A DNA stretch of 64,000 nucleotides from Pyrobaculum islandicum DSM 4184 (GTDB taxonomy: Archaea > Thermoproteota > Thermoprotei > Thermoproteales > Thermoproteaceae). A model generated the notes under the pieces. It was not told where the DNA came from, did not search any database, and saw only the letters and a list, made by a program, of their open reading frames with translations. The DNA is taken from positions 1,491,436 to 1,555,435 of the forward strand of contig NC_008701.1 of assembly GCF_000015205.1 (NCBI RefSeq), written 5' to 3'. The position numbers and the translations under genes were made by a program. Shown piece after piece: positions 1 to 64,000 of this stretch. Each line of letters opens with the position of its first letter. Position 1 is the first letter of the stretch.

Positions 1-2
1 CA

Positions 3-632
3 AGAGTTAGACGAGCTATAGTCGAAGCCCTAGGCTCCTCAAGACGGAAAGAAGCAGCAGAATTTCTAGACAAAATACTGCATAACCAAAACGAAAGTTA
101 TTATGTGAGAGCAGAGGCGGCGAGAGCACTCGGCAAGATTAAGTGGGAGTTTGCCGAGCATAGTTTAAAAAGAGCCTTGGAATATACAAGCCACCTAGAC
201 GTGATTAAGAGGGGAGCTTTGGAAGGGCTTGCAGAGCTAGGGACAGACGATGCTTTAAAAATAGTATTGCGTCATACTGAACTAGACATGCCCACTTATG
301 TTAGAGTAACTGCTGTACAATCTCTAGCTAAGTTTGGCCCACGTAGAGAAGTCCTAGAAACCATCAGAGCCGCTCTCCGCGATGAAAACTTTAGAGTTAG
401 ATATGCAGCAGTAACGGCAGCACTTGAGTTATTAGATCAGCGTCTCATACCGGATTTACAGGAGCGCATGGAAAGAGATGTAGACGGTAGAATTAGACGT
501 GTGGCTAGGGAGGTTATTGAGAAAATCAAGAGGGCTATGGAGAGGGGGGCTGAGTACCAGAAGTTGAGAGAAGAGGTAGAAAAACTACGTGACGAATATA
601 GAAAACTACTTGACCGAATAGGCAAACATTGA
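3..632 (+). CDS. HEAT-repeat protein, C-terminal part (5' end outside window)
   Basis: The reading frame is open from the window edge (base 3), so this is the tail of a longer gene rather than a gene starting at the GTG at 105. The visible protein is a run of about 30-residue helical repeats of HEAT type, with recurring R-x-x-A/V-A-x-A-L-G patterns ([30 protein letters not shown]). It ends in a charged coiled-coil tail. Such repeats form protein-binding solenoids. In Thermoproteales they occur at the C-terminus of M1-type aminopeptidases and as stand-alone scaffolds, and this fragment cannot decide which. upp starts 4 nt downstream, so the two are probably co-transcribed. Confidence 0.75.
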
Positions 633-636
633 TCCT

Positions 637-1272
637 ATGCCTGTAAAAATCATCGATCATGTTTACGCCCAGTATCTCCTTACTCAATTAAGAAACAGAA
701 ATACAAAAGGTATTGACTTTAGAAAGGGACTTGTAAGACTAGGACGTATCGTAGGGTATGAGCTTGTAAGGTATTTCCCGACTAGAGAGGTAGAGGTAGA
801 GACTCCTTTAGGCAAGGCTGTGGGTATTGAAATACTGGGTCTTGACAAAGTTATAATTGTACAAATTCTCCGCGCTGCCATGCCCTTTGTCGAAGGTCTA
901 TTAAAGGCTTTTCCACAAGCACGTCTAGGCGTGATAGCTGCAAGAAGGAAGGAGGAGGGGGGTGTAGTAGACGTGGAGGTTTTCTACTCAAAAATTCCAA
1001 CCGTCGAAAGGGAAGACATAGTCATAGTAGCAGACCCTATGTTAGCCACAGGCATTACGATGACTAGAGCAATAGAGGAGGTTTATAGAGTGGGACAACC
1101 TGGAAGACTCATTGTAGTCTCTGTAATTGCCACGCCTGTGGGTATTGAGCGTGTTTTATCTAAATATCCGGAGACAGAGATCTTTGTAGTAGCTATAGAT
1201 CCCACACTTAACGATAAAGCTTTTATAGTGCCCGGTCTGGGCGACGCCGGCGATCGTGCCTTCTCAACTTAG
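637..1272 (+). CDS. upp: Uracil phosphoribosyltransferase
   Basis: Converts uracil and PRPP to UMP in the pyrimidine salvage pathway. The 211-residue length fits the family. The PRPP-binding loop reads [14 protein letters not shown] (about residues 129-142), and the family C-terminal uracil-binding segment contains [11 protein letters not shown]. The ATG at 637 lies 4 nt after the HEAT-repeat gene, with no TATA element of its own, so an operon is likely. The 3' end overlaps the convergent prepilin peptidase gene by 9 nt. Confidence 0.93.
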
Positions 1273-1842
1273 TGTCCGTATTGTGATATATGCCCAGTAT
1301 CCCACGGCCAAATACGCTAGGTAGGGCAGGCCGTATCTCGCCTTAATCCACTCCTTTTCGGTTTTAATAGCCGTAGGATTGTATTTCTCCATATCTTTTA
1401 CCTCTCCCACTATATATTTAAGCGGATTTTTTAAAAACTCTTGACGTGACACACAGACATGAGTTATTTTTTCCAAGGCCGACATTTGACACGGTCTCTT
1501 ACGGTTTTTTAAGTACAGCCATAACATAGTTAGAGGTAGCAAGAGGGATCCGGCTATAACTACCACAAACGGAGTTGGCAAAAAGAGTACAGGTGGCGCG
1601 GCGCTAATAAGCGCTAGCGCTATAGAGTCGGCGTATCCGGCCCCCAACAGTCTCATAGACAGAGCCAATGCGGCGCCTATAGCAAGCGAGAAGAGGTAGA
1701 GCGGGCTCCCCCAGTTTAGGTATATCAACATGGCGGCAGGAGCCGCTGACGCTATGAAGATCCGCGGATCTATCTCCCTGGTCTTGAGGTCTTGTATTGC
1801 CGCAATCGTCAGCAAAATGCCGAGAGCTACCTCGCCTATCAT
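1264..1842 (-). CDS. A24-family (prepilin/preflagellin-type) aspartic peptidase
   Basis: Integral membrane protein of 192 residues with about five hydrophobic segments. The first segment is followed by the family signature [11 protein letters not shown], holding the first catalytic Asp. A second signature, [10 protein letters not shown], matches the GxGD-type site and supplies the second Asp. Such enzymes cleave class III signal peptides of archaeal pilins and archaellins at the inner face of the membrane. The C-terminal about 80 residues form a soluble insert plus a last helix ([11 protein letters not shown]). Its start overlaps the PGI/PMI stop by 4 nt (ATGA type), so both are one transcription unit. 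The actual substrates are not shown by the window. Confidence 0.75.
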
Positions 1843-2756
1843 CGCTGGAGTCTCCTCTTTAAGGCGTCGATCCGCGGAGTTGCCAGGGGATTCACCCCTT
1901 TGGTTTCCGCAAGTTTAACTGACGCTATACCAACTTCCCTAAGGAAAGAGAGTATACCTCTTGGGTGCATCTCCACTGTGTATTGTACCCCGCCGAGGAT
2001 TTCTAACGTCGCTTTTACCCGCTCACGGTGTTCTGGCGGTATATGGGGACTTGTCAATGCCACCACGGGCCGTTCAGCTCCCTCAATCCAATTATGGTGA
2101 GCCTCTGGGAGGATCTCTACAGAGGGCTCTATCTTGCTATTTTCATTAAATTCGTTTTTTACGCGGTACGCCACGCCCCTCATGCTCTCAGGCGCTACAA
2201 TAGTCGGTCTTTTTTGAAACTCTACAATCAAGCTTTGGACAAGGCCCTCGTTTATTGGCTCTAAGAAGTCAGGAATTTCAATATTTATACCATAGATGTG
2301 ACGTATTACGTGGAGAGCCGCTGTAAATAGCTGTGGAAGCGCGGCGCGTGGCGCAGAGGCCTTTGGCACTATTACTGTTGGAATACCGGCTTGCGCAAGT
2401 CTGCCGCCCGTGGTTATGGCTATAGCCGGAATTCTCTTCTTTTTTGCATATTCTACAGTATATAGAGTTTCTACGGTGTTCCCAGAGTAAGACACAGCAA
2501 TTAACAAACCGTCTCTAGCCCTTAAAAAGTAGTCTTTTACAGGTATCACTTCAAAATCCCAATTCCACACTATGGAAAGATCTCTAATAAGATCCCCCAC
2601 TACGCCAGAGCCGCCCATACCGCTAATATAAAGCCTAGGCGTCGGCTCTATCGATATTTCCACTCCTTCTATACGGTAACTAAGCGGTATGTTGACATTC
2701 TTTATTATATAGCGTTCCCAGCTTAGGTAGTCTTCCAACATGTTCACATTACTCAT
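1839..2756 (-). CDS. Bifunctional phosphoglucose/phosphomannose isomerase
   Basis: Interconverts glucose-6-P or mannose-6-P with fructose-6-P in gluconeogenesis/glycolysis and sugar supply. It has an N-terminal SIS domain with YISGMGGSGVVGDL and the sugar-phosphate loop VSYSGNTVETL, and the family motifs NEFNENSKIEPSVE and EAHHNWIEG near the active site. The start was set at the ATG at 2756 (MSNVNML), giving about 305 residues, the size known for the Pyrobaculum enzyme. A TATA-like element at 2779-2790 then lies about 29 nt upstream. The longer reading from 2780 would begin inside that promoter. Confidence 0.92.
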   Translation of the reverse strand: MSNVNMLEDYLSWERYIIKNVNIPLSYRIEGVEISIEPTPRLYISGMGGSGVVGDLIRDLSIVWNWDFEVIPVKDYFLRARDGLLIAVSYSGNTVETLYTVEYAKKKRIPAIAITTGGRLAQAGIPTVIVPKASAPRAALPQLFTAALHVIRHIYGINIEIPDFLEPINEGLVQSLIVEFQKRPTIVAPESMRGVAYRVKNEFNENSKIEPSVEILPEAHHNWIEGAERPVVALTSPHIPPEHRERVKATLEILGGVQYTVEMHPRGILSFLREVGIASVKLAETKGVNPLATPRIDALKRRLQR

Positions 2757-2792
2757 TGAGACGGCTTTTAAAATATACAAAAAGTATAAGAT
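2757..2792. promoter_or_regulatory. Interleaved divergent leaderless promoters (PGI/PMI and XPB)
   Basis: Only 36 bp separate the two start codons. CTTTTAAAATA (2765-2775) sits about 24 nt before the GTG at 2793. On the minus strand CTTATACTTTTT (2790 down to 2779) sits about 29 nt before the ATG at 2756. Each TATA element therefore overlaps the space used by the other polymerase, which predicts leaderless transcripts and possible mutual exclusion. The element positions are read directly; the regulation is inferred. Confidence 0.6.
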
Positions 2793-4757
2793 GTGCCTCG
2801 CTTTAGCGTTGTCATAAACGGCGTTGAGATATCTAGAGAGTGGAATTGGGAGCAGATTTTAAAAGTCAAGGAGGAGCTAAAGAAGTTAGGGTTTCGATGG
2901 AACGGCTCGAGTTGGCAAGGGAGGACAAAAGACCTAGGCATATTGACGAGAGTTAAACACCTCCTGGAATTAAGCCACGAAGAATACATGTCTATTCTCT
3001 CAACTATAAGCCACAATGCTTCAGGCGGTGCAATTTTGATAATCGGATCACTACCCGATGAGTTAAAAAACAGCGTAATTACCAGTGAAGGTGATGTCCA
3101 TCTTGTATCTTTAACAGGATTTCTCAGGAGGTTTATCGCCGAGAGTAAAGAGATAAGTCGCGTATCTAGTTTCGAAGAGTTAGTAGAGATAGGCGGAGAG
3201 AGGTTAAGAGAGACTCTCCGAGGAGTCCAGGTATTAGGCGACTTAGAGAGTGCCATAAGAAATGCAAAGGAATTTGTACTGTCGTCAAACAAACTGAGAG
3301 AACTCTTTTTAAAGAGGAGAAGTTGGAGAACGGCCTCTGTAGGACCAAATTACGCTAAAGTTAACTTTTTAGCGTCTGGCTTATTAAAGCGGCTTGGAGA
3401 AATTAAGCTTAAGTACAATATAGTCAATAAAGACGGCGATCTTGAAGAGCGCGATTTAAAACTTGTAAATATTTTGAAAAATGAGAACTACTATATAATT
3501 AGATTTCCTATATTTATAAGAGATAGAATTATAAAAATATTAGAGGAATTTGGTTATGTAATAGAGAGTTTAAATATGAGATATCCCAGTGTTGAATACA
3601 AAAAGTCGTTTTCCCTATACCCATTCCAATCGGAAGCTGTAGAAAGTTGGGTTAGGTACGGCATGAGAGGCACTGTCGTTATACCGACAGGCGGCGGAAA
3701 AACTTTTGTCGGCCTTGAGGCTATACGTAGAACTGGAGTTTCCGCCTTAGTTTTAGTAGTAACTAAAGAGTTGGCACTACAATGGGTTGAACGAATTAGG
3801 AAGTATTTAGGCGTCTCTCCCGGCATGCTTGGCGGCGGCGTAAAAGATTTAAGAGATGTGACAGTTGCGATCTATAACTCCGCTGTTAAATACATTGATG
3901 AAATCACAGGAAGATACGGCCTTGTGGTCTTTGATGAAGCTCACCACGTCCCCGCAGAGACATTTAAAGAAGTTGCGCTAAACTTAGACTCGCCCTACAG
4001 ATTAGCACTTTCAGCAACGCCAGAGAGAGAGGACAAAAACGAGCACCTAATTTTTGAAGCCGTGGGGCCGATTGTATACAGGGTCTCCTATCGCTCAATG
4101 ATAGAGGCTGGTCTAGTCGTCCCTGTGGAACACTACAGAGTTTATGTTAGGATGACAAAAGAAGAAGAAGAGACCTATCGTTCTCTGCCGGCTGACAATG
4201 CAATACTATTAAGAAACGCCGCGGCGAAAAGCAGTAGAAAAATAGAGGTAGCATTGCGTATAGTCTCTAGAGAGGTTGCGCTTGGTTCAAAAGTGTTAGT
4301 TTTTACACAATTTATAGACCAAGCAGAGGAGGTATACAGAAGGTTACGAGAAATGAAGATAGCCGCAGAGCTCATCACCTCAGAAGAGGGAAATCGCGAG
4401 ATTGCGCTAAGGCGGTTTAGCTCTGGAATTAGTAACGTAGTTGTAACTACGACAGTTTTAGACGAGGGGGTAGATGTGCCAGACGCCGAAGTGGCTGTCA
4501 TAGTGAGCAGCACGGGATCTAAGAGACAGATGATACAACGAGTTGGCCGTGTGGTCAGAGCGGCTGCCGGCAAAAAAGCCGCTAGAGTATACGAGATAAT
4601 TACTAGAGGAACTATAGAGGAGGCGTTGTCAGAAGCGCGCCACTTTAACGATGTAGTAGAGGAAGTTATCTGCAAAAGAGTCTTAGAACAAGACCTAGAC
4701 ACACTTCTTAATAGAACTACGTCGTTAACTAAGTGGCTGAGAGGGGGAATCCATTAG
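2793..4757 (+). CDS. XPB/Rad25-like SF2 DNA helicase
   Basis: Archaeal XPB-type superfamily 2 helicase of 654 residues. Walker A PTGGGKT is at about 298-304, motif II DEAH at 381-384 and motif III SATP at 407-410. The XPB-typical RED follows at 412-414. Motif V (TTVLDEGVDVPDAE) and motif VI (QMIQRVGRVVRA) are present in the second RecA-like domain. About 270 residues precede the helicase core. Its first 60 residues (LKKLGFRWNGSSWQG) recall the HARP-like fold of annealing helicases, but this is an inference. Start is GTG with a TATA element at 2765-2775. The stop overlaps the convergent wHTH gene by 4 nt. No Bax1-like nuclease gene follows it, unlike XPB in some other archaea. Confidence 0.88.
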   Translation: MPRFSVVINGVEISREWNWEQILKVKEELKKLGFRWNGSSWQGRTKDLGILTRVKHLLELSHEEYMSILSTISHNASGGAILIIGSLPDELKNSVITSEGDVHLVSLTGFLRRFIAESKEISRVSSFEELVEIGGERLRETLRGVQVLGDLESAIRNAKEFVLSSNKLRELFLKRRSWRTASVGPNYAKVNFLASGLLKRLGEIKLKYNIVNKDGDLEERDLKLVNILKNENYYIIRFPIFIRDRIIKILEEFGYVIESLNMRYPSVEYKKSFSLYPFQSEAVESWVRYGMRGTVVIPTGGGKTFVGLEAIRRTGVSALVLVVTKELALQWVERIRKYLGVSPGMLGGGVKDLRDVTVAIYNSAVKYIDEITGRYGLVVFDEAHHVPAETFKEVALNLDSPYRLALSATPEREDKNEHLIFEAVGPIVYRVSYRSMIEAGLVVPVEHYRVYVRMTKEEEETYRSLPADNAILLRNAAAKSSRKIEVALRIVSREVALGSKVLVFTQFIDQAEEVYRRLREMKIAAELITSEEGNREIALRRFSSGISNVVVTTTVLDEGVDVPDAEVAVIVSSTGSKRQMIQRVGRVVRAAAGKKAARVYEIITRGTIEEALSEARHFNDVVEEVICKRVLEQDLDTLLNRTTSLTKWLRGGIH

Positions 4758-5329
4758 ATATTCTGTGCTAAGTATGATTCGTATTTCTCTATCAACTCTG
4801 GCGAATCTTTTTCCTCAGGTACTAATAGTATATACTCAATGTCCTCCTCTGCATATCTATAGCTTTTCCAATATCTAAACCTCAGTTCCTTAGGTAGGTA
4901 CAACATAGCTAATCTCCTATCGCCGAAGGCGTGTCTCATTTTACAATCGCAACCGTCCACTGGTTGATCTGTAAGAATATGGTACCCCACGCCGCAATCA
5001 CAGAGCCAATATTCTTTATTTTTTACATGGGTAAAGATAAAGGCGTCTACTCTATCTTGTACTCTTCTATATATTGGCTCTATTACCCCCTCTATATAGA
5101 GTATAGGCTCTACAGTGAAGTGTATCGGCATGATTGCGACATATCCCGTGGCTGTCCTCCAGTAGTATTTTCTATTCTTTTTCACCGGCTCAATTATGCC
5201 CTCAAAGTAGAGTTTGTTAAGTACTCTCAATACTTTATGTCGCGGCTGTTTAAGTAAATTTACAAGCTCTGATGTAGTCACCTCACCTCTCTCGCGTAAT
5301 ATACGCAATATCTCTTCTCTTAAATCCAT
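4754..5329 (-). CDS. Winged-helix protein with C-terminal cysteine pairs
   Basis: 191 residues. The N-terminal 60 residues form a clear winged helix (EEILRILRERGEVTTSELVNLLKQPRHKVLRVLNKL), as in ArsR/MarR-like regulators. The middle part has a CDCGVGYH...GCDCKMRH arrangement that could bind a metal. The rest is charged and soluble. I do not recognise the family. It stands alone, convergent with the XPB gene (4 nt overlap), with an AT-rich TATA-like stretch (5340-5360) upstream of its ATG. A DNA-binding metal- or redox-responsive regulator is a guess. Confidence 0.6.
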   Translation of the reverse strand: MDLREEILRILRERGEVTTSELVNLLKQPRHKVLRVLNKLYFEGIIEPVKKNRKYYWRTATGYVAIMPIHFTVEPILYIEGVIEPIYRRVQDRVDAFIFTHVKNKEYWLCDCGVGYHILTDQPVDGCDCKMRHAFGDRRLAMLYLPKELRFRYWKSYRYAEEDIEYILLVPEEKDSPELIEKYESYLAQNI

Positions 5330-5482
5330 GTCACTTTTTCAGTATATATATAAAAATTTTATTGTGATATACAAACAGCTTTTATATACTGAGGCGAGAA
5401 GCTCTCCGAAGATCAGAATGTATTACATAAGTTCTACTTTTGTCTCTGGCTTCATTCTTTAAGCTTCTGTTTTCATACGTAT

Positions 5483-6157
5483 GTGATAACCACTCTACAG
5501 CGTTCCATTACGTTTCCCCCCATCAGGCTAAAAAAGATAGACGACTATGTAATATACATTACAACGCACGAAGTCTCGCTTGAAGAACTAAAAGAGAGAG
5601 GATTTGATATCGGAAAAGGCAAAGGAGATATCACAAGATTTCTAGAACGGCTAAAGATAGTTGAAGTACTGAACGGCTCTGTGCGACTAACTGCATTAGG
5701 TAGACGGTTTGTTACTCTTAAGGAGATTCTCGGCTTGTCTATATATCATGCGCTGTTTTTCCAAAGAGTTCCACAATATAGGCTTTTGGTAGAGATATTA
5801 AAGGAAGTTAGAGAAGTTAGACGTGAGGATTTATATAACCTTGTAAATGACCGTATATCGAAGATGTCGCCGACGGCATGGGTAAATAAAGTCGCGTTTA
5901 AAACCTTGTTACAAATTGCAGAAGATCTAAACGTTGCAAAGAGAAACGGAAATATCTATAGCTTCCTGGAAGATCCCGTAGAGAGATCAGTAATCGAGTA
6001 CTATGAAAGATACGGTGTAAAAATAGGCCAAAGCTTCTACGTACGTCCAGATGCAGTAATAATAAAAGAATGTGGAAAAGAGGAGCCTCCATACGGTCTC
6101 TACAGAGTTGATGCCGTATGTACAGTGTCAAATATATATAACATTTTTACAGAGTGA
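5483..6157 (+). CDS. Conserved protein with predicted winged-helix modules
   Basis: 224 residues, GTG start at 5483. The sequence alternates helices and short strands, consistent with tandem winged helices (VSLEELKERGFDIGKGKGDITRFLERLKIVEVLNG, then SVRLTALGRRFVTLKE). It has no catalytic motif, signal peptide or membrane segment. The stop overlaps the start of the next gene by 4 nt, so the two are translationally coupled. I do not recognise the family. A nucleic-acid-binding role is an inference from the fold pattern. Confidence 0.6.
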   Translation: MITTLQRSITFPPIRLKKIDDYVIYITTHEVSLEELKERGFDIGKGKGDITRFLERLKIVEVLNGSVRLTALGRRFVTLKEILGLSIYHALFFQRVPQYRLLVEILKEVREVRREDLYNLVNDRISKMSPTAWVNKVAFKTLLQIAEDLNVAKRNGNIYSFLEDPVERSVIEYYERYGVKIGQSFYVRPDAVIIKECGKEEPPYGLYRVDAVCTVSNIYNIFTE

Positions 6158-6438
6158 TAATAATGAAGAGAAGAGAGGAGAGACGTACCACCTTGTTTGA
6201 CTTTATACAGCAGGAGAAGAAACTGGAAGAGCGCGCGCCAAGTAGGGATATATCTGAAGAACTATATCAAATGCTCAAAACTAGACGGCAGGTAAGTAAA
6301 GAGGAAGTTACAAAATGGGCAAAAGATAGGGGGGTGACAACCGTAGAGTTGATAAAAGCTATAGAGAAGCTTATAACAGAAAAAAAGATAAAAAAGCGGC
6401 TTGACGACGAGGGAAACTTAGTCTATGAGGTAATATAA
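6154..6438 (+). CDS. Small winged-helix-like protein coupled to the upstream gene
   Basis: 94 residues, highly charged. Residues 35-90 (YQMLKTRRQVSKEEVTKWA, then TVELIKAIEKLITEKKIKKRLDDEG) look like a winged helix with a basic recognition region. It overlaps the upstream gene by 4 nt and the convergent small membrane protein gene by 16 nt. The pair may form one DNA- or RNA-binding complex. The family is not recognised. Confidence 0.55.
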   Translation: MIIMKRREERRTTLFDFIQQEKKLEERAPSRDISEELYQMLKTRRQVSKEEVTKWAKDRGVTTVELIKAIEKLITEKKIKKRLDDEGNLVYEVI

Positions 6439-6671
6439 GTGCTGATGTTATACAGGTTTACGGTTATAGTTCCGTTGTAACTCAGGTCTATACAGGAGGC
6501 AACAACGATAGGCCCTGATTTATTTGCCGACAGAAAACAACTAGTATGTCTTGTAGCTTCAAAGACAGATTTATAGTAAAGTAACTCCGACATAAGATAT
6601 CCGGTATAAGTCGCCAATATAACGCAAATTGAAAAAAGAAGCGTTGCTATTACACCCTCTACTATATTCAT
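6423..6671 (-). CDS. Small membrane-anchored protein (third gene of micro-operon)
   Basis: 82 residues. One N-terminal transmembrane segment (VIATLLFSICVILATYTGYLM) is followed by a 50-residue polar domain with two Cys and several NxT/NxS sequons (NGT, NIS), suggesting an exposed, possibly glycosylated exterior part. The layout is like a pilin-type subunit, but no clear class III signal motif is visible. Its start overlaps the stop of the 36-residue gene by 4 nt (ATGA). Family unknown. Confidence 0.5.
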   Translation of the reverse strand: MNIVEGVIATLLFSICVILATYTGYLMSELLYYKSVFEATRHTSCFLSANKSGPIVVASCIDLSYNGTITVNLYNISTYITS

Positions 6672-6778
6672 GACGAGAAGATTTCGCGTAGCATCTCAAT
6701 ATGACTAAATGCATATAGTGCTACGTAAAGCGTTGCGAGCGCTAATACTGTCATTAACAAGTGGTACAAAATTCTCAT
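6668..6778 (-). CDS. 36-residue single-span membrane protein (second gene of micro-operon)
   Basis: ATG at 6778 and TGA at 6668-6670. It encodes a hydrophobic helix (ILYHLLMTVLALATLYVALYA) and a short charged tail. Both ends overlap a neighbour by ATGA: its start with the stop of the 54-residue ORF, its stop with the start of the 82-residue ORF. That coupling on both sides is the main evidence that so short an ORF is real. Function unknown. Confidence 0.5.
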   Translation of the reverse strand: MRILYHLLMTVLALATLYVALYAFSHIEMLREIFSS

Positions 6779-6939
6779 AGTCGAGCTATAAATGTGTTCA
6801 TATACTCTATATCTTTTAATACTCCCTTAATTATTAATAAAAGACTATCCCATGGAAATATTATTACAAATATTAATAATAATATAGAAACTACGGCGGC
6901 GACGACAGCACTGAGTAGAGTCTCTTCTAGAACTTTCAC
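6775..6939 (-). CDS. 54-residue single-span membrane protein (first gene of micro-operon)
   Basis: GTG at 6939 and TGA at 6775-6777. A charged N-terminus (KVLEETLL) is followed by a long hydrophobic span (AVVAAVVSILLLIFVIIF) and an amphipathic tail. A TATA-like stretch (CTTTTTATAC, about 6967-6976) lies about 31 nt upstream, fitting a leaderless start. The stop overlaps the next start by ATGA. With the two downstream ORFs it forms a three-gene unit of small membrane proteins. Family unknown. Confidence 0.5.
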   Translation of the reverse strand: MKVLEETLLSAVVAAVVSILLLIFVIIFPWDSLLLIIKGVLKDIEYMNTFIARL

Positions 6940-6999
6940 ATATCTATCATGTAGTTTAAAAGCTAATGTATAAAAAGCTTAAAAAGCAGCACAATCTTC
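6940..6999. promoter_or_regulatory. Divergent promoter region, small membrane operon and ileS
   Basis: A 60 bp spacer with a nearly symmetrical AT-rich core, TATAAAAAGCTTAAAAAG (about 6971-6988). The right half lies 15-25 nt before the ileS ATG, and the left half lies about 30 nt before the GTG at 6939 on the other strand. Both genes appear leaderless. Assignment is by position only. Confidence 0.5.
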
Positions 7000-9933
7000 A
7001 TGACCAATGGGGATTTTAAACTCCTGCCCAGTTATAATCCTCATAAAGTAGAGACAGCAGTACTAGAGTTTTGGGATAAGAACAGAATATTTGAGAAATG
7101 GAAGACTTGGCGCGGCGGCCCTATATTCGCCTTTCTAGAGGGGCCTCCTACCACAAACGGCATGCCACATGTAGGACATATCAGAGGCCGTACGTATAAA
7201 GACGTAGTATTGAGGTTTTATAGACTTTTGGGCTACGACGTATGGCCACAAGGCGGCTGGGATATGCAAGGCATGCCCGTCGAGTGGGAGGTAGAGAAGA
7301 GACTTAAGCTAAAGAGTAAGAAAGAGGTGGAACTGTACGGGCTTGAACAGTTTGCAAAAGAGTGCAATAAGCTAGTAGACGAATACCTCGCCTACTGGAG
7401 AGAGTGGGGAACCAGGAGACTAGGACTTTGGCTAGACATAGATAACGCATATGAGACTAGGAGACCTGCATATATAGAATACGTTTGGCGGGTTATTAAG
7501 AGGGCGTATGAACGCGGCCTGCTCGTAGAGGACTACAGAGTGTTGTGGTTCTGCCCCAGGTGCGAGACTTCGCTTAGCGACCACGAAGTGGCGCTTGGCT
7601 ACGAGGAGAGGAAAGACCCCTCGATATACGTCAAATTCAAAGTAGAGGGGCGTGAAAATGAGTATTTAATCATTTGGACCACAACGCCTTGGACTCTAGT
7701 TGATAATGAGGCCGTGGCGGTCCACCCGGAGTATGCCTACGTCAAGGTTGAGGTGGAAAATGGGGAAAGGTGGTGGGTCGCAGAACAGCTAGCGCCTAGG
7801 CTGATGGAACTGTTCGGGGTAAAGAGGTGGCATATCGTAGAGGTGAGGAAGGGCTCCGAGCTCTTCGGCCTCCGCTACATGCACCCACTTGCTGAAGAGG
7901 TGCCGGAGAGGGCGGGGAGAACCTACACAGTGGTCACCGCAGATTTCGTGACGCTAGATCAAGGCACAGGCCTTGTACACATAGCGCCCGGCCACGGCCC
8001 CGAGGACTTTGAAGTTGCTAGAAAGTACGGTCTCAGGGTTACAAACAGCGTGGAGATCAACGGCATATACAACGAAATGGGTGGCAAATACGCTGGGAAG
8101 TATGTACACGACGTAGATAAAGAAATCATCGAAGACCTCCGAAAGAAGGGCCTCCTAGTCAAGGCGGAGGAGATAAAGCATGAGTACCCCCACTGCTGGA
8201 GGTGCGGCACCAAGCTCATACTTAGGGCAGATAGACAGTGGTTCATTGCGATATCTAAGATCAGAGAGCATATGTACAAGGAGCTGAGAGGAGTAAACAT
8301 AGTACCTCAGAAGCTCAGGGACAGATTCGATATCTTTGTCCAAAACGCTCGCGACTGGAACATTTCAAGGAGTAGAGTGTGGGGTACCCCCCTGCCGATA
8401 TGGCGCTGTAAAAAAGATGGGAGGATCCTCGTCGTAGGGTCCCTGGAGGAGTTGAAGAAGCTGGCTAAGGAGCTCCCGCCGGTAGACGACTTCTGGCTTG
8501 TGCACAGGCCCTGGATAGACAGAGTAGTGCTGAAGACTGAGGACTGCGACGAGTGGGTTAGAGAGCCCTACGTGATTGACGTGTGGCTAGACAGCGGCGT
8601 TGCCTGGATCGCGGCTGTAGACGGAGAGAGGAACAGAGAACTCTGGTCTAAACTGTTCCCATACGACTTTGTGACCGAGGGCATAGACCAGACCAGGGGG
8701 TGGTTCTACTCGCTACTGGCGTCTGCGATGGTATACATCGGGAGAGCGCCGTATAAAACTGTGTTAATACAAGGCCTCATCCTAGATAAATACGGCCAGA
8801 AGATGTCTAAGAGCAGAGGCAACGTCATCTGGGCCAAGGACCTCTTTGAGAAGTACGGCGCAGACCCAGTCCGTCTGTACATCCTATTGAAGGCGGCGCC
8901 TTGGGAAGACCTCGCCTTTGACCCCGACGAGGTAAAGATGGCTATAAGCAATTTAAACATACTATGGAACATCGTAAAATTTGCCGACATGTATATGTCA
9001 CTTGATGGATTCTCTGCAGAGAAGTATCCGCTTGAGGAGTGGATAGACAAAGCTCTTGACGAAGATAGATGGCTATTGTCTGAACTCAACAAGTTGATAG
9101 AAGACTTTACGCAATATATCAGAAACTTTGAGTTTCACAAAGCGGCAAACCTCTGGAGGGACTTTATAGTTGAGACTTTAAGCCACCGCTATATAAGACT
9201 TCTACGTAGACGTGTTTGGACCGAAGAACCTAGCGCCGATAAATATGCCGCATATGCTGTCTTACACCATGTGTTAAAAAACGTGCTAATATTAGGCTCT
9301 ATACTTGTACCATTTATCACCGAATATCTATGGCAGACATATGTTAAAAAATTCGAGAGAGAGACCGCAGAGTCTGTACATTTGGCGAATTATCCAACCG
9401 CAGGCCCCATAGATAAAGAGCTTATGGAAATCTTCCATGAGTTATTCACTGTCTTCTCTGCTTTAGCTGAGGCCAGAAATAAGGCTGGCATAAAACTCCG
9501 CTGGCCTATAAGAGAGGTTTACATAAACGGAGGGAGATATGTAGATAGATATAAGGAACTTCTAAAGTATCTAAGCAATGTAAAAGAGGTCAAAGTCGGC
9601 ACATGTCCTAGCGAATATATAAAAGCTACAGAGGGCACAATCGAGGTTTGTATACCTGCTAAGCTAGAGCCTGAGCTTTACTATGAAGCGTTGGCAAGAG
9701 AAATCGTCCGTAGGATACAGGTCATGCGTAAAGAAGCTGGACTAGAGATAAACGACGTCATACAAATAGTAATAGACACAGAGTTGGAAGATGTTAAAAA
9801 AGCAGTAGAGATCTTCCAAGACTACATAAAACGAGAAACTCGCGCCATGGAGTTAAAAATTGCAAAAACGACAAGCGGCAAAGAGTGGGACATATTAGGC
9901 GAAAGAGTGACTATAGAAATTAGAAAAATATGA
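7000..9933 (+). CDS. ileS: Isoleucyl-tRNA synthetase
   Basis: Class Ia synthetase of 977 residues that charges tRNA-Ile. The ATP-site HIGH motif is HVGH (57-60) and the KMSKS loop is intact (601-605). The signature WNISRSRVWGTPLPIW, the CP1 editing domain (IIWTTTPWTLVDNEAV) and two CxxC zinc pairs (CPRC, CWRC) are present. The ATG follows a TATA-like element and suits a leaderless mRNA. The gene is compositionally mosaic: 60-base samples from about 7.9-8.9 kb are 53-58 percent GC with many AGG, CTC and GAG codons, while samples from both ends are 37-48 percent with AGA and TTA. This suggests replacement of the central part by recombination with a relative. Confidence 0.96.
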   Translation: MTNGDFKLLPSYNPHKVETAVLEFWDKNRIFEKWKTWRGGPIFAFLEGPPTTNGMPHVGHIRGRTYKDVVLRFYRLLGYDVWPQGGWDMQGMPVEWEVEKRLKLKSKKEVELYGLEQFAKECNKLVDEYLAYWREWGTRRLGLWLDIDNAYETRRPAYIEYVWRVIKRAYERGLLVEDYRVLWFCPRCETSLSDHEVALGYEERKDPSIYVKFKVEGRENEYLIIWTTTPWTLVDNEAVAVHPEYAYVKVEVENGERWWVAEQLAPRLMELFGVKRWHIVEVRKGSELFGLRYMHPLAEEVPERAGRTYTVVTADFVTLDQGTGLVHIAPGHGPEDFEVARKYGLRVTNSVEINGIYNEMGGKYAGKYVHDVDKEIIEDLRKKGLLVKAEEIKHEYPHCWRCGTKLILRADRQWFIAISKIREHMYKELRGVNIVPQKLRDRFDIFVQNARDWNISRSRVWGTPLPIWRCKKDGRILVVGSLEELKKLAKELPPVDDFWLVHRPWIDRVVLKTEDCDEWVREPYVIDVWLDSGVAWIAAVDGERNRELWSKLFPYDFVTEGIDQTRGWFYSLLASAMVYIGRAPYKTVLIQGLILDKYGQKMSKSRGNVIWAKDLFEKYGADPVRLYILLKAAPWEDLAFDPDEVKMAISNLNILWNIVKFADMYMSLDGFSAEKYPLEEWIDKALDEDRWLLSELNKLIEDFTQYIRNFEFHKAANLWRDFIVETLSHRYIRLLRRRVWTEEPSADKYAAYAVLHHVLKNVLILGSILVPFITEYLWQTYVKKFERETAESVHLANYPTAGPIDKELMEIFHELFTVFSALAEARNKAGIKLRWPIREVYINGGRYVDRYKELLKYLSNVKEVKVGTCPSEYIKATEGTIEVCIPAKLEPELYYEALAREIVRRIQVMRKEAGLEINDVIQIVIDTELEDVKKAVEIFQDYIKRETRAMELKIAKTTSGKEWDILGERVTIEIRKI

Positions 9934-9939
9934 CCGCAC

Positions 9940-10138
9940 CGTCTGTCCCTAGGCTATTGCGCCTAGGGACTTTCTCCTCGTCTGCGCCTTCACCGGCGTC
10001 TCGGGCGTGGGGCCGGGTGGCCATCCTTGAGTGCTCGTTTCTCGATGTTTATGACGGCTGCCGCGTCTCTCCCCCACAGCTCTCATAGCCGTAGAGGCTA
10101 TGACCGCACTCCCGCTCTAAAGGGCAGGGTTTTAAGTC
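9940..10138 (-). pseudogene. TnpB (IS200/IS605 family) C-terminal relic
   Basis: Read on the minus strand, about 10090-9960 gives a SCGG... start followed by RDAAAVINIEKRAL, the last RuvC Asp and flanking residues of Thermoproteales TnpB. The tail then decays with frameshifts. The relic ends in a perfect hairpin with arms GTCCCTAGGC and GCCTAGGGAC (9948-9973). The plus-strand relic at 33 kb carries the same flanking bases and a shorter version of the hairpin. A second conserved block, TGACCGC(A/G)CTCCC...AAGGGC (10100-10136), recurs inverted at 25.2 kb. No intact transposase remains. Confidence 0.65.
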
Positions 10139-10197
10139 GTAGTCAGTTGGTAGGGGCATGCTCATTTTCTCACTGAAGAACCACATCATCACCAATT
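10139..10197 (-). ncRNA. C/D box sRNA candidate (minus strand)
   Basis: On the minus strand a perfect C box GTGATGA (10192-10186) is followed about 40 nt later by a perfect D box CTGA (10146-10143). A C'-like ATGAGCA lies between. The 12 nt before the D box (TGCCCCTACCAA) would be the guide. Such RNAs direct 2'-O-methylation through L7Ae, Nop5 and fibrillarin, and are abundant in Pyrobaculum. An ATAAATTT element at about 10216-10223 could serve as the TATA box. Caution: the same bases also read as an open frame into the adjacent TnpB relic. Confidence 0.45.
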
Positions 10198-10226
10198 ATA
10201 TTTACCTCTAAACCTCAAATTTATTC
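10198..10226. promoter_or_regulatory. Shared divergent promoter spacer of two sRNA candidates
   Basis: AT-rich spacer between two outward-facing C/D box RNAs. AATTATATTTA (10193-10203) is about 24 nt before the expected start of the plus-strand RNA. On the other strand ATAAATTT (about 10216-10223) is about 25-30 nt before the C box of the minus-strand RNA. Each TATA overlaps the partner's transcript start region. Confidence 0.4.
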
Positions 10227-10280
10227 ATGATGATAACGACCGCTTACGAATTGTGACGAGGGTATGCAGCGCTGACACAA
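10222..10280 (+). ncRNA. C/D box sRNA
   Basis: C box ATGATGA (10227-10233), a C'-like GTGACGA (10253-10259) and a perfect D box CTGA (10272-10275) are correctly spaced for an archaeal C/D RNA of about 55 nt. The D guide is the roughly 11 nt ending at 10271 (GGTATGCAGCG). The D' guide lies between 10234 and 10246, with a weak D' box (CGAA). A TATA element at 10193-10203 supports independent transcription. The methylation target was not identified. Confidence 0.7.
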
Positions 10281-10316
10281 CTTTACGAAATATAAATGTA
10301 GTTAAATTGAGGTGTT

Positions 10317-11471
10317 GTGAAAGAGTACTTGGCCTTATTCGTAATTATCGCCGTGTTTCTCTATCTTACATATACCATAGCGTCTCTACCTGGATCAGAC
10401 GGTTTGCCTGGTAATGGCGGTTATATAAGCGATGAGGTTTGGTATGTCACGTCGGCTAGAAACATACTGCACGACTTCTTTAAAACTCCAGCTAACTCGC
10501 CCTACTATACCACCACATTGGACTGTCTCACTAATGAGAGCAGAATTGTGAAAGAATATGTCAACATAAATGCAGTAACTGTTACAGGCAACGTCAAGTG
10601 TTACATAAGGAGGGGATTTCCATATCCAGACAAAGAGGGGATACTCAGCTACTACAACTTTGAACATCCTCCGCTGGCTAAATACGTAATAGGACTTATG
10701 GAGGCCATCCACGACGAGCCGCTCTTCTGGAGGATCCCCTCTATGGTGCTTGGAGCGGCCACGCTTATACTCGTCTTTCTCTCGGCGAGACGTGTAACGG
10801 GAAATCTATGGGCGCTGGCAGCTACGGCTCTCATGATATTCGACAACACCTTTAGAGCTATGTCCGGCATCGCCATGCTAGATATATATCTCGCGTTTTT
10901 TACAGCTCTGCTAGTCTACCTCCACCTCTCTGGGAGACTACTGGGAGTTGGAACGGCATTAGGTCTCGCGGCTTCTGTTAAATACTCTGGGGTGTTTCCC
11001 CTATTTGGACTTGCCTACTTATACGGAAGACGGGGGGTCTGGGGCTTCGTAGCGGTTTTTCTCATGGCTATGTCTGTGTTTACACTGGTCAACATGCCTA
11101 TCGCCGGACAGTTAGGCATCCAAAGGTGGGTTCATGAGATTCTAGCCGCAATATCGTGGCATACTACCTCCAGACCGCCGGGCCCTATCGCCTCTAACCC
11201 CTTGGACTGGCTTTGTATGCACAATAGTTTCGCCCTATATACCAGCCCAGACATATATGCCTCAGGGACACCCGCATATCTTGTAGCGTTGGTTTATGCC
11301 TTATATAAAAGAGATGACGTTTCTATACTGTATCTTTCTACATATGGGGGCTATTGGCTGGTGTATTTGCTTGGCAACCACACGCTCTACAGCTTCTACA
11401 CTACGCACTTCTCGCCGCTCGCTCATATACTAATCGCAAGGCTTTTATCAGACATAGCTAGGAGGAAGTAG
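10317..11471 (+). CDS. PMT-family membrane mannosyltransferase-like glycosyltransferase
   Basis: 384 residues with an N-terminal membrane anchor and about eight further hydrophobic spans. The first exterior loop carries SDEVWY, the acidic pair typical of GT39/PMT catalysis, followed by EHPPLAKYVIG, a family hallmark. These enzymes transfer sugar from a dolichyl-phosphate donor to proteins at the outer face of the membrane. The GTG at 10317 has a TATA-like element (GAAATATAAATG, about 10287-10298) for a leaderless mRNA. The 3' end overlaps the convergent zinc-ribbon gene by 14 nt. Acceptor unknown. Confidence 0.8.
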   Translation: MKEYLALFVIIAVFLYLTYTIASLPGSDGLPGNGGYISDEVWYVTSARNILHDFFKTPANSPYYTTTLDCLTNESRIVKEYVNINAVTVTGNVKCYIRRGFPYPDKEGILSYYNFEHPPLAKYVIGLMEAIHDEPLFWRIPSMVLGAATLILVFLSARRVTGNLWALAATALMIFDNTFRAMSGIAMLDIYLAFFTALLVYLHLSGRLLGVGTALGLAASVKYSGVFPLFGLAYLYGRRGVWGFVAVFLMAMSVFTLVNMPIAGQLGIQRWVHEILAAISWHTTSRPPGPIASNPLDWLCMHNSFALYTSPDIYASGTPAYLVALVYALYKRDDVSILYLSTYGGYWLVYLLGNHTLYSFYTTHFSPLAHILIARLLSDIARRK

Positions 11472-11832
11472 ATTGGCGTTTGCTTACTTCTGTATGGATA
11501 CGACTTAGTCTTTCGTATATGTCGAGAAGTAGAGACATAGACCGTAGATGGTCTACCATTTCAGATGCCGTTAGCTTTTCTAACTCTCTACCAAGCTGTA
11601 GAATTTTGTCAAAAATTATTTTCCTGACTTCTCTTAGCTGAATTACCTCTAGCGCTTGTTGTGCCTCCTCTTCAGATTTTACAAGTACTACAGTCTTCTC
11701 ACAATTGGCGCAGTAGAGCTCTCCCGTTTTTAATCTCACTAATACGGTACCGCAGACAGGACAAGTATACGGCGTAAGAGCTGCGCCGGCCCTAACTAGT
11801 TGGGCTATTTTTTTCACAACATCTCTCTCCAC
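11458..11832 (-). CDS. Zinc-ribbon protein, SSSCA1/p27 autoantigen-like (UPF0148)
   Basis: 124 residues. The zinc ribbon uses CPVC (about 24-27) and CANC (about 37-40). The upstream region AQLVRAGAALTPYTCPVC is the hallmark of the archaeal Sjogren/scleroderma autoantigen family. The C-terminal half is a helical coiled coil. The molecular role in archaea is not established. It is convergent with the mannosyltransferase gene. Confidence 0.75.
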   Translation of the reverse strand: MERDVVKKIAQLVRAGAALTPYTCPVCGTVLVRLKTGELYCANCEKTVVLVKSEEEAQQALEVIQLREVRKIIFDKILQLGRELEKLTASEMVDHLRSMSLLLDIYERLSRIHTEVSKRQSTSS

Positions 11833-11916
11833 AGTGTCTGAACTGATAAAGAGAGTATAAATATTAGTGTTCGTAGCCAGTTAACTGCTTTAATAAAGCC
11901 CATATGAGAAAAACTT

Positions 11917-12597
11917 GTGGACGTCGTAAAAATACTGCTTCTCACCCTGGGAGGGGGGCTTGAACATGCACTTAACGTATACAGACAGTTGAAAGATCTA
12001 CAACTTGAAATAGTAGAGGGGGGCAATGTGTTAATAAATGGGATATCTGTCGTAGGAAAGGGCACAAATAGTGTTGTCTTTAAATGTAGGCCGGAAATTA
12101 CAAAAAACGTAGAGCTAGCTTGTAAGTTACGGAGGGGGGATTCCACAAGATCTTCATTTGCGCCAGAGGGACAGTTCCTACATCTTGCAAACACCGTCGG
12201 CGTGGGGCCTGAGGTTTATGCCTACTACAAGGACATTGTTATATACCGCTATATAGATGGCATACACATTGATACATGGTGGAGAGAGGCGTCGCCTGAG
12301 AAAAAACGCATAGTTGTGGAAGAGCTCATGAGCCAAGCCTATAAACTTGATAAAATCGGGCTGTCACACAACGAATTATCTAGACTTGAAAAGCATGTCT
12401 TAATAGAACGCGACTTGCCTGTGATAATAGATTTCGAATCCGCAACGCTTGGGAGTAGAAATAACGTAACCCAGGTGTCAAACGGTCTTATGCGTCTAGG
12501 GCTAAAGCCTCCTGCGGAGTCCTTGCGGACGTATAAAAGGTGTTTATGTATTGATGCCTTTAAAGAGATTCTAAGATTTTTCCTTGACCAACTTTAG
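11917..12597 (+). CDS. Atypical archaeal protein kinase (RIO-like, COG2112 type)
   Basis: 226 residues, GTG start. The glycine-rich loop is GKGTNSVVF (about 48-56) and the ATP-contacting Lys lies in ACKLRRG (about 69-75). The catalytic segment GLSHNELSRLEKHVL replaces HxD with HNE, and DFESA replaces DFG, as in the predicted archaeal Ser/Thr kinases of this group. Substrates are unknown. It overlaps the convergent PUA-domain gene by 27 nt. Confidence 0.75.
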   Translation: MDVVKILLLTLGGGLEHALNVYRQLKDLQLEIVEGGNVLINGISVVGKGTNSVVFKCRPEITKNVELACKLRRGDSTRSSFAPEGQFLHLANTVGVGPEVYAYYKDIVIYRYIDGIHIDTWWREASPEKKRIVVEELMSQAYKLDKIGLSHNELSRLEKHVLIERDLPVIIDFESATLGSRNNVTQVSNGLMRLGLKPPAESLRTYKRCLCIDAFKEILRFFLDQL

Positions 12598-13089
12598 GGA
12601 AATTTCCCAAATCTTATCACCTAGGTGATGTAAGTTTATCAAGACTTTACCCTTTTGCATCTGTTCAATTTCGGACTTCGAATATAGGGCTACTGATATA
12701 GCAATCACACGGTTTTTTTCGTCTGTTACAAATACAATATCCCCCTTATTAAAATCGCCAACAAAGCTCTTTATCCCAGGGCGCATAATATCTGCGCCTT
12801 TTATTATGCGAACAACCGCACCTTGATCTACCACGGCTTTGGGATACTGAGGGAGAAGCCTATTCTTTGAAGATTTGTGAATAAGATAGAGAGTGGGGAC
12901 AACAAAAACCCCCAACTCCCCCTCTGAGACCTTTAAAAATAGAGGCTCTCCATCTACTAAATAGATATGTTGTTTTTCAGATACATGAGCCACTTCTACC
13001 ACATCTGCCTCCTCTAATATAGACGTCATAAAGTTGTATGTCTCACGCAATTCTTTAATCTCCCTGTTGCTAAGCCTTGTGCGTTTCAC
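12571..13089 (-). CDS. PUA-domain RNA-binding protein (MCT-1-like)
   Basis: 172 residues. An N-terminal about 80-residue domain is followed by a PUA domain (QGAVVRIIKGADIMRPGIKSFVGDFNKGDIVFVTDEKNRVIAISVA). The combination matches the archaeal DUF1947-PUA/MCT-1 group, linked to translation or ribosome-associated RNA binding. It is convergent with the kinase gene (27 nt overlap). Upstream lies a C/D box sRNA candidate on the same strand. Confidence 0.75.
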   Translation of the reverse strand: MKRTRLSNREIKELRETYNFMTSILEEADVVEVAHVSEKQHIYLVDGEPLFLKVSEGELGVFVVPTLYLIHKSSKNRLLPQYPKAVVDQGAVVRIIKGADIMRPGIKSFVGDFNKGDIVFVTDEKNRVIAISVALYSKSEIEQMQKGKVLINLHHLGDKIWEISLKLVKEKS

Positions 13090-13131
13090 ACATAATTTTC
13101 TAGACCCTAGTAAAATATTTTATTACAACGC

Positions 13132-13188
13132 TATCTCAGCTTATGAATGTCTCGTCATCTATAAGCCTTGCCGGGTGTCGTCACAAGC
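13132..13188 (-). ncRNA. C/D box sRNA candidate
   Basis: On the minus strand the order is C box GTGACGA (13184-13178), a C'-like GATGACGA (about 13156-13163) and a perfect D box CTGA (13139-13136). Guide candidates are CACCCGGCAAGG after the C box and GACATTCATAAG before the D box. The C box departs from the consensus at one position. A TATA-like TATATTATGC (about 13195-13204) lies upstream. It fills the gap between the PUA gene and the next regulator. Confidence 0.6.
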
Positions 13189-13239
13189 ATATGCATAATA
13201 TAGTCTTTAATTTTTTAAGTTGAACAAATATATTACGTC

Positions 13240-13995
13240 GTGAATAAACTCGTGGAGGCAACTCTTAACATTGTTAGAAATATGGGAGAGTCTCTATTCG
13301 TAGATCTTTCTAAGCCATACGCCTATACCCTCGTGGCGAAGTTCGGTAATCAGAAATTCCTGATGCGTATCGCCTCAGACGCTGAAAACATATCAACAAG
13401 CGCAGTTCGTGACCTAAAAATACTAAGCGCGTATACAGATGCGATAAGTATATGCATAGTCTCAAGCGTAAGGGGACAGATACTTCAGAGGGGAACTGTG
13501 TATCTTAGGGATAACGTTAAGTTTATCTCTTTGTCTACTTTTGCCGATGCACTAAGAGGGAAGGGGCCGGTTTTTAAATTCAACCGTGGGATGTTTACCG
13601 CAGTTATAGATGGGGAGAATCTAAGGAGGAAGAGAGAGGAAAGAGGCATGAGCTTAGGAGTCTTGGCAGATAGATTAGGAGTAACTCGCGAAACTGTGTA
13701 TCGCTACGAGAGGGGGGAGATAGAGACGCCTTTAAGGGTAGCGCAGAAACTTATTGAAATGTTCGGAGAAGACGTAGTACGCAAATTCGATATAAATGAA
13801 AAACCGGCTATAAACCAAGATGAGATTAGAAACAGAGAGATCGTAAGAAACACCTATAGACTGCTGGAGAGCCATCCAGATGCCATTAGAGCAAGCGATC
13901 GTACATTACTTGTGTCTAGGAATAAAGACAGAAGAGAATATGAGAAGACCGTAGAGTTGGCAAACGCGCTTAACGTAGAGGTAGAAAATTTGTGA
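13240..13995 (+). CDS. XRE-type HTH transcriptional regulator (COG1395-like)
   Basis: 251 residues, GTG start. An N-terminal about 110-residue alpha/beta domain precedes a classic helix-turn-helix (LRRKREERGMSLGVLADRLG, then TRETVYRYERGEIETP, about residues 128-165). The conserved archaeal family is annotated as putative transcriptional regulator, with unknown targets. It overlaps trm1 by 4 nt and opens a four-gene operon (regulator, trm1, kinase, UPF0201). A TATA-like TTAATTTTTTAAG lies about 30 nt upstream. Confidence 0.75.
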   Translation: MNKLVEATLNIVRNMGESLFVDLSKPYAYTLVAKFGNQKFLMRIASDAENISTSAVRDLKILSAYTDAISICIVSSVRGQILQRGTVYLRDNVKFISLSTFADALRGKGPVFKFNRGMFTAVIDGENLRRKREERGMSLGVLADRLGVTRETVYRYERGEIETPLRVAQKLIEMFGEDVVRKFDINEKPAINQDEIRNREIVRNTYRLLESHPDAIRASDRTLLVSRNKDRREYEKTVELANALNVEVENL

Positions 13996-15050
13996 AGCTT
14001 ATCTTAAACAAGGAAGGCGCCGTAGAGTTCTACATTCCCGACCCCCAAACATATAGAAGCATATACTCTGCTCCAGTATTCTACAACCCATCTATGGAGA
14101 AGAACAGGACGTTGTCAGTACTCTTGTTAAAAACCTACGGGAGTGGTCTCACGGTTTGCGAACCTCTAAGTGGGACCGGCATAAGAGGTATTAGATATGC
14201 TATAGAAAGCAACGCAGTAGGTAGACTAATATTAAACGATATATCTAAAGAGGCTGTAGAATTGATTAAGAAAAATCTGGAATTGAATGGAGTAGAGGGA
14301 GAGGTATACAACGAAGATGCAAACGTCTTGTTACATAAGCTCAGAAATACATGTGATGTAGTTGACATAGACCCCTTCGGTTCCCCAGCCCCCTTTCTTC
14401 ATGCGGCGTTTAGAGCACTTAGAGATGAGGGGCTTATTTGTGTAACTGCAACAGATACGGCAGTGCTAGTTGGAAGATATCCTAGGAAATGCTTCAGACG
14501 TTATAATTCTGTCATAAGGAGAACGCCGTTTTACATAGAGTTGGGGCTAAGAAACCTAGTAGGATACGTCGCCAGAGTTGCCGCCTCGGAAGACTTCTCT
14601 ATACAACCTGTATTTTCTTACTGGGAGAATCATTACTTTAGGACTTGCGCTCTTGCGACAAGAGGCGCGAGAGAGGCAGATGATTCACTGAATAATCTAG
14701 GCTATATATGGTATCTGAAAAAAAGGAGAAAAATTGTACAAACACTTGACGAACATTCGTCAGGACCTCTCTGGATAGGTCCTTTAGGAGATCCACTCGT
14801 TGTGCACAAGATGTCACAATATGGGGTATACAGCGTATTTCTCCAAACGCTAGAGATGGAATACTCTATACAAGCCCCGTGGTATTTTAGACTGCCTGAG
14901 TTCGCAGTGGATGGGAAAAGCCCAACTCTAGAAAAGACACTAGAACTATTAAGACGGGGCGGGATATATGCAACTCGTACACATATGTCGTACGATGGTT
15001 TTAAAGCTGAGGCAAATTACGACGAAATAGCAAGGATACTGAGTATATAA
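13992..15050 (+). CDS. trm1: tRNA (guanine26-N2)-dimethyltransferase
   Basis: 352 residues. The SAM-binding motif CEPLSGTGIRGIRYA (about 54-68) and the catalytic DIDPFGSPAPFLHAA identify Trm1, which makes m2,2G26 in tRNA. A C-terminal domain with an MSYDGFKAEA segment is typical of the family. GTG start, overlapping the upstream regulator stop by 4 nt. It lies 20 nt before the next kinase-like gene. The tRNA-Ser at 61 kb also appears to carry an intron next to this modified position. Confidence 0.93.
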   Translation: MKLILNKEGAVEFYIPDPQTYRSIYSAPVFYNPSMEKNRTLSVLLLKTYGSGLTVCEPLSGTGIRGIRYAIESNAVGRLILNDISKEAVELIKKNLELNGVEGEVYNEDANVLLHKLRNTCDVVDIDPFGSPAPFLHAAFRALRDEGLICVTATDTAVLVGRYPRKCFRRYNSVIRRTPFYIELGLRNLVGYVARVAASEDFSIQPVFSYWENHYFRTCALATRGAREADDSLNNLGYIWYLKKRRKIVQTLDEHSSGPLWIGPLGDPLVVHKMSQYGVYSVFLQTLEMEYSIQAPWYFRLPEFAVDGKSPTLEKTLELLRRGGIYATRTHMSYDGFKAEANYDEIARILSI

Positions 15051-15070
15051 TACTCAGATCTTTAGTTAAC

Positions 15071-15583
15071 GTGGCCAAGGTTATTGCAGTTGCTGGACTA
15101 CCTGGATCTGGTAAAACAACTGTAGCAAAAATAATCGAGAGATACGGCTATACATATTACAGCCTCGGAGATATAGTTCGTGAGGAGGCCCATAACATGG
15201 GCCTTCCGCCAGATAAAGTCTCTGTAATCCTAAGACTTGAAAGTGGAAGAAGAGCAATAGTAAGTCGACTACTAAAAAACGTAAAGCCAAGAGAGAAGAT
15301 TGTAATTGACGGCATTAGAAGCCTAGAAGAGGTAGAGGCAATAGAAGAGACGATGGGGCTTGTCGTTTTAATATATGTAGTTGCCTCTAGAAAGGTAAGG
15401 TATCAAAGACTAGCAAGTAGGGGTAGAAGCGACGACCCATCTACATATTCACAATTTTTGATGCGTGACATACGTGAACTCTGGTTTGGACTCGCAGATC
15501 TTTTAACTAGGGCAGATTATATATTAGTTAACGAGAGAAAAACTGTAGAAGAGATAGAAAAAGAAATAATAACGTTACTATGA
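15071..15583 (+). CDS. P-loop nucleotide kinase-like protein (UPF0200)
   Basis: 170 residues. Walker A is GLPGSGKTT (about 9-17), followed by YYSLGDIVREEA and a dephospho-CoA-kinase/adenylate-kinase-like core. ASRGRSDDPST resembles the lid region. The UPF0200 family has been likened to dCMP kinase or dephospho-CoA kinase. The true substrate is not settled. It lies 20 nt after trm1 and overlaps the UPF0201 gene by 4 nt (ATGA), a pairing of the two UPF families I recall from other archaea. Confidence 0.8.
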   Translation: MAKVIAVAGLPGSGKTTVAKIIERYGYTYYSLGDIVREEAHNMGLPPDKVSVILRLESGRRAIVSRLLKNVKPREKIVIDGIRSLEEVEAIEETMGLVVLIYVVASRKVRYQRLASRGRSDDPSTYSQFLMRDIRELWFGLADLLTRADYILVNERKTVEEIEKEIITLL

Positions 15584-16011
15584 GAATTGAGGCAGTTGTA
15601 GAAGTGAGATTCACAGAAGATAGAGGTAAAGTTCTGAAAGCGCTACAGAACGTTTTCACACCGGTATCTATAGAAGAGAAACCAAGCGAATCTGGCGTTC
15701 TAATCGTAGCTACGTGTGAAGGGTATACGTGTCTTGAAAAATTAAGAAGTGCCATTTGGCGCCAGGGGATACAAGATGCGGCTAGAAATGTGATCTCAAA
15801 AGGTATAGTAAGTGAAAATACCATAATTTTCTCCGTCAATAAACAGGCCGCATATGTTGGTGTTGTCAGTTTTGTTACTGAAACCAACGAATCGCCCCTG
15901 GGCCCGATTACATTTACAGTGAAGACAAACAATGTAAGACAATTTCTTGACTGGTTAGCGCCTAGGACTTATAGAGGCAGAGTATACTACGAAGCTCCGC
16001 CACCCGACTAA
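15580..16011 (+). CDS. UPF0201 family protein
   Basis: 143 residues, an archaea-specific alpha/beta protein (COG1325-like). Recognisable segments are VEVRFTEDRGKVLKAL, the helix LRSAIWRQGIQDAAR, and the end FTVKTNNVRQFLDWLAPRTY. Structures of the family resemble RNA-binding ferredoxin-like folds, but no activity is established. Coupled by ATGA to the upstream kinase-like gene. Its 3' end overlaps the convergent methyltransferase gene by 4 nt. Confidence 0.8.
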   Translation: MRIEAVVEVRFTEDRGKVLKALQNVFTPVSIEEKPSESGVLIVATCEGYTCLEKLRSAIWRQGIQDAARNVISKGIVSENTIIFSVNKQAAYVGVVSFVTETNESPLGPITFTVKTNNVRQFLDWLAPRTYRGRVYYEAPPPD

Positions 16012-16682
16012 ACTCTCTCTATGTATATAACTCTATAAAGGCCACCGTGGAGATACATAGTGCAACTCTTAAGAAACGGGATGTCTACATATATAGGCGA
16101 TGCGAATACTATATAGCCGTTTCTTTTTATGTAAAGCGGTGCGACACTTATAAACATATATAAGAGCGCTCTTATCTCCATCATTGATGTAGAGAGACGG
16201 CCATATGGCGGATCGCCTACTGCAGCATCTACCTCTCTAAGCGGAGGATAGGTCACATCCCAAATCACAACGTCACCCCTTATATTACGTTGTGCAATTC
16301 TTAGTATTTTCTCGTCTATGTCGCCTCCTATTACATAACCTCCTACTCTTTCAATTTCATATGCTATGGCGCCAGTGCCGACAAAAGGCTCCCATACTCT
16401 ACTATTAGGCGTCACGCGGGCTAAGTTTACCATTAGACGCGCTGTTATAAAATCCAGTGTTTTAACGCTTCTTTCAATATTCGGCTTCTCTTTTCTTATC
16501 CTTCTGCCATTTACCGATTTTACCAAAGCCGCCCTATTGAAAATATCACAAGACTCACATTGGAACACTGCAACTGTCTCGTCTAATTTAACTATTTCGC
16601 ATTTCCCCAGTTCTGCAAGTGCAAAAGCCTCCTCTTTAGATAGGCATAGAAACCGGCGATTTAACTCAACTTCACAAATCAC
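16008..16682 (-). CDS. Trm11-like RNA (guanine-N2) methyltransferase
   Basis: 224 residues. The SAM motif is VWEPFVGTGAIAYE (about 96-109) and the catalytic motif DPPYGR (about 157-162), as in tRNA G10/G6 N2-methyltransferases. The N-terminal domain is short (about 90 residues) compared with the THUMP-containing homologues, so RNA recognition may differ or rely on a partner. GTG start overlapping the DUF373 stop by 4 nt (GTGA), which places it last in a three-gene operon. Confidence 0.8.
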   Translation of the reverse strand: MICEVELNRRFLCLSKEEAFALAELGKCEIVKLDETVAVFQCESCDIFNRAALVKSVNGRRIRKEKPNIERSVKTLDFITARLMVNLARVTPNSRVWEPFVGTGAIAYEIERVGGYVIGGDIDEKILRIAQRNIRGDVVIWDVTYPPLREVDAAVGDPPYGRLSTSMMEIRALLYMFISVAPLYIKRNGYIVFASPIYVDIPFLKSCTMYLHGGLYRVIYIERV

Positions 16683-17677
16683 TTCCGTTGAATTACCAGC
16701 TTCAAAATATAAGTAGTTGCAATTACAATAAATGTAGAGGCCATAAATAAAGCCACCGCTATAAGGGTCTCTGCTAAGTCTTTAGAGGGCTTTACAAGCA
16801 CCGGGAATAGAAAATAGAAAAATGAGGCAGTAGCTACACCAGCGACAATTCCGCCAAATTTTATCTTTCTATATATAAAGTATGCCTCAGTAAGATAAGA
16901 GACAAATGGTAGTATTGACATAACTAATACAACATATTCAGGTATCCACATAACGTGAAGAAACACAGATAGCATATATACTACTATTGTAAACAGAGAA
17001 ATTACAGTTGTTATAAATGTTATTTCAAACTTTTTGAGTACTTCTCTTAGAAAGTCATAAATACCAAATCCGTAGAGCATAGCAAAAAACGCAAAAAATA
17101 GAAATACTATAGTCAGTACACCCTTAACAACTTCTAAGTTAAATAATGTTCCAAGCAACGTTATAAAAAGAAGAAACGATGGTATCCCCACGGTATACCG
17201 TCTATACTCAGGTTCCTTTAAAGCCTTGTTTAGATAGTATCTAAACAATGTAACGGTTTCTTCAACGCCCCTGGCTTGTTTCACCACGATTCGCTGGACA
17301 GAGATTACAGGCCGTTTGCTCTGTATTGCGGGAATTGCAGCTTCGTCGCTAGGACCGTCTGAGACGAAATATATAGCATCTGCATCGAACAATGTAAGTA
17401 CTTGTTCCAGCTCTCTTAACACTACAATATCAGCTACGGCGGGATCGGGAGATCCGCTTACAACTGCGACATTTATATTCTCCCCACCGTATTCTGATGA
17501 TAATTTGTCATATATTTTTACAGCTGCAAATATTGCATTTGCATCTGAATCATCAGGGTTCATTAAAATATATCTAATTCCCAATCGCAAGACCTCATCT
17601 CTTCCAACTACAGGCGTAACGAAACCCCTACCCTTTAGGTCTCCATCTCTATCAACATAGAGAACAAGGATACGCAC
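16679..17677 (-). CDS. DUF373 membrane protein
   Basis: 332 residues. An N-terminal soluble domain of about 160 residues (LVLYVDRDGDLK, VSGSPDPAVADIVVLREL, DAIYFVSDGPSDEAAIP) is followed by five to six transmembrane helices. This is the archaeal DUF373 architecture. The soluble part has a Rossmann-like pattern with an acidic start (DRDGD). Function unknown. The GTG overlaps the coiled-coil gene stop by one base (TAGTG), so expression is coupled. Confidence 0.85.
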   Translation of the reverse strand: MRILVLYVDRDGDLKGRGFVTPVVGRDEVLRLGIRYILMNPDDSDANAIFAAVKIYDKLSSEYGGENINVAVVSGSPDPAVADIVVLRELEQVLTLFDADAIYFVSDGPSDEAAIPAIQSKRPVISVQRIVVKQARGVEETVTLFRYYLNKALKEPEYRRYTVGIPSFLLFITLLGTLFNLEVVKGVLTIVFLFFAFFAMLYGFGIYDFLREVLKKFEITFITTVISLFTIVVYMLSVFLHVMWIPEYVVLVMSILPFVSYLTEAYFIYRKIKFGGIVAGVATASFFYFLFPVLVKPSKDLAETLIAVALFMASTFIVIATTYILKLVIQRK

Positions 17678-18864
17678 TATTCCTCCGGTAGATACCCGGC
17701 TTCAATTAAGATCTTTATCTCATCATGTGTCAAACGCTCGCCATTTAACAACTTGTTGTATAGAATCTCGGCTCTTTCTTTCAAGCTCTGCTCCGTAATA
17801 GCTTTTATTTGTGAACGCGCTTTGTTTCTCTCAGCTAATTCTAGCGCCTTTAGTAATATACTATACTTTTCAAGTTCCTCTTGTATAGCTCTTTTCTTCT
17901 CCCTAAGTTCCTTCCGCTTAACTGCCAATTGTAGAATCTCCTCTTTTATCTCTTCGCGTTTTCTCTTTAGCTCATCCCTCTTCTTTTTTAATTCTGCAAG
18001 CTCTTTATATATCTCTTGTCTACTCGCCTTCAAATTTGCTAGTTCTTGCTTGACAAGAGCTAGATCTTGCGCAAGACGTGCTATCTCATTACGTATGGCC
18101 TCTCGCCTATTCTTATATTCGTCAACCTGATTCTTGAGAGCAGCAATGTGAGTCCTTATTTTTTCTATCGAATCAACAATATTAAGTTCTTTTTCAATTT
18201 GACTAATATATTTTATAAACTGGCGTTCCCACTCTGGGTTTGTCGGCGATGTTTCAAAGAAATATTCAAGTTGTTCAATAATACGTCTGAGTTTTTCTTT
18301 CTCAAGAGTTTTACCACCTATGTATTCATTAAGTGTCGATAATAAATTTCTATAAACAACTATTTTTTCTTTATACTTTTGTATAGTAATATTAATTTGG
18401 ACAAGCTCATTTTTTAAATTTCCTATTTGGCTAATTATTTGACTTTTTCTCTCTACTAACGAACCTATCGTTTCTCTGGTCTTCTGAAGTTGGTTTCTCT
18501 TTCCGTCTATTAAAGATCTAACTTCAGCTAGTTGCTTACGTATATCATTTAGAAGAGCTTTCTTAGCGTTTATCTCGCTTGTTATTTTGTCAATCTGGCC
18601 TTGGATTTCATCTATCTGAGAACTTACTTCACGAATTTTCTCAAGCAGCTCTTCTCGACTAAACACGCCATGAGAAAAGCACTGGTTTAAAAACTTGCAA
18701 TTTTCAGTGCAACTGAAGAGAGACGGCACTCCTTGCCCCTCAATGGTGTCTGTGTTTTTTAAATCTCTAGACAACGACACTCTTTTGCTAAGTCCTCTGT
18801 AATAAGAGAGAAACTTAGAAATTGCAAAGGCGAGATATTCAGGATTTTGCAAATACAGCAACAA
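17677..18864 (-). CDS. Long coiled-coil protein (COG1340-like)
   Basis: 395 residues. From about residue 68 to 375 it is almost continuous heptad coiled coil (repeated EEIKEEI, LKKKRDELKRKREE). The first about 65 residues are different and hold three Cys (SCTENCKFLNQC). The real start could be further in, for example near VFSREELLEKI, so the N-terminus is uncertain. Coiled-coil proteins of this type are widespread in archaea and have been proposed to be structural. It heads an operon with the DUF373 and Trm11-like genes. Confidence 0.7.
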   Translation of the reverse strand: MLLYLQNPEYLAFAISKFLSYYRGLSKRVSLSRDLKNTDTIEGQGVPSLFSCTENCKFLNQCFSHGVFSREELLEKIREVSSQIDEIQGQIDKITSEINAKKALLNDIRKQLAEVRSLIDGKRNQLQKTRETIGSLVERKSQIISQIGNLKNELVQINITIQKYKEKIVVYRNLLSTLNEYIGGKTLEKEKLRRIIEQLEYFFETSPTNPEWERQFIKYISQIEKELNIVDSIEKIRTHIAALKNQVDEYKNRREAIRNEIARLAQDLALVKQELANLKASRQEIYKELAELKKKRDELKRKREEIKEEILQLAVKRKELREKKRAIQEELEKYSILLKALELAERNKARSQIKAITEQSLKERAEILYNKLLNGERLTHDEIKILIEAGYLPEE

Positions 18865-18955
18865 AGCAATAGCTTAACAGATGAATAGCTACTGAGCAAT
18901 TAAGCGATATAGCCAAAAAGTAAACTTTTTAAAAAAAGTAATGATGGTTGTAATT

Positions 18956-19669
18956 ATGGATTATCACCATATCGGAATTTATATAGCTGGCGATATTATA
19001 ATGTCAGAAAACCCGGGAGAGGCAATAAAGAAATGGAGATTGATATTTGGGCTTACACAAACAGCTGTAGCAACTAAGTTGAATACCTCGCCAAGCGTAA
19101 TAAGCGACTATGAATCTGGAAGAAGAAAGTTTCCAGGCTCTCGCTTTGTAAGGAAATTTGTACAAGCACTTATAGATACAGACTTAGAACGAGGTGGAAT
19201 GGTAGTAAGCCTACTAGAACGACGGTTGCTTAAAGATAAGTTTTGGATTGCTGTTTTAGATATGCGAGAGTTTACAGAGCCTGTACCTGTTTCGACATTT
19301 TTACAGGCAATAGAGGCAGAGACTCTGGTGGCGCCTCCCCCAAATCTTGATATACATGGTTATACAATTGTAGATAGTATAAAATTAGTATTAGAAGTCC
19401 CCCCGGCTGAATATGTACGGCTGTATGGAAGTACATCACAGCGTGCAGCAATTTTTACAAAAGTAAGTACGGGAAGATCGCCGATGATAGCCATAAGATC
19501 TATGTCGTCTGTGTTAAGTATAAAACCTTCTATAGTAATTCTTCACGGAATTAAACCAGACGCGGTCGATCCGTTGGCTGTCGAAATAGCTAAGAGAAGT
19601 TACCTCCCACTTGCAGCCACAGATATAAGTATTGAAAAAATGATAGAAAGCTTAAGAATGTTTAAGTAA
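18956..19669 (+). CDS. XRE-family HTH transcriptional regulator (COG1709-like)
   Basis: About 237 residues. The HTH spans IKKWRLIFGLTQTAVATKLNTSPSVISDYESGRRKFPG, followed by an archaeal ligand- or partner-binding domain that ends in a CBS-less alpha/beta fold (VILHGIKPDAVDPLAVEIAKRS). The start was moved to the ATG at 18956. The TATA-like TTTTTAAAAAAAG (18925-18937) then lies about 26 nt upstream, whereas the ATG at 18941 would fall inside the promoter. Targets unknown. Convergent with the eL13 gene (1 nt gap). Confidence 0.75.
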   Translation: MDYHHIGIYIAGDIIMSENPGEAIKKWRLIFGLTQTAVATKLNTSPSVISDYESGRRKFPGSRFVRKFVQALIDTDLERGGMVVSLLERRLLKDKFWIAVLDMREFTEPVPVSTFLQAIEAETLVAPPPNLDIHGYTIVDSIKLVLEVPPAEYVRLYGSTSQRAAIFTKVSTGRSPMIAIRSMSSVLSIKPSIVILHGIKPDAVDPLAVEIAKRSYLPLAATDISIEKMIESLRMFK

Positions 19670-19670
19670 G

Positions 19671-20156
19671 TTACTTAGATTTATTCTCATTTATAATTCT
19701 TGAAATCCTTAGCAAATTACCAAGGCCTCTAGTAGCCTCATGTCTTTTTCTAAGTCTCCTCTCCCTGGCCTTCTTCTTGAATTTATAGTTATGAGTCTCC
19801 TTAAATCTTGTCGAAATGAGGCCGCGAGATCTCCTACCTGCAGATGTAAGTCCTCTGAACGCTCTACCACGCTTTTGTTTTACTCTGATGGTTCTTGGAA
19901 ACGTCGGCTCAGGAGGTGCGGCTTTCCCCTCAAGTATATCTATAAGCCACTTCCTTAGCGTTTCTATGTTATGCAGCCATTCGGTTCTTCTCCTCTCGTC
20001 TACAGGTATGCCTAATATTCTCGCTTGGTATATGTTTAGACCCACAGCTTTTAACTCTCCAATAGAAAAGCCCCTTCCTACTCTCCACTTGGTGATACCT
20101 CCGGCATTTATCCTGCTTGGCATTTTAACAAGCGGCTTAGGCACTATAGACATCAA
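19671..20156 (-). CDS. rpl13e: Ribosomal protein eL13
   Basis: 161 residues, very basic. The segment [18 protein letters not shown] and the following [13 protein letters not shown] are the eL13 signature; the C-terminal half is an Arg/Lys-rich extension typical of the crenarchaeal form. It binds 23S rRNA in the large subunit. A TATA-like AATTTAAATAG (about 20176-20186) fits the ATG at 20156, or the in-frame ATG just after it. Convergent with the HTH gene. Confidence 0.88.
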
Positions 20157-20184
20157 AACGACTTCATCTTGTCTCTATTTAAAT

Positions 20185-20322
20185 TTACTCTACGACGTCT
20201 ATGTCTTCTAACGAGTACGACGCCTTTGGGCGGTTCATGGGCGCCAAGTTTTGCCAAATGCGGCTATTTACTTTGAACACAACAACATCGCCGAAGTTTA
20301 AAAAAAGTATATACGTAACCAC
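20185..20322 (-). CDS. Possible 45-residue protein upstream of eL13
   Basis: GTG at 20322, TAA at 20185. The product is a strand-rich N-terminus (YILFLNFGDVVVFKVN) followed by SRIWQNLAPMNRPKASYSLEDIDVVE. The balanced composition and acidic end look protein-like rather than random. The stop sits inside the promoter of the eL13 gene 29 nt downstream, on the same strand. No clear TATA lies at the right distance (an AT run lies at 20357-20371). It could be a small ribosome- or polymerase-associated protein, but I do not recognise it. Confidence 0.3.
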   Translation of the reverse strand: MVTYILFLNFGDVVVFKVNSRIWQNLAPMNRPKASYSLEDIDVVE

Positions 20323-20401
20323 ATGTTAAAGCGCTACTCTTTGGCGCGAAAGCGATTATTATTATAACAAACTTTTTTATCTTCGAGTTCCTCGTAACTA
20401 G

Positions 20402-20707
20402 ATGCATAGAGCAATTGCTACCGTTGCTGTGTTTAAACTTCTCATTTTTCTTGTGACATTTTTTACAACAACGAATCTAGACCCCATTCTATTGGTAAAC
20501 TTTATTCTAATGTCTATATCTGCTATTATAGTAAGAAGTGTACAAGAGGGCGAGGTTGCCCTTGTATTAATAGCTCTTATATTGTTAATAGATGCCATAG
20601 GACTTTTCCTGTCTTTCATAACATTATCATTTACAATAATACTGGCTTACGTCTTTCTTCTGATCTGGGATATTCAGATATTATTATTACTTAGACAAAT
20701 GATATAA
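20402..20707 (+). CDS. Small four-helix membrane protein
   Basis: 101 residues, almost entirely hydrophobic with about four membrane spans and very few charged residues. A TATA-like ACTTTTTTATC (about 20375-20385) precedes the ATG. It is convergent with the next gene, whose stop begins directly after its own. No motif points to a function. Family not recognised. Confidence 0.5.
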   Translation: MHRAIATVAVFKLLIFLVTFFTTTNLDPILLVNFILMSISAIIVRSVQEGEVALVLIALILLIDAIGLFLSFITLSFTIILAYVFLLIWDIQILLLLRQMI

Positions 20708-21046
20708 CTATTCTACCACTTTTATTACCCTTTGTACTTTATAAAAATCCAAATAGCCCCAAGCCTCTAATATTATCACTATCTCCCCTCCGCCAGACGT
20801 AATTCTAAGAATGTTATTTTTTATGTCAAGCTGTATGTTGCCTTTTGTTTCGATTTTATAATTAAAATTCTGAATGAATATATACAATTTTTCTAAATCT
20901 ATAATACTTCCACTCTTTACTAAGGTTGGCAAAGGATAATTTCTTAGTATATTAACTAATTTATAATCGTGCTGAAGTCTTTGTACAAGTAAGATACCTA
21001 ATGTCAATATTGTTAACGATGAAAGTATTTCTAGTGTTAGATTCAT
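20708..21046 (-). CDS. Membrane-anchored hypothetical protein
   Basis: 112 residues. One N-terminal transmembrane helix (LEILSSLTILTLGILLV) is followed by a soluble domain of alternating polar strands (YKIETKGNIQLDIKNNILRITSGGGEIVIILEAW). Its start overlaps the stop of the HIT-like gene by 4 nt, so both are co-translated. Function unknown. The topology suggests a single-span protein with a small globular domain. Confidence 0.5.
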   Translation of the reverse strand: MNLTLEILSSLTILTLGILLVQRLQHDYKLVNILRNYPLPTLVKSGSIIDLEKLYIFIQNFNYKIETKGNIQLDIKNNILRITSGGGEIVIILEAWGYLDFYKVQRVIKVVE

Positions 21047-21357
21047 GAAAACTGTAATTCTTTAACTATCATATCTCTAATGTCGTCTATAGATAGAGGA
21101 ATTACTTTTACACCTCCGAAAAAAGCGACGTTAATGTCGCCACACCAACGCGGAATTATATGTATCTCTGTGTCAGTAATATGTATATTGAACCCCTCTG
21201 GTTTCAGTTTCTTTTTTTCTATCATAATCGCCATATCTATTCTCTTCTTCAGCTCAGCTAGCTCAGTAAACTCTAGGTCAAAAATAGGCTTGTCAACTCG
21301 AAATATAATATGCCCCCCGTTAAATGGTCTAGGTGGTATATCAACTTCTACTATCAC
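21043..21357 (-). CDS. Degenerate HIT-like protein lacking the catalytic triad
   Basis: 104 residues. The overall order matches a HIT hydrolase: NGGHIIF at the first strand, LKPEGFNI, then IHIIPRWCGDINVAFFGGVKVIP at the C-terminus. The usual segment between FNI and IHIIPRW, which carries the first histidines of HxHxH, is missing; TDTEIH replaces it. Only one histidine of the triad remains, so nucleotide hydrolysis is unlikely. Start is GTG with TATA-like AATTAATATAG (about 21378-21388), overlapping the tfb stop. Coupled to the following membrane protein gene. A nucleotide-binding or structural role is inferred. Confidence 0.55.
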   Translation of the reverse strand: MIVEVDIPPRPFNGGHIIFRVDKPIFDLEFTELAELKKRIDMAIMIEKKKLKPEGFNIHITDTEIHIIPRWCGDINVAFFGGVKVIPLSIDDIRDMIVKELQFS

Positions 21358-21385
21358 AAAGCTAGATAAAAAACACTATATTAAT

Positions 21386-22387
21386 TTATTTTACAGGAAC
21401 TTTTATATTAAGCGTTTTTGCTAATTCTTTATACCTATTTCGAACTGTCACCTCAGTGACGCCAGCTGCAACAGCGAAGTCTTTTTGAGTCCTATTATCG
21501 CCATGTAGCAACGACGCTATATACACCGCCGCGGCGGCTAGCCCTGCAGGATCTTTTCCGGCTGTTATCCCGGCTTTTTTCGCCTTCTGTAAAATCTCGA
21601 TAGCTGTCTTAACTACCTCGCCGCTGAGCTTTAACTGCTCAGCTATTCTCGATATATAGAGCACCGGGTCGCTTATTGGAACCTTGACATTAAGCTCGCG
21701 GAGAAGTAAGCGATAGCAACGAGCCACCTCTCTCCTTGAGGCTTTAGTATATCTCACTAACTCATCAAGAGGTCTCGGCATTTTCATCATACGACATGCC
21801 ATATATAAGGCGGCTGCAGCCATAGCCTCCACAGATCTGCCTCTTACGAGCTCTTTCTCAAGCGCTTGTCTATAAATCTCGAGCGCTTGCTCAACACATG
21901 GCCTCGGTACGCCCATAGAACTTCTCAATCTCTCTAGCTCTTGAGCTGCCTGTATGAAATTTCTTTCATAAGATGTCTGAACACGGGCTCTTGTTTGCCA
22001 TTTCCTTAACCTGATTACCTCAAGCTTCCGCTTTATGTCAAGCTCCTTGCCCGAGACATCTTTATCTCTCCAGTCTATAACTGTTGTAAGCGCCTCAGAT
22101 ATTAGGCGGGTCAACGGCGCCCCTGTACGCGCCCTCTGTCCTTTCTCCTCTGAAGTAAAAGCCCTCCATTCAGGCCCTAGGTCTAATAGTTGCTCCTGTA
22201 CTACCGCGCCACACACAATACAGACGATCTCCCCCCTCTCGTAGTTGTATACAAACCTGTCATTACCACAAATAGGACACCGATAAACCTCGCCAGTATC
22301 TGTAACAAGACTTAAATACCCCTCATTATCTCTGTCTATACGTAGCTTAAGGGGTTTCCCAGAAGACGTCGGACTTGACGACGACAT
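21386..22387 (-). CDS. tfb: Transcription initiation factor TFB (TFIIB homologue)
   Basis: 333 residues. The zinc ribbon uses C37, C40, C56 and C59 (CPIC...CIVC). The B-reader/linker region is WRAFTSEEKGQRARTGAPLT. Two cyclin repeats follow (CVEQALEIYRQALEKELVRGRS; LAAAAVYIASLLHG), ending with an HTH that contacts BRE (DFAVAAGVTEVTVRNRYKELA). It bridges TBP-DNA and RNA polymerase. The unusually Ser-rich start (MSSSSPTSSGKP) is species-specific. Confidence 0.95.
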   Translation of the reverse strand: MSSSSPTSSGKPLKLRIDRDNEGYLSLVTDTGEVYRCPICGNDRFVYNYERGEIVCIVCGAVVQEQLLDLGPEWRAFTSEEKGQRARTGAPLTRLISEALTTVIDWRDKDVSGKELDIKRKLEVIRLRKWQTRARVQTSYERNFIQAAQELERLRSSMGVPRPCVEQALEIYRQALEKELVRGRSVEAMAAAALYMACRMMKMPRPLDELVRYTKASRREVARCYRLLLRELNVKVPISDPVLYISRIAEQLKLSGEVVKTAIEILQKAKKAGITAGKDPAGLAAAAVYIASLLHGDNRTQKDFAVAAGVTEVTVRNRYKELAKTLNIKVPVK

Positions 22388-22441
22388 AGCGAGTTTATAA
22401 ACTTTTTGAATTTAAAAACTTTTCGTTTAGCTTAAAAACAA

Positions 22442-23404
22442 CTATACGGCTTGTTTTAAAAGTCTTCTTATTTTTGCAAGAGCTCCAAATATCTGTGTAA
22501 GTCCACGAGCCCCCCTCAATGTGGCATAGTGAGCTTCTGCGATGATATACGCAAGCTCTGGCTTTACATACTCCGGGACATCTAGTCTCAAAACTTCTCG
22601 ATGTATCTGTCTAATGATTTCTAATTCGCCGACGCCGCCGTCGACAACAAATCCATAGATCTGTGTCATAGCCTTACTAAAATTCCCCTTCAACGCCTCT
22701 TGCAAAGTTTCTCTTAACAACCTAGGCGATACCATGCCGAGCGCTCTAGCCACAACATCCTCTGTAATCTCCTTCTCTGTTGCCGCGGCTATCTGAAGCG
22801 CATTTATAGCCTTTCTCATATCTCCTTGTGTAAATTCATATATTGTTTCCAGGGCGTCGTCAGAGATTTTAACACCCTCGTTCTCTGCGATATATCTAAG
22901 CCTAGAAATAACAGCTTCTTTGGGAAGGGGATTAAATCTGATCATGACTACCCTCGATTGTATAGGCTCGATAATTCCACTTATGTAGTTTGCCAGTAGT
23001 ATGAATCTTGTGTTTTGTGCGTATATTTCCATTATTCTTCTTAGTGCTTGTTGTGCGTCGCTTGTCATGTTGTCTGCTTCGTCTAGTATGACTAGTTTGA
23101 AGGGGGCTTTGCCTACTGGGGCTGTGCGGGCGAATTCCTTTACTCTCTCCCGGATTACGTTTATACCTCTCTCATCTGAGGCGTTGAGCTCTAGCGTATT
23201 CTCACGCCAATACTCGCCGTAGAGCTCTCTCGCCAAGACAAGAGCCATGGTAGTCTTCCCAGTGCCAGGAGGGCCGTAGAAGAGGAGATGCGGCATATTA
23301 CCACTCTTCACAAACTCCCTAAGCCGGCTCTTAACCTCCTCCAAATCAACCACCTCATCAAACGAACGAGGACGATACTTCTCAAACCAAAACAACTCGC
23401 TCAT
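22442..23404 (-). CDS. rfcS: Replication factor C small subunit
   Basis: 320 residues. Loads the PCNA clamp as part of the RFC pentamer. Walker A is GPPGTGKTT (44-52), Walker B LDEADN (107-112), and the arginine finger lies in QSRVVM (SRC-like). The start ATG overlaps the upstream gene stop by 4 nt. Codon use is bizarre. Of codons 2-39, 36 of 38 end in G or T; of codons 90-141, 49 of 52 end in A or C. The rest is mixed. The protein itself shows no defect or intein. Confidence 0.95.
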
Positions 23405-23838
23405 ATGTAGAATTCCTCTGCGAGCTCGGTTTTTATGTATTGGCCACTTTTTAACAATACATAACCCAAGCGGTTAAGTATCTGGAGAAGTTCATAGTCA
23501 CGTTCGTTAAGCTTTTCGGCGTCTTTAACAGACATGGGGAGTCTGTCTAAGAGCTTTCTAGCAGCCTCCTTTAAAACTACCACCTCTCTATTTGCGCCTT
23601 CGTCATGAAGTACGAGCACAAGACCTCTTTCCATAGCTTGTCTCAAAGCTTGTCTAGACTTGACTTCTGAGAGAGGAATAAACTTTCTCTCTCTCAAGAC
23701 TTCTATAAACGACTTGGTCTCGCCCTCTGGCTTCGGCTTGCCTCTCTTTATCTCTCGCAATTCTTCAAGAACTGTGTTAAGCAAGATCTCTAGCTCGTCG
23801 AGTCTTTCAAGAATTCTCCTGAATTCTTCACAACTCAT
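23401..23838 (-). CDS. Hypothetical protein co-transcribed with rfcS
   Basis: 145 residues, soluble and charged. The N-terminus is a coiled coil ([30 protein letters not shown]). The rest is helical with a winged-helix-like end ([37 protein letters not shown]). The 4 nt overlap (ATGA) with rfcS suggests a replication-linked role, but the family is not recognised. ATG start with little space to the GTPase gene stop (24 nt). Confidence 0.6.
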
Positions 23839-23862
23839 TCAATAACATCTGGCAAGATATTA

Positions 23863-25026
23863 TTAAGTGTGAATCTCCACAACGTCATTGTCAGAAAGCA
23901 CGTAATCGCGGCCCACGCGTTTGGGACTCTGCGGAAAGGTATCTCTCTTCCATACAACTGCGTATTTAAAAGTATCCACTAGGGAAGAGTGAATTAAAGC
24001 TGCAACATCTTTTACTGTGGAGCCGGCTTTTACTACAATTGGCTTTCTTACGTAGGACTTTGAATGTATAGGTTTTGTAAATACTCTGATTCTACCCGTG
24101 GTCTTTAAAAGATCCTCTAATAACCTTCTCCTATCTATATCACACGTCCTCAGATTCGCTATGTGATATAACACCCCGCTTTTAGTAAAGTACGCCGCTA
24201 ACTCCCCTGGGTTATATAAATCCGGCATGGTAACTATAGCTATTGTCGGCTTGAATTGCTTTTCAATATAAAGCGCTTCTTCGACGTCATCTAGTGTTAC
24301 ATATCCGCTTATATGTACCACCGCATGATAAATCCCATAGTCATTTAAGAGCTTTTTAACATCGTTTAAAGTCCCGCCGACTATCTGACCCTGGCCAACT
24401 ATCTGAATCCCTCCAAGACCCCGCCTCTCCACTTTCACGTAACTACGTGGGGGGTAGAGATATACGCCCTCTTCTTCAAAAAACTTAAAGATCCTTTCCA
24501 ATGTGCCTACTGCGCTATTCGCGCCTATGACAAGTAAAACAGCGTCTGCGTTTCTCACAGTTGCCAGAGTTATTGTATTAAGCTCGCTTTGTTCGTTCAA
24601 CACTAGACTCGGCGTTTTCACAAGTTGTATATAGACGCCGTCTTCTATATACATAGCGGGGACAGGTTCCGCCGTTGAAAAGGGCAAGTCATCTGGCTCT
24701 AGCGTAGTATTTGTAAGACAACGTAAGAGAGACGTCTTACCTGAACTAGGCGGACCAATAACAGCAACTTGTAAATCGCCTTCTTTAGCCACATAGAGGC
24801 GGGGGCCACCGCCACGTAATATACGTGTCTTTTCTCGTCTCTCCACAGCCTCTCTTCTTAACTCAGCAAGTCTGCGTCTAATGTGTTTAATTAACTTCTC
24901 CGTACCCTTATGCTTGGGTACTGTAGACAGAAACTCCTCCATAGCTCTAATTTTCTCCTCCACAGTTTTAGCCTCCATTACTTTTAACCAAGCAGCCTTA
25001 GCTTCCGCCGGCAAATTAGCGGGCAC
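23863..25026 (-). CDS. DRG/OBG-like GTPase with TGS domain and degenerate G motifs
   Basis: 387 residues, GTG start. An N-terminal helical region (1-70) is followed by a G domain with G1 GPPSSGKTS (91-99) and the switch region PDDLPFSTAEPVPAM. A C-terminal TGS domain ends VLSDNDVVEIHT. This is the DRG architecture linked to ribosomes. The G3 motif DTPG is replaced by KTPS (138-141), and no NKxD G4 is seen where TMPD occurs. GTP hydrolysis or guanine specificity may be lost. A TATA-like AAAACTAAAATTTC (about 25042-25055) lies about 24 nt upstream. Confidence 0.8.
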   Translation of the reverse strand: MPANLPAEAKAAWLKVMEAKTVEEKIRAMEEFLSTVPKHKGTEKLIKHIRRRLAELRREAVERREKTRILRGGGPRLYVAKEGDLQVAVIGPPSSGKTSLLRCLTNTTLEPDDLPFSTAEPVPAMYIEDGVYIQLVKTPSLVLNEQSELNTITLATVRNADAVLLVIGANSAVGTLERIFKFFEEEGVYLYPPRSYVKVERRGLGGIQIVGQGQIVGGTLNDVKKLLNDYGIYHAVVHISGYVTLDDVEEALYIEKQFKPTIAIVTMPDLYNPGELAAYFTKSGVLYHIANLRTCDIDRRRLLEDLLKTTGRIRVFTKPIHSKSYVRKPIVVKAGSTVKDVAALIHSSLVDTFKYAVVWKRDTFPQSPKRVGRDYVLSDNDVVEIHT

Positions 25027-25039
25027 AACAACAAAAGCG

Positions 25040-25258
25040 TATGAAATTTTAGTTTTACAACTGAAAGTCTCGTCCTTTAGGGTGGGGATATCCAGCGGCT
25101 TATAGTTATGGCAGAGGGGTTTGGGCGTTGTCTCTTGTCGGGGTTGTCGGCGGGTGTTGTGGTGGAGTGCCCCCCTCCCGCCAGAGGTAACCTAGCTACC
25201 GACAAAGATGTAGACGAGAAGAAACCCCGCCCTTCAGAGCAGGGAGCGCGGTCATATC
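25040..25258 (+). mobile_element. Short IS200/IS605-type relic
   Basis: The stretch begins with GTCTCGTCCTTTAGGGTGGGG (25066-25086), which resembles IS605-family termini. It ends with a hairpin block (CCCGCCCTTCAGAGCAGGG, about 25230-25248) whose bases match, inverted, 10100-10136 of the ileS-side relic. Between them an open frame encodes a TnpB-like tail (ECPPPARGNLATDKDVDEKK). About 220 bp in all, too short for a transposase. Its GC-rich sequence contrasts with the flanking genes. Confidence 0.5.
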
Positions 25259-25931
25259 AACGCCTTAGAAACTTTCTAATACGTTCTCTAGTTTCCTCGC
25301 GTGTACCGATCTCCGCCAGTTTGAAAAGATACGGAACAGCCTCCTCTACTACGTCTAGTAGCCAACGTCGAGGCTTTATATGTTCTTGTGTATAAACTGG
25401 CGGCGAAAATAACTTCTCTATGCTTAGACTGCCTATTTCAGACACTATTCCGAATGAAAGAGCTTCGCGTGTGTAAAATTCTCTATTCAACATAACTTTC
25501 AGATATCCTATAGGAAATAGTCGATTTCCTATAGCTATGGTGTACGGTGGAAACACCCCGAAGTTTATGCCTTGCAATGAGAACTTAATATTCTCGCTAG
25601 AGGCAATAACGTAGTCAGTAAAATATAGAAATTCTACCCCAAAGCCGTATACATCCCCAGTAACATATGCAATCACGCGGCCCGGACAGCTAAGGATCTT
25701 CTTCACGAATCTATGGATCTTAAAGAGATACTCTAAGACATCATCTTTATTTTGTAAAAATATAGAGAGGTCAAGACCTGAGGAAAACACAGGCCCTTCA
25801 TTAGTTACCAAGACATCTCTATCACAACTTACATTCATTAGTTGGTTTATCATCTCAAGCGAGAAGACGTTTCTCTTTTCGCCTGTTAATACCACCTTGA
25901 TATATTTACCAACTGTCTCAATTCTTACCAC
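25257..25931 (-). CDS. Enoyl-CoA hydratase/isomerase-family (crotonase) protein
   Basis: About 224 residues from the GTG at 25931. The crotonase fold is seen in VFSSGLDLSIF (CoA-binding and oxyanion-hole region), AYVTGDVYGFGVEFLYFTDYVIAS, and INFGVFPP. The canonical catalytic Glu positions are not clearly conserved, so the reaction is uncertain. The GTG at 25931 is preferred over the 25970 start because the AT-rich element at 25950-25962 then lies about 26 nt upstream. Its 3' end abuts the 25 kb IS relic. Divergent from icd. Confidence 0.7.
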   Translation of the reverse strand: MVRIETVGKYIKVVLTGEKRNVFSLEMINQLMNVSCDRDVLVTNEGPVFSSGLDLSIFLQNKDDVLEYLFKIHRFVKKILSCPGRVIAYVTGDVYGFGVEFLYFTDYVIASSENIKFSLQGINFGVFPPYTIAIGNRLFPIGYLKVMLNREFYTREALSFGIVSEIGSLSIEKLFSPPVYTQEHIKPRRWLLDVVEEAVPYLFKLAEIGTREETRERIRKFLRR

Positions 25932-25978
25932 AATATAGTCTAAATCAACGCATATTAAACTGTGATACAAACGCTCCT
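25932..25978. promoter_or_regulatory. Shared divergent promoter, crotonase and icd
   Basis: CATATTAAACT (25952-25962) lies about 22-26 nt before the icd ATG at 25979. On the minus strand it reads AGTTTAATATG and lies about 26 nt before the GTG at 25931. One AT-rich element may therefore serve both leaderless genes. This is a positional argument. Confidence 0.45.
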
Positions 25979-27295
25979 ATGTCCGTAGATATTGAAAAAA
26001 TCAAACGAGACATACCGAATTTAGTACCCTACGCCGGGAAATATGTAGATCCACCAGAGGGAGACTATGTAAAATACACAGGGCCAGGCCAACTTAAGGT
26101 TCCCGACAAGGTTATAATAGGCTATATAGAAGGCGACGGTATAGGCCCCGAAGTAGCCTACGCCGCAATTAAGGTAGCAAACGCCGCTGTAGAAAAGGCG
26201 TATGGCAAATCGAGAAAGGTCGTGTGGTACGAAGTTTTAGTTGGTGAAAAAGCAGAAAAAATACTTGGGAGTAGACTGCCAGAGCAAAGCATAGAGGTGC
26301 TTAAAAAAATAAGAGTCTTTCTTAAGGCGCCATTAGAGACTCCAGTAGGTGGAGGCTTCAGAAGTCTTAATGTCACATTACGTCAATTGTTTGACCTATA
26401 TGCGAACATAAGACCTGTGAAGTACTTCCCCGGTCTCCCATCACCACTTAAAAAACCCGAAGTTGACCTAGTGATTTTTAGAGAAAATACCGAAGATGTA
26501 TATGCCGGTATCGAATGGCCTTATAACAGCCCAGAGGCGGCTAAGCTTAGGGAATATCTAAAGAAAGAATTTGGTATAAATTTAAGAGACGACGCAGGTA
26601 TAGGCATAAAGCTTATAAGTAAATTCGGGACACAGAGAATTGCAAGACTAGCGCTGAAATTTGCAGTAGAAAACAAAAGACGAGTCGTAACTGTGATGCA
26701 CAAAGGAAATATCCAGAAATACACGGAGGGCGCCTTTAAAGAGTGGGCATTTGAAGTAGCGAGAAATGAGTTTAGAGAATATGTAGTGTTTGAAGACGAA
26801 CTTGCGCAATACGGCGGCCAAGTACCGCCTGGCAAAATCTTGGTGAATGACAGGATAGCAGACAACATGTTACAACAGCTCCTCACACGGACAAGAGAAT
26901 ACGACGTGATACTTGCCCCAAATTTAAACGGTGACTACGTATCTGACGAGGCGGCGGGGTTGGTAGGCGGCCTAGGCGTTGCACCAGGGATAGACGTAGG
27001 CGACTGGGGCATGATGGCGGAACCTGTACATGGAACTGCGCCAAAGTATAGAGGCAAAAACTATGTCAATCCCACTGCCACAATTCTCGCACTTGAGCTC
27101 CTCTTTAGATTTATTGGCTGGAGAGAAGCTGCTGAATTAATTACAAAGGGTATTGAGACGGCGTATAGGGAAGGTTATTTCACCGGCGATCTGGCGAGAC
27201 AGTTAGACGAAGAGGAAAGAAAACAAAGAGTTAAAGAGGTACTAGGCACACAAGAATTTGCAAACAAAGTGGTAGAGATTATAAAAAGTCTATAA
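25979..27295 (+). CDS. icd: Isocitrate dehydrogenase
   Basis: 438 residues. Oxidises isocitrate to 2-oxoglutarate in the TCA cycle. Residues binding isocitrate lie in GGGFRSLNVTLRQLFDLYANIRPV (positions 122-145 approx.). IFRENTEDVYAGIEW and NDRIADNMLQQLLTR carry the Tyr/Lys and Asp catalytic ligands. AEPVHGTAPKY marks the coenzyme pocket, with K and Y residues usual for NADP specificity. ATG with a TATA-like element at 25952-25962. Convergent with the GNAT gene (1 nt gap). Confidence 0.95.
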   Translation: MSVDIEKIKRDIPNLVPYAGKYVDPPEGDYVKYTGPGQLKVPDKVIIGYIEGDGIGPEVAYAAIKVANAAVEKAYGKSRKVVWYEVLVGEKAEKILGSRLPEQSIEVLKKIRVFLKAPLETPVGGGFRSLNVTLRQLFDLYANIRPVKYFPGLPSPLKKPEVDLVIFRENTEDVYAGIEWPYNSPEAAKLREYLKKEFGINLRDDAGIGIKLISKFGTQRIARLALKFAVENKRRVVTVMHKGNIQKYTEGAFKEWAFEVARNEFREYVVFEDELAQYGGQVPPGKILVNDRIADNMLQQLLTRTREYDVILAPNLNGDYVSDEAAGLVGGLGVAPGIDVGDWGMMAEPVHGTAPKYRGKNYVNPTATILALELLFRFIGWREAAELITKGIETAYREGYFTGDLARQLDEEERKQRVKEVLGTQEFANKVVEIIKSL

Positions 27296-27296
27296 A

Positions 27297-27770
27297 TTAG
27301 ACTTCTTTCGCAAATATATACTCCACAGGTCTAAAACCCATCTTTTTATAGAAGTTTATTGCAATTTCATTTAACGCAGGAAATGATGCCATGATAATCT
27401 CAGCGCCTTTCCTCCTTAGCTGTTCGATACCCTCTATCATTAATCTCTTACCAATGCCTCTTCTCCTATACTCAGGTAATATGTAGAACTCCTTTATTAC
27501 ACCTGCGTATTTAGGCTTGTAGAAAATCCTATCCTCCACATCGCCCTTAAGCATGCCTACAACCTTGGATCCTTCTATAGCCACAAGTAAGACCGATGTG
27601 GGACTAGCCATAGAATCTTCGAGATATTTTCTCGTAGCTTGTTCAATATCCGGAGCTACCTCAAGCAGCGGGTCGAATTCTGCATTAAGACGCTTTAACC
27701 TAACGACCAACTGTACTAATGCATCAAGGTCTTCTTTAGTGGCAGGTCTTATTACTAGAGTTGGATACAT
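27297..27770 (-). CDS. GNAT-family N-acetyltransferase
   Basis: 157 residues. The acetyl-CoA-binding motif is EFYILPEYRRRGIGKRLMIEGI (Q/R-x-x-G-x-G/A), preceded by VLLVAIEGSKVVGMLKG. The end INFYKKMGFRPVEYIF is the usual motif B. The substrate is unknown; candidates include protein N-termini or small amines. Convergent with icd. An AT-rich spacer of about 150 bp without other features separates it from nmd3. Confidence 0.85.
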   Translation of the reverse strand: MYPTLVIRPATKEDLDALVQLVVRLKRLNAEFDPLLEVAPDIEQATRKYLEDSMASPTSVLLVAIEGSKVVGMLKGDVEDRIFYKPKYAGVIKEFYILPEYRRRGIGKRLMIEGIEQLRRKGAEIIMASFPALNEIAINFYKKMGFRPVEYIFAKEV

Positions 27771-27921
27771 ATAGAGAGAATTTTGTGATATTTTTAAATA
27801 TTTGCAATAAGCCTAAAATAAGAGCAAATATGTTTTAAAGATAGAATAATTAAAATATAAGAGTTTAATATTGATTGTATGAGATTACAAATCCATAATA
27901 ATATATCATTTAGTTTTTATA

Positions 27922-28785
27922 CTATTCAATAAAGACTATGTTACTATTTATAAATTTCGAAATAGTTACGTTTTCAATTTTTTTAGTTTTTTTATTATAT
28001 AGACTTATAAACTTATTATTTATGTGTATAATGGTTAATTCTTCGTCTCCCATTCTTATTATATCGCCTGGTTTATATGTGAGAATACGTAGGGAATATG
28101 TCATATGGTATACTTTTTTACTATTTTTCACACCTACAACTTTTGCCGACTCTATAACATGACTTGGAAACTCTTTGTGTAATACGTAAGTTAAATGACG
28201 TGCCAGACTTATAGAAGTCGTGTATATATCAATTCCGTTTTCCATAAACTCTATATTACTTATATGGCCTACTTTTTTCTCTCTTAGTTTAAACCGTTCA
28301 TGTTCTATTATGGCTAAAATCTTCTTTTTAAGCTGTTCATCTAATCCCCTTGGTATTGTACGTATCTGCAATAATGCAACCTCTTTTTTACTTAGAATTT
28401 CTTTACAATAATTACAAATATCATAGTTATATTTTATAAAAAACTTATATGTTAAAGCCCGCGGGAGTATATGCGGATGCGGAGAACCCCTTACGGTCAC
28501 AGTTATAGTAACACCCTCTTTGTTCTCAGATATTTCCAAGTTCTCTACTAAGCCCCTTACAACTCCCTTTTCAGTAAGAACTTTTCTAAAAAAGTTTGTC
28601 TTTTCTACTTTTTCTGTCTTTATCCATCTACCCTTTAGGAAGATAGCCCCGCAGAATTTACACTTTAGTAACGTACTATCAAATAGACTTATGAGGGGAT
28701 GTCTCTCTATATAACACTCCTCACACATGCCCTCAATTAGTCTATCAACAAGGCGGCCGCAGTAAGGACAAGGTACTTTAGCCAC
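27922..28785 (-). CDS. NMD3-like ribosomal protein
   Basis: 287 residues. The N-terminus has the NMD3 zinc region CPYCGRLVDRLIEGMCEECYIERHP, plus CKFCGAIFLKGRWI and CNYCKEILSKKE. In eukaryotes NMD3 is the 60S export adaptor. In archaea it is a predicted 50S-binding factor of unknown role. The GTG start overlaps the methyltransferase stop by 8 nt. The C-terminal half is rich in Ile, Lys and Asn codons ending in A/T, fitting the AT-rich 28 kb stretch. Confidence 0.85.
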   Translation of the reverse strand: MAKVPCPYCGRLVDRLIEGMCEECYIERHPLISLFDSTLLKCKFCGAIFLKGRWIKTEKVEKTNFFRKVLTEKGVVRGLVENLEISENKEGVTITVTVRGSPHPHILPRALTYKFFIKYNYDICNYCKEILSKKEVALLQIRTIPRGLDEQLKKKILAIIEHERFKLREKKVGHISNIEFMENGIDIYTTSISLARHLTYVLHKEFPSHVIESAKVVGVKNSKKVYHMTYSLRILTYKPGDIIRMGDEELTIIHINNKFISLYNKKTKKIENVTISKFINSNIVFIE

Positions 28786-29737
28786 GGCTGTAATTACGTC
28801 TTTCTAAAAATTTTCTAACCTCTAACGCTATGACGTATGCTAGAGGTGGGGGGACGCTTTCTCCCACTTGGTTATATTGTGCATCTTTTGAACCATAGAA
28901 CACATAGTCGTCTGGATACCCCATGAGTCTTGCTTGTTCGCGTACAGTTAGAATTCTATGTTCCTCTGGGTGTACAAATCGTCTAGAGCCCATAACTGTA
29001 GGAGCTATATCATCCCATATGAGTCTTATATAGTTCTCATAGAATCCCACGGCACCTTTATATCTCATGAGGGCCTCGCCTGGCTTGAGCCTAGTTATCC
29101 TCTGTTGTTTCTTGGGGCTGAGACTCACTGTCTCGTGATTTGGGAGTTGTCCGCTATCTGGAGGCGGCATATCTCCTATAGCTTCTCTAACTGTAACCCG
29201 ACGTGTTTTCGGCGGCTTAATTTCTATGTTTGAAATAAAGACTCGACGACGCCGGCTGGGAACTCCATAGTCTTCTGCATGAAGTATGTTAAAATACACA
29301 TGGTAACCCACTCTTTTGAATTCTCTCTCAATGTAGCTTTTCAAAGGCTCTTCCGCCAACGCGGCGACATTCTCCATTACAAAAACCTCGGGCCCTAACT
29401 CTCCTACTAATCTGATAAATTCTAAAGTCAACTGGCCGGCCGGATCTACATAAAGCCTATCTGCTGGATCCTCCATCCTGTTGGGGTTTGCGGCTGTAAA
29501 AGGCTCGCAAGGCGGGCTACCGATAATGATTTTTATCTCCCCGCCGTATTTAACTAAGTCTTTATAATCCACATTTGCTACATCTTCCTGGAGAACGACC
29601 GTATTTTGATGGTTTGCGCTGTAGGTGCGGGCGGCGTCTCTATCTATTTCAACTGCTACCTTTATCTTAAAACCCGCCTTTCTGAACCCTAACCCAAATC
29701 CACCAGCACCAGAGAAAATATCGGCAACATTGTACAC
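28778..29737 (-). CDS. DNA cytosine-5 methyltransferase
   Basis: 319 residues. Motif I is DIFSGAGGFGLGF (6-18), motif IV GSPPCEPF with catalytic Cys77, motif VI MENV (121-124), motif VIII PSRRRRVFI and motif X YNQVGESVPPPLA. All key m5C motifs are intact. The target recognition domain is short (about 75 residues between VIII and IX), so the site is likely 4-6 bp; it cannot be read from sequence. GTG start. Divergent from a nuclease-like gene with 46 bp between starts, which suggests a restriction-modification pair. The stop overlaps nmd3 by 8 nt. Confidence 0.93.
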   Translation of the reverse strand: MYNVADIFSGAGGFGLGFRKAGFKIKVAVEIDRDAARTYSANHQNTVVLQEDVANVDYKDLVKYGGEIKIIIGSPPCEPFTAANPNRMEDPADRLYVDPAGQLTLEFIRLVGELGPEVFVMENVAALAEEPLKSYIEREFKRVGYHVYFNILHAEDYGVPSRRRRVFISNIEIKPPKTRRVTVREAIGDMPPPDSGQLPNHETVSLSPKKQQRITRLKPGEALMRYKGAVGFYENYIRLIWDDIAPTVMGSRRFVHPEEHRILTVREQARLMGYPDDYVFYGSKDAQYNQVGESVPPPLAYVIALEVRKFLERRNYSRG

Positions 29738-29783
29738 CGGTTTATAGTGAGTAATTTATTTATATACACAGTCCCTAGGTTTT
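29738..29783. promoter_or_regulatory. Shared divergent promoter, methyltransferase and nuclease
   Basis: The AT-rich run GTAATTTATTTATATACAC (29751-29769) is centred about 25 nt from both start codons (29737 and 29784). Both genes would be leaderless and use the same TATA region in opposite directions. Such sharing is common for co-regulated restriction-modification genes. Confidence 0.45.
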
Positions 29784-30383
29784 ATGGGTTTTTCCAAGCT
29801 GTTAAAAATGCGTATTAGTGACATAGTTAAATTGGAAAAACCCGATGTGTTAAGCTCACGCTATGGCAAAGCGTTTGAAAAAGCAGTTCTCGCGTTAATA
29901 AAAGCAAAAGATGCTGTAGTTGCAATACGCACCTTTATAGAAAACTACGGCGAGCCACATAGCGGCGCCTTTAGTAAACTGTTGAAACTTATGCCGTGGG
30001 CAAAAAGGGTGGTAGAAATAGAGCCAGCACCACCTGTTACACTTCGCATAGACGATGTTGTCATAACCGCGCAGACGGATTTTATAGTGAAATATGACGA
30101 TGGGAGAAAAGAGCTCATAGAACTGAAATCTCATATTATAAGGAGTGGCGAGTGGAAAATCAAGTCAGAGTGGTCTCTGGCCACGAAAATAATGCGTATG
30201 ATATATAGGAAAGCAGGCTATAACTACCCTCTGAGACTCATATATTTTGTTGAAAAAAATGGAAAAGTTGTGCCAGAAGAGGAAGTCTTTGTGTATCCAA
30301 ACGAAGACAAAGACGATGAAACCTTAATGAGAGTACTACGGGAGAGAGTTAAGAGCGTTGTAAACAAGCAAACTTCTGCGTAG
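29784..30383 (+). CDS. PD-(D/E)XK-type nuclease-like protein
   Basis: 199 residues. The core TAQTDFIVKYDDGRKELIELKSH (D99, E113, K115) matches the D-(x)n-E-x-K active site of RecB/Cas4/restriction-type nucleases. An upstream Glu in GKAFEKAV (about 29-36) could supply the helix ligand. A helix after the core (SLATKIMRMIYRKAG) stands in for the QxxxY helix. No iron-sulphur Cys as in Cas4. It is divergent from the C5 methyltransferase over 46 bp, so a restriction endonuclease role is inferred. Convergent overlap of 35 nt with the next gene. Confidence 0.6.
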   Translation: MGFSKLLKMRISDIVKLEKPDVLSSRYGKAFEKAVLALIKAKDAVVAIRTFIENYGEPHSGAFSKLLKLMPWAKRVVEIEPAPPVTLRIDDVVITAQTDFIVKYDDGRKELIELKSHIIRSGEWKIKSEWSLATKIMRMIYRKAGYNYPLRLIYFVEKNGKVVPEEEVFVYPNEDKDDETLMRVLRERVKSVVNKQTSA

Positions 30384-30654
30384 CTAATTCGTGCGCCAAC
30401 TTAATTATACCTACTGCAACCTCTAACTTATCTAAATGGTTTGGCTGTATCACGGCATTTTCATCGCCAATCATATATTCTATAACACAATCTTCTTCAT
30501 CAGACCATGAAAATATTATAAACGTATAGAACCCCTCTCTCAGCTGTATTTGGGCAAAAGCCTCATATTGTCTCCATTCCACGGTAAATGCTTCTATCTC
30601 TTTATCTATCTTTTCCTCCAGTTCTCTAAAGTACTCTTCTACCTTCTGCCGCAT
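30349..30654 (-). CDS. Small acidic hypothetical protein
   Basis: 101 residues. An N-terminal acidic coiled coil (VEEYFRELEEKIDKEIEAF) is followed by a mixed domain (AQIQLREGFYTFIIFSWSDEEDCVIEYMIG). Its C-terminal codons overlap the nuclease-like gene by 35 nt on the opposite strand. I see no known motif. An accessory or immunity role is only a positional guess. Confidence 0.45.
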   Translation of the reverse strand: MRQKVEEYFRELEEKIDKEIEAFTVEWRQYEAFAQIQLREGFYTFIIFSWSDEEDCVIEYMIGDENAVIQPNHLDKLEVAVGIIKLAHELATQKFACLQRS

Positions 30655-30701
30655 GTATAGCTTTAGACCTCTCTTTAAATAGATTGGATTTTTTATAGAA
30701 C

Positions 30702-32258
30702 GTGCCGATTATAGAAATAGCCAAATTCGACTTGGAAAGACTCGCCAACATAAAATTTGAGGAGGCCGCCAAACTGTTGGAGTACGTAAAGTGTGAAATA
30801 GAGGAGGACGTCGGCGAGAAGGTTAGGCTAGAGGTATCTCATGATCGCCCAGATCATTTCTCTGTAGAGGGCTTGGCGAGAACGCTCAAGGGTATTGCCG
30901 AAGTTGAAGTCGGGTTGCCGCGTATAACGTTATTACAGTCTTCTATAGAACTTAAGGCCGAGTACATCGAAGAGAGGCCCTACATATCCATGGCCGTAGT
31001 CCGTGGAGTTAAGCTAGACAATGAAGCTATAAGACAACTCATACAGCTACAGGAAAAGCTACACGACACTTACGGGAGAGGGAGAAGGAGATTTGCAATT
31101 GGTTTCTATGATATCTCGAAGATAAAGCCGCCAATATATTACAAAAGAGTTAGCCAGGAGGATGAATACGTACCCCTGGGATTTGATAAGCCGGTGAAGA
31201 TATCGGAGATGTATAAACTTACAGAACAAGGCATTAAGTATTCGACCCTTATAAACAAAGAACGGCCACCTGCATTAGTCGACAGCGCGGGACAGATTAT
31301 GGTCATAATACCAGTATTAGGTTCCGAGTGTTGTAAAATCACCGAAGATACACATGACGTCTTGATAGATGTCACAGGTACAGACTTACGCGCTATAAAC
31401 AACGTAATGTCAATATTAATTTATGCGCTCTTAGAACGTAGTTCCACGAAGACCGTGGAGATAATTACAGGAGGACATGCATACAGACATACATACCACA
31501 GAATTGTCGTTGACTTAGAGAATATCAACGACCTGTTAGGCATTAGACTTAGTATACAAGACTTCGTAAAACTCGTGGAAAAAGCCCGCCTTAGTTACCA
31601 AGAGGGGGGAGTTCTAGCGCCTCCATATAGGATAAATATGTTATCTTGGGTTGATGTTGCAGAAGAGGTGGCAATTATGTTAGGTTATAATAACTTCCCA
31701 AGAGAAGCGCCTAAAATTTCGACAAGCGGAAAGCGTCATATAACTGAGGTGTTAACAGAAGAGGTGCGAAGGATACTACTATCAATGGGTTTCGTGGAGG
31801 TGAATAACTACGTGTTGACAGACAGCTCCATTGCCAATATATGCAAGCCTGCTCACATCATTAACCCTATCTCAGAGCTATATGGTTATGTGAGGTGTTC
31901 CATGATCACGCAATTAATCGTAACTGCCTCGACAATGAGAAGAAAAGAGATAAAACTATTCGAAGTAGGTGACGTTGTAGAAAATGGCAGAACTTGGAGA
32001 GATGCGACATTTTTATTGAGTCGAGACGGCGTAACTTTAACCGACGGGCTCTCTGTAATTAAAACACTATGTAATCGCTTAGGTTTTACCTGTCAAATAT
32101 CGGAAACGTCATTAGAATGGGGGATTCCAAATAGAGCGGCGAGTATAAGAGGCGATGTAGTTGGATATATTGCAGAGGTAAATCCAGGACTACTACTAAA
32201 ACTAAGACATACGCTCCCTACCGTCGTAGGAGTGTTGAGACTTGAAAACATTAAATAG
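30702..32258 (+). CDS. pheT: Phenylalanyl-tRNA synthetase beta subunit
   Basis: 518 residues, the compact archaeal/eukaryotic form without the N-terminal tRNA-binding-like domain. VSHDRPDHFSVEGLARTLKG marks the beta N-terminal part. The B3/B4 editing region contains RFAIGFYDISKIKPPIYYKR. The C-terminal core has the degenerate class II fold (FVEVNNYVLTDSS, NPISELYGYVRCSM). It pairs with PheS, which is not in the window. GTG start. The stop (TAG) shares one base with the next GTG. Confidence 0.93.
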   Translation: MPIIEIAKFDLERLANIKFEEAAKLLEYVKCEIEEDVGEKVRLEVSHDRPDHFSVEGLARTLKGIAEVEVGLPRITLLQSSIELKAEYIEERPYISMAVVRGVKLDNEAIRQLIQLQEKLHDTYGRGRRRFAIGFYDISKIKPPIYYKRVSQEDEYVPLGFDKPVKISEMYKLTEQGIKYSTLINKERPPALVDSAGQIMVIIPVLGSECCKITEDTHDVLIDVTGTDLRAINNVMSILIYALLERSSTKTVEIITGGHAYRHTYHRIVVDLENINDLLGIRLSIQDFVKLVEKARLSYQEGGVLAPPYRINMLSWVDVAEEVAIMLGYNNFPREAPKISTSGKRHITEVLTEEVRRILLSMGFVEVNNYVLTDSSIANICKPAHIINPISELYGYVRCSMITQLIVTASTMRRKEIKLFEVGDVVENGRTWRDATFLLSRDGVTLTDGLSVIKTLCNRLGFTCQISETSLEWGIPNRAASIRGDVVGYIAEVNPGLLLKLRHTLPTVVGVLRLENIK

Positions 32259-32641
32259 TGGATGTGTATACTGGGGGTATGTCTGACGACATAGATGTTA
32301 TAATTAGGAGAAAAGCACTTGAACTTGCCAAAAGCAAGATTAGAGAAAGTACGCAACATCCTAAGAGAATCTTAACAGACGAGGAGGCTATAAGAATTGT
32401 AAAAAGTATTACAACAGGCGAGCGAGCCGCCGAGATTATAGACAACGCATTAACACTCTACAAGCCTCATGTCGTTGCGATATTTAGAAAAATAGCTGAA
32501 CTTCACCTCCAAGGCATCATTAGAGAACTAGCCGATTACGAACTATATGAGCTATTGCTAAGAGCTGGTTTTAAAGTGCCTGTAAAAACCGAGATAAAGA
32601 TTGTCAGACATGGAAGAGAATACAAGATAGGAGAAAGTTAA
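32258..32641 (+). CDS. Helical hypothetical protein downstream of pheT
   Basis: 127 residues from the GTG that overlaps the pheT stop by one base. An ATG at 32279 (MSDDID) is an equally good start. The protein is mainly helical and basic (IIRRKALELAKSKIRESTQHPKRILTDEEAIRIVKS). It contains LADYELYELLLRAGFKVPVKTEIKIVRHGREYKIG at its end, like a small nucleic-acid-binding tail. Family not recognised. Convergent 4 nt overlap with the zinc-ribbon gene. Confidence 0.6.
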   Translation: MDVYTGGMSDDIDVIIRRKALELAKSKIRESTQHPKRILTDEEAIRIVKSITTGERAAEIIDNALTLYKPHVVAIFRKIAELHLQGIIRELADYELYELLLRAGFKVPVKTEIKIVRHGREYKIGES

Positions 32642-32949
32642 GACTTTAGATAGAGTTCGTAGAGTTCATTCATCATGCCTCTCCAGTCGAACTTCCTCTT
32701 TACGTAGTCCACATATCGTTTAGTCACTTCTCTCTTTTCTCTCTTTACATACCTCATACACCGCCGGCATCCAAACCATATGAACCTATCATCTTCTACA
32801 AGCTCTAAAACACCACCACAACGTGGACATGTATTTACGGTATCGACATAGACCAAGCCCATATACACCTTTTCTGCTGGTTTAAAATTAGCTATACATA
32901 ATTTACGTAAGTCATCAGCTATACAAAAATCTGTTCCCACCTTCTTCAA
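32638..32949 (-). CDS. Zinc-ribbon hypothetical protein
   Basis: 103 residues. CPRCGG and CRRCMRY form a treble-clef/zinc-ribbon with 18 residues between the Cys pairs, followed by a basic helix (REKREVTKRYVDYVKRKF). The start is uncertain: TTG at 32949 or GTG at 32940. A TATA-like run (about 33003-33017) lies 60 nt upstream, leaving a GC-rich leader. Nucleic-acid binding is inferred from zinc ribbon and charge. Confidence 0.55.
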   Translation of the reverse strand: MKKVGTDFCIADDLRKLCIANFKPAEKVYMGLVYVDTVNTCPRCGGVLELVEDDRFIWFGCRRCMRYVKREKREVTKRYVDYVKRKFDWRGMMNELYELYLKS

Positions 32950-33066
32950 GCCCCAAGAGACTCAAGGCAGCCCCGGAGGGCCGACGCCACAAAGGGGTTA
33001 CTTATTTTATAAAGCTCGGCGACGTGTGTAAAGGCGCTCAAAGATATAAAACAAAGTGGATATGGG

Positions 33067-33390
33067 AGATATGTACATACCTCTTTGGGTTGAGGCTTCA
33101 CGTCTCGACCCGAGAGGAACTTCCTCAACCCACCCGCGGTGTGGGGGGCTCGTGAGGGGCTCTGCCCCGAGGTCTCTCCTCTACCGGCGTTGCGGGTGGG
33201 AAAGGGGAGGGACGTAGCAGCCGTGATAAACATCGAAAAACGAGCTCTGGAGGTACTTAAGGAGGGCCGCGTGCCGCCCGGCCCCATGCCCAATGACCCC
33301 ACGCCCGAGGTATCCTGGATGCCCATGAAGGCGTGGGCGAGGAGAAAGTCCCTAGGCGTAGGGACAGACGGCAGACGGATAACGATTTAA
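33067..33390 (+). pseudogene. TnpB C-terminal fragment (frameshifted)
   Basis: Across the three frames the bases recover DPRGTSSTHPRCGG (first zinc pair), LYRRCG (second zinc pair region) and then GRDVAAVINIEKRALEVLKEG, the final RuvC Asp block of TnpB. At least one frameshift separates the zinc finger from the RuvC block. The 3' end has the same GAGGAGAAAGTCCC start and a hairpin of arms GTCCCTA/TAGGGAC (33349-33366), like the relic at 9.95 kb. No N-terminal part lies upstream on this strand. The first about 110 bp after the zinc-ribbon gene (32950-33066) show a possible TATA element and otherwise nothing clear. Confidence 0.7.
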
Positions 33391-33439
33391 TATCATAAAT
33401 TATCCGTAGCAACAATATTAAGACGGCTAGGTCTTATAC

Positions 33440-33523
33440 ATGTTTAAGTTCCTGCTAAAGCTCATAGGTAGCGATAAAAAAAGATTTGCCGAACAGATGA
33501 AAGAAGATATTGAAGTAATTTAA
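33440..33523 (+). CDS. Possible 27-residue protein
   Basis: ATG at 33440, TAA at 33521-33523: MFKFLLKLIGSDKKRFAEQM then KEDIEVI. It is amphipathic and charged, and codon use resembles the neighbours. AACAATATTAAG (33410-33421) could be its TATA element. Its stop overlaps the stop of the convergent 92-residue gene. Small size makes this weak. Confidence 0.25.
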   Translation: MFKFLLKLIGSDKKRFAEQMKEDIEVI

Positions 33524-33798
33524 CAGAGGTTGAAGTCTTCGAGGACAATACCCATCTCTCTTAGGTCTTGTGAAGCCTCTATATAGAACCTTTTAGCGTC
33601 TATACACCTACTTCTCCAAAATACGCTATCGTCTCTCTCGATCTCTAAAATTAACTTTGCCGCCTTAGCCACATACTCTAAGCGCATGTAAAAGTCCTCA
33701 GGGGGTGGGGGTAGGTTTATGCCTATTTGGTTGGCGTATTCTATAATAATCCTAGGGCGTCTAACAGCTTCCCACAAGAAGTCATAAAATAACGTCAT
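33520..33798 (-). CDS. Hypothetical helical protein
   Basis: 92 residues, predicted all helix. The segment INLPPPPEDFYMRLEYVAKAAKLILEIERDDSVFWRSRCIDAKRFYIEASQDLREMG recalls small HEPN-like or paREP-type Pyrobaculum proteins, but no decisive motif (RxxxxH) is visible. It lies between inverted TnpB fragments, which suggests accessory DNA. ATG start with weak upstream AT-rich sequence. Confidence 0.45.
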   Translation of the reverse strand: MTLFYDFLWEAVRRPRIIIEYANQIGINLPPPPEDFYMRLEYVAKAAKLILEIERDDSVFWRSRCIDAKRFYIEASQDLREMGIVLEDFNLC

Positions 33799-33837
33799 AG
33801 CACAAGTTTTTTGCGTATATTAATCCCTTGTAAACGC

Positions 33838-34275
33838 TGATTATATGCTCTTTTTGAGATTCGCTTTGGACAGACTGTGTCGTAAAGCTGCTCCTCTAGA
33901 TACGGCAGTCCGTACCGCTATGCCAACTCTTTCAACTTTCTCCGCAACCGCCCAAGGCCGTCTAGGAAGTGTTTCTTCACGCCGCCTCCGTTCCCCTCCC
34001 TGAGTTCTCAATAGCTTTTGTCTTCCATCGTGTCTACCACAATTGCGGCTTTATGCTCCATCGCCAGTTTTACGATCTCACGGAGCTTGCCCAATTAGCT
34101 AATGTGGGTGTGGACCTTGTCTCGTGATTTCCTTGGGCAATCTTGTGATGTACTCCTCCACCGCTAGGTTTATCCTTGTAGCTAGGTTTAGTACGTCTGG
34201 CCTCTCCTCTACCAACTGCCGCGGTATCTCCACTTTCAGCGTCTTGTAGGCTGGACGTATGCGGCGTGGGGGAGA
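33838..34275 (-). pseudogene. TnpB N-terminal and RuvC-II fragment
   Basis: Minus-strand translation gives AYKTLKVEIPRQLVEERPDV and NLATRINLAVEEY at the start (34275-34110), closely matching the relic at 63.5 kb. It then jumps by deletion to LREIVKLAMEHKAAIVVDTMEDKSY with in-frame stops (TGA, TAG), and LGRLRRKLKELA...YGLPYLEEQLYDT. The part between (RuvC-I) is missing. So the relic lacks RuvC-I, has RuvC-II, and lost its C-terminus. The C-terminal piece at 33.1-33.4 kb is inverted relative to it. Confidence 0.7.
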
Positions 34276-34690
34276 AAGACTAGGTTGTTGGGGGCGTTCC
34301 CAAGGTGACGGGGTGAAAGAGACAGATATAGTCTACATCCAGCCGTCCCGCCGATATTTGTCAGTAGTGTGGTTTTCTCCGATTCTATTGTTCTAGGCCA
34401 AAAAAGATATGGGAACTCCTCCAGAAGACCAAACAGCTCACTTTTTCTACTCCGGCGACCATCACACTTTTAAACTCGTAAACCAGCCTAGGAGCAGACT
34501 CCGCCAAGCCCCCGTCCGCCCGGACACGGCCAGACCCCCACGCCCACATCCGCAGACGCACCCCGAGCCCCCAGAGAAGGCCAGTCTAACAAAGGGGGTT
34601 ATATGCTATCTCATTGAACAACAAGATGAGTCTAATATTGAGAACGTCTAGTTCCGCTTTTACAGACAGTCCTCTCTGAGTTTGCGGAAG
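34276..34690. other. Gene-poor GC-rich interval
   Basis: About 415 bases between the TnpB relic and the YbaK gene. The centre (34490-34590) is strikingly C-rich on the plus strand (many CCC and CCG runs), unlike the AT-rich flanks. An 80-codon plus-strand frame (34409-34651) and several minus-strand frames exist, but none has recognisable motifs. I see no supported gene, RNA or terminator here. It may be further decayed mobile DNA. Confidence 0.4.
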
Positions 34691-35086
34691 TCATAGTTCG
34701 ATAGGTGTTACAAAACCTCTTTTTACTAGTTCTATGGGTTTAAACTTTAGGAGAGAGTATTCGTCGCCTCCGCCTCCATAAACATAGTCTTCTCTAAGTA
34801 GCTCTCTGTCTATATATACTGGGATGTTTAAAACCGGTGGTACGCCTCCCACAGAGTAGCCAGTGGCTGTAAATACCTCGTCAGGTGTAGCAAGGCGGCA
34901 ACCTAACAATTTGGTATTAAGTCTTTTAGTTCCACGTATTACATATGCTCTGAATTCACCGTTGCAGTAAACAACTATAGTCTTTACAATTTTATCCTCG
35001 CTTACTCCAATCGCTTGTGCGGCCTCTCTTACTGTGCGCACGGGAGTTTGCAACCTTATGACCTCGCCAAACTCTTCAAGTCTCAT
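34691..35086 (-). CDS. YbaK/Cys-tRNA(Pro) deacylase-like protein
   Basis: 131 residues. The YbaK fold shows TVREAAQAIGVSEDKIVKTIVV at the start, the conserved Lys at IVKT, then LLGCRLATPDEVFTATGYSVGGVPPV with the substrate loop GGVPP. Such proteins hydrolyse mischarged tRNAs or act as INS-type editing factors. The exact aminoacyl substrate is not predictable. It is 3 nt downstream of the archease gene, an RNA-quality-control operon. Confidence 0.85.
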   Translation of the reverse strand: MRLEEFGEVIRLQTPVRTVREAAQAIGVSEDKIVKTIVVYCNGEFRAYVIRGTKRLNTKLLGCRLATPDEVFTATGYSVGGVPPVLNIPVYIDRELLREDYVYGGGGDEYSLLKFKPIELVKRGFVTPIEL

Positions 35087-35089
35087 GAC

Positions 35090-35533
35090 CTAGACGTCTA
35101 CAACGTATTGTAACATCCAATAGTCATCTATTTGTCTTATTTCCATCATGTGGAATGTCATAGCCTTAACTATAAGTCCAGTAAATCCATGCTTCTCTAT
35201 GTCATAAGGCTCTCCATATAACACGGCCTTTATGTAATAGACGTCATTTTTTCCCAAGTTTAACACGATTTCACGGCTTATGGCAAATTTCTCCGTATCA
35301 AAGAGAAATAACAGCTCGTCTATCCACCTGAATAATAGGCCTTCTAAGTCGTTATAATCTATCGTGATCTCCTTTGCGTATCTAGGCTCTACTTTTTCCG
35401 TGTGATAGGTCAATTCTGCCAGCGCGATTGCCGCGTTTTTAAACGCCTCCTCTAGAGTACATCCATATGCTTGTATTAAGACATCGGCTGTATGCTCGCC
35501 ATATCTATAATCAACAGGCTTGCCACACTTCAT
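35090..35533 (-). CDS. Archease
   Basis: 147 residues. Hallmarks are [43 protein letters not shown] and [11 protein letters not shown]. Conserved acidic and His residues bind a metal. Archease promotes guanylylation and turnover of the RNA ligase RtcB, needed to join tRNA exons after intron removal; the intron-bearing tRNA-Ser at 61 kb is the kind of substrate served. The ATG is followed by a short overlap-free junction to the YbaK gene. RtcB itself is not in the window. Confidence 0.93.
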
Positions 35534-35585
35534 GTATAAACCACAAGCTCTACCTTTTTAAAATCGTTTTAAGACAAAATACCCT

Positions 35586-36251
35586 ATGAAACTGCAGGTT
35601 GCCCTTGATCTTACCGATTTGCGAAAAGCTATAGAGTTAACAAGGGAGCTCTGTAATGTCGGTCTCGAGATCGTGGAGGCAGGCACGCCGCTTATAAAAC
35701 TGTACGGATTATCAACTGTTAGCGCTCTTAAAGCCGCATGTCCCAAAGCCGAAGTTGTAGCCGACTTAAAAACGGCAGACGTTGGAGCGCTGGAGGCACG
35801 GCTTGCTAAGGAATTCGGCGCAGATTGGGCTACTGTACTTGGCGCGACAAATATAGAGACTATCGAGGATTTTATCAAAGAAGGAAGGGCTTTAGGCCTA
35901 AAGACGGCCGTAGATCTAATCGGATTACCTAACGCTTTAGAGCGAGCTCGTGAAATTATGAAGACAGTTACACCCGACCTCTTTATATTTCACGTTGGCG
36001 TAGATGTGCAGAGAAAGACCGGGCTAAAATTTGAAGACTTGCTCTACAGCGCATATAAGCTAAAAACAGAAGGTGTCGGTGTTGGTATTGCTGGAGGCAT
36101 TACAGAACAAGAAATTAGATTTATAATATCTAGCAGAAAGTTAGTTGATGTTATAATTGTTGGAAGAGCTATAGTAAATGATCCTTTGCCTTTGTCTAAA
36201 TTTATAACTATGAATAATATTTTAAAACAAGCTAAATCAGAGAGTTTATGA
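35586..36251 (+). CDS. 3-hexulose-6-phosphate synthase
   Basis: 221 residues, OMP decarboxylase superfamily. LQVALDLTDLRKA, VEAGTPLIKLYG, VADLKTADVGALEA (DxKxxD site) and AVDLIGLPN point to HPS rather than OMPDC. In archaea it runs in reverse with PHI to make ribulose-5-phosphate and formaldehyde, replacing the oxidative pentose pathway. ATG at 35586; the stop overlaps adkA by 4 nt. No PHI gene is seen here. Confidence 0.85.
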   Translation: MKLQVALDLTDLRKAIELTRELCNVGLEIVEAGTPLIKLYGLSTVSALKAACPKAEVVADLKTADVGALEARLAKEFGADWATVLGATNIETIEDFIKEGRALGLKTAVDLIGLPNALERAREIMKTVTPDLFIFHVGVDVQRKTGLKFEDLLYSAYKLKTEGVGVGIAGGITEQEIRFIISSRKLVDVIIVGRAIVNDPLPLSKFITMNNILKQAKSESL

Positions 36252-36844
36252 AGATTGTACTTGTCGCACTTCCGGGTAGTGGAAAAACTACAATAATGAA
36301 CTTTGTAAAACAGAAACTTCCAGATGTACAGATAGTAAACTACGGCGACGTTATGTTAGAAATCGCAAAGAAAAGATTTGGAATACAACATAGAGATGAA
36401 ATGAGAAAGAAAATCCCAATTGATGAATACAGAAAAGTTCAGGAGGAGGCAGCAGAATATATTGCGTCGTTAGCCGGAGATGTCATCATAGATACCCATG
36501 CGTCAATCAAAATCTCGGGGGGTTATTACCCAGGTCTTCCAGATAGAGTAATTACGAAACTTAAACCAGATGTTATTTTGCTAATAGAATATGATCCTAA
36601 GGACATAATTGAAAGACGTAAGAAGGACCCAGAGAGGTTCAGAGATGTAGAGACCGAAGAGGAGGTTGAAATGCACCAGTTGGCTAATAGATACTATGCC
36701 TTCGCTGCAGCGAATGCCGGCGAGAGCGCCGTACATATACTCAGTTTTAGAGGGAAGCCCCAAAGTAGACCATTTGAACATGCCGAAATAGCTGCCGAAT
36801 ACATAGTAAATCTAATACTCAGAGCAAGGCAGCAGAAGTCTTAA
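36248..36844 (+). CDS. adkA: Archaeal adenylate kinase
   Basis: 198 residues. Converts ATP and AMP to two ADP. Walker A is ALPGSGKTT (about 8-16). GDVMLEIAKKRFGIQHRDEMRKKIP is the AMP-binding segment typical of the trimeric archaeal enzyme, followed by DTHASIKISGGYYPGLP. ATG overlapped 4 nt by the HPS stop, so translationally coupled. The DJ-1-like gene follows after 22 nt. Confidence 0.93.
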   Translation: MKIVLVALPGSGKTTIMNFVKQKLPDVQIVNYGDVMLEIAKKRFGIQHRDEMRKKIPIDEYRKVQEEAAEYIASLAGDVIIDTHASIKISGGYYPGLPDRVITKLKPDVILLIEYDPKDIIERRKKDPERFRDVETEEEVEMHQLANRYYAFAAANAGESAVHILSFRGKPQSRPFEHAEIAAEYIVNLILRARQQKS

Positions 36845-36866
36845 ATAACCTCCCGTTGAGAGATGC

Positions 36867-38436
<1,570 letters not shown>

Positions 38437-38465
38437 AAAAAATAAAAAACAGATATTACGACAAG

Positions 38466-38523
38466 CTTGGTGATTGAGAGGTTTCCGGAGCGATAAGGTG
38501 AGCGCGCCGAGAGTTCTGATAAC
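38466..38523 (+). ncRNA. C/D box sRNA candidate
   Basis: C box-like GTGATTGA (38470-38477), D' box-like CGGA (38486-38489), C'-like GTGAGCG (38498-38504) and a perfect D box CTGA (38516-38519). Guides would be GAGGTTTC and CGCCGAGAGTT approximately. The C box has an extra U-like base relative to RUGAUGA, which lowers confidence. An A-rich run (38436-38450) could be its promoter. Located in the egsA to malic enzyme gap. Confidence 0.5.
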
Positions 38524-38536
38524 CCTGATATTTATA

Positions 38537-38923
38537 TCAGTAGAAGTCTTTTATTTCAGCGTCAAATAAAGGAACAAGAGGCAAATATAGCGGTATAAAA
38601 AGCGCAACTGTAGAAGGTATCGCCGACGTAGCTACTATACCAATTTCGCCTATAAACACAACGCCTACCACTAGGCTGTGTTTAGGAAAATAAAGCCACC
38701 CTGGCCCTTCTAGTTTTTCATTAATTTTTATCTTTGTCCCCTTAATTCCCACAATTCTCACTTTTTTCACTTTATCTATATTATTTAGTATTTTAGTAAT
38801 AAATTTATCTGCCCTGCTTAGAGGAAGAGATATTATAATAGATTTTTTATACTTTGTATTTCTTATTACAATATACTTTTTATTTTTGCTTCTGTATACT
38901 TTTATATGTACATAATTTCTCAT
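38537..38923 (-). CDS. Hypothetical membrane-associated protein
   Basis: About 128 residues from the ATG at 38923 (MRNYVHIKV); a second ATG at 38938 would give 133. The N-terminal half is a basic strand-rich domain ([19 protein letters not shown]). The C-terminal half is hydrophobic ([35 protein letters not shown]), about two spans. A TATA-like TAATTAAAT (about 38951-38960) lies about 30 nt upstream. Divergent from the malic enzyme gene. Family not recognised. Confidence 0.5.
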
Positions 38924-38981
38924 GTTTTCATTTCTCACAGTATTCGAAAAATTTAATTATATATCTCTTCTTATTACGTTT

Positions 38982-40286
38982 GTGACAGAAAAATGGTATC
39001 GACTTGCAGTCGACATTCATAGAAAATATGGCGGTAAGATCTCCGTAATGCCTAAAGTTCCAATAAGATCGCTGGAAGATTTCGCCATTTATTACACGCC
39101 AGGTATTGCTGAGGTCTCTAGACAAATATCTATAAATCAAGAGCTAGCTTTTGAGTTAACATCTAGGTGGAATATCGTAGGTGTTATAACAGACGGTACC
39201 AGAGTGTTAGGACTTGGTAATATAGGTCCAGAAGCTGCGTACCCGGTTATGGAGGGCAAGGCGCTTATTTTTAAATACTTAGGCGGCGTAGATGCGATAC
39301 CGATTCCCATCCGGGTAAAGACTCCAGACGAGTTTATATTTGTAGCGAAAGCCCTAGAGCCGGCGCTGGGAGGGATAAACTTGGAAGATATAGAGTCGCC
39401 TAAGTGTTTTTATCTTCTTGACAAACTTAGAGAAGAACTAAAAATACCAGTGTGGCACGACGACCAACAAGGTACGGCTACTGCCACGCTTGCTGCTTTA
39501 ATAAATGCTCTTAAGCTAGTCGGCAAAAAAATTAGCGATGTCACAATCGCTCTAATAGGCGCGGGGGCTTCTAACATATATACAGCTAGGATATTAATTA
39601 AGTACGGAGCTAAACCTGGCAATCTTATCCTAGTCGATAGCAGAGGCATTTTGCATCCCGAGCGCGAAGATATAGACAAAATGATGATAGAAAATCCGTG
39701 GAAGTATAAATACGCCATAGAAACTAATGCGGAGAGACGTAAAGGTGGAATCCCTGAAGCCATAAAGGGCGTGGACGTTGTCATAGCTGCGTCTAGGCCA
39801 GGCCCAGGCGTTATTAAGAAGGAGTGGATCGCTACGATGAATAAAGATGCAATAGTCTTTGCACTAGCAAATCCAGTTCCCGAGATTTGGCCTTGGGAGG
39901 CAAAAGAGGCAGGCGCCAGAATTGTGGCTACCGGTAGAAGCGATTTTCCAAACCAAGTGAATAACTCTTTAATATTTCCGGCAGTGTTCAGAGGTGCCCT
40001 AGATGTGCGGGCAACCACTATAACAGATGAGATGTTAATAGCAGCAGCTGAGGAGGTGGCAAAATATGCAGAAGAGAGGGGAATAAGCGAAGATTACATA
40101 ATACCTAAGATGACCGAGTGGGAGGTGTATGTCAGAGAGGCGGCTGCCGTCGCCGCAATGGCTTCTGCGCAAAAAGTCGCAAGAATACCAAGATCTTATA
40201 AAGAGGAGCTAGAGATAGCCCGTTCTATAATTGAAAGAAGTATAAAAACAGTTGAAATATTAATGAAGGAAAGAATTATAGATTAA
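38982..40286 (+). CDS. Malic enzyme (NAD(P)-dependent)
   Basis: About 434 residues. Oxidatively decarboxylates malate to pyruvate. [51 protein letters not shown] (metal-binding Asp) and the coenzyme site [16 protein letters not shown] are intact. The start was moved to GTG 38982 ([11 protein letters not shown]): the TATA-like ATTTAATTATA lies about 26 nt upstream, whereas 38922 would run through the promoter and the neighbouring gene start. Convergent with citrate synthase (3 nt gap). Confidence 0.93.
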
Positions 40287-40289
40287 TTT

Positions 40290-41519
40290 TTATCTTTGTT
40301 CTATTGGTATGTACTGTAAGTCGTGAGGTCCTACGTAGCATGCACGCGGCCTAAATATCCTATTATTCTCCCAGTACTCTAATATATGGGCCACCCAACC
40401 TACAACCCTCGAGACTGCAAATATTGGGGTAAAGTACTCATATGGTATCCCCATGTAGTAGAACGCTATGCCAGACCAGAAATCTACATTTGGAAATAGT
40501 CTCCTCTGCTGGAAGTATGGGTGATTAAGAATCTCTTGCTCGATTGCGCTAGCTACGGCAAATATTTTCTTCGGGTCTCCAAACTTTGTGACATACTCTC
40601 TGCTGAACTCCTTGAATATTTTAGCCCTTGGATCATATGCCTTATAAACCCTATGACCTACACCCATTAGCTTTGGCCCGCCTGGCTTAGTAGCCGCTTC
40701 AACAACCTCCTTAGCTTTTGAGGGATCTCCTATCTCTAGGTATCCTCTTACAGCCATTTCGTTAGCCCCGCCATGTAAAGGTCCTTTTAACGCAGCCACT
40801 GCAGCAGCAACAGCAGAATACATGTCGCTAAGTGTAGATGCTACAACATGCGCGGTAAAAGTACTCGCCGGCACTTCATGATCGGCATGTAAGATTAAGT
40901 AGAGCTCTATACCCTTTGTAGCAAGAGGGTCCGGATCTTTGCCGAACATCATATAGAGGAAGTTGGCGGCATGAGATAAATCGCGCCTTGGTCTGATTAT
41001 GTCAAGACCACGGGAGAATCTGTAATGATATGCGACGATCGTCGGCATTTTTGCTATAAGTTTTTCAGCAACTCTATAGGCAAGCTCTTTCTCCTCTGCT
41101 TTATATCTTCCCACTTTGAGAGCCTCTGCAAGTTTTAAGTTATCCTCATCGAAAGCCCCCTCTGCAGCCACTGCGGACTCGATTGCGAACATTGGATGCG
41201 CCTTAGAGAGGTTTTTGATAATTTCTATGGTTGCCGAGTTTAAGTCTCTGTATGTTTTAAGTCTGTTAGTAAAATCCTCAAGCTCTTTTTTATTCGGAAG
41301 CTTCCCATAGAGGATGAGGTAGGCAACCTCTTCATATGTTGAATGGCGTGCTAAATCTTCTATTCTATACCCCCTGTACCATAGAATACCTTTTTCTCCG
41401 TCAATATCACTTATGGAAGTAGATTTTATCAAAACATCCTCTAAGCCATGGATTATTGGACCACATGGCGATTGTAGTATTTTTCCAGCAGTTTTTATTT
41501 GTACAGTTTGCTCACTCAT
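40290..41519 (-). CDS. gltA: Citrate synthase (or 2-methylcitrate synthase)
   Basis: About 409 residues. Conserved KGILWYRGYRIEDLA, LHADHEVPASTFTAHVVAST (first catalytic His), GPLHGGANE, MGVGHRVYKAYDPRA and NVDFWSGI (catalytic Asp). The start MSEQTVQIKT at 41519 is chosen. The 32-codon extension to 41615 overlaps a C/D box RNA and has no protein-like signal. With prpB and prpD at 48-50 kb, a dual citrate/2-methylcitrate role is possible; sequence cannot separate them. Confidence 0.93.
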   Translation of the reverse strand: MSEQTVQIKTAGKILQSPCGPIIHGLEDVLIKSTSISDIDGEKGILWYRGYRIEDLARHSTYEEVAYLILYGKLPNKKELEDFTNRLKTYRDLNSATIEIIKNLSKAHPMFAIESAVAAEGAFDEDNLKLAEALKVGRYKAEEKELAYRVAEKLIAKMPTIVAYHYRFSRGLDIIRPRRDLSHAANFLYMMFGKDPDPLATKGIELYLILHADHEVPASTFTAHVVASTLSDMYSAVAAAVAALKGPLHGGANEMAVRGYLEIGDPSKAKEVVEAATKPGGPKLMGVGHRVYKAYDPRAKIFKEFSREYVTKFGDPKKIFAVASAIEQEILNHPYFQQRRLFPNVDFWSGIAFYYMGIPYEYFTPIFAVSRVVGWVAHILEYWENNRIFRPRACYVGPHDLQYIPIEQR

Positions 41520-41587
41520 ATAATGGGATTTTAGACTTCTAAATTTTGTTTTTGTATGACTATCCGAGCAAATAAATTTGCCAAAAT

Positions 41588-41645
41588 AAGTATCAGATAG
41601 GATGCCGACAGTCACATGTCCGCCGGGTTCCTATCATCACTAGTT
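41588..41645 (-). ncRNA. C/D box sRNA
   Basis: On the minus strand: perfect C box GTGATGA (41640-41634), D'-like CGGA (about 41620-41623), C'-like TGTGACTG (about 41609-41616) and perfect D box CTGA (41596-41593). Guides are TAGGAACCCGG and TCGGCATCCTAT, each about 11-12 nt, the classic archaeal size. Same strand as citrate synthase and immediately upstream of it. Target not identified. Confidence 0.7.
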
Positions 41646-41737
41646 GTTATAGATAAAAATAAATTTAAAAACCTAACACTCTGAGATTTAAATTAAATAC
41701 AGTTTTCATAGATATAAATTATATAAGTGATAAAATT

Positions 41738-42301
41738 TTAAGAAATGAATTTTGAACATTTTAGCTCTATTAGACCTAATGCATCTGAAAAGGTTTCACC
41801 ACATACAACGACAAACGTTGTACCTTGGCTACTGTATGCCCCAAGCGTTTTAGCTAACGCTATGCTATACCTTTCGAGAGAATCTTCGGTAGGCGGAATT
41901 TTCAACTTACCGTCTTTTTCCACGATTATTAATGCCCCACATGCACCACGTCTCACGAGATCATCGCGTAGACCTAAGACGTCATTTACATATTCATCGA
42001 CCACATATGCGATACACCTCTTACCACACAATACTTCTCTTGCCTCTTCTACTACGAATATATCTCTAATACGACAAAGGCTCAGAGCCTCCCTTAGAAA
42101 AGATGCGCCGCTCTCTGTTATCTTAACTCCCCCTCTCATCACAATGATATGACTTAGTTCTCTGCCGCCTTCTAACAAAGCTCTTACGACACCTTCGCCG
42201 ATTTTAAGCTCCTCAGCTAGGTTCTTCCTACCCCGTGGAGTGTTAGAATTTTTCAATACAGCGAGCATCTGGAGATAAACCACCTCTTTGCTCCTCTTCA
42301 C
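41738..42301 (-). CDS. HTH protein with ligand-like C-terminal domain
   Basis: 187 residues. The N-terminus is a winged helix (MLAVLKNSNTPRGRKNLAEELKIGEGVVRALLEGG), followed by a short wing and an alpha/beta domain (GACGALIIVEKDGKLKIPPTEDSLERYSIALAKTLGAYSSQ). This resembles archaeal regulators with DUF4443-type domains. Targets unknown. ATG start. Divergent from the TIP49 gene with 55 bp between. Confidence 0.65.
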   Translation of the reverse strand: MKRSKEVVYLQMLAVLKNSNTPRGRKNLAEELKIGEGVVRALLEGGRELSHIIVMRGGVKITESGASFLREALSLCRIRDIFVVEEAREVLCGKRCIAYVVDEYVNDVLGLRDDLVRRGACGALIIVEKDGKLKIPPTEDSLERYSIALAKTLGAYSSQGTTFVVVCGETFSDALGLIELKCSKFIS

Positions 42302-42356
42302 ACCTTAGTATATCAATAAGCTTAAAAATTTTTAAATAGGATATAATAGTGGTGTT

Positions 42357-43712
42357 ATGTCAACTATTAAAATCGAAGAAGTTAAACCACGTGTTGAACG
42401 ATTTGCGGCCCACAGCCATATAAGGGGATTAGGTGTGAGAGATGGCAAAGTGGAATTTATTGCAGACGGATTTGTAGGCCAGACAGAAGCGAGAGAAGCC
42501 GCATATATCGTTGTTAAAATGATTAAAGAGGGCAAGTTTGCAGGCAAAGGCGTTTTAATCGTGGGACCGCCCGGCACGGGTAAGACAGCATTGGCGTTAG
42601 GTATTGCCAGAGAGTTGGGCTCAGAGACCCCCTTTGTGGCTATATCAGCTGGTGAGATATACTCACTAGAGGTCAAGAAGTCGGAATTTCTAATGAGGGC
42701 TTTGAGAAGAGCTATTGGCATTAGAGTAAGAGAATGGAGAAAAGTCTACGAGGGAGAGGTGAGAAGCATAGAATTTAGGTACGGGCGCCACCCGTATAAC
42801 CCCTATTTACAAAGGGTACTGGGCGCCACGATAAAACTACGTACTAGAGACGATGAAAAGACATTACGCGTGCCTGCAGAGATAGCACAACAACTTATTG
42901 AGCTTGAAGTCGAGGAAGGTGATATAATTATGATTGACGAAGAGACGGGAACTGTCACTGTAGCAGGCAGAGGCGAAAGTGGAGAACAATACGATATAGC
43001 TGTCAGGAGAAGAATAGAACTACCAAGGGGACCCGTTTACAAGGAGAAGGAGATTGTGAGATTTTTCACTCTCCACGACGTAGATATGTCTCTGGCTAGA
43101 CAGAGGGGCATTATATCAGCTATGATATTCGGCTTTGCAGAAGAAGTTAGAGAAATACCAGACGAAGTGAGGAGACAAACAGATGAAATCGTGAAAAAAA
43201 CAATTGAAGAAGGCAAGGCGGAGCTAGTGCCCGGAGTCTTGTTTATAGATGATGCACACCTATTGGACATTGAGGCGTTCTCCTTCCTTACCAGAGCCAT
43301 GGAGACAGAGTTTGCACCTATTATTATAATGGCGACAAACAGAGGATTTGCAAAAATAAGAGGTACAGACATAGAGGCGCCACATGGAATTCCACAGGAT
43401 ATGCTTGATAGACTTGTAATTATCCGCACAAGGCCCTACACCGCAGAGGAAATTAGAGAAATCATAAATATAAAAGCCCGTGAACAAAACATCTCACTGA
43501 CAGAAGATGCACTCAAACTTCTGACTTCTGTAGGCGTTGAACACTCTCTGAGATACGCGCTCCAATTGTTAATCCCGGCCTATATACTAGCAAAAGAGAG
43601 GGGGAAATCCGCAGTAGGCCCTGAAGAGATAGAATACGTAAGAAAACACTTTATATCTGTAAAAGAATCTGTTGAATATGTCAAGTCTTTAGAAGAGAAA
43701 TTCTTGAAGTAG
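42357..43712 (+). CDS. TIP49 (RuvB-like AAA+ ATPase)
   Basis: 451 residues. Walker [10 protein letters not shown] (70-78), a DII insertion of about 170 residues (OB-fold, KLRTRDDEKTLRVPAEIAQQLIEL), Walker B LFIDDAHLLDIEAFSFL and sensor-1 ATNRG. The canonical DEVH is DDAH here, replacing the catalytic Glu by Asp, so ATPase activity may be reduced. Archaeal TIP49 is related to eukaryotic RuvBL1/2, chromatin and snoRNP assembly factors. TATA-like CTTAAAAATTTTTAAATAGG (about 42321-42340) precedes the ATG. Overlaps the next gene by 32 nt. Confidence 0.9.
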   Translation: MSTIKIEEVKPRVERFAAHSHIRGLGVRDGKVEFIADGFVGQTEAREAAYIVVKMIKEGKFAGKGVLIVGPPGTGKTALALGIARELGSETPFVAISAGEIYSLEVKKSEFLMRALRRAIGIRVREWRKVYEGEVRSIEFRYGRHPYNPYLQRVLGATIKLRTRDDEKTLRVPAEIAQQLIELEVEEGDIIMIDEETGTVTVAGRGESGEQYDIAVRRRIELPRGPVYKEKEIVRFFTLHDVDMSLARQRGIISAMIFGFAEEVREIPDEVRRQTDEIVKKTIEEGKAELVPGVLFIDDAHLLDIEAFSFLTRAMETEFAPIIIMATNRGFAKIRGTDIEAPHGIPQDMLDRLVIIRTRPYTAEEIREIINIKAREQNISLTEDALKLLTSVGVEHSLRYALQLLIPAYILAKERGKSAVGPEEIEYVRKHFISVKESVEYVKSLEEKFLK

Positions 43713-44172
43713 CTTTTCTCTTTTGTTTAGCCAAGTAGATGTTGTAAACCGCGTATAGAATTAACAACTGACCTATGTCTAAGTATATCTGAGAAGCCTC
43801 CTTTACCGAGATTATATAAAACAACGGATATATAGATACCCCAGAGCCGGGAGGAGATGATGTAAAGAGAAGCGTCAAGTAGTGAAATACCGCTATGAGA
43901 ATAGACAGTACGGCTAACGTCCACCGAACTCTAATATTTGGCTTCAAAAAGAACGTAGCCACTACAGCCGAGAAAAACAATACTGTTAACACCACAGTTA
44001 TTCTCCAGAAGTAGAGCCAAATGGGTATACTATTAATCGCTTTAACCCCCTCATTAGTTAAGATCTTGTTTGGCGGAGGCCTTAACGCATCTGATATCAA
44101 ATACTCCACAGGCGATAATGCAGATAAGATTACCAAGACAACTACTAACAATGTGAAAGCCAGAAACCTCAT
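43681..44172 (-). CDS. Membrane protein of unknown function
   Basis: 163 residues with about four transmembrane helices (LAFTLLVVVLVILSAL; IWLYFWRITVVLTVLFFSAVVATFF; LAVLSILIAVFHYLTLLF; IGQLLILYAVYNIYLA). No catalytic motif. The start overlaps the S2P protease stop by 4 nt (ATGA), so it may act with the protease. The C-terminus overlaps tip49 by 32 nt. Confidence 0.6.
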   Translation of the reverse strand: MRFLAFTLLVVVLVILSALSPVEYLISDALRPPPNKILTNEGVKAINSIPIWLYFWRITVVLTVLFFSAVVATFFLKPNIRVRWTLAVLSILIAVFHYLTLLFTSSPPGSGVSIYPLFYIISVKEASQIYLDIGQLLILYAVYNIYLAKQKRKATSRISLLKT

Positions 44173-45698
44173 TTAATCGATTGGAGTATCCTATACTGCT
44201 CCCCTAGTAAACCCAAAGTTGCGTTAAAAATTAACATCGCCGCCAATGCCCATGTAACTATGTTGACTAACGCCTTGCCGTTTTTCTCGCCTAGTTTTCT
44301 CTGGACCACTGCGGCGACAAGTTGGCCGCCGTCAAGCGGGTATATAGGCAATGCGTTTAATACGGCAAGGCCGTAGTTAACCACTACAAGCCAGAATACT
44401 AACCTTGCAAAATCTGTGTTATATAGCTGGTCTCTTCTTATCGGACCCTCGTCGTATCCCCACAGAGGCAGACTACCAAGCCCTAATCCGAAGAATATTA
44501 CGCCTTCTCTCTCTACTAGTGTTATATTAAAGGCTATTTGGGTAGTATTCCTTTCCACTACGACTCTTATCACGTCGCCAGGTTTACATCTGAATTTTAT
44601 CTCTTGTAGAGATGTTATTAGTTGTCCACTCCACCTAATTTCTTCGACCACGCCGCACCCCTCGATTCTTTTTATAACATCTCCCGCCCTAATTCCTCCT
44701 TTATATAATGAGCCATCTGTGTAAAGCCATATTATCTTAGGCGTTGTTGTAAAGTTTGAATAGTCAACTACGACTTCATATTTATCAAACCACCTACCCA
44801 CCACTAGAACCACCTTATCTCCTGGCTTACATTTAATAGTCTTGTTTACGCCAAGGAGAGGTCCCATGCCGGCTAGAGTATTTACTTTTATTAGAAAGTC
44901 ATCGGGGGTGTATACCCTTTCATTAAAACCACATCCGTGCATTTCTAAAACCCTGTCGCCGGGTTGTATTCCAAGCGCTTGAACGCCAAAGACAGCTCCT
45001 TGCAAACCTGCCGATGCTCCCACCAAGCCTAACAACATGGCCGCTATTGCTAATACCACGTTTGCAGCCACGCCGCTGGCTAAAACGGCAACTTTTGCAT
45101 CAGTGCCGGCTTTTTTGAAACTCTCTTCGTCAGGTTCTACAAACGCCCCGCTGAATATGTAGACTAAAGAGAAAACGCCCACAGATTTCAGAGGTATCCC
45201 ATATCTTAATGCCGCATAGCCGTGCATAAGTTCGTGAGATAAGACAGCAACTACAATAGCCACCGCTAAATAGGGAAGTTGATCCCACGGGAGAGTTACG
45301 CCTGGCACAATTGGTGTTACACCTGCGGCATGTGTCGCTGCCTCACTTATTTGACCCCCCTTAATAAGTGTTTGGACAGCGCTTAGAGTGCCGCCTATCA
45401 ACATATAGATAAAACCTTGTAGTATCTGAATTTGGCCGTCTGGTCTCACAATCGGCAATATGAAGAACACCGGCATTAAGAATAACAGTAACGTCGCTAT
45501 GAGGTAAGCCCTAAGAGGTATAAAGCTCAATTTTTCAGCAAATAGTCGTATATATCTTACAAGTCCTTCACTCTTCCAATATATAGCTATGAAATACTTT
45601 ACTGCTTGCTTATTAAGTAGATATACGACTCCGACAACAAAAAACCAACTCGCTAGGAGCACAATTAGCGGATCCACACGTATTAAGAGTTGTGACAT
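44169..45698 (-). CDS. Site-2-protease-like M50 zinc metallopeptidase with PDZ
   Basis: 509 residues, polytopic. The zinc motif HELMH is at 155-159, and the second motif LPIYPLDGGQL sits in a C-terminal helix. Between them lies an extracytoplasmic region with two PDZ-like segments (GIQPGDRVLEMHGCG; GIRAGDVIKRIEGCG). Such enzymes perform regulated intramembrane proteolysis. Substrate unknown. Upstream in an operon with the small membrane protein gene. Confidence 0.85.
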   Translation of the reverse strand: MSQLLIRVDPLIVLLASWFFVVGVVYLLNKQAVKYFIAIYWKSEGLVRYIRLFAEKLSFIPLRAYLIATLLLFLMPVFFILPIVRPDGQIQILQGFIYMLIGGTLSAVQTLIKGGQISEAATHAAGVTPIVPGVTLPWDQLPYLAVAIVVAVLSHELMHGYAALRYGIPLKSVGVFSLVYIFSGAFVEPDEESFKKAGTDAKVAVLASGVAANVVLAIAAMLLGLVGASAGLQGAVFGVQALGIQPGDRVLEMHGCGFNERVYTPDDFLIKVNTLAGMGPLLGVNKTIKCKPGDKVVLVVGRWFDKYEVVVDYSNFTTTPKIIWLYTDGSLYKGGIRAGDVIKRIEGCGVVEEIRWSGQLITSLQEIKFRCKPGDVIRVVVERNTTQIAFNITLVEREGVIFFGLGLGSLPLWGYDEGPIRRDQLYNTDFARLVFWLVVVNYGLAVLNALPIYPLDGGQLVAAVVQRKLGEKNGKALVNIVTWALAAMLIFNATLGLLGEQYRILQSIK

Positions 45699-45717
45699 AT
45701 ATATACTGAAAACCCGA

Positions 45718-46290
45718 CTATACCTCTATTGTGGAGCCTGCGCCGACTTTATACAAGTTAAATTTCCTTTCCAATTCCTTTAACAACTGAGGTGCTGTAT
45801 GCAGTGCTACTATACATCTAACTCCCAGTAGTCTTAACTCCGCTACTATTCTATGCAGAAGATAGGGATTTTTTGCAGACCCCCCGAGACCTCCCACTAT
45901 ACACCTGACCTTTAAACCTCTCTGTGAAAGCTTATGATATGGTATGGTATAGAGACCACAAGGCGTTATAATCACGTCGTTAATATGTAACACATTCTCG
46001 CGACCCCCGTTGTAAATTTTGTGACCAACGCCACGAATTTTTAACATAAGGTCGCGAGACGGCTGGATAATTGGGATGTTAAAAAGCTCAAAGCCGCCGG
46101 TATGATGCGGATTCGATGGCACACCGACAATACCCACAATGGGTCTAACTTGATACTTTAATAAAAACCGAAATGCCGCTTCTCTGCTACAGCTGTCAAA
46201 TAAAACGTTGTCGTTTATCAACACTCCAAACCCATGACTTGGCTCTAAAAATCCGGGAAATTCAGAACATAATGCCGTTATTTTAACCAC
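45718..46290 (-). CDS. Degenerate metallo-beta-lactamase-fold protein
   Basis: 190 residues. The start (LCSEFPGFLEPSHGFGVLINDNVLFDSCS) matches the beta-ribofuranosylaminobenzene phosphate synthase-like MBL group. The first zinc motif HxHxDH is replaced by PSNPHHTGG, losing the Asp and the first His. The C-terminus LHTAPQLLKEL...GAGSTIEV is shorter than usual (HCTG). Length is about 190 rather than 270. It is probably a non-catalytic or altered-ligand protein. Located upstream of the S2P gene on the same strand. Confidence 0.6.
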   Translation of the reverse strand: MVKITALCSEFPGFLEPSHGFGVLINDNVLFDSCSREAAFRFLLKYQVRPIVGIVGVPSNPHHTGGFELFNIPIIQPSRDLMLKIRGVGHKIYNGGRENVLHINDVIITPCGLYTIPYHKLSQRGLKVRCIVGGLGGSAKNPYLLHRIVAELRLLGVRCIVALHTAPQLLKELERKFNLYKVGAGSTIEV

Positions 46291-46318
46291 ATGCCTTGTT
46301 GTTTAACGTTTATAAATC

Positions 46319-47023
46319 ATGTCGCTTCCGCAGTATATGAGGCGTGCCATCATAAGTATTTTGTCAATTCTAATTTTTGCGGCAATACTAACATTCTTCC
46401 CGGCTAGTTATTTTGAAGCAATATTATTATACTTGATATTGTTCTTTGTAATATCAATAGTGCTCAGCTACAAGACTTATAGAAGGGGGTTGACAACGGT
46501 ACAGGAAATCTCTAAGGGGAAGCCTATCATTGAAATAGATGAAAAAGAAATCAATAAACTTATAGAAAAAGATAAAGAACTCTATAAGGAGTATAGAAAA
46601 TTCACAAAAGCATCTCTTATGCCACTACTAACACTCCCAATATTTATCATATTGGCTACTCTCCTCTTTCCAGTAGTGCCCCACGTCGTAGAATCCTCGC
46701 TAGGACCACTTATCGGTACTACAATAGCGAGGTTTCTAGGCTATGTAACTCTTTTCGGTCTTTTCGCAATTGTTTCAATACCTTTATTCAAACCGCCTAT
46801 GGTTCCAAGAATTGTCAGAAGTCTCAGAGTATACGAAACTGGAATAGTAATTGACAAGACTTTTGGCTTTAAAGCCCCGCTTTATGTCAGCGAGTATAGA
46901 ATTAGTGAAGAACGTAAATTTATAGAATTTAAGCTCAATAACCAAATATTTAGAGTCTATTACAAAGATATAAAAGAGCTTGATAGTATTTTGTCTAAGC
47001 TTATAAAGCCTTTAAAACAGTGA
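46319..47023 (+). CDS. DUF2208 membrane protein
   Basis: 234 residues with about four to five transmembrane helices and a cytoplasmic C-terminal strand-rich domain ([51 protein letters not shown]). Matches archaeal DUF2208. Function unknown. The ATG is leaderless-compatible with AACGTTTATAAATC (about 46305-46318). Overlaps the convergent L12 gene by 12 nt. Confidence 0.75.
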
Positions 47024-47344
47024 GGCAAGAGATCCGGCGATTTCCTCCTCGCTCGGCCCCTTCTTCTCTTCCTCCTCCTTTTTCTTCTCCTCAGCTTTGG
47101 CAACAGGAGTCGAGGGGGCGCTTGCGGGGGCGGCAGTTGCTACGGAAGGCGCCGCTACCATAGGCGCAAAGGCGGCAGACTTTATGGCTTCTTCAATGTT
47201 TATCTCTTTGAGAGCCGCCACGAGAGTCTTAATTCTTACCTCATCTGGCGTTATGCCAGCTGCTTGTAATACTTTAGTCAAGTTTTCTTCATTTATCTCT
47301 TGTTTTGCATAGTGTAACAACAGGGCACCATATATGTACTCCAT
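47012..47344 (-). CDS. rpl12: Ribosomal protein L12/P1 (stalk)
   Basis: 110 residues. The N-terminal dimerisation helix bundle ([26 protein letters not shown]), the Ala/Pro hinge and charged run ([15 protein letters not shown]), and the acidic hydrophobic tail ending SLASLF are typical. The tail recruits elongation factors. Convergent with the DUF2208 gene. The usual partner genes (L10, L1, L11) are not beside it here. Confidence 0.93.
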
Positions 47345-47380
47345 GGTAAAGTGCGAGAAGGAGACCTTTAAAAAATTTTC

Positions 47381-47584
47381 TCAAACCTCCCTTATTTCGA
47401 TTTTCTTAGTCCTCAACTCGGATAATATCTGTTCCGCTTTTTCAGGCGGTAGCTTTATGGTATACATGTAATGGGACAGCCTGGCTTTTAACTTAACATA
47501 TTCGGGATACCGTTTTACTCTAATCTCCTCAGCCTGCTCGCCGTACTTCTTCCAAAGCTCGACTAAAAAGAGCTCTTTAGGCAT
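47381..47584 (-). CDS. Small hypothetical protein upstream of rpl12
   Basis: 67 residues from MPKELFLVELWKKYGE at 47584. It is chosen over the 47620 start because TATA-like CTTTATATAC (about 47602-47611) lies 23-27 nt upstream. The product is basic and partly helical (YGEQAEEIRVKRYPEYVKLKARLSHYMYTIKLPPEKAEQILSELRTKKIEIREV). Its position before rpl12 hints at a ribosome link, but I do not recognise the family. Confidence 0.55.
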   Translation of the reverse strand: MPKELFLVELWKKYGEQAEEIRVKRYPEYVKLKARLSHYMYTIKLPPEKAEQILSELRTKKIEIREV

Positions 47585-47621
47585 AGCCAAGTGCAAAGTT
47601 GTAGTATATAAAGCTTTCAAA

Positions 47622-47690
47622 GGGTCTGGCCGGGGTAACCCGCCAGGTTCATACGCCCCCTTGCAGGGGTGTCACCTAGGGCGTTTTTCT
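47622..47690 (-). ncRNA. Structured RNA candidate
   Basis: Minus strand shows a strong two-stem structure: outer CGCCC/GGGCG enclosing CCCCTGCAAGGGG, then a second hairpin of arms CTGGC.GGG and CCC.GCCAG (about 47626-47646). A TATA-like AGTTTTAAAAGC (about 47703-47712) could start transcription near 47690. The GC-rich hairpins stand out in an AT-rich region. It is not a tRNA: no T-arm motif. An H/ACA-like or other small RNA is possible; class not known. Confidence 0.45.
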
Positions 47691-47712
47691 TTTACATTGA
47701 GCTTTTAAAACT

Positions 47713-48240
47713 TTATCTGATATCTCTATGTCTGTATTTTATGTGTGGGAGTGTTCTCATGACTTCGAAGACGAGGTTGGAGAGCTGATTGAGGAGCTTG
47801 GCCACTGCTTGCTCCCCAAGTGTTACGGCTCTCCTCTCGGCCCACCTAATCCACACCCTGGCCTCGTCTATTGCGCTACATTCTGGAGATGCGCAAACTA
47901 GCCAACTCCTCAGCGGCTCATCCGGCGCGACCGCATATACTAGCTTAAGCGCGCGTTTATACAAAGCAGTGGCCGTGTCTAGATACTCCGCTTTCCCCGT
48001 AGCTATGTAGAAGCCGAGCTCCATAAGCGAGAATGCGACAAGTCTCATAATCCGCGCTTGTGGCCTCTGGAGGACGTTCGCCGCCTTATGGGCATATGTC
48101 ACCGCTGTATCGAGGGCGCCGTACAGCTTAACTACTGGGTCGTCTTTTTTGACGTGACGCGTCTCCCCCCTCCAGTACACGGTCGTATCTCCACCGTCGC
48201 CAGGACAGGAAAAGAGTATTAGACAGGGCTTAGACAGCAC
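47713..48240 (-). CDS. ATP:cob(I)alamin adenosyltransferase (PduO type)
   Basis: 175 residues. The ATP-binding N-terminus is GDGGDTTVYWRGETRHVKKDDPVVKLYGALD, followed by LVAFSLMELGFYIATGK and the family motif VWIRWAERRAV (R..ERR). It forms adenosylcobalamin, needed by methylmalonyl-CoA mutase and ribonucleotide reductase. GTG start with TATA-like CATATATATTC (about 48258-48270) about 26 nt upstream. It sits next to prpB-prpD, a propionate-related context. Confidence 0.75.
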   Translation of the reverse strand: MLSKPCLILFSCPGDGGDTTVYWRGETRHVKKDDPVVKLYGALDTAVTYAHKAANVLQRPQARIMRLVAFSLMELGFYIATGKAEYLDTATALYKRALKLVYAVAPDEPLRSWLVCASPECSAIDEARVWIRWAERRAVTLGEQAVAKLLNQLSNLVFEVMRTLPHIKYRHRDIR

Positions 48241-48287
48241 AACACACTCTAAGGTTAAGAATATATATGCTATGGATATAATAAGCC

Positions 48288-48346
48288 CGAAGTGATGATT
48301 CCGCTGAGCGGTGACGTCGTGATATTATTTTCAGCCGGCTGAGACT
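48288..48346 (+). ncRNA. C/D box sRNA candidate
   Basis: C box GTGATGA (48292-48298) and D box CTGA (48339-48342) are perfect. An internal CTGA (48304-48307) and C'-like GTGACGTC or CGTGATA (48311-48324) lie between. The roughly 11-15 nt ending at 48338 (TTTTCAGCCGG) is the D guide. The C to internal CTGA spacing is short, so the D' guide assignment is unsure. Located between the adenosyltransferase and prpB. Confidence 0.6.
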
Positions 48347-48401
48347 TATGCCTAGTTACATCAAAGCACAAGTCTTTAAATAGTATTACAAGTTGTAACT
48401 T

Positions 48402-49316
48402 ATGTTATTTAGAAAGAGAGTATTTGAGGGTGCAAAGATATTGCGCGAAGAGATAAAAAAACCAGGTATTGTTTTAGTCCCTGGGGTTTTTAACGCATTG
48501 ACGGCTCTTATGGCTCAGAGTCTAGGTTTTAAGGCAGTTTACGTATCTGGAGCAGCTGTTACGGCCTCTATGGCTCTGCCCGACTTGGGGTTGATTACTA
48601 TGGATGAAATGGTAAGAATCGTGAAATATATCGTAGATGCCGTGGATATACCAGTTATAGTAGATATAGACACCGGATATGGAGAGGCATTAAATGTTAT
48701 GAGAGCTGTTAGAGAGTTTGAAGCAATAGGAGCCGCGGGAGTGCAATTGGAAGATCAAGTATTGCCAAAGAAATGCGGTCACTTAAGCGGCAAGGCTTTA
48801 ATCCCACCTGATGAAATGGCGAAAAAAATACGGGCTGCCGTTGAGGCCAGGAGGAGCCCTGACTTTGTGATAATTGCAAGAACGGATGCGGTCGGCGTCA
48901 CGGGATTCGATGATGCAGTAGAGCGAGCGCTTCTGTACCTTGAAGCAGGCGCAGATGTCATCTTCCCAGAAGCACTGAGGACGGAGGAGGAGTTTAGAGA
49001 ATTTGCACAGAGGGTAAGAGCCCCCCTCCTGGCCAATATGACGGAGTTTGGCGTCTCGCCTCTCATACCAGCTAAAAAGCTGGAGGAATTTGGTTATAAA
49101 TTTGTGATTTTTCCCGTAACGGCGTTAAGAGTAGCCATGTACGCCATTAGGGAGGTATTTAAGACGATTTTAGAAGAGGGGACCCAAGCGTCGTGGATAA
49201 ACAAAATGCTTACGCGAAAAGAGCTTTACGATTTGATAAAATATTATGATTATGAAAAGCTAGATACAGATATAGCGAGATATATAGACAACATTTATAA
49301 AAAAATAAAAAAATGA
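48402..49316 (+). CDS. prpB: 2-Methylisocitrate lyase (PEP mutase/ICL superfamily)
   Basis: 304 residues. The loop KKCGH (catalytic Cys) is in EDQVLPKKCGHLSG (about 122-135). VDIDTGYGEALNVMRAVREFEA gives the metal-binding Asp residues, and the family YVSGAAVTASMALPDLGL fits. It cleaves 2-methylisocitrate to pyruvate and succinate. ATG start with TATA-like CTTTAAATAG (about 48371-48380), 22-30 nt upstream. Coupled to prpD by a 4 nt gap. Confidence 0.88.
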   Translation: MLFRKRVFEGAKILREEIKKPGIVLVPGVFNALTALMAQSLGFKAVYVSGAAVTASMALPDLGLITMDEMVRIVKYIVDAVDIPVIVDIDTGYGEALNVMRAVREFEAIGAAGVQLEDQVLPKKCGHLSGKALIPPDEMAKKIRAAVEARRSPDFVIIARTDAVGVTGFDDAVERALLYLEAGADVIFPEALRTEEEFREFAQRVRAPLLANMTEFGVSPLIPAKKLEEFGYKFVIFPVTALRVAMYAIREVFKTILEEGTQASWINKMLTRKELYDLIKYYDYEKLDTDIARYIDNIYKKIKK

Positions 49317-49320
49317 ACAT

Positions 49321-50682
49321 ATGGATAGAATAACCAAGATCCTTGCTGAATATACGATACACACAGACTTTTCTAAAATACCTTCTGAAACAAGACACGA
49401 AGTTAAACGTAGAGTTATAGACTCTATTGCTGTCGCATTTGCAGCATATACCTCAGAGCCTGTGGCGTTGGCACGACGCATCGCTTCTAAGTTTTCGACT
49501 AGTGAGGGCGCGCGGATAATGGGTACGCGCTATAGAGTTTCTCCAGATTGGGCAACTTTTGTAAATGGAGTTATGATACGCTACCATGATTACAACGACA
49601 CCTACCTATCAAAAGAGCCGCTACACCCAAGTGATTTAATCGCTGCAGCTCTATCTATAGGCGAATATGTCAACAGCAGAGGGGCGGATCTTATAGCTGC
49701 AATTGCTATAGGCTACGAAGCCGCTGTTACCTTCTGCGACGGCGGCACATTGCGAAAAAGGGGGTGGGATCATGTGAACTTCCTAGGTATAGGTAGCACG
49801 TTAGCAGCAGCAAAACTACTAGGCCTTGATACAGTCGGAATTCAACACGCACTCGCATTGTACGCTGTACCTCACGCCGCTATGCGGCAGACAAGAGTTG
49901 GCGAATTAAGCATGTGGAAAGGCGCCGCTGCTGCTAATGCCAGCAGAAACGCCGTCTTTGCAACACTACTGGCGCGCGAAGGCTTTACAGGTCCCTATAA
50001 GCCTTTCGAAGGCGAGATGGGTTTCTTTAGACAATTACTACAGGGAGATTTTGACGTCTCTGTATTACAGAATATGGAGGAGCTCAAGCCTCCGCGGCGA
50101 ATACTTGATACATACATAAAGCCGTATCCTGTGGAGTATCACGCACAGACGGCCGTAGAGGCTGCTCTCAGATTAAGAGAGAAAGTGAGGTTAGAAGAAA
50201 TTGAAAAAATAAGGATCGACACATATGAGGCAGCATACACAATTATAGGGCCAAAGGATCCTGAAAAGTGGGATCCACATACAAAGGAGACAGCTGATCA
50301 CTCAATTATGTGGGTTACAGCAGCCGCGCTTGTCTGGGGTCCTATAAAAATTGAACATTATAGAGACATCAGAAACCCTACTGTGTTATCTTTAATGAAG
50401 AAGATGGAGGTAAATCTGGATCCGGAGCTAGATAAATTATATCCCCAAGCCTTCCCAACTGTTATTACGGTGGTTACCAAAGGCGGTTCTAAATACACAG
50501 AGAGAGTAGACTACGCTAAGGGTCATCCAAAGAACCCCATGTCGGACAGAGAGCTAGAGGATAAATTTAACATGTTAACTAGAGATGTCATGCCAGAAGA
50601 GGTCAGACGGAGAGTTCTCAATATCCTCTGGAGACTCGAGAACTATAGCGTAACGGAATTGTTAGACGCCTTGGCTCTTTAG
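49321..50682 (+). CDS. prpD: 2-Methylcitrate dehydratase
   Basis: 453 residues, MmgE/PrpD family. RYHDYNDTYLSKEPLHPSDL carries the conserved H/D residues, with GCGYEAAVTFCDG-like and SMWKGAAAANASRNAVFATLLAREGFTGP segments. It dehydrates 2-methylcitrate. Directly after prpB (4 nt), so the two form an operon. Convergent with the thioredoxin reductase gene. Together with the citrate synthase at 40 kb this supports a methylcitrate route for propionate or odd-chain carbon. Confidence 0.88.
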   Translation: MDRITKILAEYTIHTDFSKIPSETRHEVKRRVIDSIAVAFAAYTSEPVALARRIASKFSTSEGARIMGTRYRVSPDWATFVNGVMIRYHDYNDTYLSKEPLHPSDLIAAALSIGEYVNSRGADLIAAIAIGYEAAVTFCDGGTLRKRGWDHVNFLGIGSTLAAAKLLGLDTVGIQHALALYAVPHAAMRQTRVGELSMWKGAAAANASRNAVFATLLAREGFTGPYKPFEGEMGFFRQLLQGDFDVSVLQNMEELKPPRRILDTYIKPYPVEYHAQTAVEAALRLREKVRLEEIEKIRIDTYEAAYTIIGPKDPEKWDPHTKETADHSIMWVTAAALVWGPIKIEHYRDIRNPTVLSLMKKMEVNLDPELDKLYPQAFPTVITVVTKGGSKYTERVDYAKGHPKNPMSDRELEDKFNMLTRDVMPEEVRRRVLNILWRLENYSVTELLDALAL

Positions 50683-50683
50683 A

Positions 50684-51649
50684 TTACTTCTTCTCGGCGC
50701 GCCAATCTACAAGCGAATAGACTGTTTTCCCCTTTAGTTTCATTATATAGGCCGTGGCCGATAAAGCTGCGGCCACCCCCATTGCGGCTGAGATTACCGC
50801 TTGTTTATATGGGTATGCCACTATATCGCCCGCTGCAAATACTCCTGGGGTCTTAGTCTTGCCTTCCCAATCGGCTATTATTTCTCCCCTCTCATTTAGA
50901 TCCACGAGATGTTTTACGAAGTCACTTCTGGTGACATAGCCGGCCTCTATAAAAATTGCCGCTACTGGTATCTCCTGTATCTCTCCTGTCTTCTTATTTT
51001 TGATAATAATAGATCTCACTTTTGTATCACCTCTTATTTCTACAACTTCGCTATTTGGGATAAATACTGCTTTCCCTAACCTCTTTATCTGTTCTATAAA
51101 CTCGTCGTCGTGAATGGGTTTCTCGGATGGAAAAATCCAGTAGAACTTGTTAGCTATAGAAGATAGAATGGTAGCCGGCTCTCTGGCTAAATCGCCCCAG
51201 CTTACCAGAGCCACGTCTTGGCCTTTGAAAAACGGCGCATCGCATATTGTACAATATGAGACACCTCTGTTCTTAAACTTCGTCTCTCCAGGCACTCCTA
51301 GTTCTTTCGGCGTCTTCCCGAAGGCGAGAATTACCGCCAAAGCCTTATACTCATCGCCTCCCCAAGTCTTAACGACAAAGATATCGCCAACTTTTTCTAT
51401 AGAATTCACCTCGTCGAATATTACCTCTGCTCCAAAGGCTCGTGCTTGTTGTTCTACTCTTTTCGCGAGTTCGGGCCCGGAGATCTTGTGTATGGCGGGA
51501 TAATTTTCTATTAGCGTTGTCATATTGAGCTGTCCCCCAAGATCTTTACTTATTACTAAAGTTTTTAGCTTCTGACGTGCAGTATATAGCGCGGCAGAGA
51601 GACCGGCAATACCTGCACCAACTATCACTACGTCGTAATCTACATCCAT
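50684..51649 (-). CDS. trxB: Thioredoxin reductase
   Basis: 321 residues, flavoprotein. FAD motif [34 protein letters not shown] end [19 protein letters not shown]. The redox-active disulphide is CTICDAPFF (CxxC). The NADP motif GxGxxA/G is degraded to [12 protein letters not shown], so NADPH use may be altered or lost. ATG start with AT-rich region upstream. Divergent from rps19. Confidence 0.88.
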
Positions 51650-51724
51650 AGGGGAGTTTTTCGAGGTGTAGTTAAAAACCTTCAGCTACAAAAGCTTTTA
51701 AACAGATTTATTACGTCAACAGCG

Positions 51725-52207
51725 ATGTCTTCAAAAGAAAAAGAACAAGAAGCCGAAAAGGGAAAACAGGGGTGGATTATTCCCACGGTTATACCACCGG
51801 AAGAGTGGAGCACCTTTAGATATCGAGGAAAGACTCTTGAGGAGTTATTAAACATGCCGATGGACGAATTTATAAAACTCCTCCCAGCGCGACAGAGAAG
51901 AAGTCTAAAGAGGGGGCTAAAGCCAGAACATAGAAAACTCCTCGAAAAAATAAGAAAGGCAAAGAAACTAATGGCACAAGGCAAGAAAGTGGTAATAAAA
52001 ACCCATTGTAGAGATATGATAATATTACCGGAAATGGTGGGCCTTACGATACATGTCTATAATGGGATTACGTATATCCCAGTCTTTATATCGCCTTGGC
52101 ATATAGGACATTATCTAGGCGAATTTGCAATTACGACGAAAATCGTGCAACACGGCGAACCCGGCCTAAAGGCTACGAGATCTTCATTACACATAGCTGC
52201 TAAATAG
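51725..52207 (+). CDS. rps19: Ribosomal protein uS19
   Basis: 160 residues. Archaeal S19 with an extended charged N-terminus. The core [44 protein letters not shown] and [37 protein letters not shown] binds 16S rRNA in the small subunit head. TATA-like AGCTTTTAAACAG (about 51693-51705) precedes the ATG. Next gene rps17 after 2 nt. Confidence 0.95.
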
Positions 52208-52209
52208 AT

Positions 52210-52653
52210 ATGACAGTTGTAAAACTCCAAAATAGGCCTAAAATTGGCGACGTTATTACTCTACCTAATGGGAGAAAGGTAGAGGTTAGAGATATAGGCA
52301 TTCCCTATATACTCCCACCAAATGCGGTATGCGACGACCCTCTTTGCCCATGGCATGGCCATCTTAAAATAAGGCTGAAGTTGTTAGAAGTGACTGTCGA
52401 GAAGGTGAGGATGCATAAAGCCGCTGTTGTGTTACACGAGTGGGTCCACTATATACGTAAGTACAATCGTTATGAGCGGCGGAGGAGGAGGATACACGTT
52501 AGGGTACCTGAATGTATAGAAGTGAAGCCAGGAGACAAGGTAATAATCGCAGAAACTAGACCACTTGCAAAAACAATATCGTGGGTAGTGATAGGGAAAA
52601 AAGAGGATGTTACTGTGTGGAAAGCTAAACACGAAGTTTTACAAACAGACTAG
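52210..52653 (+). CDS. rps17: Ribosomal protein uS17
   Basis: 147 residues. OB-fold with DDPLCPWHGHLKIRLKLLEVTVEKVRMHKAAVVLHEW and YVRKYNRYERRRRRIHVRVPECIEVKPGDKVIIAETRPLAKT-type order as in archaeal S17. The start ATG at 52210 follows rps19 by 2 nt. The XPF nuclease gene follows at 2 nt. Hence an S19-S17-XPF operon. Confidence 0.93.
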   Translation: MTVVKLQNRPKIGDVITLPNGRKVEVRDIGIPYILPPNAVCDDPLCPWHGHLKIRLKLLEVTVEKVRMHKAAVVLHEWVHYIRKYNRYERRRRRIHVRVPECIEVKPGDKVIIAETRPLAKTISWVVIGKKEDVTVWKAKHEVLQTD

Positions 52654-52655
52654 TA

Positions 52656-53303
52656 GTGCAAAACCCAGTAGTTCTTGTTGATACTAGGGAACACGCTGAA
52701 GAAATTATACGATACATAAAGGAGGGTGGGTGTTCGGTAATTAAGACTAAGCTTGAGATCGGCGATTACATAGCAGGTGAGTTTATTTTTGAAAGAAAGA
52801 GAGTTGACGACTTTATAAATTCGATAATTGACGGCCGGCTTTTCAGCCAAGCAGAAAGACTTAGAGAAGTCGATTTCAGACCTTTAATAATTATCGAAGG
52901 AGACCTCTGGGAAGAGCTTAAAGTAAGAAAGATATCTCCCAACGCTATTCTTGGAGCACAACTAGCTCTCTATAAGATGGGGGTTGGAATTGTGTATACA
53001 GAAAGTAGAGAGCAAAGTGGTGTAATCATATGTCTAGCGGCTAGAAAGAGCAGAAGTAATAAGATTAAGACTCCCACCACTAAGAAGAAGACAGATGTAA
53101 AAAGTCTACAAATAGCTTTATTAGCTTCGCTACCTGGCGTTGGGCCTAGACGTGCAGAAGAGCTTTTGAAGAAATACGGCACTCCTCTAAATGCAATAAT
53201 AAACTATAAGTCTTGGGATATTGACGAAAAAAGACATATCCTTATAAAACGTATATTAGAAACACCATATACGTCGACTTCCTCACTTGACAAATATCTA
53301 TAG
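52656..53303 (+). CDS. XPF/Mus81-family structure-specific endonuclease
   Basis: 215 residues, short crenarchaeal XPF without the helicase domain. The nuclease motif is VDTREHA...ERKRVDDF (GDxxxERKxxxD form), and the tandem helix-hairpin-helix region is LASLPGVGPRRAEELLKKYG. It cuts 3' flaps and forks. The end SLDKYL resembles a PCNA-binding PIP tail. GTG start 2 nt after rps17. Convergent 6 nt overlap with the GH1 gene. Confidence 0.9.
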   Translation: MQNPVVLVDTREHAEEIIRYIKEGGCSVIKTKLEIGDYIAGEFIFERKRVDDFINSIIDGRLFSQAERLREVDFRPLIIIEGDLWEELKVRKISPNAILGAQLALYKMGVGIVYTESREQSGVIICLAARKSRSNKIKTPTTKKKTDVKSLQIALLASLPGVGPRRAEELLKKYGTPLNAIINYKSWDIDEKRHILIKRILETPYTSTSSLDKYL

Positions 53304-54368
53304 GTGCCAACGCCATTCAAGCCCGGCGTCTCTCTCCACAAACTCGCAACGGGGGGGATTCTCCAGAGTCGTCCTAAAGACCTTAGCTAACCGTGTTAAT
53401 ATACGTCTAGTGCCTTTTATATCAACAAGCGCGAAAAAAGGCTGATATCCTAGTCCCCATTCATAGCCATGCAAAAAACTCCACCAAATTGCAACAATAG
53501 GCTTTACTTCTTTAAATACGTGTGCCATAGAGCAGAGGTATCTATACCTAAGCTCTTCATCTCTTGTGGCTATTCCAAACTCTGTCACTGCGAGAGGCGT
53601 GGGCGGTTTTATTTCTAACAAACTCTTAGGTCTGTATAGGAAGCGCATTGAAAAATCTTCATATCTACCTACGACATAAAAATTTATAGATGTATAATCC
53701 ATTTCTTTAAACATTGCTAAGTATTTTGAGTTTAACCTATTTATAAAATAGATAATCGGTTTAAATATAGCATTTTTAGACTCAAACTTTGTAAATGAAT
53801 GTGTAAAAGATTTTACTACGCCATAGTTTTTTAATATGTCTCTAGCCATGAGAATAGTCTCATTTATGTTTGATAGTGCCCTTCTCATATGTTTAAGCGA
53901 CATGAAACCATACGGTGGCAAGTCGCCTCTAATGTATGCGAGAAATGTGTACATACTTGGCTCGTTAAATATTAAAGCTACGTCGATTAGACCTCCAAGC
54001 TCTCTTGCAACATAATCTACATATGACAAAAATCTCCTTGTCACGTCTTTAGACTCCCAACCGCCATATTTCCACACCCATCTAGGATTTGTAAAATGGT
54101 GTAACGTAACCCAAGTCTTTATACCGCGTCTCTTGATAGACGATAGATATTCGTTAAAAAGCTTGAGAGCTTCTTTGTCGTAATAGCCCTCTCTAGGCTC
54201 TATTATAGCCCATTCAATTCCTGTTCTAAATACATCTAGGCCCACTGCCTTGGCGATATCGAAATCTTCCTCATAAAAAAGTATGTGATATGCGCCAGGC
54301 TCGTCAAGCATATCGCATTTACAAAACCCGAAGTGTTGATATGGAGATACGGCCGCGCCTATCTGCAC
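53298..54368 (-). CDS. GH1 family glycosidase-like protein
   Basis: 356 residues. The GH1 acid/base Glu is in FNEPSMYTF (NEP) and the nucleophile Glu in AVTEFGIAT (usual TENG). Other motifs: VFRTGIEWAIIEPREG, WVTLHHFTNPRWV and IVAIWWSFLHGYEWGLGYQ. Shorter than typical 480-residue GH1 enzymes, so loops are trimmed. Substrate unknown (beta-glycoside). TTGs avoided: ATG start. Stop of the usp gene overlaps its start by one base. Confidence 0.8.
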   Translation of the reverse strand: MQIGAAVSPYQHFGFCKCDMLDEPGAYHILFYEEDFDIAKAVGLDVFRTGIEWAIIEPREGYYDKEALKLFNEYLSSIKRRGIKTWVTLHHFTNPRWVWKYGGWESKDVTRRFLSYVDYVARELGGLIDVALIFNEPSMYTFLAYIRGDLPPYGFMSLKHMRRALSNINETILMARDILKNYGVVKSFTHSFTKFESKNAIFKPIIYFINRLNSKYLAMFKEMDYTSINFYVVGRYEDFSMRFLYRPKSLLEIKPPTPLAVTEFGIATRDEELRYRYLCSMAHVFKEVKPIVAIWWSFLHGYEWGLGYQPFFALVDIKGTRRILTRLAKVFRTTLENPPRCEFVERDAGLEWRWHL

Positions 54369-54793
54369 TACCGCAGTATTAACACCGAAGTGTTGGCCGC
54401 CAACGCAACTGCGACAGATGTACTATTGTATAGAAGGGCAGAGGCGCCGTAGTAGCCCCTTGATAAAAGAATCACCATATCATAACTATTTTCAGAAAGC
54501 TCCTTTACAATCTCAGACGCAACTGTCTCCCCCTCACCCATTTTCCTAACTTTGAAAAAATGTTTAATGCCTTTCTTGTTCATAAATTCTTCTACTGTAG
54601 TCTTTAATTGTTCAGCCGTTGGGTCGTTTTCACTAATAGATACGTACAGGAATACTATATCAGCACCGTATCTCTCGCCGAAGTCTGCCGCTACATTTAA
54701 CAACTCTCTTAGTCTTACTGGATTCATCGGCGAAATAGGCACAAGTATACGTCTGAATTTATAGGCAAGCTCGTATGACGGCTCGTCAACCAT
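54368..54793 (-). CDS. Universal stress protein (UspA family)
   Basis: 141 residues. [25 protein letters not shown] gives the nucleotide-binding start and [32 protein letters not shown] the G-x(2)-G-x(9)-G(S/T)-like end, here degenerate. ATP binding is unsure. The stop overlaps the GH1 gene start by 1 nt; the start overlaps the gap stop by 8 nt. Follows gap-pgk, one operon of four or five genes. Confidence 0.8.
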
Positions 54794-55820
54794 ATACCTT
54801 ACCCTCTGTAATTAACTTAAGAGTTTTATCTGTTTTCTCAATTGAGCGCCACTTAGGCAATATGCCTAAGACTGCTCTTATAGCATCAACGTTTTCAGGG
54901 ACTACGATAGATTCTTGATGTACGCCGTACATTAGGTAAAGCTCGTTTCCACGTATAGTAACCGAATCTCTAAAGATGGCAACCTCTGGGAAGTCGCTTC
55001 TCGACCTTCCCAAATCTCTGGCATATTCTATAACATGCGCCAAGCTTTGAAATCCAGACCCTACATCTGCCAAAAAGATACGTGGAGTTTTTACAAAAGC
55101 CTCTATCACGGCATCTTTTGTATATGTAGAGCTTAGTTCTATGTATGCCATGTGCATATGCATTATTGTAACAGGCACAGCTATTGCCATCGTTACAATG
55201 TCGATATCTTTGAGTATTGTCTGTACATCAGGCCCGTGGTGGCTGGGCACAGTAGCCGGGTTGGGCACAACGTCATTAATAGGCCCCTTCTTATGCTCCT
55301 TAGGATCTGCGCCTCTCCTGGCGATAAATATCCTCGCCTTTTTAATGCCTATCCCATTCAAGATCAAAGATGTGAGAACTCTAGTGATTCCTGTCGTGTT
55401 ACAACTTACCACTCTCACATAGCGTCTCCCTTTCGCTTCTTCGTAATTAGCCAAGGCGTTAAAGCTTACGTCAGCTACATCTGCTTCTTCGCCTCCCTGG
55501 AAAATTACAGGTTTGTCATACCTTTGATAATACTTCTCTTTGTTCTCACGCCCTACGTCCTCCGGCGAGGCATCAATTATTATATCAGACGCTTTGATTA
55601 AATCTTCGATCGTACCTGCTGGCTCTATGCCAGCTTTTTTAAATTTATCAAATCTGTCAGAGTATGTATATATTGGAAAGCCGCGTGCCAACGCTATCTT
55701 AGCCTCGTAGTCTGGCGTGACTTTTAACACGCCGACTACTTTCATATCGTCTTGCATTGCTACCGCATCTGCTATTCTCTTACCTATTGTGCCGTAGCCT
55801 ATAATTCCTACTTTTATCAT
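54786..55820 (-). CDS. gap: Archaeal glyceraldehyde-3-phosphate dehydrogenase (type II)
   Basis: 344 residues. NAD(P) site [17 protein letters not shown] and catalytic Cys in [12 protein letters not shown] (family CNTT). [10 protein letters not shown] and [12 protein letters not shown]-like segment follow. It phosphorylates GAP for gluconeogenesis with PGK. ATG overlapped by the pgk stop (ATGA, 4 nt). Typical archaeal order pgk-gap. Confidence 0.95.
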
Positions 55821-57043
55821 GCCCAGAACTTCTTTGCAGAGATTAATAACGCTTTTACCGCTGGCATTTCTTCACCTCCTATTGTTTGTATAAACGCACG
55901 GCCTCCCGTCGATACGTGAAAAGCCTTACTTATGACACCAGCTTTCTCAGCCGCAAATATCGTGTGTCCCCCGCCGAGTATAAGATTCCTATCGGCGCCT
56001 GCTCTTAATAACTCTATAGTGCCCATGGCAAATTTTTCATCTTCTATATAGCCCATGGGACCGCTAAAAATCACAATATCACTTTGTCTAATAATTTCTT
56101 TGAACTGAATAATAGTAGATCTACCAATATCTAGCGGAACTTGTGTAAGAGAATATATATCTATATCAATTCTACCATTTCTATTTATGGCAAAATCAAT
56201 TGGCGTGTGAATCTGGGATCCGTATTTGTCAAGTATGTACCTAGCTTTATCTATATAAGGCAAGAAACCTCCTTTTTCAATCTCCTGTCTTAATAAGTTA
56301 TTCACGACACCATATTTAGCTACAGCAAATACAAACCCAACTAACCCTCCTACAGCCACGGTCTCTACTAAGCCGTTTTTCAAAAGCTGTTCAATCGCCT
56401 TTAGAGTATCTGGTATCTTAGCACCTCCTGCTATTAACGTCACGCCTTTTCCCCGCTTTTCAAATACTGTAGCCAACGCCCTGAGCTCTTTTTCAAATAC
56501 ATAACCCATGCAAGACGGCATTACGATAGGAAATCCGACGACACTTGGCTGAGACCTATGGGCTACCGCAAAACCGTCGAAAATAAAATAATCGCCTAGA
56601 GGAGCCAACTTACGGACTAGCATAGTTTCTGCTTGCGCCTCTGGGACCTTTTCAATAACTTCCTCAGATAACATTCTTACATTTTCTAACAAAAGTATCT
56701 CGCCGCCTTTTAACTCCTTTATTTGCTTCCTAGCCTCAGGCCCTATAACATCGTCAACAAACTTAATGGGTCTTTCTAGATACTTTTCAAGAAGAGGTTT
56801 GTGCAACTCTAGCGATGTAAAATCGTCTTGTCCTGGTCTGCCTTGGTGAGCTAAAACAACAACTTTTAAACCAGCGTCTAGGGCTAAACGAAGCGTGACC
56901 GTATGTGCTCTTATTCTAAAATCATCTATTATTTTTCCATTAACTATTGGCGAATTTATATCTATTCTAATAAATGCCACTTTATCTTTTTTTAAACATT
57001 TATCCATAGTAACTAGCTGATTTATAATATCACTAAGTAACAT
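55817..57043 (-). CDS. pgk: Phosphoglycerate kinase
   Basis: 408 residues. [22 protein letters not shown] carries the 3-PG-binding Arg/Asp/Asn residues; [10 protein letters not shown] and [17 protein letters not shown] give the nucleotide site (GGGxx). Converts 1,3-BPG and ADP to 3-PG and ATP. ATG start ([10 protein letters not shown]) or the ATG at about 57007 (MDKCLKKDK), which matches the family N-terminus. An AT-rich gap with TATA-like ATATATAATATATATTG (57102-57118) lies upstream. Confidence 0.95.
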
Positions 57044-57159
57044 GTAAGAACGTTTAACTAGGGTTAATAAGTATTACCGGCTATACTCACTATATAGAGA
57101 TATATATAATATATATTGCACTACAAAATATTATTTAAGGAGTGCACTTCTCTAACCTT

Positions 57160-57735
57160 ATGCGTTTTGATAAGTACCGCTACGCTTTGAAATACGTAGC
57201 TGAGGCTTTTAATAAGAGAGGTATTGAATACATCCTCGTTGGCAGCGCGATTCTCCCACTTGCGTACAACATCGACTATGATCCCAAAGACGTTGATCTA
57301 TTTATTTTGAACAAATCTACCGTGCTCGATAATGAGCTTTTTGAAGAAATAGCAAGAGAATATGACTGGGACTTAGGAACATCAGACCACGGTACTATAT
57401 ATTATGAATTGATAATTTCGGGAGATACTGTGAGAGTGGATTTGTTGGAAAATATCCTTGATATATATATACCGATGGAGTTTTTTTCAGATGTCAGAGA
57501 AATAGACATTAATAATGTAAAAATAAGGTCTATAGGCCTAGAGGAGTTGTTAGTTCTTAAAGCCAAAATTGCAACAAAAGAAGCTGAAGAGTTTATTAAT
57601 GAATTAGCTAGAATTATACTGGAACATGACATAAAAATTAACTATAATAAAATAAAGAGACTTGCAACACTATATCCAGAAGACTCAGAAGGTATTATAA
57701 AAAGACTTAGAAGAAATGGTATCTACGTAGAATAA
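57160..57735 (+). CDS. Nucleotidyltransferase-fold protein
   Basis: About 191 residues. GSAILPLAYNIDYDPKDVDLFI has the G-S-x(9-12)-D-x-D pattern of the pol-beta/MNT nucleotidyltransferase fold, with a later Asp in VRVDLLEN. Helical C-terminus (LVLKAKIATKEAEEFINELARIILE). The start ATG at 57160 was chosen because the TATA-like ATTATTTAAGG (57128-57138) is about 25 nt upstream. No HEPN partner is beside it, so a toxin-antitoxin pairing is not supported. Possibly aminoglycoside/RNA NTase-like. Confidence 0.65.
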   Translation: MRFDKYRYALKYVAEAFNKRGIEYILVGSAILPLAYNIDYDPKDVDLFILNKSTVLDNELFEEIAREYDWDLGTSDHGTIYYELIISGDTVRVDLLENILDIYIPMEFFSDVREIDINNVKIRSIGLEELLVLKAKIATKEAEEFINELARIILEHDIKINYNKIKRLATLYPEDSEGIIKRLRRNGIYVE

Positions 57736-57764
57736 CAAATTTAAACATTGGGTATGGTGTCACT

Positions 57765-59594
57765 ATGCGCGTTTTATATATACACGCAGAGCGTTTTACT
57801 TGGGATGTAAAAGACCCCGCCTCAGATATTAGAGACGAGCCTATCTCCGGCAAGGCCAACAACGCCCTTGTGATCTTTGCAACAGTTGAAAGAGGAGATA
57901 TTCCAGATGAGGGATTTCTCCGCCAGATAGCCCGCGATATTATCGACGTAGCTAATAAAGTGAAGGCTAGCTCCATAGTGATATATCCCTACGCCCATTT
58001 ATCAAGCGAATTAGCTAGACCCTATGTAGCAAGGGAAGTTTTAAATAAGTTATATGAAGTTGTCAAATCGGAATTTCATGGCGAAGTCTACAAAGCGCCT
58101 TTTGGCTACTACAAGGCCTTTGAAATTAAGTGTTTTGGACACCCTCTCTCTGAGTTAAGCCGTAGTTTTAAGCCAGAAGGTGCCAAAGTCGAGAAAAAGG
58201 TCGAAGAAAGACGTGATGTATACATAGTGCTCACCCCCTCCGGCGAGGAATACAACCCGGCAGATTTCAACTATGATAAATTTGAGGATCTTAAAGCCCT
58301 AGTAGACAAGGAGGTATTTAAAAAAGAACTTAGTGGAGGATCAGAGCCTAGATATCTTGACTACCTGAGAAAATTTGGTTTCGAATGGGAGTCTATGTCT
58401 GACGTAGGCCATATGCGTTACGCGCCTGAGGCCACTATAATGATAGAGCTTGTGGAAGACTATGCATATATGGTTGCCAAATCTCTAGGCATACCGGTAT
58501 TTAAAATAAGGGGAACAAACATGTTTAAACTGTCTGAGACGGCTATTGAGTCGCATGCGCGTCTCTTTGGCGAACGTCTGTATGTTGTCGAATCTGATAC
58601 AGATCTTATATTGAGATATGCTGCATGTTTTCAACAATTTGCTATGGTAAAAGATTGGGTAATAAGCTATAAACACCTGCCCTTTGGTGTAATAGAAATA
58701 GCAGACTCCTACAGACATGAACAGCCGGGCGAAACAGTGTTGTTGTTTAGACTAAGGCGGTTTTTCATGCCAGATCTCCACATATTTACAAGAGATATGG
58801 CAGAGGCTATAGATATATCGTTTAAGCTACACGAAGTTATTTTTAGAGAGATAGAGAAATTAGGCAGGACATACGTCTCGCTTTATAACGTAACGGAGGA
58901 GTTTTACAAAGAGTATAAGAACTATCTGATAGAATTGGCGAAGAGAGAGGGCAAGCCTATATTGGTAAGAATTTTACCTGGTCAAAAGTACTATTGGGTT
59001 TTAAATGTGGAATTTCATATAATTGACGAATTAGGCAGGCCTAGGGAAATTGCAACATTTCAAATAGATATAGGCAACGCCAAACGTTTTGGCATAAAGT
59101 ATGTAGATGAAAATAATCAAGTTAGATATCCGGTGATAATTCATACAGCTATACTAGGCAGCGTCGAGAGATATCTATATGTTGTATTTGATACTATGGC
59201 TAAGGCGGAAAAAGCCGGCAAGATCCCACGGCTTCCCACTTGGCTTTCGCCTGTCCAAGTGCGTATCATACCTATCACACGGGACAATTTAAAATATGCT
59301 GTAGAGATAGCCGATAAATTAGAGACGGAGGGCATACGCGTAGATATTGATGATAGAGATGAGACTCTCTCTAAGAAGATACGAGACGCAGAAGTTAGTT
59401 GGATACCGTATATATGTGTAGTAGGCTCTAAAGAAGAGACAGAAGGTGTGTTATCAGTTAGAGAAAGGGGGGGAGGCCAGTATAAGACTACGCCAGAGGA
59501 GCTCATCAAGAAAATAAAGGAGGAGACGCGGGGCTATCCTAACAGGCCCCTTTACATGCCGAGATTCTTAAGCCAACGTCCTTCGAGAGGTTAG
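57765..59594 (+). CDS. thrS: Threonyl-tRNA synthetase
   Basis: 609 residues, archaeal form with an N-terminal D-aminoacyl-deacylase-like editing domain (MRVLYIHAERFTWDV). The catalytic class II core has motif 2 (SYRHEQPGETVLLFRLRRFFMPDLHIF) and motif 3 (HTAILGSVERYLYV). Zinc ligands C, H, H lie in YAACFQQF, DLHIF and IHTAI. A C-terminal anticodon domain follows (VQVRIIPITRDNLKYAVEIADKL). ATG with TATA-like CAAATTTAAAC. speD follows after 56 nt. Confidence 0.95.
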   Translation: MRVLYIHAERFTWDVKDPASDIRDEPISGKANNALVIFATVERGDIPDEGFLRQIARDIIDVANKVKASSIVIYPYAHLSSELARPYVAREVLNKLYEVVKSEFHGEVYKAPFGYYKAFEIKCFGHPLSELSRSFKPEGAKVEKKVEERRDVYIVLTPSGEEYNPADFNYDKFEDLKALVDKEVFKKELSGGSEPRYLDYLRKFGFEWESMSDVGHMRYAPEATIMIELVEDYAYMVAKSLGIPVFKIRGTNMFKLSETAIESHARLFGERLYVVESDTDLILRYAACFQQFAMVKDWVISYKHLPFGVIEIADSYRHEQPGETVLLFRLRRFFMPDLHIFTRDMAEAIDISFKLHEVIFREIEKLGRTYVSLYNVTEEFYKEYKNYLIELAKREGKPILVRILPGQKYYWVLNVEFHIIDELGRPREIATFQIDIGNAKRFGIKYVDENNQVRYPVIIHTAILGSVERYLYVVFDTMAKAEKAGKIPRLPTWLSPVQVRIIPITRDNLKYAVEIADKLETEGIRVDIDDRDETLSKKIRDAEVSWIPYICVVGSKEETEGVLSVRERGGGQYKTTPEELIKKIKEETRGYPNRPLYMPRFLSQRPSRG

Positions 59595-59650
59595 CCGATA
59601 GATTTTTTTGAAAGAAAAATTTATATAGGGGTGTCTTAGCCGCGCACGAA

Positions 59651-60031
59651 ATGCAGACAACAACCCAAGTCAAAACCCCCATAGTGGGGAAACATGTCTA
59701 TGGCGAATTATATGGAGTAGATGAAGCGCTTCTTCGAGATGAAGAAAAACTCAGAAGGATAGTGATAGAGGCTGCCCACATTGCAAAAATGCACCTAGTT
59801 GAGGTAAACTCTTGGAGATTCAAGGGTGGAGATAAAGAGGGTGTTTCCGTAATCGCACTAGTGTTAGAGAGCCACATAGCTATACATACGTGGCCTGTAT
59901 ATAACTACGCCACGGTAGATGTATATACATGCGGAGAGCATTCAGACCCTATGGCTGCCTTCCGTTATATAGTATCACAACTAGCGCCAAAGAGATTCAC
60001 CGTGAACTACTCAGATCGCTCATACAAATAA
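59651..60031 (+). CDS. S-Adenosylmethionine or arginine decarboxylase (pyruvoyl)
   Basis: 126 residues. The self-cleavage site is in [11 protein letters not shown] (between Glu and Ser, giving the pyruvoyl group), followed by [19 protein letters not shown] with the catalytic Cys. Crenarchaea have two close paralogues, AdoMet decarboxylase (SpeH) and arginine decarboxylase, which this alone does not separate. Needed for spermidine or agmatine synthesis. TATA-like AATTTATATAGG (59621-59632) gives a leaderless start at 59651. Confidence 0.85.
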
Positions 60032-60052
60032 TCTTTCTCTTTTTCTCTTCCC

Positions 60053-60994
60053 GTGTCAAATCTCTTGCTTATTTTGCTGTGGTACAGCCCTGAAAAAATA
60101 AGTAGAGAGATCGTCGAGAAAGTGGCGTTTGTAGGCGCTGTATACTCTGCAGATGCTGTCAACTTTATCGTAAAGTCGCTTTATGAAAAGTATAACAATG
60201 TAGACACAGTAATAGTCTACGGCCCTGATTTAAACGGTGCGGGAGAGTTAATCGTTCAAGCGTTGAGGGGTGTGTGTAACGACGCTTTGAGAATACCGTG
60301 TGAATATGTAAAAAACCTCGGCGTTAATGTCGTCGACTTACGTTGGAAAAGCGAGGGGGAGCTGAGAAAAGCGGTTTATTCTCTTTACAATCCTAAGGCG
60401 ACGCTTGTTAGACCACGTATAGAAATCAAATTAGAGACCCCAGAGAAGAGACTACCTTACTATGGCCCTCATATTCTCTATGATAACGACTTAGATGCCC
60501 TTAGGTCTAAAGCCATAGATTACATTCTCACATATGGCGTAGATGTCGGCGATGTGATATATAATATACTAATCCTCCAGCTAAAGACACAAGGCGTATA
60601 CGTAGCAAGGCCTTGCGATGTCTTACGAGAATGGCCTTGTGGACTTGACAAAGCTGCCGCCTTGCTGGCTACGCCAGCCTTTATCCAGAAGAGAGATATA
60701 GAGACGGCATTGCCTATGGTGAGACTAGAGATTTATAAAAGGGATGTTTATGATCCACACGGCAATTTTGTACTAGCCGACAAGCTCTACCACTATGGCC
60801 CACGCGGTATTTTGTTAAGGCAACTTGAGCTCAACTACTTGAACATACGTAGAGAGGCACAAAAGTTGCTACCTGACCACTCTTTTTACCTTGGCAAGGA
60901 ATATGCTGCATATAGGATATTGAAAGATAGATATCTCCAGGATAGGTGGGAAAACGAGATTGAAGATACATATGGCGCCGGGGGTGGGATTTGA
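60053..60994 (+). CDS. DUF4346-like protein (thymidylate-synthase-annotated family)
   Basis: 313 residues. WYSPEKISREIVEKVAFVGAVYSADAVNFIVKSL and VIVYGPDLNGAGELIVQAL match a family related to tetrahydromethanopterin S-methyltransferase subunit A. Homologues have sometimes been annotated as thymidylate synthase. The end KEYAAYRILKDRYLQDRWENEIEDTYGAGGGI is odd: the last seven codons lie inside the 3' end of the convergent tRNA gene, and the TGA is formed by its T-loop bases. Function uncertain. Confidence 0.55.
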   Translation: MSNLLLILLWYSPEKISREIVEKVAFVGAVYSADAVNFIVKSLYEKYNNVDTVIVYGPDLNGAGELIVQALRGVCNDALRIPCEYVKNLGVNVVDLRWKSEGELRKAVYSLYNPKATLVRPRIEIKLETPEKRLPYYGPHILYDNDLDALRSKAIDYILTYGVDVGDVIYNILILQLKTQGVYVARPCDVLREWPCGLDKAAALLATPAFIQKRDIETALPMVRLEIYKRDVYDPHGNFVLADKLYHYGPRGILLRQLELNYLNIRREAQKLLPDHSFYLGKEYAAYRILKDRYLQDRWENEIEDTYGAGGGI

Positions 60995-61095
60995 ACCCAC
61001 GCCCCCTAGACGGGGACGGGATTGCTTGCTAAGTCTCAAGTCCCGGTCAGGCCTGCACAGAGGCAGGCCGCCTTGGGCCGCTCGGCCACCCCGGC
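60973..61095 (-). tRNA. tRNA-Ser (UGA) with two introns, CCA encoded
   Basis: Acceptor arms GCCGGGG (61095-61089) and CCCCGGC (60977-60983) pair fully; discriminator base is G73 as in tRNA-Ser and the CCA (60973-60975) is encoded. The T-arm is GTGGG-TTCAAAT-CCCAC, and a long variable arm is present. The anticodon TGA is at 61038-61036 in the loop CTTGAGA. An insertion of about 23 nt near position 25-26 (about 61070-61048, a GGCCTGC/GCAGGCC hairpin) and one of 12 nt at 37/38 (about 61034-61023) fit BHB-type introns. Mature length would be about 85 nt. The 3' 22 bases lie inside the neighbouring CDS. Confidence 0.85.
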
Positions 61096-61125
61096 GTCTC
61101 TTATATACTCAAAAGTTTAAATAAC

Positions 61126-61563
61126 TTATCTACGCGTCGGCCGATATGTAGAGATTATTTTAAGAAGCGTACATAGGTCTTGTTGTATACACACGACTTC
61201 AATTTCTTTATCAAGCGAGTCTATCACGACGTCGGCATCATTCGGCGGATCTGGCCCTATATGAATTTTGTAACCAATTTTTTTATCACGCAAACCTTCC
61301 ACAATTACATAGTCCGCCACTATATCGTCACATAGAACCTCACGTGTATAAACCACATAAATATCGCCGTTATAAAACAAGACTTTATCTGCGCCGGCTT
61401 TTCTAAGGCGGTGAGTGTCTTTATGAGGAGGCTCTGGCTCGTGGTGACTTATCTTAATTGCAGAAACTGTATAGCCCATTTTCTTTAGTTGCGTAATTAT
61501 TTTCTCAGCCAATAGGGTTTTGCCCACGTCTTTTCTACCTGTAATTTGGATAACACACGTCAT
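61126..61563 (-). CDS. mobB: MobB-like molybdopterin-guanine dinucleotide biosynthesis protein
   Basis: 145 residues. Walker A GRKDVGKT (about 8-15), then KISHHEPEPPHKDTHRLRKAGAD and VIVEGLRD (Walker B-like). MobB is an accessory GTPase for bis-MGD formation, serving molybdenum or tungsten oxidoreductases. ATG start. Next gene upstream is PadR (20 nt). Confidence 0.9.
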   Translation of the reverse strand: MTCVIQITGRKDVGKTLLAEKIITQLKKMGYTVSAIKISHHEPEPPHKDTHRLRKAGADKVLFYNGDIYVVYTREVLCDDIVADYVIVEGLRDKKIGYKIHIGPDPPNDADVVIDSLDKEIEVVCIQQDLCTLLKIISTYRPTRR

Positions 61564-61583
61564 ATCTTATCAGCGGATTGCGC

Positions 61584-61886
61584 CTACGTAAGTTGTTGAA
61601 CTAAGTTCTTGAGGTCTTCCATGGCTTTTTTAAAGTTCTCCTGTGCCGCTTCTGATACAGTATAGAGCTTTCTACCCCCTACCTCTACTTCTTTTAATAC
61701 CCCGTCCATTACCATTCTTTTCAAAAGCACATAGCCATATACTGTACTTATATAAAAACCGAATTTTCTCAGTTCTTGTATGATAGCATATCCATGTAAA
61801 GGTCCCCGTTTGTTAAGTATACTGACTACATAAAGCCACAGATTGCCTTGTCCAATACAGCGTTTAAAACGTTGATATGCCTTCAT
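61584..61886 (-). CDS. PadR-family transcriptional regulator
   Basis: 100 residues. Winged helix LWLYVVSILNKRGPLHGYAIIQELRKFGFYISTVYGYVLLKRMVMDGVLKEVEVGGRKLYTVSEAAQ is typical PadR with the GHGY-type element. Ligand and targets unknown. ATG overlaps the ino1 stop by 4 nt, so it is co-expressed with inositol phosphate synthase. Confidence 0.88.
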   Translation of the reverse strand: MKAYQRFKRCIGQGNLWLYVVSILNKRGPLHGYAIIQELRKFGFYISTVYGYVLLKRMVMDGVLKEVEVGGRKLYTVSEAAQENFKKAMEDLKNLVQQLT

Positions 61887-62938
61887 CTATCGCGTTTACC
61901 CTCTATAAACTCTACGACGGCTCTATAGGCCTCATCGGGACTCATATGGACAGGCGGGTTTTTAAACCCCCACGCCGATGCACTTATTAACGGCCCACCT
62001 ATTCCTCTATCAAGTGCCAATTTGGCGAGTCTTATGGCGTCTGTTACAACTGCTGCGCTATTCCAAGCATCGTGAACATCTAGAGTGACATCAATTCTGA
62101 TGGGAAGACCGCCAAAAATTTCGGCCTCTATAAGCATATGTGCTATCTTTCTATCGCCGAGGAATTCTATATAAGCCACTGGCGAGATATACGCATCAAA
62201 CTCTTGTCCCACGGCCATCATTTTAACTGCAGCCGTCTTTGTCTTCTCTTTATCGCCGCGTCTATACATAAGATTTACAAAGTCAGGAGTGCCCCCTACA
62301 TTTATCTGATAGGTGTGTTTTATTTTTACGCCTCTCAGCGCCAGCAACCTCACTAAAGTCTTATGAAGCACTGTTGCGCCTATTTGATTCTGCGTATCGT
62401 CGCCTAACAACGGCAAGTTTCTCTCTGCAAACCTCTTTTGCCAATACTCGCTCGTAGCCACCGGAGCTGGCATGGCGTTTATAAACGCGACGCCGGCTCT
62501 TAATGCCGCCTCTGCATACGCCTCTGCAGCTTTTTTTGCGCCTGTTGGCAAATAGTTTACTAAAATCTCTGTATTCGTAGAATTAAGCTCTTTCACAACA
62601 TCTTCCACAGAACCCTCGACAACCTTTGTAACGAGACCCCCCTCTGGAACCCCATCAAGAACTGGGCCTGGGCGTACTATCACCCCTAGTTTCGGCGGCT
62701 TAAAAACCACTGTCGCGTTGTTTGGAGGTTGAAATATAGCATCAGCTAAGTCTACGTGAACTTTTCTAGCATCGATATCAAAAGCCGATGTAAACACTAT
62801 GTCGTGAGGCCTGTATCTACCTATCTCTCTAAAAGCAACTATTGGTTCTAGATTTGGATTATGTTTATACATCTCGATGCCTTGGACAAGAGCAGAGGCA
62901 CAGTTTCCCACTCCTACAATACCGACTCTGATAGGCAT
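61883..62938 (-). CDS. ino1: myo-Inositol-1-phosphate synthase
   Basis: 351 residues. NAD site GIVGVGNCASALVQGIEMY, then conserved GDDTQNQIGATVLHKTLVRLLALRGVKI with Lys. LVNYLPTGAKKAAEAYAEA and HDAWNSAAVVTDAIRLAKLALDRGIGGPL also match. Converts glucose-6-P to inositol-1-P for archaeal phosphatidylinositol lipids or osmolytes. Overlaps the PadR gene by 4 nt. AT-rich upstream region with a GCCGG hairpin. Confidence 0.93.
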   Translation of the reverse strand: MPIRVGIVGVGNCASALVQGIEMYKHNPNLEPIVAFREIGRYRPHDIVFTSAFDIDARKVHVDLADAIFQPPNNATVVFKPPKLGVIVRPGPVLDGVPEGGLVTKVVEGSVEDVVKELNSTNTEILVNYLPTGAKKAAEAYAEAALRAGVAFINAMPAPVATSEYWQKRFAERNLPLLGDDTQNQIGATVLHKTLVRLLALRGVKIKHTYQINVGGTPDFVNLMYRRGDKEKTKTAAVKMMAVGQEFDAYISPVAYIEFLGDRKIAHMLIEAEIFGGLPIRIDVTLDVHDAWNSAAVVTDAIRLAKLALDRGIGGPLISASAWGFKNPPVHMSPDEAYRAVVEFIEGKRDR

Positions 62939-63049
62939 ATCTACCTAAACAAATGTGTTAATAAACAATTCTGTAAGCATAGGACGTTAAATTAGGCCAA
63001 GCTTCTTAGTGGTTATCCTCCGGCTTCCGGCCTTGAGCCGGTCTCTAAA
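62939..63049. other. Intergenic interval with GC-rich hairpin
   Basis: About 110 bases before the TnpB relic. It starts AT-rich, then holds a hairpin with arms CCGGC and GCCGG (about 63018-63040). I see no start codon with coding context and no known RNA motif. It may be an IS terminus or the leader of ino1. Confidence 0.3.
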
Positions 63050-63519
63050 TTAGCGCCTTTATCAGCTACTCTCATGAAGCAACAGGAATATCTTGAGGAT
63101 CGAGACCTTAGCGGGTTATGGGTTGCGTCAATAGCCCTGGGCTCTGTCAACTTGACGACCGCCTTACCTGTGTCTCTTTCGTTTTCGACCCTCAGCTAGG
63201 TGTTCAACGGAACTACCCGTTGAAACACTATATCACGCCAGAGGAACTTGGCGTAATCCACAAAAGCTTTCCCAAGCCCATATTGGAGAAACACCTCCTC
63301 GATTATCCGGTGTGCCAACTCACGCCTGTCTGGCGTGAGGAGTCTGTCCAACTCCTCCGCCGTGAGTCTGGGCTCCTCCTGTCCCGTCAACTCTTTCAAC
63401 AGCCTTCTGGCGTACTCCTCTGCCGCTAGGTGCATCCTTACGGCGAGGTTTAGGACGTCTGGCCTCTCTTCTACCAACTGCCAGGGGATTTCTATCTTTA
63501 ACGTTCTGTATGCGTACAT
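63050..63519 (-). pseudogene. TnpB N-terminal fragment, truncated
   Basis: ATG at 63519 (MYAYRTLKIEIPWQLVEERP) starts a TnpB-like N-terminus of 107 residues with LAVRMHLAAEEYARRLLKELTGQEEPRLTAEELDRLL and FLWRDIVFQRVVPLNT. A stop follows, after which LRVENERDTGKAV, the next family block, appears in the same frame. So CAG to TAG probably broke the gene. It then diverges. No RuvC residues remain on this strand up to the ino1 gene. Confidence 0.7.
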
Positions 63520-63765
63520 GTGTGTATATGTGGATGGGCTGAAATATCTGCTTATAGAAGACACACGGGGGCAAGCCGGAAGTTTCACAAGACAAACCCA
63601 CGGCGCCGTGCCCCGCCTCTCCTCAGAGCTGGTGAAACCCGCCCCTCTCCCCTGGCGCCGTCGTGAAGGCGGCGTTGAGAGACGCGTGTCGGCCATGTTG
63701 TTGACCTTCGCCGCCACTAGGGCTGTTGCCGTCGTGAGCTATTGATACCCGCCGGCGTCATACAC
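63520..63765. other. GC-rich interval without a clear gene
   Basis: About 245 bases upstream of the TnpB relic. Long frames exist on both strands but none has family motifs; they are a consequence of high GC. No TATA element, RNA or repeat is evident. Confidence 0.3.
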
Positions 63766-63915
63766 ATGCCGCCCCTCGCGTTGTTCATACTGGCGATACC
63801 CACCGCGGCGTTGGCGGCGCTCACGGCGATAGCCGCCGTAAACCCGTTTTTCAACCCACCCACACCTCTAACGCAGTCCCCCACCACTTTCTACTACCTC
63901 GGTTCACCTGCCTGA
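63766..63915 (+). CDS. Possible 49-residue membrane protein
   Basis: ATG at 63766, TGA at 63913-63915. An N-terminal hydrophobic span (LALFILAIPTAALAALTAIAAV) is followed by a Pro/Thr-rich exterior tail (NPFFNPPTPLTQSPTTFYYL). Codons end mostly in C/G, unlike the AT-rich core genes, so it may be accessory or highly expressed. Right after it (63907-63930) CCTGAC/GTCAGG forms a small hairpin that could end transcription. Family not recognised. Confidence 0.4.
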   Translation: MPPLALFILAIPTAALAALTAIAAVNPFFNPPTPLTQSPTTFYYLGSPA

Positions 63916-64000
63916 CAGCGACGACGTCAGGCAAGTGTGTGAAAGGAGTTGAAAGGACGTTTCAGACTTTTTGTGCATGTGGCGGGGGAGGTATGAAGTT

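Follow-up and report, generated by a model that had tools for sequence, protein, structure and literature searches.

A keto-to-amino codon gradient marks a gene conversion island shared by two replication factor C small-subunit genes in Pyrobaculum islandicum

The N-terminal ~140 codons of rfcS, which encodes the replication factor C small subunit of Pyrobaculum islandicum, undergo concerted evolution by gene conversion with a second gene, rfcS2, and this exchange is confined to one domain, a conclusion that we regard as near-certain. Inside this and other such identity islands, synonymous sites are sorted by strand, with coding-strand keto bases (G or T) at the 5' end and amino bases (A or C) at the 3' end. 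We propose, with a probability of about 0.68, that the opposed codon blocks of rfcS are the equilibrium footprint of recurrent ectopic rfcS1/rfcS2 conversion sorted by NucS/EndoMS, the likely sorting agent.

Opposed codon blocks within a segment shared by rfcS and rfcS2

We analyzed a 64,000-nucleotide stretch of the P. islandicum DSM 4184 chromosome (NC_008701.1, positions 1,491,436 to 1,555,435; the window). The features discussed below all lie on its minus strand:

22442..23404, minus strand: rfcS (= rfcS1), replication factor C small subunit, 320 aa (ORF; Pfam AAA, RFC lid and Rep_fac_C domains)
22985..23399, minus strand: 415-bp island evolving in concert with rfcS2, to which it is 100% identical (blastn 415/415; codon comparison; trees)
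23288..23401, minus strand: keto block (third base G or T), codons 2-39, 5' end of the island (codon count)
22982..23137, minus strand: amino block (third base A or C), codons 90-141, 3' end of the island (codon count)
23252..23275, minus strand: Walker A motif (codons 44-51, GPPGTGKT), located in the island's central, unbiased part (translation)
22442..22981, minus strand: C-terminal part of rfcS, diverged from rfcS2 and free of keto and amino blocks (codon comparison, trees)
23401..23838, minus strand: ORF upstream of rfcS with a 4-bp overlap, outside the island and lacking a Pfam match

Recounting confirmed the codon pattern described in the original prediction. Third bases are G or T in 36/38 of codons 2-39, where both exceptions are AGC, and A or C in 49/52 of codons 90-141, where the exceptions are ATG113, ATG125 and CTG137. 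Codon inspection likewise bore out the claim that the preceding ORF (23401-23838) ends in mostly A/C-ending codons. From the first to the last third of the island in the source genome (G000), G/(G+C) falls from 0.71 to 0.06 and T/(T+A) from 1.00 to 0.00, and in a synonymous permutation the gradient over codons 3-140 reached z = -7.6 (p = 0.0002, the lowest value that 5000 shuffles allow).

Two familiar sources of compositional bias were rejected. GC-biased gene conversion does not fit because G and C are not both favored, as the fall in G/(G+C) makes plain, and a replication- or transcription-strand skew does not fit because the keto/amino sign is not uniform, flipping within 420 bp and disappearing at the island edge.

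The second gene, rfcS2, lies 0.9 Mb from rfcS (G000:C1:597599-598543), beside an rfcL-like gene. Over codons 3-140 the two copies are identical at 415/415 bp by blastn, and past codon 141 they show ordinary paralogue divergence and are only distantly related. The boundary of the amino block as first reported, 22982, coincides with the end of this identity (22985). The earlier suggestion of recombination is therefore upheld by DNA identity with a paralogue over codons 3-140.

N-terminal identity followed by divergence was found in the rfcS pair of every Pyrobaculum and Thermoproteus-like genome examined, and synonymous island sites differ between species at 22-43% of same-residue sites in pairwise comparisons. 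In a tree of the island (codons 33-139), a genome's own two copies are sisters in 12/13 genomes. In a tree of the C-terminal part (codons 145-310) same-genome copies are sisters in 0/13, and the split by paralogue has a support of 1.0, which places the duplication before speciation. The marks of concerted evolution are thus all present: copies closer within a genome at synonymous sites, a duplication that predates speciation, and recurrence in independent lineages. Contigs of several draft genomes break off within the island segment, as an exact repeat is expected to make them do.

Polarity follows the identity islands across Thermoproteales

Identity islands of the rfcS pair are present across Thermoproteales (families f1 and f2) at positions specific to each lineage, for example codons 3-140, 6-214, 44-81, 161-206 and 181-209. 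The order's other large family has islands at 6-214 (G019), at 44-77 and 161-206 (G024), and at 44-81 and 181-209 (G029). In 31/35 islands the coding strand runs from keto to amino, the first half being more keto than the second. Long islands gave within-gene synonymous class permutation p-values at or near the floor, and in other genera they contain additional switches and not one smooth gradient. Short islands of 30-60 codons are polar as well, such as G029 181-209, with keto fractions by quarter of.86,.43, 0 and 0. The original prediction had centered the flip on the Walker A region; instead, the blocks track these lineage-specific islands, and in the P. islandicum island Walker A falls in the unbiased middle.

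A keto-to-amino gradient is unchanged by reverse complementation and therefore belongs to the tract as double-stranded DNA, the kind of trace expected from a recombination intermediate. The class of a site is often kept through species differences of the G<->T or A<->C kind (0.53 and 0.43 in the two blocks, against 0.27 outside). Moreover, first positions of leucine codons sort in the same way, with TTR at 36/125 in first halves and 9/90 in second halves, which points to DNA and not to third-position decoding. The claim that selection on the protein sequence does not explain the flip was upheld.

One possibility raised at the outset, that all orthologues share the pattern, holds in part: the pattern is present only in orthologues with a recombining paralogue, and single-copy orthologues are flat. 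In 19 outgroup genomes from other orders of the class, single-copy rfcS has mean keto quarters of.56,.52,.50 and.47 (mean z -0.22), and NucS was found in 17/19 of these genomes. Absence of a recombining partner thus goes with absence of polarity even where NucS is present. The unexplained exception is G021, a single-contig, Vulcanisaeta-like genome whose rfcS carries keto and amino blocks. Searches of it found one rfcS only and nothing resembling rfcL; part of its sequence may be missing.

Other paralogues gave limited comparisons. Escherichia coli tufA and gadA/gadB, from an organism with MutS, show no gradient, and strong codon selection makes them a weak control. The thermosome paralogues of the source genome (proteins ~56% identical) have no identity island and hence offer no test there. 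Elsewhere, thermosome paralogues have small islands in some genera only: the pair in G020 (L090/L116) has one at codons 233-260 that runs from keto to amino, and those in G019, G022 and G028 show keto enrichment alone.

An independent locus in the genome sample

For comparison within the source genome we used 464 kb of its 1.83-Mb chromosome (400 kb of stretches plus the window), comprising 500 non-overlapping ORFs scored against a synonymous null. No other ORF in this sample has so extreme an amino block as rfcS (40-codon z = -5.77) or so strong a co-occurrence of the two block types. The original prediction had allowed that many genes might be similarly skewed; similar tracts do occur in a few others, and rfcS is the extreme among the 500. 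A general property of the genome was rejected on the same evidence.

Third for co-occurring blocks, and ranked before any repeat search, was a cytochrome-b561-like gene (Pfam PF01292; G000:C1:1813419-1814126), which also has the steepest gradient of 457 sampled ORFs (z = -5.84). A DNA search after the ranking found a 98.7%-identical copy at G000:C1:152360-153064. This membrane subunit gene is common to two different oxidoreductase operons, and its repeat is as follows:

G000:C1:1813307-1814125 and 152358-153181 (L191:4307-5125 and L190:9358-10181): cytochrome-b561-like 824-bp island, 98.7% identical

By alignment, the island spans the end of the upstream ferredoxin-type gene to the stop codon of the cytochrome-b561-like gene, and the last codons of the ferredoxin-type gene, which lie inside it, are keto-rich. 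Both species that carry the gene twice show polarity, the second being G009 (824-bp island; z -2.4 and -2.7), and the four single-copy species are flat (G002, G004, G006 and G010; z +0.6, -0.1, 0.0 and -0.5).

A proposed model of NucS-directed conversion

Excerpts of PMC7736090 report that crenarchaeal (Sulfolobus) EndoMS with Mg cuts G/T, G/G and T/T and not A/A, C/C, A/C, T/C or A/G, and excerpts of PMC5290159 report that NucS inhibits homeologous recombination in Mycobacterium smegmatis. PMC5290159 also describes MutS-MutL as absent from crenarchaea. Keto versus amino, an uncommon way to class bases, is the exact split of class-differing heteroduplexes, with G-T, G-G and T-T on one side and A-C, A-A and C-C on the other. 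The published specificity therefore predicts keto/amino sorting, in the observed direction, during break-repair conversion; we assume by analogy with Sulfolobus EndoMS that the Pyrobaculum enzyme would share it.

In the proposed model, a break inside an island would be repaired from the paralogue by synthesis-dependent repair, and the newly copied donor strand would pair with whichever recipient strand had been resected: to the left of the break the coding strand, to its right the template strand. At a class-differing site with a keto base on the resected strand, the mismatch would be G-T, G-G or T-T, NucS would cut it, and the donor allele would be locally rejected. With an amino base on the resected strand, the mismatch would be A-C, A-A or C-C, escape NucS and let conversion proceed. 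Keto bases would thereby accumulate on the resected strand, giving coding-strand G/T at the left of the island and A/C at its right, and only synonymous sites would be free to display the sorting.

Simulation of this site-wise rule gave keto quarters of.86,.62,.38 and.14, compared with the observed.97,.61,.18 and.03, and a flat profile when the rule was removed. A variant that abandons the entire tract at a single mismatch was rejected: the simulated copies diverge and concerted evolution collapses. The model therefore needs rejection to be local.

Distribution of NucS and polarity

We searched for NucS with a Pfam model (41 genomes) and with the full protein (all 45 genomes of the order). In the source genome its N and C domains lie at G000:C1:1575612-1576322, and a search of that genome for the MutS_V domain gave no match. 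NucS was not found in G016 (complete), G005 (Thermoproteaceae MAG Bin S10, 93%), G022, G013 (80%) and G017 (73%). G022 and G017 lack an rfcS island that could be scored and stand outside the comparison of polarity with NucS.

Among Thermoproteaceae whose island could be scored, polarity is present in each NucS-bearing genome (12/12), and the nonpolar islands belong to the two in which NucS was not found and blocks are missing, G016 and G005. In these, the rfcS pair is perfectly homogenized and the islands have no gradient. Among A/T-ending codons, the GC3-rich, NucS-bearing G014 and G018 are polar (T,A counts of 9,2 to 1,8 and of 4,1 to 0,8; p =.003 and.007), and G005 and G016 are not (4,3 to 3,6 and 1,3 to 3,6; p =.33 and.82). 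G013, an 80%-complete MAG, has strong blocks though NucS was not found in it, and would be an exception if it truly lacks the gene; its sister G011 has NucS. Loss of polarity with loss of NucS is thus suggestive, the two clear NucS-minus genomes being both GC3-rich, so that power is low and GC is confounded with NucS.

Pairs of ~500-aa MutS_V-type ATPase frames occur at G008:C1:1884947-1886787 and G025:C30:17577-19411, in genomes otherwise lacking MutS.

Alternative explanations

Two alternatives accept the same conversion and differ in what sorts the bases. Single-stranded 3' tails exposed at recurrent breaks in hot habitats might be sorted by deamination (C to U, A to hypoxanthine), which predicts the same keto-to-amino direction and draws on the established idea of strand-coordinated damage at breaks. 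Cytosine deaminates far faster than adenine; on the keto side, A-to-G is at least as saturated as C-to-T, with G at 78/81 two-fold R sites and T at 72/95 two-fold Y sites in island first thirds and 1 A among 175 four-fold sites, which speaks against deamination. The signal also stops where the island ends, although resection would carry it on into the flanks, and the two genomes without NucS lose it while conversion goes on. Known strand-coordinated mutation clusters at double-strand breaks share the opposite strand signature on either side of the break, but here A-to-G is as strong as C-to-T and the signal does not extend beyond the homologous island. We consider deamination unlikely, and give a comparably low rating to another biased repair of the heteroduplex, by a T/G glycosylase or by polymerase proofreading of the invading 3' end. 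In principle, any discrimination between G-T and A-C would yield strand-wise keto/amino sorting; however, a T/G glycosylase favors C whichever strand is resected, which is a GC bias and not a keto-to-amino switch, and neither activity accounts for the association with NucS.

Selection tied to fixed positions in the gene, on its mRNA or its codons, acting through structure, translation speed or an overlapping or antisense element, would suit the start of the keto block at the start codon in Pyrobaculum. It is very improbable given that the blocks move with the islands from lineage to lineage, that single-copy orthologues are flat, that the keto end of the cytochrome-b island falls in the upstream gene, and that leucine first positions sort in the same sense. 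Past loss of an intein, a homing element or import of foreign DNA around Walker A, the first two raised in the original prediction, draws on probable inteins near the rfcS Walker A in three genomes of other orders: in G045:C46, G047:C1 and G054:C27, rfcS matches start near residue 65-73 in frames of 536-693 aa, which suggests inteins there. In the P. islandicum rfcS, however, we found neither an insertion nor a scar; the RfcS protein is uninterrupted and conserved, with Pfam matches only to AAA/RFC-type ATPase domains. The feature instead tracks paralogue identity islands homogenized within each species, Walker A lies in the unbiased middle of the one in this gene, and this origin is scarcely credible. 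NucS-directed conversion, which we prefer, has observations weighing against it too, namely G013, G021, the extra switches in long islands of other genera, the polar sampled genes with no second copy and the weak average keto-to-amino trend described below.

Relation to known systems and significance

As in other duplicated prokaryotic genes under concerted evolution (PMC6053082, PMC4632066), paralogues within a genome are more alike than orthologues over the long term; in rfcS, by contrast, conversion is limited to one gene domain, and keto/amino polarity does not appear in the excerpts of those texts. The main text of PMC6053082 does not contain the string 'rfc'. Chia et al. 2010 (PMC2880001) treated the same gene family, with its two RFCS types, and inferred multiple independent RFCS duplications in crenarchaeotes, with no mention of gene conversion or recombination. 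The N-terminal half of the rfcS pair would mislead a tree: vertical signal on the duplication is missing from half of each crenarchaeal RFC small-subunit gene, and the published inferences of independent duplication may therefore need revisiting.

The model shares with GC-biased gene conversion the biased resolution of heteroduplex mismatches that drives synonymous composition, but the bias here separates keto from amino bases, is strand-dependent and changes sign over a ~400-bp tract. With NucS/EndoMS repair and the barrier to homeologous recombination, as excerpted from PMC5290159, PMC7736090 and PMC8228993, it shares the substrate classes, keto-keto mismatches being cut and amino-amino ones spared; here, however, the action is read from an evolutionary footprint, and those excerpts do not mention a directional effect on conversion. 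Our search of the open-licence literature turned up no earlier description of rfcS conversion or of conversion tracts with keto/amino polarity, and direction-dependent NucS editing of conversion appears to be undescribed.

More generally, we see a slightly better than even chance that NucS/EndoMS surveillance makes conversion strand-directional, such that long-lived tracts in NucS-reliant organisms should evolve a keto-to-amino gradient. The NucS repair system is common to archaea and actinobacteria. If the model is right, biased gene conversion would gain a new form, acting by keto/amino class and strand and not by GC, and the gradients would be a natural in vivo record of NucS action on recombination intermediates. 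Readable from sequence, such gradients would map ectopic recombination islands and NucS activity, and would offer a way to detect such islands, and the loss of NucS, in genomes.

Other polar genes in the sample

Along the 500 sampled ORFs (window and L051-L070) there is a weak mean keto-to-amino trend, with a difference between first and second halves of 0.016 +/- 0.004; slope z is below -3 in 12 ORFs and above +3 in 2. The third-position class is also slightly autocorrelated at a 5-codon lag. Strong keto tracts or keto-to-amino slopes occur at L066:18528-19643, L068:2125-2916, L065:18804-19949 and L051:1869-2660, for which the genome holds no second DNA copy; such genes may once have been conversion partners, may have converted with imported DNA, or may have been acquired recently. 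The sole sampled gene with a strong amino-to-keto slope, L051:17273-18145 (z = +4.5), encodes a Thr/Pro repeat followed by a transmembrane segment.
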